Assembly: GCA_031292215.1 (NCBI GenBank)
Contig: JARLHO010000126.1
Span: 1-40,744, forward strand
DNA: 40,744 nt
Origin: Syntrophobacteraceae bacterium
GTDB taxonomy: Bacteria; Desulfobacterota; Syntrophobacteria; Syntrophobacterales; Syntrophobacteraceae
Direction of reading: 5' to 3'
Shown here: piece by piece, positions 1 through 40,744 of the stretch
Numbering within the stretch: the first letter of the stretch is position 1
Layout of the letters: every line of letters starts with the position of its first letter
Program-made: the position numbers and the translations under genes
The notes under the pieces: generated by a model
Database searches by the model: none
What the model saw: the letters and a program-made list of their open reading frames with translations, nothing else
Told to the model about the DNA's origin: nothing

Positions 1-2
1 AG

Positions 3-131
3 CAAAGGCTAAAAATCTCGGGAGCCTGGTGGCTAAAGGAAAACGCTGACAATATGTTAGCCCTGCAAACCACAAGGGCGAACTCCGACCGGGGCAACTA
101 CTGGCGTCAGTGCGGCGAGGAAGCCGCTTAG
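3..131 (+). pseudogene. C-terminal end of an IS transposase, cut by the window edge
   Basis: An open frame runs from the first bases to a TAG at 129-131 and gives 42 residues. The motif GAWW-x-x-ENA-(D)NMLAL followed by RAN resembles the tail of ISKra4-type transposases found in anaerobic Deltaproteobacteria; the family assignment is from memory and uncertain. The N-terminal part lies outside the window, so intactness cannot be judged. No terminal inverted repeat was identified in the 60 bases after the stop. It fits a region rich in mobile-element debris. Confidence 0.5.
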
Positions 132-220
132 CGTATCAGTTTGAATTACACCCGCAGTGTGGGCCGAGTTTGACAAACATTCATCTGCGTGTTAAGTGCC
201 GATCATTGAGAGGCTATCCA

Positions 221-237
221 AAGGAGGTCCTGCATTG
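221..237 (+). promoter_or_regulatory. Shine-Dalgarno that selects a TTG start for hicB
   Basis: AAGGAGGT (221-228) lies six bases before TTG 235-237. No comparable site precedes the upstream GTG at 196. This moves the hicB start 13 codons downstream. Confidence 0.6.
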
Positions 238-438
238 CGACTGACGACAGAGATCGAACAGGAAACGGACGGTCGCTGGATCGCGGAAATTTTGGAGCTT
301 CCAGGAGTTGTGACATACGGCAAGACGCCCCAGGAAGCCCTCTCCAAAGCCAAAGCTCTTGCGCTGCATACCTTGGCGGACATGATGGACCACGGTGAAA
401 TCATCGATGTCTCTGATCTTTCTTTTGCCGCCGCATGA
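235..438 (+). CDS. hicB: HicB-family antitoxin (UPF0150 type)
   Basis: Predicted 67-residue HicB-like antitoxin of a type II toxin-antitoxin pair, which normally binds and neutralises the HicA mRNA interferase. The fold signature is LTTEIEQETDGRWIAEI, then ELPGVVTYG and a helix with EALSKAKALAL, as in small HicB proteins that lack a separate DNA-binding domain. A strong AAGGAGGT Shine-Dalgarno at 221-228 sits 6 nt before an in-frame TTG at 235, so this start is preferred to an upstream GTG at 196 that has no ribosome binding site. The stop TGA overlaps the ATG of the hicA-like frame (ATGA at 435-438), implying translational coupling. The partner toxin is interrupted, so this antitoxin is probably an orphan. 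Confidence 0.8.
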   Translation: MRLTTEIEQETDGRWIAEILELPGVVTYGKTPQEALSKAKALALHTLADMMDHGEIIDVSDLSFAAA

Positions 439-650
439 GCATTTGCCCTTCCACAAAAGCCCGCCCTGTACTTGATGCGCTATTGCGTATCGGTTAAACA
501 ATCAAGCGCCAGTCCGGATCACATCGCCTTCTATCGCGTCCCGGCTGGTCGAATTTCACTTTCTCATTCCATGATGGAGAAGAAATCGGTCCGCGAATGT
601 TGGCTCGGATTGCACGCCGGCCCGGGCTTACCCCAAAAGACCTATCTTAG
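435..650 (+). pseudogene. hicA: HicA-like toxin with an in-frame stop
   Basis: A 72-codon frame from ATG 435 to TAG 648-650 encodes a HicA-type mRNA interferase (dsRBD-like fold). It has KARPVLDALLRIG near the N-terminus, the family hallmark IKRQSGSH with the catalytic His region, then a hydrophobic FTFSFHDGEEIG strand and GLTPKDL at the end. Codon 21 is TAA (495-497), where family members usually carry Trp or another aromatic residue. All the remaining sequence stays in frame, so this is a nonsense lesion in an otherwise recognisable toxin, or a sequencing error. A toxin lost before its antitoxin is a common decay path. The ATGA overlap with hicB is retained. Confidence 0.75.
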
Positions 651-996
651 AGCTGACACGAAGTTGCGTTCAAGCCCAGCCGCCACGTCCTCGGACGCTG
701 TTTGAAGGGGAATGAAACTACGAGTTTCATACAAGCCGGGCCGCCGCCTCCGGGGACGCTGTTTGAACGAGATGAAACTTGAAGTTTCATAAGATTAATC
801 TGTTGGGTTTCGCTGCACTCAACCCAACCTACATTTTCTCCCCGGCGAATTTTTAGCCGGGCTCCGGATAGTTTTTCCCAAACGAAGTTTCATACAAGCG
901 GGGCCGCCACCGTTGCACTTCGTTTCACCCATCCTACAAAAAGCATTAAAAAGGCCGCAGGCGGTGAAGGTGTGCCTCCCCGCAGGTCGGCTATCT
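651..996. repeat. Intergenic repeat block without a gene
   Basis: No credible coding sequence was seen. Two direct repeats of about 50 bp (about 660-712 and 725-778) share CGGACGCTGTTTGAA or GGGGACGCTGTTTGAA followed by GATGAAAC/GAATGAAAC, and a third partial copy starts near 886 (AAGTTTCATACAAGC). A REP-like hairpin lies at 801-831: GTTGGGT pairs with ACCCAAC around a CGCTGCACT loop. This is typical non-coding repeat litter. Confidence 0.6.
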
Positions 997-1381
997 TCAA
1001 AGTTGGGGGAGGGGGCCCTGGCAGTTCATGCAAAGAAGCCTTGCTCCGTGGTCATTTATTGAGATAACGCTTACCGAAACGAGTGCGATCTCAAGCCTTG
1101 GGACAAAATCCAAGGGAATGCCGGCATAGTTGGCCAGAGCGGTTTTTATGGGGTCCGCATGGCCAAAAAGAGCCACAATCCCATCGGGGTATCGACCTGC
1201 GAATTTTTTCTAGCCCGGCTACCATCCTCTGTTGCACTTCGACCAGGAGTTCCCCGCCAGGGGGCCTTATTCCGGACCGGAATGCGTTATACCTTCGCCA
1301 CAGGGGATCATCGAACAACCTGTCGAACTCAAGGCCGCTCCACTCCCCGATTTGCATCGATGCCCTGCCAAAAATTAACAA
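997..1381 (-). pseudogene. Histidine phosphatase (phosphoglycerate mutase-like) remnant
   Basis: Read on the minus strand, two adjoining frames together make the C-terminal two thirds of a histidine-phosphatase-superfamily protein (CobC/GpmB type). The first frame has IGEWSGLEFDRLFDDP and FRSGIRPPGGELL-EVQQRMVAGLE. The second frame, entered near 1197, has YPDGIVALFGHADPIKTAL and NYAGIPLDF and ends at TGA 997-999. In intact enzymes the second catalytic motif reads SHGD; here it is GHAD, so the Asp is displaced. The frame break, the altered motif and the absence of an N-terminal RHG motif upstream make this a pseudogene. No IS was seen at the break. Confidence 0.65.
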
Positions 1382-1816
1382 TCATTGACCGCGTGTCCAT
1401 ACCGGAGTCTATTTTTCTGATAGAAGACGTGGTTGGAACGCCCAGCCGGGCCCCCGATAATCTGCGGGGACATACTGCGTTGCCGGTATTTTCGGCCATT
1501 TGGACATGTATGAAAGATTGGCCAATGGTTTTGGCTACTTGGATGGGCTAAGCGAATGGCTCGTCGGCGCGATCATGATTACTGTCTAAATCAACGGAGT
1601 GGCGCCAAGTCGCGTAGCCTTCGGTAATTAGTTGATAGATTTAGCTTTTAGCCGCGTTTTATAAAGCGAAGAGGAAAAAACCGAGAGTAAAGAGGATAAG
1701 AACGGATCACCAGTAAAACCTTTGATCTTTAGCCCTATGGGATGGCTCAATTTTTACCTGGCAAATTCCCAAATCGGTTCCTTTCTTTTCGGGCGCCGAC
1801 AGGAGGAGGTAAATTT
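1382..1816. other. Intergenic stretch before rpoH
   Basis: No confident gene was seen. A short plus-strand frame ending near 1590 reads as hydrophobic residues (FGYLDGLSEWLVGAIMITV) but has no recognisable start or family. The last 150 bases are AT-richer and should contain the rpoH promoter; no convincing -35/-10 pair could be fixed by eye. Confidence 0.4.
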
Positions 1817-2791
1817 ATGTCCACGACGGCAAAATTTCAAAAATTTCAGGGGAAGAGGAGAAAATTTTCCGACGATGTCAAAGAAGAAGGCTTTGCAGCA
1901 AAAGAGGAGAAAAAACGCCAGCAGCCGTTGCTTTTTGATCCCTTGCGCCTTTACCTAAAGGAGATCAAGCAGTATCGGCTCCTTAGCCGCGAAGAGGAAC
2001 TCGAGCTGGCTATCGGCTATCGTGAAAAGGGCGATATGGAGTCGGCCTACAAGCTGATTTGCGCGAATTTGCGACTCGTTGTCAAAATCGCCATGGACTT
2101 CCAGTTGTACTGGATACAAAACCTGATGGATCTCATACAGGAGGGCAACATTGGGTTGATGCAGGCCATAAAAAAATTCGATCCCTACAGGGGATATAAA
2201 TTCTCCTACTATGCTTCGTTCTGGATCAAGGCATACATCATAAAATTTATCATGGATAACTGGAAATTGGTAAAAATCGGCACCACCCAGGCCCAGCGGA
2301 AGCTTTTTTTCAATCTGCGAAAGGAAGAGGAACGACTCGAAACCCAGGGTATCACCGCTTCGCCAAGGCTACTCAGCTACCGCCTCAACGTAAAAGAGTC
2401 GGAGATAATAGAAATGGACCAAAGGCTAAATAGTTGGGAAGTTTCTCTTGACAGCCCGCTAAAGGAAGACTCTGAGGACACGCACAAATCTTTTCTGCCT
2501 TCCGACGAGCTGCCGGTTGACGATTGGCTGGCGGATCAGGAGGCCAAATGGATTCTCCATGATAAGCTAAGGCTTTTTAGAGAGCAACTGGAAGGAAAAG
2601 ACGCAGAGATATTTGATGGGAGGCTTTTGAGCGAAGAGCCCGCGACCCTCCAGGAAATCGGCGGCAAATTCGGGATCAGTCGAGAGCGGGTGCGCCAGAT
2701 CGAAAGCCGTCTCAAAAGAAGGCTAAAGGAGTACCTGGAAGAGGAAATCGAAGAGATAGACCTCCTTCAGGAAAGCATCACCGCGGACTAG
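1817..2791 (+). CDS. rpoH: RpoH-like sigma-70 family RNA polymerase sigma factor
   Basis: A 324-residue alternative sigma factor that directs RNA polymerase to a gene set, by analogy the heat-shock regulon. It has sigma region 1.2 (DPLRLYLKEIKQYRLLSREEE, about residues 45-65), region 2 with LVVKIAMDF, NLMDLIQEGNIGLMQAIKKFDP, YKFSYYASFWIKAYI and the core-binding/-10 recognition helices (about 90-155), a variable region 3, and region 4 with the helix-turn-helix LQEIGGKFGISRERVRQIESRL near the C-terminus. The start is fixed by AGGAGGAGGT six bases before ATG 1817; an earlier in-frame ATG at 1742 lacks this. The LVK(I)xTTQAQRKLFFNL stretch after region 2.4 is typical of RpoH rather than RpoD. It stands alone and is followed by its own terminator. 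The exact regulon cannot be inferred. Confidence 0.88.
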   Translation: MSTTAKFQKFQGKRRKFSDDVKEEGFAAKEEKKRQQPLLFDPLRLYLKEIKQYRLLSREEELELAIGYREKGDMESAYKLICANLRLVVKIAMDFQLYWIQNLMDLIQEGNIGLMQAIKKFDPYRGYKFSYYASFWIKAYIIKFIMDNWKLVKIGTTQAQRKLFFNLRKEEERLETQGITASPRLLSYRLNVKESEIIEMDQRLNSWEVSLDSPLKEDSEDTHKSFLPSDELPVDDWLADQEAKWILHDKLRLFREQLEGKDAEIFDGRLLSEEPATLQEIGGKFGISRERVRQIESRLKRRLKEYLEEEIEEIDLLQESITAD

Positions 2792-2817
2792 TTGCCGAGG
2801 AGTCGGGAAGGCAAAGC

Positions 2818-2856
2818 AGCCCCGAGAGCGATACTTTTGCTCTTGGGGCTTTTTTT
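2818..2856 (+). terminator. Rho-independent terminator after rpoH
   Basis: AGCCCCGAGAGC (2818-2829) pairs with GCTCTTGGGGCT (2839-2850) across a short loop, with one G-T wobble, and is followed directly by six T residues. It lies 27 bases after the rpoH stop. Confidence 0.93.
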
Positions 2857-2869
2857 ATCTTCAGGCCGC

Positions 2870-2950
2870 AGGGAGCCCCGGGCCAGGCGAAGTTGCGTTG
2901 AAGATCGATCGGGTTGTCGGGTTTGGCTTCGCTCCACCCAACCCACAATG
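2870..2950. repeat. REP-like GGGTTTGGCTTCGCTCCACCC hairpin region
   Basis: Non-coding palindromic sequence: GGGTTTGG...CCACCCAACCCAC around 2916-2945 folds as an imperfect hairpin. A related motif recurs at about 3825-3850 (GGTTGCGCTTTGCTCCACCC) and 801-831, so it is a dispersed genomic repeat. Confidence 0.5.
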
Positions 2951-2983
2951 GAGCTTCGGAATCATCTTGAACGCAATTGGGCA

Positions 2984-3265
2984 TTATTGGGCGTTGTTAT
3001 TCATTTCGCCGGTTCCCGATTGATTGTTTGTGCCAAGACCTTTGTTTGGCGAGTTATAGCCGGGAGACATGGAATTTTCTCCCGGATTGTTTTGGTTCAT
3101 CTCACCCGGTTGATTGCCCAGGTTATTTGTGGCTGCTCCGGCAGCTCCGCCCGCGCCTCCTGCTCCTGCTCCCTGCGCGTAGGCGCCGGCCATCGGGCAA
3201 AGGCCCAAAAGCGCGACCGCCGAAGAAACGGCCACAAGTCTTTTCATCCCGGTTCTAAAGTTCAT
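2984..3265 (-). CDS. Small secreted Gly/Ala/Asn-rich protein
   Basis: A 93-residue protein starting MNFRTGMKRLVAVSS. AAGGAG lies about 6 nt before ATG (complement of 3263-3265), which favours this start over one seven codons upstream. Residues 1-30 form a signal peptide: basic MKR, the hydrophobic stretch LVAVSSAVALLGLCPM, then AGAYAQ as a likely signal peptidase I site. The mature part has a GAGAGGAGGAAGAA run followed by an Asn/Pro/Gly-rich tail (NNLGNQPGEMNQNNPGEN) without aromatic core or Cys, so it is probably disordered. No family was recognised. It is transcribed toward the rpoH terminator and has no operon partner. Confidence 0.65.
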   Translation of the reverse strand: MNFRTGMKRLVAVSSAVALLGLCPMAGAYAQGAGAGGAGGAAGAATNNLGNQPGEMNQNNPGENSMSPGYNSPNKGLGTNNQSGTGEMNNNAQ

Positions 3266-3936
3266 GAGATTCTCCTTATCGATCATCTGAGAGTGTCTTG
3301 GCGGGATTCTTCAATGGATTCAAGATAATAAGAAACTAAACATCCCCGATGCCCTGTTCAACGCGAGGCGACATTGCTGGTTGAGGCAAGAGCGCAAGAC
3401 GACAGCGGATTAAAAATTCGGTAAGCGTTCACCATAGACTCTCATGTTGCTTCGGAACACCCAAAGCAATGAAAAGATGTTCCGGGGGCAGGTTCTTTTC
3501 CAACGCAGCGCTGGTTAGCCGCGACAAAACCAAAGCAAACCACAGAGACACGGAGGCACAGAGGAAACTCTTTTTCGACCGGCCGGGAGACGACGGCCGG
3601 TCGAAAGGGCTGCGCCTTCGGACGCCCGATTGGCGAAGCCTCTTATTGCTTCCTTCTCCGTCCACGCGGGGGCAGGTTCTTTTTCAGAGCGGAGGCAAAG
3701 CTTAACTCGGCGGTAAACGGTTACGAAATTTCATGCGCTTGCCCTGGATCGATTGCCGGGTTCTAACCTAATCCCGGGTTCTATTCCTTCTCATACCGAG
3801 TTACGTTCATGATTAATCCGATCGGTTGCGCTTTGCTCCACCCGATTTTTATCCGTGCTGTACGAAAGGACTTGAAATCCCCCCACCCCCCCTTTGAAAA
3901 AAAGGGGGGCGATTGAGCCAAGCCCTCTTCGGCGAC
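3266..3936. repeat. Non-coding repeat-rich intergenic region
   Basis: No gene was recognised. Elements seen are a CACAGAGACACGGAGGCACAGAGG run (3540-3564, a common low-complexity genomic repeat), a perfect 12-bp stem at 3574-3605, a REP-like hairpin at about 3825-3850, and a C-run/G-run palindrome at 3880-3910 followed by GCGATTGAGCCAAGCCC, which recurs in the nest near 10160 and 10260. Confidence 0.55.
3574..3605. repeat. Perfect 12-bp inverted repeat
   Basis: TTCGACCGGCCG (3574-3585) and CGGCCGGTCGAA (3594-3605) are exact reverse complements around an 8-base loop. There is no T tract after it on either side, so it is not an obvious intrinsic terminator. Confidence 0.7.
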
Positions 3937-4092
3937 ATGAGTGCTGTGGTGGCCGTCCGGCGTTCTATCAACGACTCTTTCCAGCCGGAAAGAACACCAC
4001 AGGTTGCCATTACAGCCTGCATGCGAAAGCTCTTCACCATACTCAACGCCATGATTAAAAACTCGACTTCCTGGAACCCGAAGATGGCGTAA
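3937..4092 (+). pseudogene. IS110-family transposase C-terminal remnant
   Basis: Three short frames read consecutively as the end of an IS110-type transposase: MSAVVAVR, then FYQRLFPAGK, then TPQVAITACMRKLFTILNAMIKN, ending at TAA 4090-4092. The 'K(V/A)ALTACMRKLLTILNAM' block is a hallmark of this family's C-terminus. Two frame changes and the absence of the catalytic N-terminal domain show it is dead. A C/G-run palindrome abuts the truncated left side, suggesting later insertion or deletion there. Confidence 0.68.
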
Positions 4093-4464
4093 CGTACTTG
4101 ACATTAAAAACAGTTGCTCCGGTAAATCGGCCAATTCGGATTGTCTTCACTAAAGATCCCGGCCTACACCTGAATCCACCGACTTTTCGAGGGCGTCTGT
4201 TGGGTAATCGATAGACGGTCCGATTTCCATTTTGTATTTCGTGCGCCTCCCGCTCCCGGCTAAACGAGTGAAATTGCATACCTGATGACAGCCTATATTT
4301 TCTTCCAACGGAAATCGGGTTACCATAAGACAAAAGGGAGGCCGCAGGCTGCGGTCTGGTCTAAAGATTGCTCCCAAAAGCCGGTTGCAACCAAGGGCCA
4401 AACAAATTTACTTTTCATCGTGCGGCGGTTCCCGCGCGCAAAAAGTACCAGGGAGAAGTGCGAG
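4093..4464. other. Intergenic region upstream of the signalling cluster
   Basis: No coding sequence was seen. It is the presumed promoter region for the gene starting at 4465. No sigma-54 or convincing sigma-70 element could be assigned by eye. Confidence 0.4.
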
Positions 4465-5370
4465 ATGTCGGAGCTCGAACGCTACCAGATACTAATGGCG
4501 GTTATTTCCGGCAGGGGCCCGGCGTTTCTGCGGGGCGTAAATCTTACCTTTATCGATCTTTCCGGCGCCGGTTGGCTGGCGGATGCCGACCTGCGAGGGG
4601 CGGATCTGGAAAGCGCCAATTTAAAGCGCGCAAACCTGAGAGGGGCAAACCTCGAAAAGGCCAACCTGTATTCGGCCAACCTCTCGGGCGCTCGTCTCGA
4701 AGGCGCCAACCTGTTCGCGGTTAAGGCAAACGTCGCCAACCTGTCCCAGGCCCTCCTTCGAGGCGCCAACATGAAGGAAGCCAGCCTCATCGGGGCCAAT
4801 CTGGTGAAGGCGGATCTCGAGGAGGTCGATCTTGACGGCGCAGACCTGGAAGGCGCCAATCTCGAAGGCAGCAACCTTCGAAGGGCCAGAATTACAAATG
4901 TGAATCTCAAGATGACAAATCTCGAGGGCGCCGACCTTACCGAAGCCATAATGGACTGCTCAAACGGCCTATGCCCGGAAAAAGACGGCGACGCCGCGGA
5001 TTTTCACGGCACAATCACGGCCATTAGACTGACCGACCTGCTCCAGATCGGATGCCTCTCGCGTTCCAATCTAAAAATCGAGGTGAATTCCAAAGATAGC
5101 CGGGGTGAGATATATACCGGCTCGGGCAAAGTCCTCCATGCCCACACAAGCGGGCTCGAAGGTGAAGCGGCCCTCATGAAGATACTCGGGTGGGAGAAGG
5201 GCCGTTTTGCGGCCTCCCCTGCCCTTCCAGCAGGGAGGGTAACCATCGATAAGCCCGTAGAACACCTCGTTTTCCAGTGGCGCCGCATCGAGGACGAAAA
5301 ACTCTTCTCCGAGCCTGAAAGCGATCCTCTTGCCCTCGACGATAATCCGATGCAAGATGGCGCTCCATAA
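4465..5370 (+). CDS. Pentapeptide-repeat protein with C-terminal DUF4388/PATAN domain
   Basis: A 301-residue protein. Residues about 20-165 are tandem A(D/N)LXX pentapeptides (for example LRGADLESANLKRANLRGAN), expected to form a right-handed quadrilateral beta-helix used as a protein-binding scaffold. Residues about 185-275 match DUF4388/PATAN: FHGTITAIRLTDLLQIGCLSRSN, then GEIYTGSGKVLHAHTSGLEGEAALMKILGWEKGRF. In Deltaproteobacteria that domain occurs in regulators next to receiver and GTPase modules. The start ATG 4465 has GGGAG upstream; the longer open frame from 4285 lacks one. It is the first gene of a co-directional run with the Roadblock and MglA-like genes, so it is probably a scaffold or effector of that GTPase. 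Joining these two domain types in one chain is uncommon. Confidence 0.82.
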   Translation: MSELERYQILMAVISGRGPAFLRGVNLTFIDLSGAGWLADADLRGADLESANLKRANLRGANLEKANLYSANLSGARLEGANLFAVKANVANLSQALLRGANMKEASLIGANLVKADLEEVDLDGADLEGANLEGSNLRRARITNVNLKMTNLEGADLTEAIMDCSNGLCPEKDGDAADFHGTITAIRLTDLLQIGCLSRSNLKIEVNSKDSRGEIYTGSGKVLHAHTSGLEGEAALMKILGWEKGRFAASPALPAGRVTIDKPVEHLVFQWRRIEDEKLFSEPESDPLALDDNPMQDGAP

Positions 5371-5593
5371 TTTGACGACTCCTCAAAGGCAACTCGTTTT
5401 CTCCCGTTGTGGCCCCGGGGGCCTTTGCCCTGCAGCCGCCCTGAGGGCGCCGAAACGGCTCGGGCCGTCAAAGAGATTTTCCCCTCACTGCGCTTATCTC
5501 TCACAAATCGGTCGCAAATTCAGCCCCTGCCCAGCACAGTTTTTGCATTTCCCTTGTCGCACCCGGTTTCTCAACCCTGGAGAATCTCAGAAA

Positions 5594-6010
5594 ATGAATT
5601 TGATACTGACCAAAAACGACATCGGCAAACTCGATGAGATCATTTCGGACCAGCTCCTTGATTCTGGCGCCGAACATGTCGTCCTAACCGATCTTTCGGG
5701 CAATTTGATCATGGAGCGGGGGTCGCTCGAAATGGAGGACATCTTCTCGCTCGCTGCGGTTTCGGCGGCAAATTTCGCGGCCACCGCCGAGATCGCAAGG
5801 CTCATCGGCGAGGAGGACTTCACCCTGTTATTCCACAAAGGAGGCAGGCGAAATGTCCATTTCAGCCGCCTGGCCAAAGACTACCTCATCATAACACTTT
5901 TCAATGACAACGTGTCGCTGGGCCTTATTCGGCTAAGGCTTGGCAGCGCAATAAACGAAATGGCGTCTATATTCGGAGAGCAAACAGGAGTAGTTCAGTG
6001 GCCTTCATAG
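5594..6010 (+). CDS. Roadblock/LC7-domain protein (MglB-like)
   Basis: A 138-residue single-domain protein. The Roadblock/LC7 pattern is clear: a basic/acidic helix (KLDEIISDQLLDSGAEHVVLTDLSGNLI), a central helix (EDIFSLAAVSAANFAATAEIARLIG), a beta strand with FTLLFHKGGRRNVHFSRL and the last helix (VSLGLIRLRLGSAINEM). Roadblock proteins such as MglB dimerise and act as GTPase-activating partners of MglA-type GTPases. The ATG at 5594 was chosen over the far-upstream open frame because the Roadblock fold starts just after it. Its 3' end overlaps the start of the GTPase gene by 13 bases, which supports coupled production of the pair. Confidence 0.85.
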   Translation: MNLILTKNDIGKLDEIISDQLLDSGAEHVVLTDLSGNLIMERGSLEMEDIFSLAAVSAANFAATAEIARLIGEEDFTLLFHKGGRRNVHFSRLAKDYLIITLFNDNVSLGLIRLRLGSAINEMASIFGEQTGVVQWPS

Positions 6011-6618
6011 ATTTGAGCAAAAACGAAATCCAGGCCAAGATAGTCTATTACGGGCCGGGGCGAGGCGGCAAGACCACGAATCTGCTCTACGTACACGAAT
6101 CGATGTCCAGGCAGGTTTGCGGCAAAATGGTGACCATCGACACCAAGGGAGACAGGACGCTTTTTTTCGATTTTTTGCCGCTAAATATCGGCAAGGTCAT
6201 GCAGATGACCATTCGCATCCAGCTCTACACCGTTCCCGGACAGGTCATGTACAACGCCACCAGAAAACTTGTTCTACGTGGAGTTGACGGCATAGTGTTC
6301 GTGGCCGACTCGCTAAAAGTCCAAAAAACCAAAAATATCGAGAGCCTCCAAAACCTGGTTGAAAACCTTGGCGCCGAAGGACTGGCTATCGGGCAGGTGC
6401 CGCTGGTGCTCCAATACAACAAACGCGACCTGATGGAATCCAACATCCCGCTGCTTCCGGTACCCGAACTGGAATCCGATTTAAACGAAGGGTTAAACGC
6501 CCCCTTTTTCGAAGCCAGCGCGTCCAGTGGCGACGGAGTCTACGAGACCCTTCGCGAGATAAGCAAGCGGACCATAAAAAACGTTATACGCAAAGTCGGC
6601 GGCCAGATACCCTGCTAA
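5998..6618 (+). CDS. MglA-like Ras-superfamily small GTPase
   Basis: A 206-residue GTPase starting with GTG. Motifs: G1 P-loop GPGRGGKT at residues 19-26, a switch I region around DTKGDRTLFFDFLPL (48-62), G3 as TVPGQ (78-82, the MglA form that lacks the usual Asp of DxxG), G4 NKRD (141-144) and G5-like SAS near 170. MglA GTPases control polarity, motility and complex assembly through a GTP/GDP cycle driven by a Roadblock-family GAP. The gene overlaps the Roadblock gene and precedes two unusual partner genes, so it is probably the switch of this cluster. Its Myxococcus-type role in gliding or pili is not demonstrated here, since no motility gene is nearby. Confidence 0.9.
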   Translation: MAFIDLSKNEIQAKIVYYGPGRGGKTTNLLYVHESMSRQVCGKMVTIDTKGDRTLFFDFLPLNIGKVMQMTIRIQLYTVPGQVMYNATRKLVLRGVDGIVFVADSLKVQKTKNIESLQNLVENLGAEGLAIGQVPLVLQYNKRDLMESNIPLLPVPELESDLNEGLNAPFFEASASSGDGVYETLREISKRTIKNVIRKVGGQIPC

Positions 6619-6693
6619 GACCGCAGAGGGCCGGTTTAGAGTGTGCGTTACAACAACTTATTTGACGAACATCCCGTTTAAGAGGAAGGGCTC

Positions 6694-8250
6694 ATGGCTC
6701 AAAGAGAAGCCCCCCGGCTCGAAGAATGGGCGCTAGACGACTCCAGCGCCCTGGAACTGGAAATCGAAAAGGAAATCGACGCCCTTTTCGTTCCTGCCGT
6801 TCGAAATCCCGCTCCGAACGCGGTTGCCGCCGCCGGCAGCCCGGCGCAGCCCCTCGATCTCGATGCCGTTACAATCCCTGCGGCCACAGAAGGGCTCATG
6901 GCAAATAATGATGCCCCCCGGCACAAAGCATCGACGATAGATGACTCCACCGCCCTGGAGCTCGAAATCGAAAAGGAAATCGATGCCCTGTTCGTTCCAG
7001 CCGTTCGAAAACCCGATCCAGACGCGACTGCCGCCGCTCAGCCCCCCAATCAAAAAAAGGATGGCCTTTCCGACGCCATGCAACCTCCTGGGGATTTAAA
7101 CGCCATTCAGATCGAGATTGACAAGGAGATAGACAAAGTTTTTGTCCCCTCCCCTCCCGCGGACTCTTTTTCCGGCGAGCCAACCGATCCCAGTGGAGGG
7201 CTCTTAAGGCTGATCGAACAATTCAACGCCGCCTATCTTAGCCTTGACTGGGACTTTTCGAGGGAAAACCTGCAAAAAACCGTCGACGCCCTCGAACAGC
7301 TTGAGCCGATGGCATTGAAATATACGGAGACCAAGTCCGTATACAGGATCATGGAAGTCATTCTAAAAAGGCTTCTCGAAAAACCCCGCGCGGTAAACAC
7401 CCAACTCGTTCAGGTAATTCGCGATTCCCAGGGGCTGCTCGCACACCTGCTCCTGATAGAGGGTGAGTCGGGACCCCATGAAAAACAAAGATTAAAGGAG
7501 CTGGTGGAAAAGTTTCAGGACCTGCGGCAAAAGGCCATCGCCGCCAAAGCAGCGGGCCCAAGACCCGATTTGTCAAACACCAGCCAAAGAAGCTCCGACA
7601 ACTCTTCCACCATCACCCCCTCAGAACCCCCGGCTGGTGTTTTGGCCACGTCACTATATGGAGCGACCCAAAGCGGCGCCGGTAACACGACACCTCTTGC
7701 GGCAGAAACACAAGGGGTTTCGCCGGCCCCCGCCGCCACTATTTGCGAACCGCGCCCCGAAACCGAGGCCCCAATGCGCAGCGTTCTCCATACGGATGTC
7801 TGCCTGCTCGTATCGGAGGCAAAAGCGATTGCTTTACCGGAGTCCTGCGTGGTCAAGGTTTCTCGTTGCACAGTGAGGATATGGGCAAAAATTCTAAAGC
7901 GAGGCTTCGCTACTCTTTCAGATTTTCGGCCGCTTTTTCGTTCTGCAAAGAGCGGGGTATTTGACAATTGGGCGAAGTTGCCTCCCAAAGAACTCCGCTC
8001 CTACAAATTCGAGCCGCTGGGGTTCGATTTTTGCGGCCCGGCCATTGCCACCGGTCCGATAGCCGTTCTGGCAAGCGATGGGCAAACGCACAGAATTATT
8101 TTCTGCGATACGGTCAACTATATTTCCAATGCGCAAATCGCCTGCGAATTTCCGGCAAATGTGGGTCTTTTCTCTACAGTCGAGTTGCGTGTCAAGGTCC
8201 CTTTTACCGATGTGCACTGTCCCGGAAGCGCGCTGCCCTGTGACGCATAG
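6694..8250 (+). CDS. Unrecognised protein with three repeated acidic segments
   Basis: A 518-residue protein of unknown function. Three copies of a short segment, with core LELEIEKEIDALFVP or IQIEIDKEIDKVFVP, lie near residues 18-35, 88-105 and 132-150, separated by Ala/Pro-rich linkers. Each could form an amphipathic helix that docks on a partner. Residues about 165-275 are alpha-helical and charged, 280-365 are a Ser/Thr/Pro-rich linker, and the last 150 residues contain alternating beta strands (DVCLLVSEAKAIALPES ... IAVLASDGQTHRIIFCDTV). That tail vaguely recalls a CheW-like fold, a weak inference only. It starts at ATG 6694 after AAGAGGAAGG, 75 bases after the GTPase gene. The position implies a GTPase effector or adaptor. 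Confidence 0.72.
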   Translation: MAQREAPRLEEWALDDSSALELEIEKEIDALFVPAVRNPAPNAVAAAGSPAQPLDLDAVTIPAATEGLMANNDAPRHKASTIDDSTALELEIEKEIDALFVPAVRKPDPDATAAAQPPNQKKDGLSDAMQPPGDLNAIQIEIDKEIDKVFVPSPPADSFSGEPTDPSGGLLRLIEQFNAAYLSLDWDFSRENLQKTVDALEQLEPMALKYTETKSVYRIMEVILKRLLEKPRAVNTQLVQVIRDSQGLLAHLLLIEGESGPHEKQRLKELVEKFQDLRQKAIAAKAAGPRPDLSNTSQRSSDNSSTITPSEPPAGVLATSLYGATQSGAGNTTPLAAETQGVSPAPAATICEPRPETEAPMRSVLHTDVCLLVSEAKAIALPESCVVKVSRCTVRIWAKILKRGFATLSDFRPLFRSAKSGVFDNWAKLPPKELRSYKFEPLGFDFCGPAIATGPIAVLASDGQTHRIIFCDTVNYISNAQIACEFPANVGLFSTVELRVKVPFTDVHCPGSALPCDA

Positions 8251-8293
8251 GAGACAATTCCGGGATAGTATTGGCATGGACGGAGGTCTACAA

Positions 8294-9871
8294 ATGGCGC
8301 CCGAACAACTTGCAGAAGAATATTTTGGCAGGCTTACGCAGGCGAGTGTCTGCCTGGAGCAGGGATTGGCGGATGGGACGGCCGAGATCGTTTCGGGTGT
8401 GCCGGGTGAAATAGAAACAAAGGACTTCCCTTTCGAAGCCAAAGAAGAGATACGGACCTGCGCCCGATCTCTTCTAGACAGGGTCGATACACGATCGCAA
8501 AAGGAGACCGTTTCCTTGGAGCAATGTAGCAAAGCCGACCCCGCTCAGCTCTATACCTACGGTTTGGCGCTAATTGACGGGCAGTTTTGGGAGGAAGCCA
8601 TTCAAGAATTACGGCTGGCTGCCGACCTCGGGTTTAAACCGCTTACATGCAGGGAGTTATGCGGTGACTGCGCCATGAAACTGCAAAATTGGCAGGAAGC
8701 TTTCCGTTTTTACCAAAGCGTCTATGCCGATGAAAATATCTCCCAAGAGCAGAAAAAAACCATACTGGCCAAAATCTCCAAGTGCTCTCAAGAGCAAAAG
8801 AAAGAACATGCGGGCCTATCGACCGAGGGAAAAGCCGGCGAGGAGCCGGGGGCAAAATCCGATTACAACAATCCCTCGGTGGTCTCGCTCGACTCCTGTA
8901 TGGCCGATTGCGCTATCGGACAAACGGTGACATCGTGGACCGACCCGACCGGCGCAAGTCTTTGCGGAAGCGTCCACTCCTACAAAGTTAGCGACCTGCT
9001 CCATGTCGGATCGAGTTCTCTTATCGTGGAACTCCAGGACCAGGAAGACGGCAGAAAGTTCGCCGGCCAGGCTTTTGCCGGACGACTAAAGGACGCGCTT
9101 CCGGTCCAAACGCTTGCTGCCTGGACAAAAAAACAGATGTTGATCAATTCCCGCCATTTGGTCCGCATACAGGATCTGGCGAACTGGGAAGGACATTTTT
9201 TCGTAGTCCGCGAATACCTGCCTCTTTCGCTAAACGAGCTGCTGAGGGAAGGATGGGCCATGCCGGTCCCTCTTGCCGTAAAGATCGCCTACCAGGTGCT
9301 CGAAGCACTAGGAGATCTCCACCTTCATATGGCCGCGGACGGCGAAATACGAAACTTTTTCCACCTCGATCTGCGTCCTTCGCGCATCCTTTTGGGAAAA
9401 GAAAAACTGCGTCTTAAAATATACAACGGCGGTCTGCTAAAAGAGGTGGAAAAGTTCAACCCGGGAAGAGGCGCTCTTAGAGAACTGCCCCTTCCCCACC
9501 TTTCCTACAGGGCCCCCGAACAGTTCCGGGTCTATCTTTCGCGCAAAAGACCTCCCGTATTTACCGATATCTACCAGTTCGGAACGCTCCTCTACGAAAT
9601 GCTGACCGGGCTCCCGGCATTCAAAGCCTCTTCTTTCGAAGAATATGAAATTCAGCATTGCGAGCAGTACCCTACCCCGCCCCGGGTATGGCGGTCCGAG
9701 ATCCCTGAAACGCTAAACGAACTCGTAATGAACTGTCTTGCCTACGACCCTACCAGACGTTTCCGAAGCACCACCCAGATATCGCTCGCCCTGGAAAAGT
9801 CTTTCCCGACGGCGGTGGGCCGCGCGGGAGACGATCTCTACCAGAAATACCTCCGCACATTAGGATTCTAG
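8294..9871 (+). CDS. TPR-containing Ser/Thr pseudokinase
   Basis: A 525-residue protein with N-terminal TPR-like helices (YTYGLALIDGQFWEEAIQELRLAADLG, about residues 80-160), a linker, and a protein-kinase fold from about 225. The catalytic loop is HLDLRPSR (His357, Asp359 kept, but the Asn of HRDLKPxN is Arg). DFG is replaced by NGG (Asn378), the VAIK Lys is not evident, while YRAPEQ (405-410) and DIYQFGTLLYEMLTG are kept. Loss of the metal-binding Asn and Asp predicts a pseudokinase. GGAGGT seven bases before ATG 8294 favours this start over one six codons earlier. It follows the repeat protein by 43 bases and ends the cluster; an assembly or scaffold role with the GTPase is inferred. Confidence 0.82.
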   Translation: MAPEQLAEEYFGRLTQASVCLEQGLADGTAEIVSGVPGEIETKDFPFEAKEEIRTCARSLLDRVDTRSQKETVSLEQCSKADPAQLYTYGLALIDGQFWEEAIQELRLAADLGFKPLTCRELCGDCAMKLQNWQEAFRFYQSVYADENISQEQKKTILAKISKCSQEQKKEHAGLSTEGKAGEEPGAKSDYNNPSVVSLDSCMADCAIGQTVTSWTDPTGASLCGSVHSYKVSDLLHVGSSSLIVELQDQEDGRKFAGQAFAGRLKDALPVQTLAAWTKKQMLINSRHLVRIQDLANWEGHFFVVREYLPLSLNELLREGWAMPVPLAVKIAYQVLEALGDLHLHMAADGEIRNFFHLDLRPSRILLGKEKLRLKIYNGGLLKEVEKFNPGRGALRELPLPHLSYRAPEQFRVYLSRKRPPVFTDIYQFGTLLYEMLTGLPAFKASSFEEYEIQHCEQYPTPPRVWRSEIPETLNELVMNCLAYDPTRRFRSTTQISLALEKSFPTAVGRAGDDLYQKYLRTLGF

Positions 9872-9997
9872 GCCAAAACCATGGGGGAACGGGGCAGGCT
9901 GGATGCACACAGGCCATGTCCGCAGCCTGTTTAAATGACACGCATGAAGGCGCGAGGCTCTATCCCCCCCCTTTGCAAGGAAGCGCATGGAGGGCCA

Positions 9998-10269
9998 GGC
10001 TCAATCGGCCCCCTTTTTTCAAAGCTTACAATTACCACACATACGCCCACCTATCTCCTTTTGCAAAGTTGCAAATAAGGGGGGCGAGCGAGCCCAGCCG
10101 GTCCATGCGCGTCATTGCAAGCGACTGGAGAGTAAATCCCCCCAACCCCCCTTTGCAAAAAAGGGAGGCGATCGAGCCAAGCCCCTACAGGCGAGTCATT
10201 GCAAAAGGAGGTAAGTGGGGGCAGGTGCGGGTAAGTGTAAGCATTGAAAAAATGGGGGGCGATTGAGCC
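9998..10269. repeat. Outer inverted repeat enclosing MITE copy 1
   Basis: GGCTCAATCGGCCCCC (9998-10013, then TTTTTTC) and its near reverse complement at 10246-10269 (GAAAAAAT then GGGGGGCGATTGAGCC) enclose the 217-bp element. The same arm sequence occurs alone at about 3886-3922, so MITE copy 1 sits inside another palindromic repeat. Confidence 0.65.
10025..10241. mobile_element. MITE-like palindromic element, copy 1 (217 bp)
   Basis: It begins CTTACAATTACC and ends with the diverged reverse complement GGGTAAGTGTAAG. The interior matches copies 2 and 3, including CTATCTCCTTTTGCAAAG, GAGCCCAGCCGGTCCATGCG and a C-run then CTTTGCAAAAAAGG hairpin. No matching 9-bp target duplication flanks it, and its right terminus is the most diverged of the three. 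Non-autonomous: it encodes no transposase. Confidence 0.8.
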
Positions 10270-10340
10270 AACCTCACAGTCACGTGTCGTATGCGCACGC
10301 AGGATTTCCTATGGGGGACGGCCATGCAAGTGCACCAAAA

Positions 10341-10357
10341 TGTAGAAACTTCAGACA
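10341..10357. promoter_or_regulatory. Possible NifA-type upstream activator site
   Basis: TGT (10341-10343) and ACA (10355-10357) are separated by 11 bases; the classical NifA site is TGT-N10-ACA. It lies about 125 bases upstream of the sigma-54 promoter, an appropriate distance. The one-base-long spacer makes it tentative. Confidence 0.3.
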
Positions 10358-10478
10358 ATTTAGGTAAAGTCGCGCTCTTATGGTGCCCGGATGGACCTTC
10401 GCCTTCTGGCTGATTAGCACTCTTAAACCCTTGTAGGGTATTGCGGGACCGGTATCGCAGGAGTAGTAAATAAGAACC

Positions 10479-10493
10479 TGGCATGCTGCTTGC
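10479..10493 (+). promoter_or_regulatory. Sigma-54 (RpoN) promoter of nifV
   Basis: TGGCATGCTGCTTGC matches the -24/-12 consensus TGGCACGNNNNTTGC at all but one fixed position, with GG at 10480-10481 and GC at 10492-10493 in correct spacing. Transcription would start near 10505, about 33 bases before the ATG. Sigma-54 control is typical of nif genes. Confidence 0.82.
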
Positions 10494-10537
10494 GATAGTG
10501 ATCTCATATGGGTAATCGCTTTTTGGAGGATTAGACG

Positions 10538-11710
10538 ATGGTCGATACCGTTATGGCCCCGGCAGTTACGATAAACGACACGACCCTGCGAGACGGTGAG
10601 CAGACGGCCGGAGTAGCGTTTACAATTACGGAGAGGATCGAAATCGCTCGAAGCCTTGACGAGGCAGGGGTCGGGGAACTGGAAGTCGGCATCCCCGCAA
10701 TGGGCGCTCAGGAGCAGGAGGAAATACGAGCCATCGAAGGCCTGGGACTTAAGGCGCGTCTGGTGGTCTGGTGCAGGATGATAGACGATGACCTTATGGC
10801 CGCACGCTCGTGCGGAGTCGGGACGGTCAACTTATCCATTCCGGTATCCGATCAGCAGGTAGAGTCCAAGTTGGGACGGGATCGATCCTGGGTGCTAAAA
10901 CAGATCGCATCGATGACCCGCAAGGCGAAAGACATGGGGTTCGAGGTATGTGTGGGGGGAGAGGACAGTTCTCGAGCCGACCCTGAATTTTTGAACCGTG
11001 TCGTAGCCGCCGCCGAAAAGGCCGGGGCCATGCGGTTCCGGTTTGCCGACACAATGGGATTACTCGATCCATTCTCGGCCTTCGAGATATTCAGGCGGCT
11101 GCGGCTCGCGACGACTCTTCAATTGGAAATCCATGCCCATAACGACCTGGGTCTAGCGACCGCAAACACCCTTGCTGCGATACGCGGGGGGGCAACCCAT
11201 GCGAATACGACGGTAAACGGCCTGGGCGAACGGGCCGGGAATGCTCCTCTCGAAGAGGTGGTGGTGGCCCTTGGCAAACTCTACGGGATCGAGACAGGAG
11301 TTTTACCCCGCAGTCTCCAGGTCCTCTCGGAACTGGTTGCAAGAGCCTCCGGCAGACCCGTTCCGGTCAATAAGGCAATCGTTGGAGAAGCGATTTTCAC
11401 CCATGAGTCCGGAATCCATGTCAGCGGAATTCTGCGGGACCCGGCCAATTACCAGAACATCGACCCGGAAGAATTCGGGCGAAGCAACCGGTTGGTGTTG
11501 GGCAAGCACTCGGGCGCAACGTCTATCGTATGGGCTTACCGCCAGCAGGGGGAGCGCATCGACGCCAGGGAGGCCAAAGCGATCCTTTCCCTGGTTCGCG
11601 CGCATTCCACCAGGACCAAGCATGGCCCGGAAGCCGCCGATCTTTTGCGCTTTTTGGCCCAGACAAGGAATGGCGCAACTGGTGGAGGCACCCGGTCCGG
11701 TACTGTGTGA
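10538..11710 (+). CDS. nifV: Homocitrate synthase NifV
   Basis: A 390-residue DRE-TIM metallolyase. It would condense acetyl-CoA with 2-oxoglutarate to homocitrate, the organic ligand of the nitrogenase FeMo-cofactor. The N-terminal motif INDTTLRDGEQTAGVAF (residues 12-28) is the NifV form of the family signature, and HAHNDLG (His199, His201) supplies metal ligands. NGLGERAGNAPLEEVV and HESGIHVSG complete the catalytic barrel, and the length is typical of NifV (LeuA and CimA are longer). GGAGG precedes ATG 10538. It stands alone behind a sigma-54 promoter; no other nif gene lies in the window, although a molybdate-binding Mop protein is 6 kb downstream. An isopropylmalate- or citramalate-synthase role is less likely. 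Confidence 0.88.
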   Translation: MVDTVMAPAVTINDTTLRDGEQTAGVAFTITERIEIARSLDEAGVGELEVGIPAMGAQEQEEIRAIEGLGLKARLVVWCRMIDDDLMAARSCGVGTVNLSIPVSDQQVESKLGRDRSWVLKQIASMTRKAKDMGFEVCVGGEDSSRADPEFLNRVVAAAEKAGAMRFRFADTMGLLDPFSAFEIFRRLRLATTLQLEIHAHNDLGLATANTLAAIRGGATHANTTVNGLGERAGNAPLEEVVVALGKLYGIETGVLPRSLQVLSELVARASGRPVPVNKAIVGEAIFTHESGIHVSGILRDPANYQNIDPEEFGRSNRLVLGKHSGATSIVWAYRQQGERIDAREAKAILSLVRAHSTRTKHGPEAADLLRFLAQTRNGATGGGTRSGTV

Positions 11711-11930
11711 GCGCCCCCCCCCATTATGGGACGCAGGAAATTGGCAGGCCCAAGACAATAGAGCCCCGTGCGTTGCACGGCTCGCTTGAGTCCCTCACGC
11801 AAAGAAGAGAAAGGGCATTGCCAACGTATCTGCAAGAGGAATTTTCCGGATGGTAGCCGGGATCCGCGGATAAAAGCGAACACCCCGGCAGCGGGATTTA
11901 GCGGGCTTTTTCGCAACAAAGGCTCTCCCC

Positions 11931-11985
11931 CCCCTCGACCCTGCGAACCGTGTAAAGCTGCAGGGCCGAAGTGAGGGGCCTTTTT
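11931..11985 (+). terminator. Probable terminator after nifV
   Basis: An outer stem CCCCTC/GAGGGG (11931-11936 / 11973-11978) and an inner stem CCCTGC/GCAGGG (11939-11944 / 11960-11965) precede CC and five T residues (11981-11985). The stem is bulged, so efficiency is uncertain. It lies 220 bases past nifV and just before the end of the convergent small gene. Confidence 0.5.
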
Positions 11986-11991
11986 AGCGCA

Positions 11992-12138
11992 TCAACCTTC
12001 GCTCTGGTTTTCTTTTTCCAGCTTCGTCAAGGTGTTCAGATTCTCACGAACCTGCTTTTGCGCGGTCTTCATGTTGACCTTATTGGAAGTGCGCTTCCTG
12101 TATCTGATTTTTTCAGTCTTTTGAGTCTTGGAACCCAT
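11992..12138 (-). CDS. 48-residue lysine-rich small protein
   Basis: A minus-strand frame encodes MGSKTQKTEKIRYRKRTSNK, then a helical tail rich in Lys, Gln and Asn and ending KLEKENQSEG. GGAG precedes the ATG by about seven bases. The pattern of a short basic head followed by NK-x-N-x-K-x-x-QK-x-x-x-EN resembles small conserved hypothetical proteins of Deltaproteobacteria that I recall only as unnamed families. Strong basicity suggests nucleic-acid or ribosome association, an inference. It is too short for common gene-calling cut-offs. It lies 98 bases downstream of the kinase gene on the same strand and may share its transcript. Confidence 0.55.
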   Translation of the reverse strand: MGSKTQKTEKIRYRKRTSNKVNMKTAQKQVRENLNTLTKLEKENQSEG

Positions 12139-12236
12139 ATCCATCTCCATGGCGACAAAAAAATAAAAGATCCGGGTGGACGCCGGATCATCAAAAATCT
12201 GCGGTGCAAGCCATATACCAGATAAGATGGTTCATG

Positions 12237-13304
12237 TCACCAGATTTTCTCTCTCCGGCTTGACGCAATAGTAAAGGCTCGCCCGCCGATTTCGCCGACC
12301 AGTTTTGCCAGCCGGGGATATCGCCCTCTGCCGATGGCTGCGAGGTGCAGCGCCAATTGTTCGAAGGCGAACGGAACATATTGCAAAAACTGTTTCTTTT
12401 TCTTCGTCACCCCCAAAAAGCCATAAGCGCCAAGGATCTGAAGATTTCGAGCAAGCCTTACGGCCGCAAACTTTTTTAAAAAATCTCCTTTCGAAAAGCC
12501 GAATAGGCGTCCGGTCGAAGACCAATATGCCGAAAGGAGCCTGTCCTGTAGACGAAATGGAAGTTTAACATAAGGGTCGATGAGAAGGGAGGCAAGGTCA
12601 TAGACAGGTGGCCCGAACCGCATTCCCTGGAAATCGATCAGCTTGAGCCCTCCTCGATGAACCATGATGTTGCGGCTCTGAAAGTCCCGATGGAAGACGA
12701 GTGAGCCGCGGCTCACTCCGGCGTCTTCGGCGATAGCTTCGAAATCCGCGCGGAGTTCATCGGGGGTCGTTTCCAACCCCATGCATCCATTGACAAAAGA
12801 TTTACGGAAATACTCCAGTTCGCGTTCGTAGACAAAGGCGGGATCGTAGACGGGCGAATCGAAGCAAAACCGCGGCTCGAAGCCGTCGGCAGCCTTCCTG
12901 TGAAGCTCCCCGAGCATCTTTATCGCATGGTTATAGATGGATTCGAGGCGTGAGGGGCGGGAGAGGACAAATTTCTGCAGATGCAAATCGCCTGCGTCTT
13001 CGAGAAGAAATCTCCCCCGGGCGACATCGGCATGGAGAATACGCGGCGCGGGAAGCCCCTTCGAATGGAGGTGATTTCCTATAAGAAGGTAGGAGTCGTT
13101 TTCATCGGTTACAGGCGCTTTCAGGCGGCGGGGCGAAATGAGCCCGACAAGAGTACCGGCGGAACAAAAGATCCGGAAAAATTTCCTATCCGATCCGTCG
13201 CCTGCCAGGGGCACGACCCTTGCCTTTTCAAAAGGCCCCAACAGGCTTCGGGCGTTTTCCAGCAATTCGTCCAACCCTTGCGGCTCCCGGTTGCTCGCGC
13301 TCAC
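12237..13304 (-). CDS. Aminoglycoside-phosphotransferase-fold sugar kinase (AmgK-like)
   Basis: A 355-residue APH-family kinase. It has a glycine-rich N-lobe loop (LAGDGSDRKFFRI), the Brenner motif VFHRDFQSRNIM (catalytic Asp and metal Asn) and LIDFQGMRFGPPVYDLASLL with the second metal Asp, followed by an alpha-helical C-lobe. Paired with a sugar-1-phosphate nucleotidyltransferase it matches the AmgK/MurU arrangement, in which the kinase phosphorylates the anomeric carbon of MurNAc or GlcNAc in peptidoglycan recycling. The start is GTG (complement of 13302-13304), overlapping the stop of the upstream nucleotidyltransferase gene as GTGA; the longer open frame upstream is antisense noise within that gene. 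Substrate specificity is not shown by the sequence. Confidence 0.83.
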   Translation of the reverse strand: MSASNREPQGLDELLENARSLLGPFEKARVVPLAGDGSDRKFFRIFCSAGTLVGLISPRRLKAPVTDENDSYLLIGNHLHSKGLPAPRILHADVARGRFLLEDAGDLHLQKFVLSRPSRLESIYNHAIKMLGELHRKAADGFEPRFCFDSPVYDPAFVYERELEYFRKSFVNGCMGLETTPDELRADFEAIAEDAGVSRGSLVFHRDFQSRNIMVHRGGLKLIDFQGMRFGPPVYDLASLLIDPYVKLPFRLQDRLLSAYWSSTGRLFGFSKGDFLKKFAAVRLARNLQILGAYGFLGVTKKKKQFLQYVPFAFEQLALHLAAIGRGRYPRLAKLVGEIGGRAFTIASSRREKIW

Positions 13305-14272
13305 AGCGACACCGGCGCAAATATTTTTCCGGAGTGGCTGCCGGAAATATTCATCCCATCCGCCACGATGCAGTCTTTTAGACTGCTGCCTCTCTCGATC
13401 CGAACACCGTCCCAAAGGATAACGTTTTCCAGGCGCACCTCCTCGCAAACCATGGCTCCACGGCCGATCACAACGGATCCCTCAAGACGACAGCCCGGGT
13501 CTAGCCGCGCTTGCGGATGAACCGTAATGCTTTTTCCCGTTTCGATGGGGCAAAGACAACCCGGATCGAGTCCGGCAAGTTCGATGGTCAATTTGGCATA
13601 ACTTTCGATCGATCCCATCTCGCGCCAGAAAAGGTCCCGTTGAAAAAGCGCAGCCGGCGGATCGTCTTTAGCTATGAGATTACGGTAAATCCCGATAATA
13701 TCGCACGGGTCTTCGCAGGGCAGATCGGATACGGCCGAAGCATCGATAAAATGAATCCCGGTAAAGGCCAGCAGCCTGGCCGTTTTATCCTTTTTTAGAG
13801 CCTCGTGGGCTTCTTGTCCAAATCCCAACACGAATCCGTCTTTGCCAACCGCTACGTTATTAAATTCCGGACAGTCGTGCAAAAGAAGGCTGACACGGGC
13901 CGCTGAGAGGCTGTGGCGCACGTAGAGAGCGCCAAGGTCGGCATTGCACAAGACATCGGCGTTTACCACGGCCAAAGGGGCATCCCCCGCACGCTCGGCA
14001 GCAGACCTTATTGCGCCCCCGGTACCCAGGAGCACCTGCTCATAGAGGACTTCAACGGGAACCGGCCATTTTTTTCCGCAAACCGCGGCGCGTATATGTT
14101 CCTTGAGATGAAAGGCATTGAGAAACAGCGAGTCGAACCCCCGCCGAAAGAGATTATCGATCCAGAACTCGAGCATCGTTACGTTTCGAAGGGGAGTAAG
14201 AGCCTTCGGACGGGAATGGGTAAGGGGCAAAAGCCTTGTGCCCAGCCCTGCCGCCAAAATCATCGCACGCAT
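13301..14272 (-). CDS. Sugar-1-phosphate nucleotidyltransferase (MurU-like) with beta-helix tail
   Basis: A 323-residue nucleotidyltransferase. The signature MILAAGLGTRLLPLTHSRPKAL (residues 4-25) binds the nucleotide, YEQVLLGTGGAI follows, and VVNADVL holds the metal-binding Asp. Residues about 245-320 contain hexapeptide-like turns (IGRGAMVCEEVRLENVILWDG) predicting a left-handed beta-helix, which the roughly 225-residue Pseudomonas MurU lacks. It would make an NDP-sugar from the product of the kinase whose gene it overlaps by 4 bases. ManC/GlmU-type sugar activation for the envelope is an alternative. It is the first gene of the minus-strand pair; the promoter must lie within the upstream gap. 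Confidence 0.84.
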   Translation of the reverse strand: MRAMILAAGLGTRLLPLTHSRPKALTPLRNVTMLEFWIDNLFRRGFDSLFLNAFHLKEHIRAAVCGKKWPVPVEVLYEQVLLGTGGAIRSAAERAGDAPLAVVNADVLCNADLGALYVRHSLSAARVSLLLHDCPEFNNVAVGKDGFVLGFGQEAHEALKKDKTARLLAFTGIHFIDASAVSDLPCEDPCDIIGIYRNLIAKDDPPAALFQRDLFWREMGSIESYAKLTIELAGLDPGCLCPIETGKSITVHPQARLDPGCRLEGSVVIGRGAMVCEEVRLENVILWDGVRIERGSSLKDCIVADGMNISGSHSGKIFAPVSL

Positions 14273-14956
14273 GGAATCGTCTCGCTTCCGAGGTCTTTTC
14301 GAGACACCCTCAAGTTTAATCTCCTGAAGAGTCCAGTCCCTGTAAACACAGCATTTTACTATACGATCTCTCTATGTAATTGGCCACTTCTTTCAGCGCC
14401 TGCTTTCTCTTCTTTACAGCCGGCAAACCATCGGTTTCCAGCGGCGCCCGCGCCCGGTAATCTCCACAGATTTTGCGGTCCGAGCGGCTTGGCTCCAGGA
14501 GCCCAAGCTATGTACGTTTTAAATATCGTTTGACATTCATACACGACTATGATTTACAATCGATGACTTCTTTAAATGGCCTTATTTCGCACAAAGACTA
14601 CACGGGGGGGGCGATGCCGAATTTTTGGCGGGTTTGGCTTCAGCCTCAGCAGGCGCGGGATAGAGAAGGCATTCTTCGCATCTGATCATGACAATTGGCC
14701 TACTCTCATTTTCCTCTTCGATTGCTTAGCTCCCTCCACACTCCTACGCGGGCTCTTGATGGTTTCCGCCGGAAACGCGAAAGATTTATCGCGGGCAAAG
14801 ACTGCGCACCTCGGCCCCACAAGAAACTTCATGGTTTCGAGGGACACTTGGGGACGCGAGCAACCGAGTCAAAGAAAGGGGGTCGGTACAGGGAAAAAAC
14901 CACAGGCCAAGGTCCCGCAATATTAACATGTTTCTCACTAACAAGAGGGAATTGTA
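14273..14956. other. Divergent intergenic region (684 bp)
   Basis: It separates the minus-strand kinase pair from the plus-strand aldehyde dehydrogenase. No gene was recognised; small open frames here have no ribosome binding site or family signature. It should contain promoters for both directions. Confidence 0.5.
14530..14560 (+). promoter_or_regulatory. Weak sigma-70 promoter candidate
   Basis: TTGACA (14530-14535) and TACAAT (14555-14560) are separated by 19 bases. The boxes are good but the spacing is longer than the ideal 17, and the site is about 400 bases before the aldehyde dehydrogenase start. Confidence 0.25.
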
Positions 14957-16432
14957 ATGCAAAAACCCATGGATGAGAGCTACAACCTTTACATCGACGG
15001 CACATGGACGGCAGGAACGGGCGGGAAGACATTCACGACTTCGTGTCCCGCCAACGGGGAAACTCTTTCAACCTGCGTAGATGCGAGCAAGGAGGATGTG
15101 GACTGTGCCGTAAAAGCGGCGTGGAAGGCCTTTAAGACGTGGAAAGACGTCAGCCCCCAGGAACGCTCCTCCATGTTGCTTAAAATTGCCGATCTCATCG
15201 ACGAAAACGCCGAGAAGCTGGCGTTGATGGAGACACTGGACAACGGCAAGCCGATACGCGAGACCATGGCCGTGGACATCCCCTGGAGTTCGGATCATTT
15301 CCGCTATTTTGCGGGCGCCATCAGGACCGAAGAAGGCCAGGCGGTGATGATCGATAAAGATACTATGAGCATAGTTCTAAGAGAGCCGATCGGAGTCGTG
15401 GGGCAGATCGTTCCCTGGAATTTTCCTTTCCTGATGGCCGCCTGGAAAATCGCTCCGGTGCTCGCCGCAGGCTGCTGCACGGTGATCAAGCCGTCCAGCG
15501 CCACACCACTTAGTCTTTTGGAGTTTGCAAAGATTCTGGATAAGGTTTTGCCCCCCGGCGTAGTCAACGTAATCACTGGAAGCGGATCCGGGGCGGGCAA
15601 TTATATGCTCGAGCATCCTGATTTCAGCAAGCTTGCTTTTACCGGATCAACGGAAATCGGCTTCAATGTCGCTGAAGCGGCGGCAAAAAAGTTAATTCCC
15701 GCCACCCTGGAGCTGGGGGGGAAGTCGGCAAACATCTACTTTCCCGACTGTGACTGGGAGAAAGCCATCGAAGGTTTGCAGATAGGCATTCTTTTCAACC
15801 AGGGGCAGGTGTGCTGCGCCGGCTCCCGAGTCTTTGTGCACGAAGACATCTACGACAAATTCATCGCCGAAGCCTCAGAGGCGTTCAATAATGTCAAGGT
15901 GGGGCTGCCCTGGGAGAAAGACACGGTCATGGGCGCCCAGATAAACCAGATGCAGCTCGAAAAGATCCTGGCCTACGTAGAAGTGGGCAAAAATGAAGGG
16001 GCCAAAGTGGCCTGCGGCGGCTGCAGGGTAACGGAAAACGGTTTGGACAAGGGCGCTTTCATGAAGCCTACGCTTCTTGTGGACGGCAATAACAAAATGC
16101 GTGTGGCGCAAGAGGAGATATTTGGCCCGGTTGCGCTGGTTATAAAGTTCAAGACAGAAGATGAAGTCATCGCCATGGCCAACGACAGCGAGTACGGCCT
16201 GGGAGGAGCTGTCTGGACAAGGGATATAAACCGGGCGTTCAAGGTGGCCAAGGGCATCGAAACCGGCCGTATGTGGGTCAACAATTACAACAGCCTGCCG
16301 GCGCACAGTCCATTTGGAGGGTACAAAAAATCCGGCATAGGCAGGGAAACCCACAAGATGATATTGGATCATTATACCCAAACGAAGAACATTTTCGTGA
16401 GTTTGAACGGAAATAAGGTTGGACTGTATTAA
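14957..16432 (+). CDS. NAD(P)-dependent aldehyde dehydrogenase
   Basis: A 491-residue ALDH-superfamily enzyme that oxidises an aldehyde to the acid with NAD(P)+. It has the PWNFP cofactor-site motif, FTGSTEIG for the Rossmann dinucleotide site, general-base Glu252 in LELGGKS and nucleophile Cys286 in NQGQVCCAGSR. Near the end come EEIFGPV and the oligomerisation block SPFGGYKKSGIGRE. Length and motifs fit the betaine/acetaldehyde (ExaC/AldB) group; the substrate is not determinable. A GAGGG ribosome binding site precedes ATG 14957. A small ORF follows after a hairpin, and the 3' end of both is duplicated in decayed form 1.65 kb downstream. Confidence 0.9.
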   Translation: MQKPMDESYNLYIDGTWTAGTGGKTFTTSCPANGETLSTCVDASKEDVDCAVKAAWKAFKTWKDVSPQERSSMLLKIADLIDENAEKLALMETLDNGKPIRETMAVDIPWSSDHFRYFAGAIRTEEGQAVMIDKDTMSIVLREPIGVVGQIVPWNFPFLMAAWKIAPVLAAGCCTVIKPSSATPLSLLEFAKILDKVLPPGVVNVITGSGSGAGNYMLEHPDFSKLAFTGSTEIGFNVAEAAAKKLIPATLELGGKSANIYFPDCDWEKAIEGLQIGILFNQGQVCCAGSRVFVHEDIYDKFIAEASEAFNNVKVGLPWEKDTVMGAQINQMQLEKILAYVEVGKNEGAKVACGGCRVTENGLDKGAFMKPTLLVDGNNKMRVAQEEIFGPVALVIKFKTEDEVIAMANDSEYGLGGAVWTRDINRAFKVAKGIETGRMWVNNYNSLPAHSPFGGYKKSGIGRETHKMILDHYTQTKNIFVSLNGNKVGLY

Positions 16433-16442
16433 GGGTCGCAAT

Positions 16443-16473
16443 CCCCGGGAAGGGCAAAGGCCTCCTCCCGGGG
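16443..16473 (+). other. Strong GC hairpin between ALDH and the small ORF
   Basis: CCCCGGGA (16443-16450) and TCCCGGGG (16466-16473) form a perfect 8-bp stem. No T tract follows, so it is more likely an mRNA-stability or attenuation structure than a full terminator. The decayed downstream copy lost precisely the segment beginning in this hairpin. Confidence 0.55.
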
Positions 16474-16513
16474 CATCCATAATCGGGCCAGACATTGAAG
16501 AGGAGATGAGCGA

Positions 16514-16732
16514 TTGATCACTTTGGACTCAAAGGTCGAGGACTTGGTTAAGATTCCCGGCGTACTGACCTACTGTATCACCCAAGGGGTTTCTCTTATC
16601 ACCTGCTCGGACGTATTTCCCGACACTCTGGCAAAGCTATTGGAAATTAAGAAGGTTAAGGAACCGGGTACATTTGTGGCGCGATTAAACGATTACTTGC
16701 AAAATTTGCAAAAACAACCTCCCGGAAAGTAA
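16514..16732 (+). CDS. Small 72-residue conserved-looking protein next to ALDH
   Basis: Function unknown. It starts with TTG at 16514, preceded by GAGGAG; no in-frame ATG or GTG is better placed. The sequence has a short helix (SKVEDLVKIPGVLTYC), ITQGVSLITCSD with two Cys 11 residues apart, and a C-terminal helix with a Lys/Gln-rich tail. The N-terminal half resembles small DUF1858-like helical domains only loosely. It follows the aldehyde dehydrogenase by 81 bases, and a fragment of it was duplicated together with the ALDH 3' end, which indicates that the two were a unit. Confidence 0.6.
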   Translation: MITLDSKVEDLVKIPGVLTYCITQGVSLITCSDVFPDTLAKLLEIKKVKEPGTFVARLNDYLQNLQKQPPGK

Positions 16733-16863
16733 AACAAACAACGATCCGGTGGCAGATGTTGCGGGGCGTACAAACGATTGGCGACCAATTTCAATTCCAA
16801 ATGAACCTTTTCGCGGTCGAGATGGCAGACATTTACCACTGGTCCTAACATTGGAGATTCAAG

Positions 16864-17484
16864 ATGATCCAGACAAAGAACAAAAGGCAAAGAGCAAGCG
16901 TTGCGTTACGGCGGGTGCAGTCCGGTATCCTTCGGGTAAAAGCCCCAACGAGGGAAACGGGGGCAAAGTTTAGCCGGGAGCAGTTCGAGGTGCTGATGAA
17001 ATGTTCCGACAGGCAAGACATGACGGAGTGGAACGAGTGGAGAAAACATAATCCGAATCAAGGCGTCGTGCTCCAAGACGTTAATATCGCGGGGGCCCAC
17101 CTGCGGGGGGCCGATTTTGGAAAGGCGGATTTTCGCGGCGCAAACCTGCGAGGAGCAGATCTTAGCGGCGCCAGGCTCTACGACTTCAATCGGCGCTGGA
17201 CAGATCTTAGCGGTGCAGATTTTAGCGAAGCCGATCTTTGCGGAACCGATTTTCGGGGGGCCGACCTGCGGGGAGCAAACTTTAGTCGAGCGTATCTTTA
17301 TTACACCAATTTAAGCTGGACCGATCTGAGCGGCGCCAACTTCAACGGCGCCGACCTTTGGGCTTTTCTCTTCCGGGCCAATCTTACTTCGGTCGACCTC
17401 AGCCGGTCCAATAGAAGCTCTAAGCTTCCAGCGTATTACCCGGACGATTGCGTTCATGAACAGGAACGAATTAAAGCTTTTTAA
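16864..17484 (+). CDS. Pentapeptide-repeat protein
   Basis: A 206-residue protein. Residues 1-55 are basic then helical (MTEWNEWRKHNPN, a typical lead-in). From about 70 to 190 there are tandem A(D/N)(L/F)XX repeats such as LRGADFGKADFRGANLRGADLSGA, forming a quadrilateral beta-helix, with a few Trp/Tyr-rich turns (RRWTDLSGADF, YYTNLSWTDLSGANF). No enzymatic domain is fused. It differs from the protein at 4465 in lacking the DUF4388 tail. ATG 16864 has GGAG about nine bases upstream. Its role is unknown; some pentapeptide proteins mimic DNA, but nothing here shows that. Confidence 0.78.
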   Translation: MIQTKNKRQRASVALRRVQSGILRVKAPTRETGAKFSREQFEVLMKCSDRQDMTEWNEWRKHNPNQGVVLQDVNIAGAHLRGADFGKADFRGANLRGADLSGARLYDFNRRWTDLSGADFSEADLCGTDFRGADLRGANFSRAYLYYTNLSWTDLSGANFNGADLWAFLFRANLTSVDLSRSNRSSKLPAYYPDDCVHEQERIKAF

Positions 17485-17533
17485 AGCCCGGATCAAACCA
17501 TATTCCACTATTTCAAAAAAAGCTGGAGCACAA

Positions 17534-17749
17534 ATGGGGTCGTCTAAGACCGAAATTGTCCCCGGGAAGGTAATCGCGATAAACAAAGGCGCGGTTGCGG
17601 CTAAAGTCATAATCGATACCGGAGACGGCTCCATTATCACGCACATAGTAGCGATCGATGATGTCTACGATCTTAACATCGCCAAGGGTGACGAGATTTT
17701 CACCGTGGTAAGAGGTAAGAGCATGCGGTTAATGAAAAAGTTTTCCTGA
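17534..17749 (+). CDS. Mop/TOBE-domain molybdate-binding protein (molbindin-like)
   Basis: A 71-residue protein made of one Mop/TOBE beta-barrel: PGKVIAINKGAVAAKVIIDTGDGSIITHIV, then a helix-strand with LNIAKGDEIFTVVRGKSMRLM. Molbindins of this size oligomerise and bind molybdate or tungstate for storage or homeostasis. ATG 17534 with GGAG nine bases upstream gives the usual length; an ATG at 17456 would overlap the preceding gene and add a non-conserved extension. Proximity to nifV (6 kb) is compatible with molybdenum use by nitrogenase, but the two are not in one operon. Confidence 0.78.
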   Translation: MGSSKTEIVPGKVIAINKGAVAAKVIIDTGDGSIITHIVAIDDVYDLNIAKGDEIFTVVRGKSMRLMKKFS

Positions 17750-17831
17750 AGCGATAAACGGTGCATTGAGTCACTGGCTGATGTCGATTCTCGGGCAAAG
17801 CCCTTTAAGGCTGCCTTAATGAAAAATTCCT

Positions 17832-18089
17832 CAGCGAGTACGACCCGGGAGGAGGTGTCCGGACAAGGGAGATAAACCGGGCGTTCAAGGTGGCCAAGGG
17901 CATCGAAACCGGCCGTATATGGGTCAACAATTACAACAGCCTGCTGGCGCACAGTCCATTTGGAGGGTACAAAAAATCAGGCACAGGCAGGGAAACCCGC
18001 AAGATGATATTGGATCATTATGCCCAAACGAAGAACATTTTCGTGAGTTTGAACGGAAACAAGGTTGGACTGTATTAAGGGTCGCAATC
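17832..18089 (+). pseudogene. Duplicated 3' end of the aldehyde dehydrogenase
   Basis: Bases 17832-18089 repeat 16186-16443 with no gap (constant offset 1646) and a modest number of substitutions. The copy keeps an open frame for the last roughly 80 ALDH residues (SPFGGYKKSGTGRE and the C-terminal GNKVGLY) and the same stop, but lacks the catalytic Cys and Glu. It is therefore non-functional. It arose by local duplication, with the pentapeptide and Mop genes between the copies. Confidence 0.9.
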
Positions 18090-18180
18090 TTGAAAATTCC
18101 CGACGTACCGGCCTACTGTATCACCCGGGGGGGTTCTCTTATCACCTGATCGGAGCGAGTCGGTGGCAAATGTTGCGCTG
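18090..18180 (+). pseudogene. Duplicated, deletion-scarred copy of the small ORF
   Basis: Bases about 18091-18158 match about 16548-16615 (ATTCCCG-CGTAC, CTACTGTATCACCC, TCTCTTATCACCTG), then CGGTGGCAAATGTTGCG at about 18163 matches 16749. Relative to the parent, 103 bases (starting in the GC hairpin) and then about 130 bases are missing, so the copy has lost its start and is out of frame. Confidence 0.75.
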
Positions 18181-18618
18181 AAGCTGAGTACCTGGCTGTG
18201 GAGAGGGAGTGGTCGAAGAAAGAATCCCCCGCCTTGGGGCAAAACTTTTTGCAAGAGCCATAGAGCTTTGCGAAAACAGGGAATAATAAGAAAATCGACT
18301 TGATCCAGGTGCGAGGAATGATGAAGCAAGCCAACCCGGACCTTTTCGAGGAGTTTTTGGAGAAGATCATCACAGACAAGGTGTGAGCAGCGTCGAGCTG
18401 CCGCCTTGATTACGTTGACTTCTAGTGAACGGCCGTCACTATTTTGTCAATGTTTTTTTATTGTTGTGTCATCCTTTCGAAGTGACGATTTAAGACCAAG
18501 GTCAAAGCATTCGCGATAATGAGGCGGGCCATAGCCTGAAGCACGATGGAGTTTTCCTCGCACTCCAGGGCTTGCTGTCGACCCCGGTTGCCGTGTAGCG
18601 CTTCCGGCTTCCGATAAC
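18181..18618. other. Degenerate region with a possible gene remnant
   Basis: No intact gene was seen. A plus-strand frame ending at TGA near 18386 reads NKKIDLIQVRGMMKQANPDL then FEEFLEKIITDKV, which looks protein-like and is preceded by an in-frame stop (LGQNFLQEP-stop). It may be the tail of a decayed gene of unknown family. The rest is unassigned. Confidence 0.35.
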
Positions 18619-18895
18619 AGGTCCCATAGGGTGCTTACAATTACCCACACATGCGCCCACCTATCTCCTTTTGCAAAGTTGCAAATAAGGGGGGGCGAGC
18701 GAGCCCAGCCGGTCCATGCGCGTCATTGCAAGCGGCTGGAGAGTAAATCCCCCCAACCCCCCTTTGCAAAAAAAGGGGAGCGATCGGGCCAAGCCCCTTT
18801 CCCGGGAGTCTCCGCTAAGGGGTAAGTGGGCGTATGTGTGGGTAATTGTCAGCATAGGGTGGGCGGGTCTTATCGCGCCCGCCACCTCAATGGGG
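18619..18895. repeat. Left arm of a 49-bp inverted repeat, split by MITE copy 2
   Basis: With the 219-bp element and one copy of its target duplication removed, 18619-18633 joined to 18862-18895 is a 49-bp sequence. It matches the reverse complement of 19528-19576 at 46 of 49 positions. Within it, GTGGGCGGGT...CCCGCCAC forms a small hairpin, as in REP elements. Confidence 0.85.
18634..18852. mobile_element. MITE-like palindromic element, copy 2 (219 bp)
   Basis: Terminal inverted repeats start CTTACAATTACCCACACATG and end with the near-exact reverse complement CATATGTGTGGGTAATTGTCAG-like terminus at 18831-18852. Flanking 9-bp direct repeats CATAGGGTG at 18625-18633 and 18853-18861 are an exact target-site duplication. 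It has no coding capacity of its own. It inserted into the left arm of the inverted repeat around the GAF/response-regulator pair. Confidence 0.92.
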
Positions 18896-18924
18896 AACGA
18901 CTCGTTTCGGTCCACGCTGCATTG

Positions 18925-19128
18925 ATGCAGTTTAGAGCCAAAAGCATCCAGGAATTATTGGACTATGCCCTTCATGAAGCGATAGCACTCACCGCCGCAA
19001 AGTCGGGTATATTTGGCTTCTATAAACGGATTGGGGGACGCCATGCGATAGTTGCTTTTGAGAAAGCATCTTCGGGAGCCTGCGTGATGGAGTGGACGAC
19101 AAATCAAGCCAGAGAGGATAGGCAATGA
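18925..19128 (+). pseudogene. GAF-domain fragment (sensor kinase remnant)
   Basis: A 67-residue frame. MQFRAKSIQELLDYALHEAIALT matches the N-terminal helix of GAF domains in sensor histidine kinases (often QELLDYALEEAIALTGSKIGY), followed by SGIFGFYKRIG. After that the sequence leaves the GAF pattern. No kinase domain follows, so this is a truncated sensor or, less likely, a small stand-alone protein. Its stop TGA overlaps the ATG of the response regulator (ATGA at 19125-19128), an arrangement expected for a kinase-regulator pair whose kinase part was deleted. Confidence 0.55.
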
Positions 19129-19508
19129 ACAACAGGCGGATAATGGTCGTAGATGACGAGGTCTCCATCTGCGAAATGATGAAACGGGCATTTACTGGGT
19201 CAGGTTTTGAGGTTGAGACTGCGGGCAGCGCCGAAAAAGCGATCGAGCTGATCAAGTCATACAAGTACCTGGTGTTCTTTCTGGATTTAAACCTTCCTGG
19301 AATGAACGGCATTGAACTCTGTCGGTCTATCCGGAAAGATAATCCACTTACGATCACCTACGCGGTCACCGGGTACGCGCGCATTTTCGAAGCCTTCGAC
19401 TGCAGGGATGCCGGGTTTGAAGACTATTTCACCAAGCCGGTGGCGATAAAGACACTGCTTCAGGCGGCTGAAAATGCCTTTCAAAAGCTCGAACGCTGGG
19501 GAACGTAG
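19125..19508 (+). CDS. Single-domain response regulator (CheY-like receiver)
   Basis: A 127-residue receiver domain with all key residues: acidic Asp10/Asp11, phosphoacceptor Asp54 in FFLDLNLPGMNG, Thr82 in AVTGY and Lys104 in FTKP. There is no output domain, so it acts by protein-protein contact or as a phosphorelay intermediate. GAGGATAGGC precedes ATG 19125. It overlaps a GAF fragment and both are bracketed by a 49-bp inverted repeat. With the cognate kinase apparently truncated, it may be an orphan regulator. Confidence 0.88.
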   Translation: MNNRRIMVVDDEVSICEMMKRAFTGSGFEVETAGSAEKAIELIKSYKYLVFFLDLNLPGMNGIELCRSIRKDNPLTITYAVTGYARIFEAFDCRDAGFEDYFTKPVAIKTLLQAAENAFQKLERWGT

Positions 19509-19527
19509 ATATATAATATGAGGTGTA

Positions 19528-19576
19528 CCCCATTGAGGCGGCGGGTGCGATAAGACCCGCCCACCCTATAGGACCT
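19528..19576. repeat. Right arm of the 49-bp inverted repeat
   Basis: It is the reverse complement of the reconstructed left arm (18619-18633 plus 18862-18895) with 3 mismatches. It begins 19 bases after the response-regulator stop, and the internal GCGGGT...ACCCGC stem could serve as a terminator-like hairpin. Confidence 0.85.
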
Positions 19577-20109
19577 TTGATCGGTTTAAATCGGCACTGG
19601 CGAAGAATATTACGCAGGAAAGGGTCGTGTGGCGCCCTTACCGTGAAGCAATCTCCAGAGCTTGCCAACGCCAACCGGGAAGCTCACATTATGACGATGG
19701 GGATTAAATTATCGAGTAATCGTTGCAATGGTTCCCATTCACGCCTCCACTGCTCCTACATTTTGCCGTCCCCCCATTCTCACCATTGACTAGAGGCACA
19801 CTGCCCGACCACGGTGGCACACCGCCCGACGATGATGCCCCCCCACCGCCAAAGGCAGTGGCGTCCCCGGCGAAGCAATCCCGACAGCGGTGGCACACCG
19901 CCCCGACAGCGGTGGCACACCGCCCCGACAGCGGTGGCACACCGCCCTGACAGCGGTGGCGCACCGCCCCGACCTTGCAGCGGGTGCAACCGCTTCTTAA
20001 GTTGGCTGACAGAAGCATTCGATATGAGGCCGGCTCGGGATGGAGGCCGCCCGACGATCATTGCCCCCGGCTATTTTGACTTTCTTTTCCGCTCTTGCAG
20101 GATTTACCC
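19577..20109. other. Leader region upstream of nuoA
   Basis: About 530 bases without a gene. They contain a palindromic 22-bp tandem array (listed separately) and degenerate upstream copies at about 19796-19845 (GGCACACTGCCCGACCACGG and similar). The nuo promoter should lie here, but no clear -35/-10 or -24/-12 element was identified. Confidence 0.5.
19883..19970. repeat. Four tandem 22-bp palindromic units upstream of nuoA
   Basis: Units at 19883-19904, 19905-19926, 19927-19948 and 19949-19970 are identical apart from one base at the end of unit 3 and one within unit 4. Each contains the self-complementary core GCGGTGGCACACCGC (GCGGTG / CACCGC around GCA). The array ends 139 bases before the nuoA ATG. 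It could be a multi-site operator, a run of RNA hairpins in the leader, or a neutral tandem repeat. It is not a CRISPR: there are no spacers. Confidence 0.92.
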
Positions 20110-20505
20110 ATGAACGGTTCCCCTGTTTTATGGCCGCTGGTTGTCTACATCGCCGCCGTGGTGCTCATGGTCGCCTTCATGCTGACTCTTTCCGCACTGC
20201 TTGGCGAGCGCCATAAAGAAACCAGGGCTTCTGGCGAACCCTACGAATCCGGGATAGTTTCCACCGGCTCGGCCCGATTGCGCTTTCATGCCGGTTTTTA
20301 TCTCATGGCCATGTTTTTCGTTATTTTCGACCTCGAAGCGGCATTTATCTACGCGTACGCGGTGGCGTTTCGAAAACTTGGCTGGGCCGGGTATGTAGAG
20401 ATGGTGGTGTTTATCGCAATTCTTGCCGCCGCGCTATTCTATCTCTTCAGGCTTGGAGCGCTCGACTGGAAAACGCCCAGGCAAAAGGAGAGCATAAGAA
20501 GTTAA
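20110..20505 (+). CDS. nuoA: NADH-quinone oxidoreductase subunit A
   Basis: A 131-residue membrane subunit at the heel of the proton-pumping arm of complex I. Three transmembrane segments are visible: about 8-32, 65-85 (FYLMAMFFVIFDLEAAFIYA) and 95-118. The conserved EPYESGI loop (about 40-46) and FDLEAAFIYA with its functional acidic residues are present. ATG 20110 has AGGA eight bases before it; the in-frame frame extends five codons upstream without a start signal. It is the first gene of the nuo operon and is followed after 27 bases by a CBS-domain gene. Confidence 0.93.
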   Translation: MNGSPVLWPLVVYIAAVVLMVAFMLTLSALLGERHKETRASGEPYESGIVSTGSARLRFHAGFYLMAMFFVIFDLEAAFIYAYAVAFRKLGWAGYVEMVVFIAILAAALFYLFRLGALDWKTPRQKESIRS

Positions 20506-20532
20506 CGCGACCCGAAAAAGAGGAAAAGGCGG

Positions 20533-20985
20533 GTGCAAAACGTAAGGGATGTTTTAAGGCACAAGGGTTCGAAGGTCTATTCGATAGGCCCCGAAGACAG
20601 CGTCTACGATGCTCTAAGGCTTATGGCGGACAATAACGTCGGGGCGCTTGTGGTCTTCGAAGGTGAGCGAATGGTCGGGATCATTACAGAGCGCGATTAT
20701 GCCCGCAAGGTCGTTTTGCTTGACAGGCTCTCGAAGGAAACGAAGGTAGAGGAGATCATGACCGTCGATATTCGTACGGTGACGCCTTCAACGGACCTCG
20801 AAGAGTGCATGGAACTGTTCACCGCAAAGCGCGTTCGCCACCTGCCGGTAATCGAAGGCGACCGGGTAGCCGGCATCATATCGATAGGCGATGCGGTAAA
20901 GGGTGTCATCGACCACCACGAGAGCACGATCGAGCAGTTGGAAGGCTATATCAAAGGACAGCACGCCAGGCGGAATCAAAGCTAG
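20533..20985 (+). CDS. Two-CBS-domain protein inside the nuo operon
   Basis: A 150-residue protein of two tandem CBS motifs: about residues 8-60 (VYSIGPEDSVYDALRLMADNNVGALVV, MVGIITERDYARKV) and about 75-128 (TVTPSTDLEECMELFTAKRVRHLPVIEGDRVAGIISIGD). This Bateman module binds adenosyl nucleotides such as AMP, ATP or NAD-related ligands and could sense energy state. It starts with GTG, with AGGAAAAGG upstream. It lies between nuoA and nuoB on the same strand, unlike the usual nuoA-nuoB junction, so it is co-transcribed with complex I. A regulatory role on the complex is inference; free-standing CBS proteins of this type are also common elsewhere. Confidence 0.88.
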   Translation: MQNVRDVLRHKGSKVYSIGPEDSVYDALRLMADNNVGALVVFEGERMVGIITERDYARKVVLLDRLSKETKVEEIMTVDIRTVTPSTDLEECMELFTAKRVRHLPVIEGDRVAGIISIGDAVKGVIDHHESTIEQLEGYIKGQHARRNQS

Positions 20986-21040
20986 AGTCGAGCCTGCCTG
21001 AAGTGAGCCTGTATCGGGGATGGATAAGGGAGATCGTATC

Positions 21041-21703
21041 ATGCGCTGGCGGTTTAGCCGCGTTGACAAGCCTTCACGCAGACCCGAAGCAGTTTCGGTC
21101 GACGAAACCGTGGGCTCCAACCTGCTTTTGAGCCGGCTGGAAGACATGGTGGCCTGGGGGCGGAAAAATTCCATCTGGCCGTTTAATTTCGGCCTGTCGT
21201 GCTGCTATGTCGAAATGGCGGGAAGTATCACGAGCCGCTACGATATCGCCCGTTTCGGCGCCGAGGTCATTCGGGGGACCCCCCGCGAATCCGATCTCAT
21301 GGTCATTGCGGGCACGCCGTTCATAAAGTGCGCCCCGATCATACTGAGGCTCTACGAACAGATGATGGAACCGCGCTGGGTGATATCGATGGGCTCCTGC
21401 GCAAACTCGGGGGGCATGTACGACATTTACTCCGTCGTGCAGGGGGTGGATAAGATCCTTCCGGTGGATGTGTACGTTCCGGGCTGCCCGCCAAGTCCGG
21501 GGGCCTTCATGGAGGGCCTCATCATGCTCCAAAACGCGATTGCCGTGCAAAGACGACCCCTTAGCTGGGTTGCCGGTCGGCAGTCCATCGCAAGACCCCC
21601 GCTTCCGTCGATGAAAGACCGTAAGCGGGAAGAACGCAGCAGGATGACGGTTCTGCCGAACCCGGACATCGTTTACCCCGGGAAGGGAAAAAGCGATGAA
21701 TAG
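21041..21703 (+). CDS. nuoB: NADH-quinone oxidoreductase subunit B
   Basis: A 220-residue subunit carrying the terminal [4Fe-4S] cluster N2 that reduces quinone. Ligands are visible: adjacent Cys54-Cys55 in LSCCYVEM, Cys120 in GSCANSGG and Cys149 in PGCPPSP. The start at ATG 21041 has GGGAG nine bases upstream; an ATG at 21020 would add seven residues and lacks a good site. The C-terminus is extended by about 45 charged residues. The last codons overlap the nuoCD start by 8 bases (ATGAATAG). Confidence 0.93.
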
Positions 21704-23444
21704 TCAGGCCACCATCCTTGACGAGCTAAAGGAGCGGTTTGGCGCCGCAGTTCTTGCCGAGCAGCCTGCGCGGGACGCCGTCCCCACCCTGTGGGTCGAA
21801 AGCGGGGAAGTGCGCTCGGTCCTGAAATATTTAAAATCCGAAACAACTGCGCCTTACAGGATGCTCTACGACCTTACCGCCATCGACGAGCGGCTGCGGT
21901 CTCATCGCGACGGCCAGCCCGAAGCCGACTTTAGCGTTATCTACCACCTGCTGTCTTTGGATCGCAACGCGGACATAAGGGTCAAGACGCCCCTTAAGGG
22001 CGAATACCCCTCCCTTTGGACCATTACGGATTTGTGGAGTTCGGCGGACTGGTACGAACGAGAAGTGTGGGACATGTTCGGAATCGTATTTGAAGGGCGA
22101 ACGGGGCTTCGGCGCATACTCCTGCCCCCGGGCTGGGAGGGTCATCCTCTTCGCAAGGAACACCCTGCGCGGGCGACCGAGATGGAGCCTTTCAGCCTGC
22201 CCCCCGAGCGCCAGGAAAGTGCGCAGGAAGCCCTGAGGTTCCGTCCCGAGGAATGGGGGCTAACAGGCCGGGGGGAAGACACCGACCTCATGTTTTTAAA
22301 TCTTGGCCCGCAACATCCCGGAGCGCACGGCGTCTTTCGCGTTTTGCTCCAACTGGACGGAGAAGAGATCGTCGGCGCCGTACCCGAGATAGGCTTTCAC
22401 CACCGGGGCGCTGAAAAGATGGCCGAGCGCCAGACCTGGCACACCTTTATCCCCTACACGGACCGGATCGACTATCTGGGCGGGGTGATGAACAACCTGC
22501 CCTATGTGCTGGCCGTCGAAAAACTGGCCGGGATCGAAGTCCCCGACCGGGTCAAGGTAATCCGCGTGATGATGGTCGAATTTTTCCGCATCGCCAGCCA
22601 CCTGGTCTGGTACGGGACATTCGCCCAGGATCTCGGGATGCTCTCCCCTGTCTTTTTCACCTTTAACGACCGCGAGCGGATATTCGATATCGTTAAGGCC
22701 GTAATGGGCGGGCGCATGCATCCGATGTGGTTTCGGATCGGTGGTGTGGCTCAAGACCTGCCCCAAGGCTGGGAAAAAATGGTTCGCGAGTTTTTGCCCT
22801 ACATGGTCCACCGCCTTAAAGAATACGATCGCACGATAATGCGAAACCGGATTTTTAAAGCCCGCACCATGGGAATCGGCAGCTACTCCCTTCCTGAAGC
22901 CATCGAGTGGGGGGTAACCGGACCGGGACTTAGAGCTTGCGGCCTCGCGTGGGACTTAAGAAAGAAGCGGCCGTATTCGGGATACGATCAGTTCGACTTC
23001 GAAATTCCAACGGCAAAGAGCGGCGACTGCTACGGCCGCTCCGTTGTGCGGGTCGAGGAGATGCGCCAAAGCCTTCGGATTATCGAACAGTGCGTAAACA
23101 ACATGCCCCCTGGCTCCTACAAGGCGCTTCACCCCCTGACCACGCCGCCGCTAAAGGAACACGCGCTTCGAGACATCGAGACCCTCATAACGCATTTCCT
23201 GGGGGTTAGCTGGGGGCCCGTCATCCCGCCCGGAGAAGTCTGCGTGGCCATCGAGGCCACAAAGGGGTGGAACAGCTATTACCTGGTAAGCGACGGATCC
23301 ATACACTCGTACCGAACAAGGATCCGCACGCCCTCTTTTGCGCACGTGCAGATGATCCCGCTCATCTGCCGCGGATTTATGGTCGCCGATTTGCTGGCGA
23401 TCCTTGGAAGCATCGACTACGTCATGGCCGACGTTGACCGCTAG
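21696..23444 (+). CDS. nuoCD: Fused NADH-quinone oxidoreductase subunits C and D
   Basis: A 582-residue fusion. Residues about 1-175 are the NuoC (30-kDa) domain: [38 protein letters not shown] and the HPLRKE signature. From about 195 the NuoD (49-kDa) domain follows: [14 protein letters not shown] at the quinone cavity, [22 protein letters not shown], and the C-terminal [11 protein letters not shown]. As a fusion it matches the E. coli arrangement. It forms the connecting domain with NuoB and NuoI that hands electrons to quinone. The intergenic gap to nuoE (226 bases) is the largest in the first half of the operon. Confidence 0.95.
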
Positions 23445-23670
23445 GCGGCGGCGTGCCGCCGCGGTCAACGCTGCCTGGCCGGGGACGCCGCTGCCTTTGG
23501 CGGCGGCGGGGCCGTTACTAGTCGCGAAGATACCCTTATTTACTTCGCGGCTTCGCTGAGGGCCGACTATAGGTTGGGCTAAGCGCAGCCCGGCAAAAAC
23601 TTTACTTCGCGTCTTCGCGGCTTCGCGTGAGAAAGCTTTTAGTAACAGGAACCGAAAAGGGACCAACAAG
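23445..23670. repeat. nuoCD-nuoE gap with GC-rich repeats
   Basis: Non-coding. GGCGGCGGCGTGCCGCCGC just after the nuoCD stop folds into a strong hairpin, GCCGCTGCCTTTGGCGGC forms a second, and ACTTCGCGGCTTCGCTGAG / CTTCGCGTCTTCGCGGCTT repeats follow. No T tract was seen, so the operon probably reads through. Confidence 0.6.
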
Positions 23671-24135
23671 ATGCTAACCCCGGAAGAATTGACCGAAATC
23701 CAGGCAGAACTTGCCCGCTACGAGCAAAAACGGGGAGGCTGCATCGAAGCGCTAAAAACCGTTCAGCGCCATCGCGGCTGGATATCCGACGAAACCCTGG
23801 CCGAGCTTGCCGACTTTTTGGAAATGACACCCGCTGAGCTGGGTAGCGTTTCGACCTTCTACAACCTCCTATTCCGAAAGCCCGTGGGCCGCCACGTCAT
23901 CCTGGTCTGCACCAGCGTAAGCTGCTGGGTGATGGGAATGGGGGATCTGCTTGAGCATATCGAAAAAAAGCTCGGGATAAATCTTGGCGAAACGACCGCA
24001 GACGGCCGGTTCACGCTGCTCCCCAATGTCTGCCTCGGGGCCTGCGACCGCGCCCCCGTGCTCATGATCGACTCCGATCTTTATGGGGATCCGGACGTGA
24101 AAACGATCGATGAAATTCTGGCCGGCTACGTTTAG
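23671..24135 (+). CDS. nuoE: NADH-quinone oxidoreductase subunit E
   Basis: A 154-residue 24-kDa subunit of the NADH dehydrogenase module. It has a thioredoxin-like fold binding one [2Fe-2S] cluster (N1a) through Cys80 and Cys85 in CTSVSCW and Cys121 and Cys125 in CLGAC. The N-terminal helical part has ALKTVQRHRGWI and VSTFYNLLF, typical for the family. ACCAACAAG precedes ATG 23671 and is only a weak ribosome binding site. Translation probably continues into nuoF, 13 bases downstream. Confidence 0.93.
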   Translation: MLTPEELTEIQAELARYEQKRGGCIEALKTVQRHRGWISDETLAELADFLEMTPAELGSVSTFYNLLFRKPVGRHVILVCTSVSCWVMGMGDLLEHIEKKLGINLGETTADGRFTLLPNVCLGACDRAPVLMIDSDLYGDPDVKTIDEILAGYV

Positions 24136-24148
24136 AGGGCGACCTGGA

Positions 24149-25426
24149 ATGGACCATCCGCTTACAGCAAATATCCGCCCCGGGGAAGGTCCCCCGGATA
24201 TCGAGGCCTATGGAAAGGCGGGCGGATACCGCGCACTGCAAAAGGTCTTAAAGGAAGCAGACCCCAAGGGCCTTATTCAAACGGTCATGGATTCGCACCT
24301 GCGGGGACGGGGCGGGGCGGGGTTTCCCACGGGCCGCAAATGGAGCTTCGTACCCCCGGGCGATCGGGCCGCCCACCCCGTCTATTTTATAATAAACGCC
24401 GATGAGATGGAGCCTGGAACGTTTAAAGATAGATTGCTCCTCGAAGGAAATCCTCACCTGCTGATCGAGGGGACGATCATCGGCGCATACGCCATCCAGG
24501 CAGACATCGCCTATATTTTTTTGCGCCAGGAATATACCCTGGCCAAGCGGAGCTGCTCGCGCGCAATCGCCCGGGCCTACGAACGGGGATACCTTGGCAA
24601 AAACATACTGGGCAGCGGCTATAGCCTGGAACTCTATCTCCACACGAGCGCCGGGCGCTACATCTGCGGGGAGGAAACGGCCCTTTTAAACGCCCTCGAA
24701 GGCCGGCGCGCCATCCCGCGCGCCAAGCCCCCGTTCCCCCCGGTAACCGGTCTTTGGGGAAAGCCCACAATCGTAAATAACGTCGAGACCATCTGCAACG
24801 TCCCTATTATTGTCGAACACGGGGCCGACCGGTTCCGGGAGCTCAGCCGCTCGGTTGATGGAGGAACCAAGTTATACGGGGTGAGCGGCCGGGTAAAACG
24901 GCCGGGGCTGTGGGAACTTCCCATGGGCGCAACGATCCGTGAAATCCTCGAAGAACATGCGGGCGGGATGCGCGATGGGTTCAAGCTAAGGGGGATTATC
25001 CCCGGAGGCGCATCGACAGATTTTTTGGCGGCCGACCAACTGGATGTAAAGATGGACTTCGATTCGGTGGCAGCGGCCGGGAGCCGCCTTGGCACAGGGA
25101 CGATGATCATCTTAGACGATAGGACCTGCCCGGTGGGCATGGTGCTCAATTTGATCCGCTTTTTCGCCCGGGAGTCCTGCGGGTGGTGTACGCCCTGCCG
25201 CGAAGGGTTACCCTGGCTTGCGCGCATACTCGAAGCGATCGAAAACGGCGAAGGCCGTCCGCGGGATTTGGACATCCTTCGGCGCCACACCGGGCTTCTC
25301 GCGCCGGGACATACCTTTTGCGCCCTGGCCCCCGGCGCGGTCGAGCCTCTCCAGAGCGCTCTCACGCTCTTTGAGGAAGATTTTAACCGCCACATCCGCG
25401 AAAACCGCTGCCCGTGGAGGAAGTAG
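24149..25426 (+). CDS. nuoF: NADH-quinone oxidoreductase subunit F (NADH- and FMN-binding)
   Basis: A 425-residue 51-kDa subunit that oxidises NADH. GRGGAGFPTGRKWSF (about residues 50-64) binds FMN/NADH, and AYAIQADIAYIFLR, GRYICGEETALL and the GLWGKPTIVNNVETICNVP block follow. Cluster N3 ligands are Cys344, Cys347 and Cys350 in SCGWCTPCREG plus Cys391 in HTFCALAPGA. ATG 24149 was chosen because the open frame upstream overlaps nuoE and carries no family sequence. The HydB-like N-terminal extension is absent, so a typical complex I NuoF is favoured over a bifurcating hydrogenase subunit. Confidence 0.94.
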   Translation: MDHPLTANIRPGEGPPDIEAYGKAGGYRALQKVLKEADPKGLIQTVMDSHLRGRGGAGFPTGRKWSFVPPGDRAAHPVYFIINADEMEPGTFKDRLLLEGNPHLLIEGTIIGAYAIQADIAYIFLRQEYTLAKRSCSRAIARAYERGYLGKNILGSGYSLELYLHTSAGRYICGEETALLNALEGRRAIPRAKPPFPPVTGLWGKPTIVNNVETICNVPIIVEHGADRFRELSRSVDGGTKLYGVSGRVKRPGLWELPMGATIREILEEHAGGMRDGFKLRGIIPGGASTDFLAADQLDVKMDFDSVAAAGSRLGTGTMIILDDRTCPVGMVLNLIRFFARESCGWCTPCREGLPWLARILEAIENGEGRPRDLDILRRHTGLLAPGHTFCALAPGAVEPLQSALTLFEEDFNRHIRENRCPWRK

Positions 25427-25429
25427 CCG

Positions 25430-28159
25430 ATGGCAACGATCCTTATCGACGGCCGCCCATACGAGGTTAAAGACGGGCAGAACTTGCTCCAGGCCTGCCT
25501 TACTCTTGGTTTTAACGTGCCCTATTTTTGCTGGCACCCTGCCCTTGGCTCTATCGGCGCATGCCGCCAATGCGCGGTCAAGCGCTTTAAAAACGAAAAA
25601 GACACCGGGGGCGAGATCGTCATGGCCTGCATGACTCCCGCCGAAGACTCCATACGCATTTCCATAGACGATCCGGAAGCGGTCGGTTTTCGAGCGAGTG
25701 TAATCGAGTGGCTCATGCTAAACCACCCGCACGACTGTCCGGTATGCGATGAGGGAGGCGAGTGCCACCTGCAGGACATGACGGTCATGACGGGCCATGC
25801 GTACCGCGAAAACAGATTCCGCAAGCGTACCTACCGCAACCAGGACCTTGGCCCGTTTGTAAACCACGAGATGAACCGCTGCATCCAGTGCTACCGCTGC
25901 GTGCGCTACTACCGAACCTACGCCGGGGGAGGAGATTTGAACGTATTTTCCTCCCACGACCACCTCTATTTCGGGCGATCGAGCGAGGGGAGGCTCCAAA
26001 ATGATTTCAGCGGAAACCTGGTGGAAATCTGCCCGACCGGCGTCTTTACCGATAAGACCCTCAAAAACCACTACACCCGCAAGTGGGACATGGAGACCGC
26101 CCCCTCGGTTTGCGTTCACTGCAGCCTTGGGTGCAATACTATCCCCGGGGCCCGCTACGGGAAACTTAGGCGGGTTCGAAACAGGTACAATCGCGACGTA
26201 AACGGCTATTTCCTGTGCGACCGGGGGCGCTACGGATACGAGTTCGTAAACGGCCCCCTGACTGTCCAGGCGCCGCTCGCCAAAACATCCAGGGCGCCCG
26301 AACCGGTCGCGCTTTCCGGTGAGGAGGCGCTGGCGCGCGCTGCCGCCTGGATCGCAAACAGCCCCGGGGTGATCGGCATCGGCTCGCCCCGGGCATCCAT
26401 TGAATCCAATTTCGCCCTTCGTACCCTGGTTGGCCCGGATAATTTCTATGCCGGACTTTCCGATAAAGACTTTGAAATACTAAATCTCGCATGGGAGGTC
26501 CTGCGAAACGGAGTGGCCCGCACCCCTCCTTTGAGTGAGACAGCGCAGGCCGATGCCGTCTTTGTTCTGGGAGAAGACGCGGGCAACACCTCGCCGGTTC
26601 TGGCTCTAAACCTGCGTCAACTGGCCCGCCGAAAGGCCGCAGGGCTTATGGAGGAGGCGAAAATCCCCACCTGGAACGACTCCCCCATCACTCGGCTGGC
26701 CGAATCCGAAAAAGGAGCGCTATACCTTGCCACGCCCTGCGCAACCTCGCTAGACGATATGGCCTTAAAAACCTTTCACGCCGCCCCCCCAGACCTTGGC
26801 CGGCTGGGCTTCGCGGTAGCCTCCGTAATTTCGCCGGCAAACGCTCCGAAGGTAGCGGACCTTATCCCGGAAGAACTCCGCCTGGCAGAGAAAATCGCGA
26901 GGGCGCTAAAATCTGCTGCCCGACCGCTGATCGTATCGGGTGCGGGGAGCAAAAGCCGCACGCTCATCGAGGCCGCCGCCAATATCTGCACAGCTCTTAG
27001 GCAGATCGGCCGGCCGGCGCAAATCATTTTGGCCCTTCCCGAGGCAAACAGCCTGGGGTTGGCTATGCTGGGGGCCTCAGGCGGCATTGAAACCGCCTCC
27101 GGAGAACTTCTAAGCGGCCGCGCGGCTACGGTTATCGTTTTAGAAAACAATCTCTTCCGGCGCTGCTCGCCCGAAACGACAAGGGATCTTTGGGGCGCGG
27201 CAAAACATGTGATCGCAATCGATCATATCGTAAACGCCACGACTTCCCGGGCCGAACTGGTACTACCCGCAGCCTCGTTTGCCCAATCCTCGGGAACCAT
27301 GGTCAATAACGAAGGACGCGCTCAGCGATTTTTCCGGGTGTTTTCTCCCAAAGCTCCGATAAAAGAGAGCTGGCGCTGGATGCGCGACATCATGGGGGCG
27401 CTCTGGCGGCCCGAGGCTGCCGGGTGGCATGGCCTGGACGACCTGATAGCGGCCATAGCTGCGGCAATTCCCGTATTTTCCGCCCTCCCCTCAGCGGCCC
27501 CTGGCGCCGATTTTCGGCGGGCGGGCGGAAAGGTCCCGCGACAGAGCCACAGGTACAGCGGTCGAACCGCCATACTGGCGCAAATAGATGTCGATGAGCC
27601 CAAGGCCCCGGAAGATCCCGATACGCCCCTGGCATTTTCTATGGAAGGAGACCATCGCCAGCCCCCGTCCGCGCTCATCCCGAAGTTCTGGGCGCCCGGC
27701 TGGAACTCCATTCAGTCGCTTAACAGGTTTCAGCAGGAAATCGGGGGCCCGTTGCGGGGCGGAGACCCCGGCGTGCGGCTAATCGAGCCATCCCCGCAGG
27801 CAAAGGCTCGCTATTTTACGGCCATTCCCGCCCGGCAAGTGGTGAGAGTTGGAAAGTGGGTATTTGTTCCCCTCCACCACGTCTTTGGCTCGGAGGAACT
27901 TAGCGCTCTTTCGCCGGGGGTGGCCGGGCTCTGTCCAAAACCCTACGTGGCGCTTCATCCGGAGGACGCCGCAGCCCTTGGAATAACCGAGGGCGGCAGG
28001 GCGAGAGTGGATGTGGACGGCTCGGCATACGATTTGAGCGTCCGCATGGTTCCCACTCTTTCTCGCGGCGTGGCAGGCCTTCCGGTCGGGCTTCCCGGCG
28101 GACCGGCCCTGGATCTGCCCGCATCGGGAAAAGTTTCCAGGGGGATAGCCGATGAGTGA
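25430..28159 (+). CDS. nuoG: NADH-quinone oxidoreductase subunit G
   Basis: A 909-residue iron-sulfur subunit. The N-terminal [2Fe-2S] ferredoxin domain has Cys34, Cys45, Cys48 and Cys67. The His-Cys3 [4Fe-4S] motif [12 protein letters not shown] follows at about 100-114, then CIQCYRC...CPTGVF with further ligands and the [10 protein letters not shown] cluster. The rest is a molybdopterin-oxidoreductase-like domain that keeps the fold, with [10 protein letters not shown] and [22 protein letters not shown]. The length equals E. coli NuoG (about 908). The start lies 3 bases after the nuoF stop, and the end overlaps nuoH by 8 bases. Confidence 0.93.
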
Positions 28160-29105
28160 CATCCAATGTCGCCTCATAACAGTATTTGTCGTTCTCATCG
28201 GGGCCATGGCTGCGAGCGCCGCCCTTATCTGGCTCGAAAGGCGTCTTCTGGGACTTTGGCAGGACCGGTATGGACCAAACCGCGTGGGGCTTTTCGGTCT
28301 TCTCCAGGTTATGGCCGACATGATCAAAATTTTCTTTAAGGAAGACTGGATACCCCCCTTTGCCGACCGACCCGTCTTTGTCGTTTCACCGGCGATCGTC
28401 GTCGCGGCGACCCTCATCCCCTTTGCCGTTATTCCCTTTTCACCGGGTATAGCCATTGCGGATCTCAATATCGGCCTCCTTTTCTTTCTGGCCATGGCCT
28501 CCCTTAGCGTCTACGGGATCGTTTTGGGCGGCTGGTCTTCCCAGAGCAAATACTCGCTGCTCGGAAGCCTGCGGGCGACCGCCCAGTTGCTTAGCTACGA
28601 AGTCTTCATGGGGCTTTCCCTTATGGGAGTGGTCATGATGGCCGGCTCCTTTAGCCTTGGCGCCATCGTCCGCGCCCAGCGGGGAATGTGGTTTTGCATC
28701 CCGCAGTTTGTCGGATTCGTAATCTTTTTCATTGCCGGGCTAGCGGAAACGCACCGGATGCCCTTCGATCTTCCAGAGGCGGAAAGCGAACTGGTCGATG
28801 GCTATCACACCGAATATTCCGGTCTGAAATTTGGAATGTTTTTTGTCGGGGAATACCTGGGCATAACATTTACCTCGCTTATGACCGTCACGTTGTTTTT
28901 CGGCGGATGGCTTGGTCCGGTTTTACCGCCCATCGTGTGGCTCCTGGGAAAAACAGTGGTGTTTATCTGCCTTTTTATATTGATCCGGGCATCTCTTCCA
29001 AGGCCGCGCTACGACCAGCTCATGTCCTTTGCCTGGAAAGTCCTTCTGCCGCTTTCGCTTCTAAACCTGCTGGTTACGGCCGGGGTCCTCCTTACCCGCC
29101 GTTAA
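28152..29105 (+). CDS. nuoH: NADH-quinone oxidoreductase subunit H
   Basis: A 317-residue membrane subunit linking the quinone site to the proton-pumping arm. About eight transmembrane segments are seen, with [16 protein letters not shown] on the matrix side, [35 protein letters not shown] and [27 protein letters not shown], which carries the key Glu residues of the quinone tunnel. ATG 28152 overlaps the nuoG 3' end. Confidence 0.95.
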
Positions 29106-29119
29106 GTGTGGAGCTCGTC

Positions 29120-29635
29120 ATGTTGAGTATCCTGCAAACGATCTGGGAGGTCTTACTGCACATGTTTCGAAGGCGGGAGACCATCCTCTATCCCGAGCAG
29201 CCGATAGCCTCGCCCCCGCGCTTCCGGGGACGCATCATACTCTCGCGCGACCCCGACAGCCATGAGCGCTGCGTTGCCTGCTACCTGTGCTCGGCGGCCT
29301 GCCCCGTGGACTGCATAGCCCTCCAGGCCACACAGGACGAGCACGGGAGGCGCTACCCCGAATTTTTCCGAATCAATTTCTCGCGCTGCATCCTGTGCGG
29401 ATTCTGCGAAGAAGCCTGCCCGACCTGCGCCATACAACTGACCAGCGATTTCGAATTCTGTGAGTATGAGCGAAAGAACATGGTCTATGAAAAGGAAGAT
29501 CTGCTGATAAGCGGCCCGGGCAAATATCCCGACTATAACTTCTACCGGGTCGCCGGCGTAGCGGTCGGGGTAAAAGACAAAGGGGAGTCGGGAAACGAAT
29601 TGCCCCCCGTAGACGTTCGAAGCCTTCTGCCGTGA
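29120..29635 (+). CDS. nuoI: NADH-quinone oxidoreductase subunit I
   Basis: A 171-residue peripheral subunit with two [4Fe-4S] clusters (N6a/N6b) that pass electrons to NuoB. The ligands are [15 protein letters not shown] and [15 protein letters not shown]. The N-terminal helix ([14 protein letters not shown]) anchors it. The true start is ATG 29120, 14 bases after nuoH; the much longer open frame upstream is out-of-frame sequence within nuoH. It is followed by the first GAAGCGG-type repeat instead of directly by nuoJ. Confidence 0.94.
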
Positions 29636-29660
29636 TGGCGGATGCGCCAGAGGTTGATAT

Positions 29661-29774
29661 GAAAAGAAGCGGGAAGCGGGAAGCAAGAAGCGGGAAGCAA
29701 GAAGCGGGAAGCAAGAAGCAAGAATGAAAAGCCATTTCCCGCGCCGCGCGGGACTTCCTCGCTTCCCGCTCCTT
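29661..29774. repeat. GAAGCGG heptamer hairpin element A (nuoI-nuoJ gap)
   Basis: Seven-base steps GGGAAGC/AAGAAGC run in tandem from 29661 to about 29723, then GCGCCGCGCGGGACTTCC, then the complementary right arm CGCTTCCCGCTCC up to about 29774. The arms can pair into a long imperfect hairpin. It sits between the nuoI stop and the nuoJ ribosome binding site (AAAGGGG). Confidence 0.85.
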
Positions 29775-29795
29775 ATTTTGAAAGGGGTAAAAACG

Positions 29796-30308
29796 ATGAA
29801 TACTGCCTTCTACATAGCGGCGATCGTCGCCGTGATTTCCACGCTCATGGTGATCATTGAGTTTAACCCGGTGCATGCTCTTCTCTACCTGATCGTTTCG
29901 CTTCTATCGGTAGCGGTGATCTTTTTTCTTCTGGGCGCCCCTTTTGCCGCCGCCCTCGAAGTGATCGTCTATGCCGGGGCCATAATGGTGCTGTTCGTAT
30001 TTGTAGTCATGATGCTCAACCTGGGGCCCCAGTCCGCCGCAGGAGAAAGGTCCGGGTGGCCTGGGCGTCTGTGGTTTGGCCCTTTTGTGCTAACGGCCGC
30101 GCTTTTGGCGGAACTGGTCTTTGTCCTGCGCGGCGGGGGAGCGGTCGGTTTTCGCGAGGTAGGCCCCCAAGAGGTCGGGCTCGCACTCTTCGGTCCGTAT
30201 CTTTTCGGAACCGAGCTGGCTTCGATGCTTCTTCTAAGCGGGCTTATCGGGGCATACCACCTGGGCATAGGCTTTAAGGCCGCCGGAAAGGAGAAAGATT
30301 CGCTGTGA
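29796..30308 (+). CDS. nuoJ: NADH-quinone oxidoreductase subunit J
   Basis: A 170-residue antiporter-module subunit with five transmembrane helices, including the conserved pi-bulge helix region ALEVIVYAGAIMVLFVFVVMML (about residues 52-73). AAAGGGG lies about eight bases before ATG 29796; the upstream open frame comes from the repeat element and is not coding. The stop TGA (30306-30308) is embedded in GTGA (30305-30308), the remnant of an ancestral overlap with nuoK (see findings). Confidence 0.93.
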   Translation: MNTAFYIAAIVAVISTLMVIIEFNPVHALLYLIVSLLSVAVIFFLLGAPFAAALEVIVYAGAIMVLFVFVVMMLNLGPQSAAGERSGWPGRLWFGPFVLTAALLAELVFVLRGGGAVGFREVGPQEVGLALFGPYLFGTELASMLLLSGLIGAYHLGIGFKAAGKEKDSL

Positions 30309-30329
30309 CAACGCTCGTAGGACATGTGC

Positions 30330-30457
30330 GAAGAAGCAGGAAGCGAGAAGCGAGAAGCGAGAAGCGAGAAGCGAGAAGCAGGAAGCAGGAAGCAGGAATG
30401 GAAAAGCCATTGCTCCCGGCGCCCCTTCCCTCGCCGCGCGGGACTTCCCCGCTCCTT
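30330..30457. repeat. GAAGCGG heptamer hairpin element B (nuoJ-nuoK gap)
   Basis: AGAAGCG-type units run from about 30331 to 30396, then GGAATGGAAAAGCCATTG, TCGCCGCGCGGGACTTCC and CCGCTCCTTC on the right. It has the same layout as elements A and C, with a shorter right arm. The 217-bp MITE copy 3 follows directly. Confidence 0.85.
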
Positions 30458-30466
30458 CTTTTGAAA

Positions 30467-30683
30467 CTTACAATTACCCACACATGCGCCCACCTATCTC
30501 CTTTTGCAAAGTTGCAAATAAGGGGGGCGAGCGAGCCCAGCCGGTCCATGCGCGTCATTGCAAGCGGCTGGAGAGTAAATCACCCCAACCCCCCTTTGCA
30601 AAAAAGGGGGGCGATCGGGCCAAGCCCCTTTCCTGGGAGTCTCCGCTTAGGGGTAAGTGGGCGCATGTGTGGGTAATTGTCAG
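30467..30683. mobile_element. MITE-like palindromic element, copy 3 (217 bp), inside the nuo operon
   Basis: Termini CTTACAATTACCCACACATG and GTGGGTAATTGTCAG are near-exact inverted repeats. Exact 9-bp target duplications CTTTTGAAA lie at 30458-30466 and 30684-30692. The body is nearly identical to copy 2. It is inserted just upstream of the nuoK ribosome binding site, so nuoK must be translated from an mRNA carrying this large hairpin. Confidence 0.93.
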
Positions 30684-30707
30684 CTTTTGAAAGGAGAATG
30701 ATTAGCT

Positions 30708-31013
30708 GTGACACCGCCCGTAGGACATGTGCTTATGCTTGCCGCAGTGCTGTTTCTTCTCGGGTTGCTCGGAGTTCTTGTCCGGCGCAATATCATTTTC
30801 ATGCTTCTTTCGATCGAGATCATGTTTAACGCGGCAGGACTTGCCTTTGTGGCAGCGGGCTCGCGATGGGGCCGCCCGGACGGTCAGGTCATGTTCATCT
30901 TCATTATCTCGATGGCTGCCGCGGAAGTATCGGTTGCGCTGGCCCTGGTGCTCCAGATGCACCACCGCCTTAAGCTCCTGAATACCGATGCCGCGCAAAG
31001 CATGCGAGGATGA
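30708..31013 (+). CDS. nuoK: NADH-quinone oxidoreductase subunit K
   Basis: A 101-residue membrane subunit with three transmembrane helices and the conserved acidic residues in [16 protein letters not shown] and in the [11 protein letters not shown] segment, part of the proton path. It starts at GTG 30708 with AAGGAG 10-15 bases upstream; no ATG is available near the correct N-terminus. A partial duplicate of its first eight codons lies at 30305-30328. It is separated from nuoL by hairpin element C. Confidence 0.93.
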
Positions 31014-31020
31014 TTTGAAA

Positions 31021-31146
31021 AGAAGCGGGAAGCGAGAAGCGGGAAGCGGGAAGCGGGAATGGACTCCCGCTCCCAGCTCCCCGTATCGCGCAGCGCGGGA
31101 CTTCCCTGCTTCTCCCGCTCCCAGCTTCCCGCTTCCCGCTCCTTCC
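31021..31146. repeat. GAAGCGG heptamer hairpin element C (nuoK-nuoL gap)
   Basis: It begins AGAAGCGGGAAGCGAGAAGC right after the nuoK stop, has GCGCAGCGCGGGACTTCC in the middle and a long right arm CCCAGCTTCCCGCTTCCCGC. Left and right arms are complementary over roughly 25 bases, the best-preserved hairpin of the three. Confidence 0.85.
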
Positions 31147-31160
31147 TTTAAGAGGTTGCC

Positions 31161-33050
31161 ATGCTCGGTTGGCTCTGGATAATTCCCGCCCTGCCCTTTG
31201 CCGGCGCCCTGGTGCTCGCGCTTTTCGGCGCGCGGCTGCCACGCCGGGTAAGCGGGGCGATCGGTGCGGGCTCCGTTGGACTTTCAGCGGTTGCCGCCGG
31301 GCTGGTCGCTCTAAATTTTATCGGTTCAGGATCCGCCGGCGGTTTGAGTTACACGCAAACCTTATGGACATGGCTTAACATCGCGGGCTTTCGTCCCTCC
31401 ATCTCACTCTATCTCGACGCACTTTCTCTGGTAATGGTACTCGTTATCACCTTCGTTTCGTTTCTCATCCACTTGTACTCTACGGAATTTATGACGGGCG
31501 ATGAAAACTACAGCCGGTTTTTCGCCGAGATGAACCTATTCGTCGGGTCGATGCTCACCCTGGTGCTAGCAGGTAACTTCCTGCTGCTCTACCTCGGCTG
31601 GGAAGGCGTTGGGCTTTGCAGCTACTTGCTGATCGGTTTCTGGTACAGGGAGCCTCAAAACGGATACGCGGCCAGAAAGGCATTCGTCGTCACACGGATT
31701 GGCGACACAGCGCTGGCAATTGCCCTTTTTCTCCTTTTCACCCACCTTGGGACCCTCAATATCCAGGAAGTCATGGCGCGCGCCGCGGGCGCCTGGCCCA
31801 TGGGTTCGGCCCTTGCCACCCTCACAGCCCTCCTCATTCTTGGGGGGGCGGTCGGAAAATCCGCCCAACTGCCCCTTCAGACCTGGCTGCCCGACGCCAT
31901 GGCAGGCCCCACTCCCGTAAGCGCGCTCATCCACGCCGCCACGATGGTGACCGCCGGCGTCTATCTCATCGCCAGGACCCATGTGCTCTTTACCCTTGCG
32001 CCGGCGGCCTTAAACGCCGTGGCCGTTATCGGCGCCGCCACCCTGCTTTTGGCAGGTTTTAGCGCCCTGGTCCAGCACGACATCAAACGGGTCCTCGCCT
32101 ACTCCACCATTAGCCAGATAGGGTACATGTTTCTTGCACTGGGCGTTGGGGCCTGGCCTGCCGCCCTATTCCACTTCATGATCCACGCTTTTTTCAAAGC
32201 CCTTCTCTTCCTGGGCGCCGGCTGCGTGATTCAGGCCATGGACGAGGAGCATGACATGTTCAAAATGGGCGGACTGCGAAAAGAGATGCCCCTGGTATTT
32301 TGGACATTTCTCATCGCCAGTTGCTCGCTTGCCGCGGTCCCGCTGGTTACTGCGGGTTTTTACAGCAAAGACATGATCATCTGGCAGGCGTACTCCTCAA
32401 CCCTTGGATCCGTGTGGCTATGGGCCGCAGCGATTTTCGGGGCGCTGCTTACCTCTCTCTATACCTTCCGCATGGTGATTCTGACATTTTTGGGCCCCCT
32501 GCTCAGGAAAGCCATTAAGCTCCCCGGATGGCGAATGAACGTTCCCCTGGTCGTACTGGCCGTACTGTCGATCGCCGGGGGCCTGGTAAATATCCCCAAA
32601 AATCTCGGGGGCATCCCGGCTCTAACCCAATTTCTTACAAGAGCCCTTCCTTCCTTTGTGGCCGCACCCGGCCGGGCCGTACACGCTGGTTTGTTTGAAA
32701 TATTTTCAGGGTGCGTCTCTTTGGGAGGCATCCTGCTGATCGAACTGTTCATGCGGTCCGGGTTTTACCAAAAGATCACAGAATCTCCCCCGGCAAAGGC
32801 CCTGCACGCCTTTTTATTTTCCGGCTGGGAATTTGACAGCCTCTATGACCTCGTTTTCGCCCACCCCTACGCCTGGCTTGCCCGCATCAACCGAAAAGAC
32901 ATAATCGATTATTTCTACACCGGAATCGGGTGGCTTAGCATCCGGGCATGGAGGGGGCTTATCGCAACGGAAAACGGGCGAGTTGCCTCCTTTGTTCTGG
33001 CGATTGCCCTGGGTGCGGCAATCATAATCGGATTGGCGGTGTTTCTATGA
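31161..33050 (+). CDS. nuoL: NADH-quinone oxidoreductase subunit L
   Basis: A 629-residue Mrp-type antiporter subunit at the distal end of the membrane arm. About 16 transmembrane helices are visible. LGWEGVGLCSYLLIGFW carries the conserved Glu, LQTWLPDAMAGPTPVSALIHAATMVTAGVYL and HDIKRVLAYSTISQIGYM carry conserved Lys and His residues, and a long lateral helix precedes the C-terminus. AAGAGG lies about seven bases before ATG 31161. It overlaps nuoM by 4 bases (ATGA). Confidence 0.95.
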   Translation: MLGWLWIIPALPFAGALVLALFGARLPRRVSGAIGAGSVGLSAVAAGLVALNFIGSGSAGGLSYTQTLWTWLNIAGFRPSISLYLDALSLVMVLVITFVSFLIHLYSTEFMTGDENYSRFFAEMNLFVGSMLTLVLAGNFLLLYLGWEGVGLCSYLLIGFWYREPQNGYAARKAFVVTRIGDTALAIALFLLFTHLGTLNIQEVMARAAGAWPMGSALATLTALLILGGAVGKSAQLPLQTWLPDAMAGPTPVSALIHAATMVTAGVYLIARTHVLFTLAPAALNAVAVIGAATLLLAGFSALVQHDIKRVLAYSTISQIGYMFLALGVGAWPAALFHFMIHAFFKALLFLGAGCVIQAMDEEHDMFKMGGLRKEMPLVFWTFLIASCSLAAVPLVTAGFYSKDMIIWQAYSSTLGSVWLWAAAIFGALLTSLYTFRMVILTFLGPLLRKAIKLPGWRMNVPLVVLAVLSIAGGLVNIPKNLGGIPALTQFLTRALPSFVAAPGRAVHAGLFEIFSGCVSLGGILLIELFMRSGFYQKITESPPAKALHAFLFSGWEFDSLYDLVFAHPYAWLARINRKDIIDYFYTGIGWLSIRAWRGLIATENGRVASFVLAIALGAAIIIGLAVFL

Positions 33051-34576
33051 TGCTCGTGTGGCTGATAGTCATACCCGCTGCGGGCGGACTAATCTCCTGG
33101 ATGGTCGAACGGATAAATCCCGCGTGGCCCAAATATGCGGCCCTGGCTGCCATGGCGGTCGATCTTATCCTTGCGATTGTTTTGGCCTGTAAACCCGCGT
33201 CTTCCAACGCGATCGCCGTTCCCTGGATCCCCCAGTTCGGCATAGCCATCATTTTTTCCTCCGATGGCCTAAGCCGCCTGTTGGTCCTTTTGACGGCATT
33301 CCTTGGTCTTATGGCCGTAGCCTCGGCCTGGACGGAAATAGACGACCGGACCGGTTTTTTCTACTTTAACCTCCTGCTCGCACTGGCGGGCGTAACGGGA
33401 GTTTTTCTCTCCCTTGACCTTTTTCTTTTCTATTTTTTCTGGGAAGTGATGCTCATCCCCATGTATTTGCTTATCGCCATCTGGGGCCACGAAAACCGGG
33501 TCTACGCCTCCACCAAATTCTTTTTGTTCACACAGGCAAGCGGCCTTTTGATGTTTGTGGCCATCCTCGCCCTCTATTTTCTTCACGGCAAAAGCTCAGG
33601 CCATTATACCTTCGACTACAGGCTGCTTCTCGGGACAACCCTTTCGCCTACAGCAGCCCTCTTGCTCATGTCGGGTTTTCTCCTTGCCTTTCTGGTCAAG
33701 CTGCCCGCCGTACCGTTTCACTCCTGGCTGCCCGACGCCCATACGGAAGCGCCGACGGCGGGGAGCCTCATTTTGGCCGGGCTTCTCTTAAAGACTGGAG
33801 CCTACGGTATTTTGCGCTTCGTGCTGCCGCTTTTCGCCTCGGCCGTTCACCATTTCGCACCGATTGCCATGACGCTTGGGGTCGTATCGATTCTCTACGG
33901 CGCGCTGCAGGCCTTCGGGCAAACCGATCTCAAAAGGATGATCGCCTATACGAGCGTTAGCCACATGGGGTTTGTCCTGCTGGGAGCTTTTGCCTGGAAC
34001 CGCCTGGCCCTCTACGGAGTGGTTATGCAGCTCCTCTGCCACGGGATCAGCACCGGGGCGCTCTTTATCCTGGTGGGCGGTTTGCAGCAAAGGCTACACA
34101 CCCGAGACATCGATCGCCTGGGCGGCCTCTGGTCGGCAATGCCGCGCCTGGGAGGCGCCATGATGCTTTTCGCCATGGCATCCCTGGGGCTGCCGGGCCT
34201 TGGTAATTTCATAGGAGAATTCCTGGTGCTCCTGGGGGTCTTTCAGGTCAGCCCGGTTTTGTCCGTTTTGGCCTCGATAGGGTTAATCACTTCCTGCGTC
34301 TACTCGGTGTGGATCGTTCAAAGAACTATTCAAGGCAAAAACCCCAAAGGTTGGAAACCACCCGATCTTTCAGCCAGGGAAACCTCTATCATGGCTGCCA
34401 TGATCGTTTTGATAGTCTGGTTGGGGCTTTTCCCCCAACCGGTCTTTACCGCTGTTCGCCCCTCGATGGAATGGCTGCAGCAAATGTCAAAACCCGCCAT
34501 TAGTCCGCACCGGATCAGCGGCCCGGCGGTCCAAAGCTCCATGCCGCCCGAAGCGGTCCGGAAAGAGACCCCATGA
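33047..34576 (+). CDS. nuoM: NADH-quinone oxidoreductase subunit M
   Basis: A 509-residue antiporter subunit. It keeps FLFYFFWEVMLIPMYLLIAIWG with the conserved Glu, VPFHSWLPDAHTEAPTAGS, TDLKRMIAYTSVSHMG and about 14 transmembrane helices. The start is ATG 33047 overlapping the nuoL TGA (ATGATG; a start at 33050 would drop one Met). The open frame upstream lies inside nuoL and is not used. The 3' end overlaps nuoN by 4 bases. Confidence 0.95.
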   Translation: MMLVWLIVIPAAGGLISWMVERINPAWPKYAALAAMAVDLILAIVLACKPASSNAIAVPWIPQFGIAIIFSSDGLSRLLVLLTAFLGLMAVASAWTEIDDRTGFFYFNLLLALAGVTGVFLSLDLFLFYFFWEVMLIPMYLLIAIWGHENRVYASTKFFLFTQASGLLMFVAILALYFLHGKSSGHYTFDYRLLLGTTLSPTAALLLMSGFLLAFLVKLPAVPFHSWLPDAHTEAPTAGSLILAGLLLKTGAYGILRFVLPLFASAVHHFAPIAMTLGVVSILYGALQAFGQTDLKRMIAYTSVSHMGFVLLGAFAWNRLALYGVVMQLLCHGISTGALFILVGGLQQRLHTRDIDRLGGLWSAMPRLGGAMMLFAMASLGLPGLGNFIGEFLVLLGVFQVSPVLSVLASIGLITSCVYSVWIVQRTIQGKNPKGWKPPDLSARETSIMAAMIVLIVWLGLFPQPVFTAVRPSMEWLQQMSKPAISPHRISGPAVQSSMPPEAVRKETP

Positions 34577-36006
34577 CCCTTACGAGCCTTTTTACCATAG
34601 CACCCCTTATCTGCCTCGGGGCGGCAGCGGTCCTGGTGATGCTTCTAACGGCCGTTCGCCGCACTTACACCGGCGCGGCTGTCCTTTCTCTTATCGGTCT
34701 TGCCGCTGCCTTTGCTACCCTCCCGCTCATGGCCCGCGCAAGCTCGCATCAGTTTTTTTTGCTGATGCTAAACGGCTATTCGGCCTTCTACGCAGGACTT
34801 CTTCTTCTGGCCGCGGCGGCGTGTGTGCTCCTCTCGATCAGCTATGTAAGGAAATATCGGCACAACCGCGAAGAATTTTTCATCCTGATGCTTTTGGCCA
34901 CATTAGGGGCAATAGTTTTGGCCGCATCCAATCACTTCGCCACCTTTTTTTTGGGACTCGAACTGCTAACCGTTTCGCTCTATGCGCTGATCGCCTACCC
35001 GCACCTCCACCAGGGCCATATCGAAGCGGCCATCAAATACCTTGTCCCGGCCTCGGTGTCCTCGGCTTTCCTGCTCTTTGGCATGGCTTTGATCTATAGC
35101 TATTCCGGCCACATGGAAATCGAACGCATCGGTCGCGACCTTCCGGCGGTGCAACTGCATGCCGGATACCGCTGGATGATCGCCGGTCTTTCCATGATGG
35201 TTGTGGGAATCGGTTTTAAACTCGCAGTCGCGCCCTTTCACCTCTGGGCGCCCGATGTCTACCAGGGGGCCCCGGCGCCGGTAACCGCCTTCGTTTCCAC
35301 GGTATCCAAGGGAGCGGTCGTGGCCCTTCTTCTTCGCCTCTTTACGCCCGGGGGCATCCAAACGGCTACTCCCATGTTTATCGTCTTCACCATTATAGCC
35401 GCCGTCAGCATGATAGCCGGAAACCTCCTGGCGCTCCTTCAAAACAACGTAAAACGGATCCTCGCCTATTCTTCGATCGCCCACCTGGGCTATATCCTCG
35501 TTGCGTTTTTGGCGGGCGGGCCAAGAGCGATTGATTCGGTCACTTTTTATCTCATCACCTATTTTATTGCCAACCTGGGTTGTTTTGGAGTGATCACGGT
35601 TCTTTCGAGCCCCGGAAAGGAAATGGAAAGCATAGATGACTACCGGGGGCTATCCCGGCGAAATCCCTGGCTGGCCGGGGTTTTTGCCGTGATGGTGCTC
35701 TCCCTTGCGGGACTACCGTTGACCGCGGGGTTCATCGGCAAGTTCACCCTGGCCCTGGCAGGCGTTGGCGCAGGACTCTGGACCCTGGTGATAATCCTGG
35801 TTCTTACCAGTACGATTGGCCTATACTATTACCTGCGCATCCTGGCCGCATTGTTTGTCGGAGCCCCTGAGCCCAAGGACATGCGGCCCGCGCCTTCCTT
35901 TTCCTTTCCGGATGGAATCGTTTTGGCGATTCTTACCTTTCTGCTCTTCTGGCTGGGAGTGATGCCTGCGCCGATCATCGCGATGATCCAGACGATGGTG
36001 CGCTGA
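34573..36006 (+). CDS. nuoN: NADH-quinone oxidoreductase subunit N
   Basis: A 477-residue antiporter subunit, the last nuo gene. It keeps FFLGLELLTVSLYALIAY (conserved Glu), PFHLWAPDVYQGAPAPVTAFVSTVSKGA and NVKRILAYSSIAHLGYILVAF, with about 14 transmembrane helices. Its length is close to the usual 485. The start is in ATGA with the nuoM stop. The zwf ribosome binding site follows after about 40 bases, so transcription may continue. Confidence 0.95.
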   Translation: MTLTSLFTIAPLICLGAAAVLVMLLTAVRRTYTGAAVLSLIGLAAAFATLPLMARASSHQFFLLMLNGYSAFYAGLLLLAAAACVLLSISYVRKYRHNREEFFILMLLATLGAIVLAASNHFATFFLGLELLTVSLYALIAYPHLHQGHIEAAIKYLVPASVSSAFLLFGMALIYSYSGHMEIERIGRDLPAVQLHAGYRWMIAGLSMMVVGIGFKLAVAPFHLWAPDVYQGAPAPVTAFVSTVSKGAVVALLLRLFTPGGIQTATPMFIVFTIIAAVSMIAGNLLALLQNNVKRILAYSSIAHLGYILVAFLAGGPRAIDSVTFYLITYFIANLGCFGVITVLSSPGKEMESIDDYRGLSRRNPWLAGVFAVMVLSLAGLPLTAGFIGKFTLALAGVGAGLWTLVIILVLTSTIGLYYYLRILAALFVGAPEPKDMRPAPSFSFPDGIVLAILTFLLFWLGVMPAPIIAMIQTMVR

Positions 36007-36056
36007 CCGGGAAGGCAAAAATTTTGACTGTCAACTTCACTGTAAGGAGGCATCTG

Positions 36057-37439
36057 ATGGCGGTCCCAGTTTCGGATACCCTGGTCTTTTTCGGGGCCAC
36101 AGGAGATCTGGCATACAAGCAGATATTTCCCTCGCTCTACGGGCTAATCCGGGAAGGATTCGATTTGCCGGTCATCGGGGTATCTCTTGACGGGTCCATC
36201 GAGAGGCTTAGGGAGCGCGCAGGGGAAAGCCTGGAGCACCATGGCCTTACGGATAAGGGGGCTTCTGAAAAACTTATGGAACTTTTGCGCGCCGTTCGGG
36301 GAGACTATGGCGACCCGGCGACCTTTGAACGGCTGCGAAAGGAGATGGGGGAGGCGAAAAGGCCCCTCCATTACCTGGCCATCCACCCGACGATGTTTGC
36401 CCGGGTGGTGGAGGGGCTGGCGGGGTCGGGATGTGTCGAAAACGCCAGGGTGGTGCTCGAAAAGCCCTTCGGCCGGGATCTGGCTTCGGCGCGGGAGCTA
36501 AATGATATTCTTCACGACCACTTTCCGGAAGAGGCGATATTTCGTATCGATCACTACCTGGGGAAGGAACCGGTCCAGAATATCCTCTACACGCGCTTTG
36601 CCAACCCGGTTTTTGAGCCGATCTGGAACCATCACTACGTGCGCAGTATCCAGATCACCATGGCCGAAGAGTTCGGCGTGGAGGGACGAGGGAAGTTCTA
36701 CGAGGAAGCGGGCGCAATTCGCGATGTTTTGCAAAACCACATGCTCCAGATCCTCGCGGCCCTGACCATGGATCCGCCCGTTGGAGGCGACCACGAAGCG
36801 GTCCGGGATGAAAAGGGCCGCTTGTTTAAGGCTATCCGCCCTCTTACGCCGGCCGATGTTGTGCGGGGGCAGTTTGACGGCTACCTGTCCGAACCAGGGG
36901 TTCGCTCCGGCTCAACGGTGGAAACATTTGCAACCGTTAAGCTGGCGATCGAAAACTGGCGTTGGGCAGGAGTTCCGATCTTCATACGGTGCGGCAAAAA
37001 GTTGCCCCTTACCGTGACAGAGATCCTGGTCGAGTACAAGCGTCCGCCCCGGGAGACCTTCGGGGAGATCGTGCCGGTCGCCTCCAGCCATGTCCGTATA
37101 CGTATCAGTCCGGACATCACCATGTCGATGGGACTGCGATTGAAAAAACCGGGAGAGCGGATGGCCGGCCAAGACGTTGAGCTGACCTTCGTGCGCCAGG
37201 CAGCAGATGACATGCCGGCTTATCAGCGCCTGCTGGGAGACGCCATGCACGGATCTTCGGAGCTTTTTGCCCGCCAGGACAGCATCGAAGCCCAGTGGCG
37301 GGTGGTGGACGCAGTCCTTGGAAACGTTACGCCCCTGTATTCTTACCGGCCGGGGAGCTGGGGACCGGAGGAAGCCTACCAGCTCATCGGAAAACACGGA
37401 CCCTGGCATAACCCCCGCCCCCCGGAAGGCAAACCATGA
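36057..37439 (+). CDS. zwf: Glucose-6-phosphate 1-dehydrogenase
   Basis: A 460-residue enzyme of the oxidative pentose phosphate pathway: glucose-6-phosphate plus NADP+ gives 6-phosphogluconolactone plus NADPH. The Rossmann motif FFGATGDLA (residues 11-19) binds the cofactor, and the active-site signature RIDHYLGKE (163-171) contains the catalytic Asp-His pair and substrate Lys. AAGGAGG seven to eight bases before ATG 36057 fixes the start. It lies 50 bases after nuoN on the same strand and overlaps the HAD gene by 4 bases. No gnd or pgl is present. It is slightly shorter than most Zwf (about 490). Confidence 0.93.
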   Translation: MAVPVSDTLVFFGATGDLAYKQIFPSLYGLIREGFDLPVIGVSLDGSIERLRERAGESLEHHGLTDKGASEKLMELLRAVRGDYGDPATFERLRKEMGEAKRPLHYLAIHPTMFARVVEGLAGSGCVENARVVLEKPFGRDLASARELNDILHDHFPEEAIFRIDHYLGKEPVQNILYTRFANPVFEPIWNHHYVRSIQITMAEEFGVEGRGKFYEEAGAIRDVLQNHMLQILAALTMDPPVGGDHEAVRDEKGRLFKAIRPLTPADVVRGQFDGYLSEPGVRSGSTVETFATVKLAIENWRWAGVPIFIRCGKKLPLTVTEILVEYKRPPRETFGEIVPVASSHVRIRISPDITMSMGLRLKKPGERMAGQDVELTFVRQAADDMPAYQRLLGDAMHGSSELFARQDSIEAQWRVVDAVLGNVTPLYSYRPGSWGPEEAYQLIGKHGPWHNPRPPEGKP

Positions 37440-38113
37440 CCAAAACCCATGACATCGTGTTTCTGTTCGACGTAGACAATACGCTTCTGGATAACGATCG
37501 CGTGGAACAAGATATGCACCGCCATTTTGGCACTTTTTTAAGCCCCGGGGCCCGCGACCGATTTTTTGCGATTTTCGAAGAACTGCGCACGGAACTTGGC
37601 TATGCCGATTACCTCGGGGCCCTCGAACGGTACCGGCTAGAAGCCTTGTGCGACCCAAGGGTCTTAAAAATATCCAGCTGGCTCGTGGACTATCCCTTTG
37701 CCCAGCGCCTCTACCCCAATTCCCTGGACGCCGTTATGCACGTGCGCAGGTGGGGTACGCCGGTGATTTTATCGGACGGAGATGCGGTCTTTCAGCCTCG
37801 AAAGGTCGAAAGAGCCGGCTTATGGGATCTCTTCGAGGACCGAGTGCTTATCTATGTCCACAAGGAGGAGATGTTGGAAGACGTGGAAAGGCACTATCCC
37901 GGCCGCCGTTATGTGATGGTAGACGATAAGCTGCGCCTTCTTGCCGCCATAAAAAAGATATGGGAAAACCGTGTTACCACCGTCTTTGTAAGACAGGGCC
38001 GGTATGCCCACACCCCGGGGCTACTTGACCTCTATCCGCCCGCAGACATCGACCTGGAAAATATCCGCGGCCTCCTTGCCTACGATCGCGATGCCTTGCT
38101 GATAAAGCCGTAG
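37436..38113 (+). CDS. HAD-superfamily hydrolase
   Basis: A 225-residue HAD phosphatase. Motif I FLFDVDNTLLDND holds the nucleophile Asp and acid/base Asp, motif II is VILSDGD, a conserved Lys lies near the PRKVERAGL region, and motif IV is YVMVDDKLRLL. A helical cap with LGYADYLGALERYR lies between motifs I and II (C1 cap). The substrate is unknown; a sugar phosphate is plausible from the coupling to zwf (ATGA overlap at 37436-37439). No clear terminator was found after its stop. Confidence 0.82.
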   Translation: MTKTHDIVFLFDVDNTLLDNDRVEQDMHRHFGTFLSPGARDRFFAIFEELRTELGYADYLGALERYRLEALCDPRVLKISSWLVDYPFAQRLYPNSLDAVMHVRRWGTPVILSDGDAVFQPRKVERAGLWDLFEDRVLIYVHKEEMLEDVERHYPGRRYVMVDDKLRLLAAIKKIWENRVTTVFVRQGRYAHTPGLLDLYPPADIDLENIRGLLAYDRDALLIKP

Positions 38114-38516
38114 GAGCACGCTCCCCAAGGCTCACCGCCCCGGCAACCCCCATCGGAATGATCGCACCGCGAATCCACCGTCTTGTCCGGTTTTTACCAG
38201 CGTCTTGTATCTTATGTAAACTGCTGCCATTCTGATTTTTTCCCGTGGCGATCAAGTCGAAACGAATGATATCCTTTCATTGGGGACATAGATGCTCATG
38301 GCTATATTTTTCACCCTCGGATAGTTTATAGCTCAATACGGGGCCATGCAGCCAGAGATTTAACGGCAGGCCATTGTTGCGGGTGTCTCTGGCCGGAGGG
38401 GCCTTGCGTCATCTGTCAAAGCGCTTTCCCGAAGAGCCTTGCGCCACCGGGAGACTGCCGGCCTTCGCGCGAGAGAAAGAGGCACAGGGGCCGGACAGCA
38501 TGATCATCGCTCATTC
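38114..38516. other. Intergenic region after the nuo-zwf operon
   Basis: No gene was recognised in about 400 bases. Weak complementary stretches occur, but no hairpin followed by a T tract was found, so the operon terminator is not located. Confidence 0.4.
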
Positions 38517-38895
38517 TCAGGCAGCGGAGTCTTCTGAAGAATAGGGCTCTATAAGGATTTCTGCCGGAATGCCCAAACCAGCATGAAGCTTCCGGATCAT
38601 ACCGATTGTGAGCGGACGCTTTCGATTCAGGCTCTCGGAAACACGCGCCCGCCCGCCGATGAATTGCTCAAGGTCCCGGCGGGAGAGTCCGCGGCTCTCA
38701 ACATAGTAGAGAATAGCTTCAACCGGGTCCGGCAGTGGAATAATGTAGTGTTATTCTTCGAAGGCTTCGATAGAGGGTAACCAGCACCTCCAGTCGGTCC
38801 CCTTCCGGAGTACCAGGCATGAAATCAAAGAGGCGTTCTACTTCTTCCATTGCCGCTCTGTAATCAGCTTCTGTTTTTATAGGCTTAATTTCCAT
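38517..38895 (-). pseudogene. higA: HigA-type antitoxin with frameshift and nonsense lesion
   Basis: On the minus strand from ATG (38893-38895) the sequence reads MEIKPIKTEADYRAAMEEVE, then LFDFMPGTPEGDRLEVLVTL, the N-terminus of a HigA/XRE antitoxin. Near 38770 one extra base shifts the frame. In the next frame IEAFEE is followed by a TAA, then HYIIPLPDPVEAILYYVESRGL, SRRDLEQFIGGRARVSESLN and RKRPLTIGMIRKLHAGLGIP, the HTH domain, ending at TGA 38517-38519. The 379-bp length fits a one-base insertion. No higB toxin is present upstream; the IS66 fragment occupies that position. Confidence 0.82.
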
Positions 38896-38929
38896 AGCAC
38901 GAGACTCCAGTCAGACAGTGGCAGCATCG

Positions 38930-38955
38930 ATCCTGTTATATTCTTGAAAAATCAT
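38930..38955 (-). pseudogene. tnpB: First codons of IS66 tnpB, truncated
   Basis: An ATG (38953-38955) overlaps the tnpA stop as ATGA and reads MIFQEYNRI, matching the usual IS66 TnpB start. The similarity stops at about 38930, where the upstream sequence of the higA remnant begins. This marks the truncation junction. Confidence 0.6.
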
Positions 38956-39278
38956 ATCCGCCCCAATACACGCACGACCCGCTCTAGATCATCGCAATCA
39001 AATCCCTTGCCGATTTCGATCCGGTAGTGTTGGTCAACGACAAGGCAAAGTTGAGGATGGGGTTGGAAGACGGGAACGGGGAAAGATTTTGGCAACAGCA
39101 GTTCCACTAAGGCGGGTGCATTGCTGGGCTTTGTGTTCCTATTCCAAGACCGAAAGCTGCTTAAACCGATCTTGTTTATCCTACAATACTCAACCTGGCT
39201 AAGTCCGGAGCTATTCCATCGAGTTAAGTTCTCTTCCCGGAAACGCTGTTTTCCAGATCGACTAAGATGGCTCTTCAT
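38952..39278 (-). CDS. tnpA: IS66-family accessory protein TnpA
   Basis: A 108-residue protein. LTRWNSSGLSQVEYCRINKIGLSSF is the IS66 TnpA helix-turn-helix region, and the C-terminus has RIEIGKGFDCDDLERVVRVL, the family's closing motif. It appears full length, but tnpB is cut after nine codons and tnpC is absent, so the element cannot transpose. It reads on the minus strand toward the higA remnant. Confidence 0.75.
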   Translation of the reverse strand: MKSHLSRSGKQRFREENLTRWNSSGLSQVEYCRINKIGLSSFRSWNRNTKPSNAPALVELLLPKSFPVPVFQPHPQLCLVVDQHYRIEIGKGFDCDDLERVVRVLGRI

Positions 39279-39833
39279 GCCCGACCTCCTGGTGTATTTT
39301 CAGAAGATCATGGCAGACGGGAGCTTTGCTTACAAGATGGGGTTCCCCGTTCGCTTACGAAATGGCAAAGGGCAGCGGCGGGGATAAGCGCCAGGAATAC
39401 GGTGCTTTCTTTATCGCCAACTTGATCGAGGAGCGGGTGGGATTCGCCGGCATCGTCGATTCGGTGACCGCGGGAGTTGAGCAGGAAAATGGTCTGTCCG
39501 TTGGGGAGTATTTCCTCTACGCCGTATTGGTATGCATACGGAATTATTGAGCCGATATTCCAATTTGCGGCCTATTTTCGTATTGCTTGCCGCCGGCTGG
39601 ACGGAAGCCAGATACCGCCACTTTGGCGTATGCCGTTGGAACGGGTGGCTGTCAATGAAAGAATCGCAGCACCCTTTATCGCGGCATCAGCATATGCTTG
39701 GCGGCACCGAAAATACCGGCAACGGACCCGGCGCTTAAAACATATTTGGGGAATGGAAACAGTCTCAGGCCGAAATTGCGTTGCAGTGCTCGTGCCTGCG
39801 CATTGACACCGGTGCTGGTTGATATAGAATTGA
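39279..39833. other. Decayed IS region between IS66 tnpA and the TA pair
   Basis: Apart from the transposase fragment at 39377-39550, no gene was recognised. Frames after 39550 show no family signature I could name. Terminal inverted repeats were not found. Confidence 0.4.
39377..39550 (+). pseudogene. N-terminal fragment of an IS4/IS1634-like transposase
   Basis: The frame reads YGAFFIANLIEERVGFAGIVD then GLSVGEYFLYAVL, resembling the DUF4277-like N-terminal block of IS1634-type transposases (LGLxxIID ... SxGEAxxALxLN). It stops at 39550; a neighbouring frame continues IIEPIFQ, suggesting a frameshift. The DDE catalytic domain is missing. Family assignment is tentative. Confidence 0.5.
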
Positions 39834-39851
39834 TTGGTGGAAGGAGTCGCA

Positions 39852-40058
39852 ATGAATGTGCTTGAAATCAAAAAAATGAGCAGGATTGAGCGCTTGCAGG
39901 CAATAGAGGCGCTTTGGAATTCGCTCCTCGATGAGGAAGCCGAGGTCGTATCCCCGGAATGGCATCGGGATATTCTCGAGGAAAGAAAAAGAAAGATCGA
40001 AAGCGGCCAGGCGGAATTCATTTCCCTCGAGAGATTGAGGGGCAGCCGTAAATCATGA
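39852..40058 (+). CDS. Addiction-module antitoxin (PF09720/TIGR02574 type)
   Basis: A 68-residue protein from ATG 39852: MNVLEIKKMSRIERLQAIEALWNSLL, then SPEWHRDILEERKRKIESGQAEF. This is the typical 'putative addiction module component' pattern (LSxxERLxLxExLWDSL ... PEWHxxxLxxR). Such antitoxins pair with ParE/RelE toxins. GGAAGGAG lies about seven bases upstream. The stop overlaps the toxin ATG by 4 bases (ATGA at 40055-40058). Confidence 0.85.
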   Translation: MNVLEIKKMSRIERLQAIEALWNSLLDEEAEVVSPEWHRDILEERKRKIESGQAEFISLERLRGSRKS

Positions 40059-40364
40059 AACTCAAGGATGTCGTCGTATTAAAAGAAGCCGTCGATGACC
40101 TCAACGATAGCAAAGCTTTCTATGAGCAAAATGAGTCGGGCCTTGGCGAATACTTCTGGGATAGCCTGCTTGCCGATATTGAATCCTTGGCGATACATGC
40201 CGGCGTTCACGTAAGAGAACATGGTTTTGTATCGAATGCTTTCGAAACGGTTTCCCTACGCGGTTTACTACGAAATTGTCGATAAAACTGCTTATATAAT
40301 TGCGGTTCTGCCCATGCGCCGCAATCCGGCATGGATCAAAACCAGGCTGCGAAAAAACAGCTAA
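40055..40364 (+). pseudogene. ParE/RelE-family toxin with a one-base frameshift
   Basis: From ATG 40055 the frame reads LKEAVDDLNDSKAFYEQNESGLGEYFWDSLLADIESL, the ParE/RelE helical hairpin, up to EHGF at about 40221. There one extra base shifts the frame. The other frame continues YRMLSKRFPYAVYYEIVDKT, then IIAVLPMRRNPAWIKTRL and TAA at 40362-40364, the conserved C-terminal strands. The total length of 310 bases equals 103 codons plus one. The uncorrected product would be 76 residues and lack the catalytic strands. Pseudogene or single-base sequencing error. Confidence 0.85.
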
Positions 40365-40431
40365 AGGCGGTATTAAAATTTTAGAATTCAACATACCTTG
40401 CCAACATCTTGATTCAACAGAAAGTCAGATA

Positions 40432-40505
40432 CCTCCGGCAAAGCCGGAGGCCTGAAAAACCGTGGACCGCTCAAAGCGGTTGTAAACCGTTGACCACCTG
40501 AAGTT
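40432..40505. repeat. Hairpins at the right end of the IS200/IS605 element
   Basis: CCTCCGGC-AAA-GCCGGAGG (40432-40450) is a perfect 8-bp hairpin. ACCGCTCAAAGCGGT (40466-40480) and ACCACCTGAAGTTGGT (about 40494-40508, one mismatch) follow. Subterminal hairpins are what Y1 transposases of the IS200/IS605 family recognise. The element end probably lies near 40430. Confidence 0.6.
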
Positions 40506-40510
40506 GGTGA

Positions 40511-40744
40511 CTACCCGAACAGGTTTAGCTGGTCCAGTCGGCGATCCTCTGCCTCCTGATTCCTAATATATTGGCGGATAACCTGCTCATCCCTTCCCAC
40601 CGTGGAAACGAAATATCCTCCGGCCCAGAAACTTTGACCAGTAAATCCTTTCTTTTTCCCAAGAAAGCTCCTGGCGATGTGAATAGCGCTCTTCCCCTTG
40701 ATGTAGCCAACCACCTGAGAAACTCCGTACTTGGGTGGAATGGA
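40511..40744 (-). CDS. tnpA: IS200/IS605-family Y1 transposase TnpA (partial, C-terminal)
   Basis: A minus-strand frame open to the window edge and ending at TAG 40511-40513. It shows PPKYGVSQVVGYIKGKSAI, IARSFLGKKKGFTGQSFWAG then GYFVSTVGRDEQVIRQYIRNQE. The last block carries the catalytic Tyr in the helix (IRQYIRNQ), and SFWAxGYFVSTVG is a family signature. TnpA relaxases move single-stranded DNA by transesterification. About 75 of the usual 140 residues are in the window; the HUH motif lies outside. The visible part has no lesion. Confidence 0.88.
   Translation of the reverse strand, partial: SIPPKYGVSQVVGYIKGKSAIHIARSFLGKKKGFTGQSFWAGGYFVSTVGRDEQVIRQYIRNQEAEDRRLDQLNLFG

Follow-up and report, generated by a model that had tools for sequence, protein, structure and literature searches.

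The locus considered here raises a simple question: how could two genes of the nuo operon, which overlap in the closest relatives, come to be set apart by repeat DNA without either of them being broken? The window (i.e., the whole stretch of 40,744 nt that was analyzed, a contig of a Syntrophobacteraceae bacterium) carries both genes, identified by NCBIfam equivalog matches above the cut-off, as well as a direct repeat that takes in the end of one gene and the beginning of the other:

29796-30308, forward strand: nuoJ (NF005162, 201 bits, cut-off 157), the last 23 bases of which are the 5' part of the first repeat copy
30286-30329, forward strand: first repeat copy, with the nuoJ 3' end including AAGGAG, the GTGA overlap and the eight initial codons of a dead nuoK start
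30689-30732, forward strand: second repeat copy, with the nuoK Shine-Dalgarno, the true GTG start and its eight initial codons
30708-31013, forward strand: nuoK (NF004319, 136 bits, cut-off 101)

A repeat search of the window recovered the two copies as a single ungapped 44-nt direct repeat with a spacing of 403, identical at 40 of the 44 positions (91%), the four differences falling at repeat columns 11, 16, 26 and 30, and the longest exact run being 14. Within the first copy the nuoJ TGA (30306-30308) lies inside GTGA, the GTG at 30305-30307 being the position of the duplicated nuoK start, while the former nuoJ frame of the second copy is now interrupted by a TAG. Both observations from which the earlier note had started, namely a 44-bp duplication of the nuoJ end and nuoK start with 40 identities and a nuoJ stop within GTGA exactly where nuoK would begin (30305-30308), were borne out. 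As this layout was read from the contig sequence, it could be asked whether two strain variants had merely been joined by the assembler: the genome is a draft of 177 contigs, and several heptamer arrays of the kind described below do lie at contig ends (11 flanks were skipped for that). An assembly overlap is, however, unlikely because there are four mismatches between the copies over 44 positions and their longest exact run of 14 is too short, the gene order is intact, and long flanking duplications are seen in three genomes (G000, G003 and G005); this explanation is thus considered very improbable.

Even harder to believe is the reading that the 44 bp are a part of the inserted element rather than of its target, although the heptamer element between nuoI and nuoJ also ends with TTTTGAAAGG, matching the first bases of the second copy. 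The first copy is the tail of nuoJ and the second the start of nuoK, and the single junction of the relative G007 matches them at 34 and 33 of the 44 positions. A degenerate pattern of the first 29 bases (up to three mismatches) found just the two copies in the window (0 expected, 100 shuffles), an exact degenerate 40-base pattern matched 5 of 358 loci, every one spanning the nuoJ-nuoK site, and when the 450-bp region was compared with its own genome by BLAST, no other place covering the 44 bp appeared among the matches listed (40 of 283 candidates scored). A repeat family to which the 44 bp would belong, named in the earlier note as what would speak against its interpretation, was accordingly not seen in the window, the 358 loci or those 40 candidates.

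What lies between the copies consists of two nested layers:

30330-30466, forward strand: left part of a GAAGCRR heptamer element, with the array at 30332-30398 (7-bp unit; TRF and pattern search) followed by a spacer up to CTCCTTCTTTTGAAA
30458-30466, forward strand: left 9-bp target duplication of the MITE, CTTTTGAAA
30467-30683, forward strand: nested 217-bp MITE with the inverted ends CTTACAATTACCC and GGTAATTGTCAG, within the heptamer element
30684-30692, forward strand: right 9-bp target duplication of the MITE, CTTTTGAAA

The arrays have TRF periods of 7, 14 and 21, and no gene was seen inside the heptamer element (GAAGCRR repeats and spacer). MITEs are short elements with inverted ends and a target-site duplication (TSD) that occur in many copies. 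The stretch at 30467-30683 shares with this class the short length, the inverted ends and the many copies, the TSD being 9 bp here, and was assigned to it on its terminal inverted repeats (33-nt arms, 91% complementary) and fixed short TSD. At least 39 other places of 89-98% identity are present in its own genome (BLAST, 40 of 283 candidates scored), and 11 of the 14 copies with both ends located, among 16 copies examined, show an 8-9 bp TSD with at most one mismatch. The window itself contains a second copy (18634-18853, 97% identical, 9-bp TSD CATAGGGTG) and a more diverged third one (10018-10242, 89% identical, ends not located by the pattern), as well as two tandem repeats detected by TRF, a 22-bp unit present 4.3 times (19880-19973) and a 61-bp unit present twice with 80% matches (671-791). 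Because the MITE lies inside the heptamer element and has a 9-bp duplication of its own, it was the later arrival and leaves the 44 bp unexplained; a reading of these as its TSD was tried and rejected. The nuoJ-nuoK gap thus formed in two steps, the heptamer element first and the MITE later.

The state of the junction prior to these events could be approached through 13 relatives that have a NuoK match of E 1e-30 or better, the start codons being our own reading. The closest ones having the nuo operon, G007 (NuoK 94%) and G009 (85%), lack any insert and show a 4-bp ATGA overlap, which is also present in G154 and G372, whereas G047, G355 and G425 show a 1-bp overlap, G204, G170, G327 and G417 gaps of 0-9 nt, and G005 and G245 longer spacers. 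In total, the genes overlap in 7 of the 13 relatives, the two closest included, and in 11 of the 13 the spacer does not exceed 9 nt. Regarding the two with longer spacers, that of G245 (L357, about 1343-1490) amounts to ~145 nt, compared to 9 nt in G327 of the same genus, and G005 (L012, about 1424-1492) carries a heptamer hairpin of GTGATCA units at its junction, i.e., an element of this kind that inserted there independently. The GTGATCA arrays were a candidate second family for testing; this hairpin was their one exact triple-unit match in G005, and G000, G003 and G007 gave none.

The comparison with close genomes that the earlier note had proposed therefore did yield an ancestral overlap without an insert in both G007 and G009, so that repeat-free relatives lacking the overlap, its other point of possible refutation, are not what the two closest ones turned out to be. 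The exact form foreseen has to be amended, however, as these relatives show ATGA, GTGA being the form of this lineage found in both copies. Separation of the genes by a repeat insertion is supported as well, albeit not as a single event, since two nested insertions made the gap. The one claim that does not stand is that of a newly gained ribosome binding site for nuoK. In these relatives the nuoJ 3' end already includes a stretch resembling a Shine-Dalgarno (AAGGAGG in G007, GGAGG in G009), so that the signal predates the insertion, and the duplication copied and preserved it rather than created it. nuoK kept that signal because the duplicated block includes the old Shine-Dalgarno, the start codon and eight codons. 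Judging by these sequences, the earlier interpretation of the junction is supported and largely right.

The differences that the two copies have accumulated tell a somewhat less tidy story. At columns 11 and 30 the first copy agrees with G007 and at column 26 the second copy does, while at column 16 neither agrees with G007, and G009 has the base of the first copy. Both changes of the second copy upstream of its GTG sit in the disused nuoJ part, one of them creating the TAG that interrupts the former nuoJ frame, the second a TGA in the frame of nuoK, and comparison with G007 and G009 suggests that the column-26 change befell the disused nuoK part of the first copy. Simple decay of disused parts does not fit every change, though, because the column-30 change lies inside the working nuoK (Leu to Pro) and G005 carries at column 26 the same base as the first copy.

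Might the duplicated start have instead been kept for a function, the GTG of the first copy opening a relay frame that would pass ribosomes from nuoJ on to nuoK? Such a frame is predicted:

30305-30676, forward strand: predicted open frame of 123 aa from the first-copy GTG through the array and the MITE

With the MITE taken out, the distance from the first-copy GTG to the nuoK GTG is 177 bp, a multiple of three, and the frame would comprise 56 codons in the frame of nuoK and close with a TGA lying 6 nt ahead of the nuoK start; with the MITE present, however, it closes 31 nt before nuoK. A relay role is given little weight because the GAAGCRR units hold no stop codon on the forward strand, so that open frames arise free, and no second genome with the nuoJ-nuoK insert was found for a comparison of conservation; on this reading of the sequence it appears improbable.

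The history that is judged to be quite probable would start with nuoJ and nuoK overlapping by 4 bp. A GAAGCRR heptamer element would have entered this overlap, leaving a 44-bp target-site duplication, either through a widely staggered cut in the target whose two single-stranded ends were then filled in, or through capture of the element at a break of this type. In this way the nuoJ end with its stop would have been retained in the left copy, and in the right copy the Shine-Dalgarno of nuoK together with its start and initial codons, and the 217-bp MITE would later have entered the heptamer element, producing its 9-bp duplication. Selection would retain those insertions whose duplication spares the neighboring genes, and it is to such a filter that we ascribe the survival of the long duplication here, as only a duplication of about this length leaves both overlapping genes intact; this filter, like the staggered break with fill-in, is something we infer from the final arrangement.

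Whether anything comparable has happened elsewhere depends on how widespread these elements are. Matches to the GAAGCRR pattern number 266 in G000, 293 in G005, 22 in G003, 13 in G007, 5 in G036 and 1 in G020, whereas the remaining 53 of 58 relatives searched had no match, i.e., the occurrence of the arrays is patchy among relatives; a reversed control pattern gave 0 matches in G000 compared to the 266. Being built of 7-bp units in tandem and dispersed in many copies, they belong among heptanucleotide tandem-repeat elements. A tail of 45-70 bp past the array, common to elements L203, L207, L331, L332 and L343 (G000 and G005), indicates that some heptamer elements probably own a body besides the repeats. 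Two more of them flank the genes in question:

29660-29783, forward strand: heptamer element of related type in the nuoI-nuoJ spacer (also delimited as 29685-29785)
31016-31148, forward strand: heptamer element of related type in the nuoK-nuoL spacer (also delimited as 31016-31121), with inverted arrays (32 nt, 88% complementary)

A strong hairpin is predicted to be possible for the latter (-76.9 kcal/mol, z -5.9). The nuoI-nuoJ spacers of G007 and G009 are short and without a GAAGCRR array, the one in G007 (L039) containing an array-like piece, AAAAGCGGGGAGC, possibly the beginning or a remnant of such an element, and the nuoK stop lies 1 nt from the nuoL start in G005, G007 and G009. A flank comparison detected no long flanking duplication at either the nuoI-nuoJ or the nuoK-nuoL element.

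This flank test was carried out on sites among the matches listed in six genomes, with array-like sequence masked, and covered 89 flanks of 81 distinct elements, a sample rather than all the elements, from which 11 array flanks near contig ends had been dropped. A flanking direct repeat with a score of at least 32 was found in 5 of the 89 flanks (5 of the 81 elements), ranging from 21 to 44 bp:

nuoJ-nuoK: 44 bp, 40 identical
L242 (G003): 37 bp, 35 identical
L211, at recJ (G000): 29 bp, 25 identical
L331 (G005): 23 bp, 22 identical
L248, in cobB (G003): 21 bp, 19 identical

Weaker flank matches (L348, score 29; L244, score 27; window position 31022, score 24) were left uncounted. Mismatched flank pairs as a control would lead one to expect 0.06 cases compared to the 5 observed. 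Out of 20,000 random local places, 0.93% had a repeat scoring this high, giving a binomial P of 1.5e-3 (5 of 89), or 9.2e-3 (4 of 88) with the nuoJ-nuoK case, which had prompted the test, excluded. Requiring the left copy to end within 20 bp of the junction, a limit chosen after the five cases had been seen and satisfied by all of them, lowers the random share to 0.36% (about 0.3 expected compared to 5) and P to 1.8e-5 (5 of 89) or 2.9e-4 (4 of 88). The random places passing numbered 71, of which 61 came from four sources (L241, the window, L185 and L239). A rule that every heptamer element has a long TSD was rejected, as only 5 of 81 do; by the flank test the duplication is absent in the remaining 76, the two other nuo elements included, and these may be old, hidden by the masking filter or inserted otherwise.

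Three of the four additional cases resemble the nuoJ-nuoK one in where the duplication falls. The left copy of L211 corresponds to the terminal part of a RecJ-like gene, stop codon included, that of L242 includes the stop of the upstream frame, and that of L331 stops at the second base of such a stop. At the L211 site, G007 goes from the recJ stop directly to TCGGT, the sequence adjoining the right copy in G000, and G009 has no array there. Separately, the recJ 3' end of G005 (L215) has a GGAATTA-type heptamer array with an inverted partner, which terminates the recJ frame about where G000 has its GAAGCRR element. L248 is an in-frame insert within a cobB/cbiA-like gene, intragenic when all three nuo elements are intergenic, and is found in G003 only, being absent from that place in 10 other genomes of the genus; the names recJ and cobB/cbiA are our putative assignments. 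Long duplications thus sometimes recur, and uninserted relatives are at hand for the nuoJ-nuoK, recJ and cobB cases.

The final sequence is equally compatible with template switching, in which a stalled fork would copy heptamer sequence from elsewhere and resume 44 bp upstream, producing a tandem duplication with filler without any cutting enzyme, as both routes lead to the same layout. The variable length of the duplications (21-44 bp, which is also a point against a single transposase), the lack of recognized fixed element ends and the very short insert of L242 (79 bp from start to start) would agree with it, and polymerase slippage has, as reported in PMC4679880, been proposed as the origin of heptamer repeats. 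The 45-70 bp tail common to some G000 and G005 elements is, on the other hand, unlike random filler. Template switching, the chief alternative, is regarded as rather unlikely, if by far not negligible, and staggered insertion is, as a matter of judgement, moderately favored over it.

Extending staggered insertion to the arrays in general, they might spread as short pieces of DNA that become inserted at breaks of long and variable stagger, leaving target duplications of 20-45 bp, a proposal that is offered tentatively and with less than even confidence. No enzyme could be linked to the arrays by the one search made for it, that for PF00078 (RVT_1): there are four partial matches in G000 and strong ones in G009, which has no array match, and an origin from a telomerase-like reverse transcriptase was set aside as speculative since PF00078 does not follow array abundance across 11 genomes of the genus. 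That the repeat DNA was made by a repeat-adding enzyme would be pure speculation. If the proposal were true, heptamer arrays could settle in gene overlaps, and even inside coding sequences, and leave the genes unbroken. Be that as it may, long target duplications with uninserted relatives represent a physical mark of the way in which some heptamer arrays, at least, arrive, and this locus illustrates that genes overlapping within a central operon can be separated by an insertion while both stay intact, the duplicate carrying the terminal part of nuoJ as well as the start signal of nuoK.

The heptamer elements themselves are of a known kind, as such arrays are known in Geobacter, Beggiatoaceae, Xanthomonas and cyanobacteria. 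Small dispersed repeats of the latter were reportedly treated by Elhai in 2008. For Geobacter metallireducens, 49 elements with four tandem heptanucleotides have been described between and within genes, together with other element classes whose repeats are paired on opposite strands (PMC2700814); unlike here, these are presented as predicted regulatory elements, the heptamers are other ones, and target duplications are not mentioned in the sections of that paper drawn upon. The Beggiatoaceae repeats form many intergenic arrays, often a short way upstream of a start codon and patchily distributed, with no transmission mechanism evident according to the abstract, but they are built on one fixed heptamer, TAACTGA, instead of GAAGCRR (PMC4679880). 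The GGGNATC heptamers of Xanthomonas and Nostoc are dispersed, mostly intergenic, include some inverted repeats and are, per the authors, generally not associated with mobile elements; the same paper, the main text of which does not contain the word "duplication", also cites heptamers of Calothrix (PMC4692102). As for repeat synthesis, telomerase-like DRT10 systems are characterized by a reverse transcriptase gene with a repeat-templating RNA, and the studied one adds 9-nt repeats (PMC12632851). Unusually long TSDs are, in turn, a feature of the IS1202 group of bacterial insertion sequences (16-28 bp in one subgroup), which have a transposase and terminal inverted repeats and come, in the sections drawn upon, with no mention of a heptamer array; the TSDs of the heptamer elements (21, 23, 29, 37 and 44 bp) do not keep to that subgroup's range, three of them exceeding it (PMC10132070). 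The literature found, to the extent that its text was available, held nothing tying heptamer arrays to long target-site duplications, and it is these duplications, not the already known heptamer elements, that are new relative to it.
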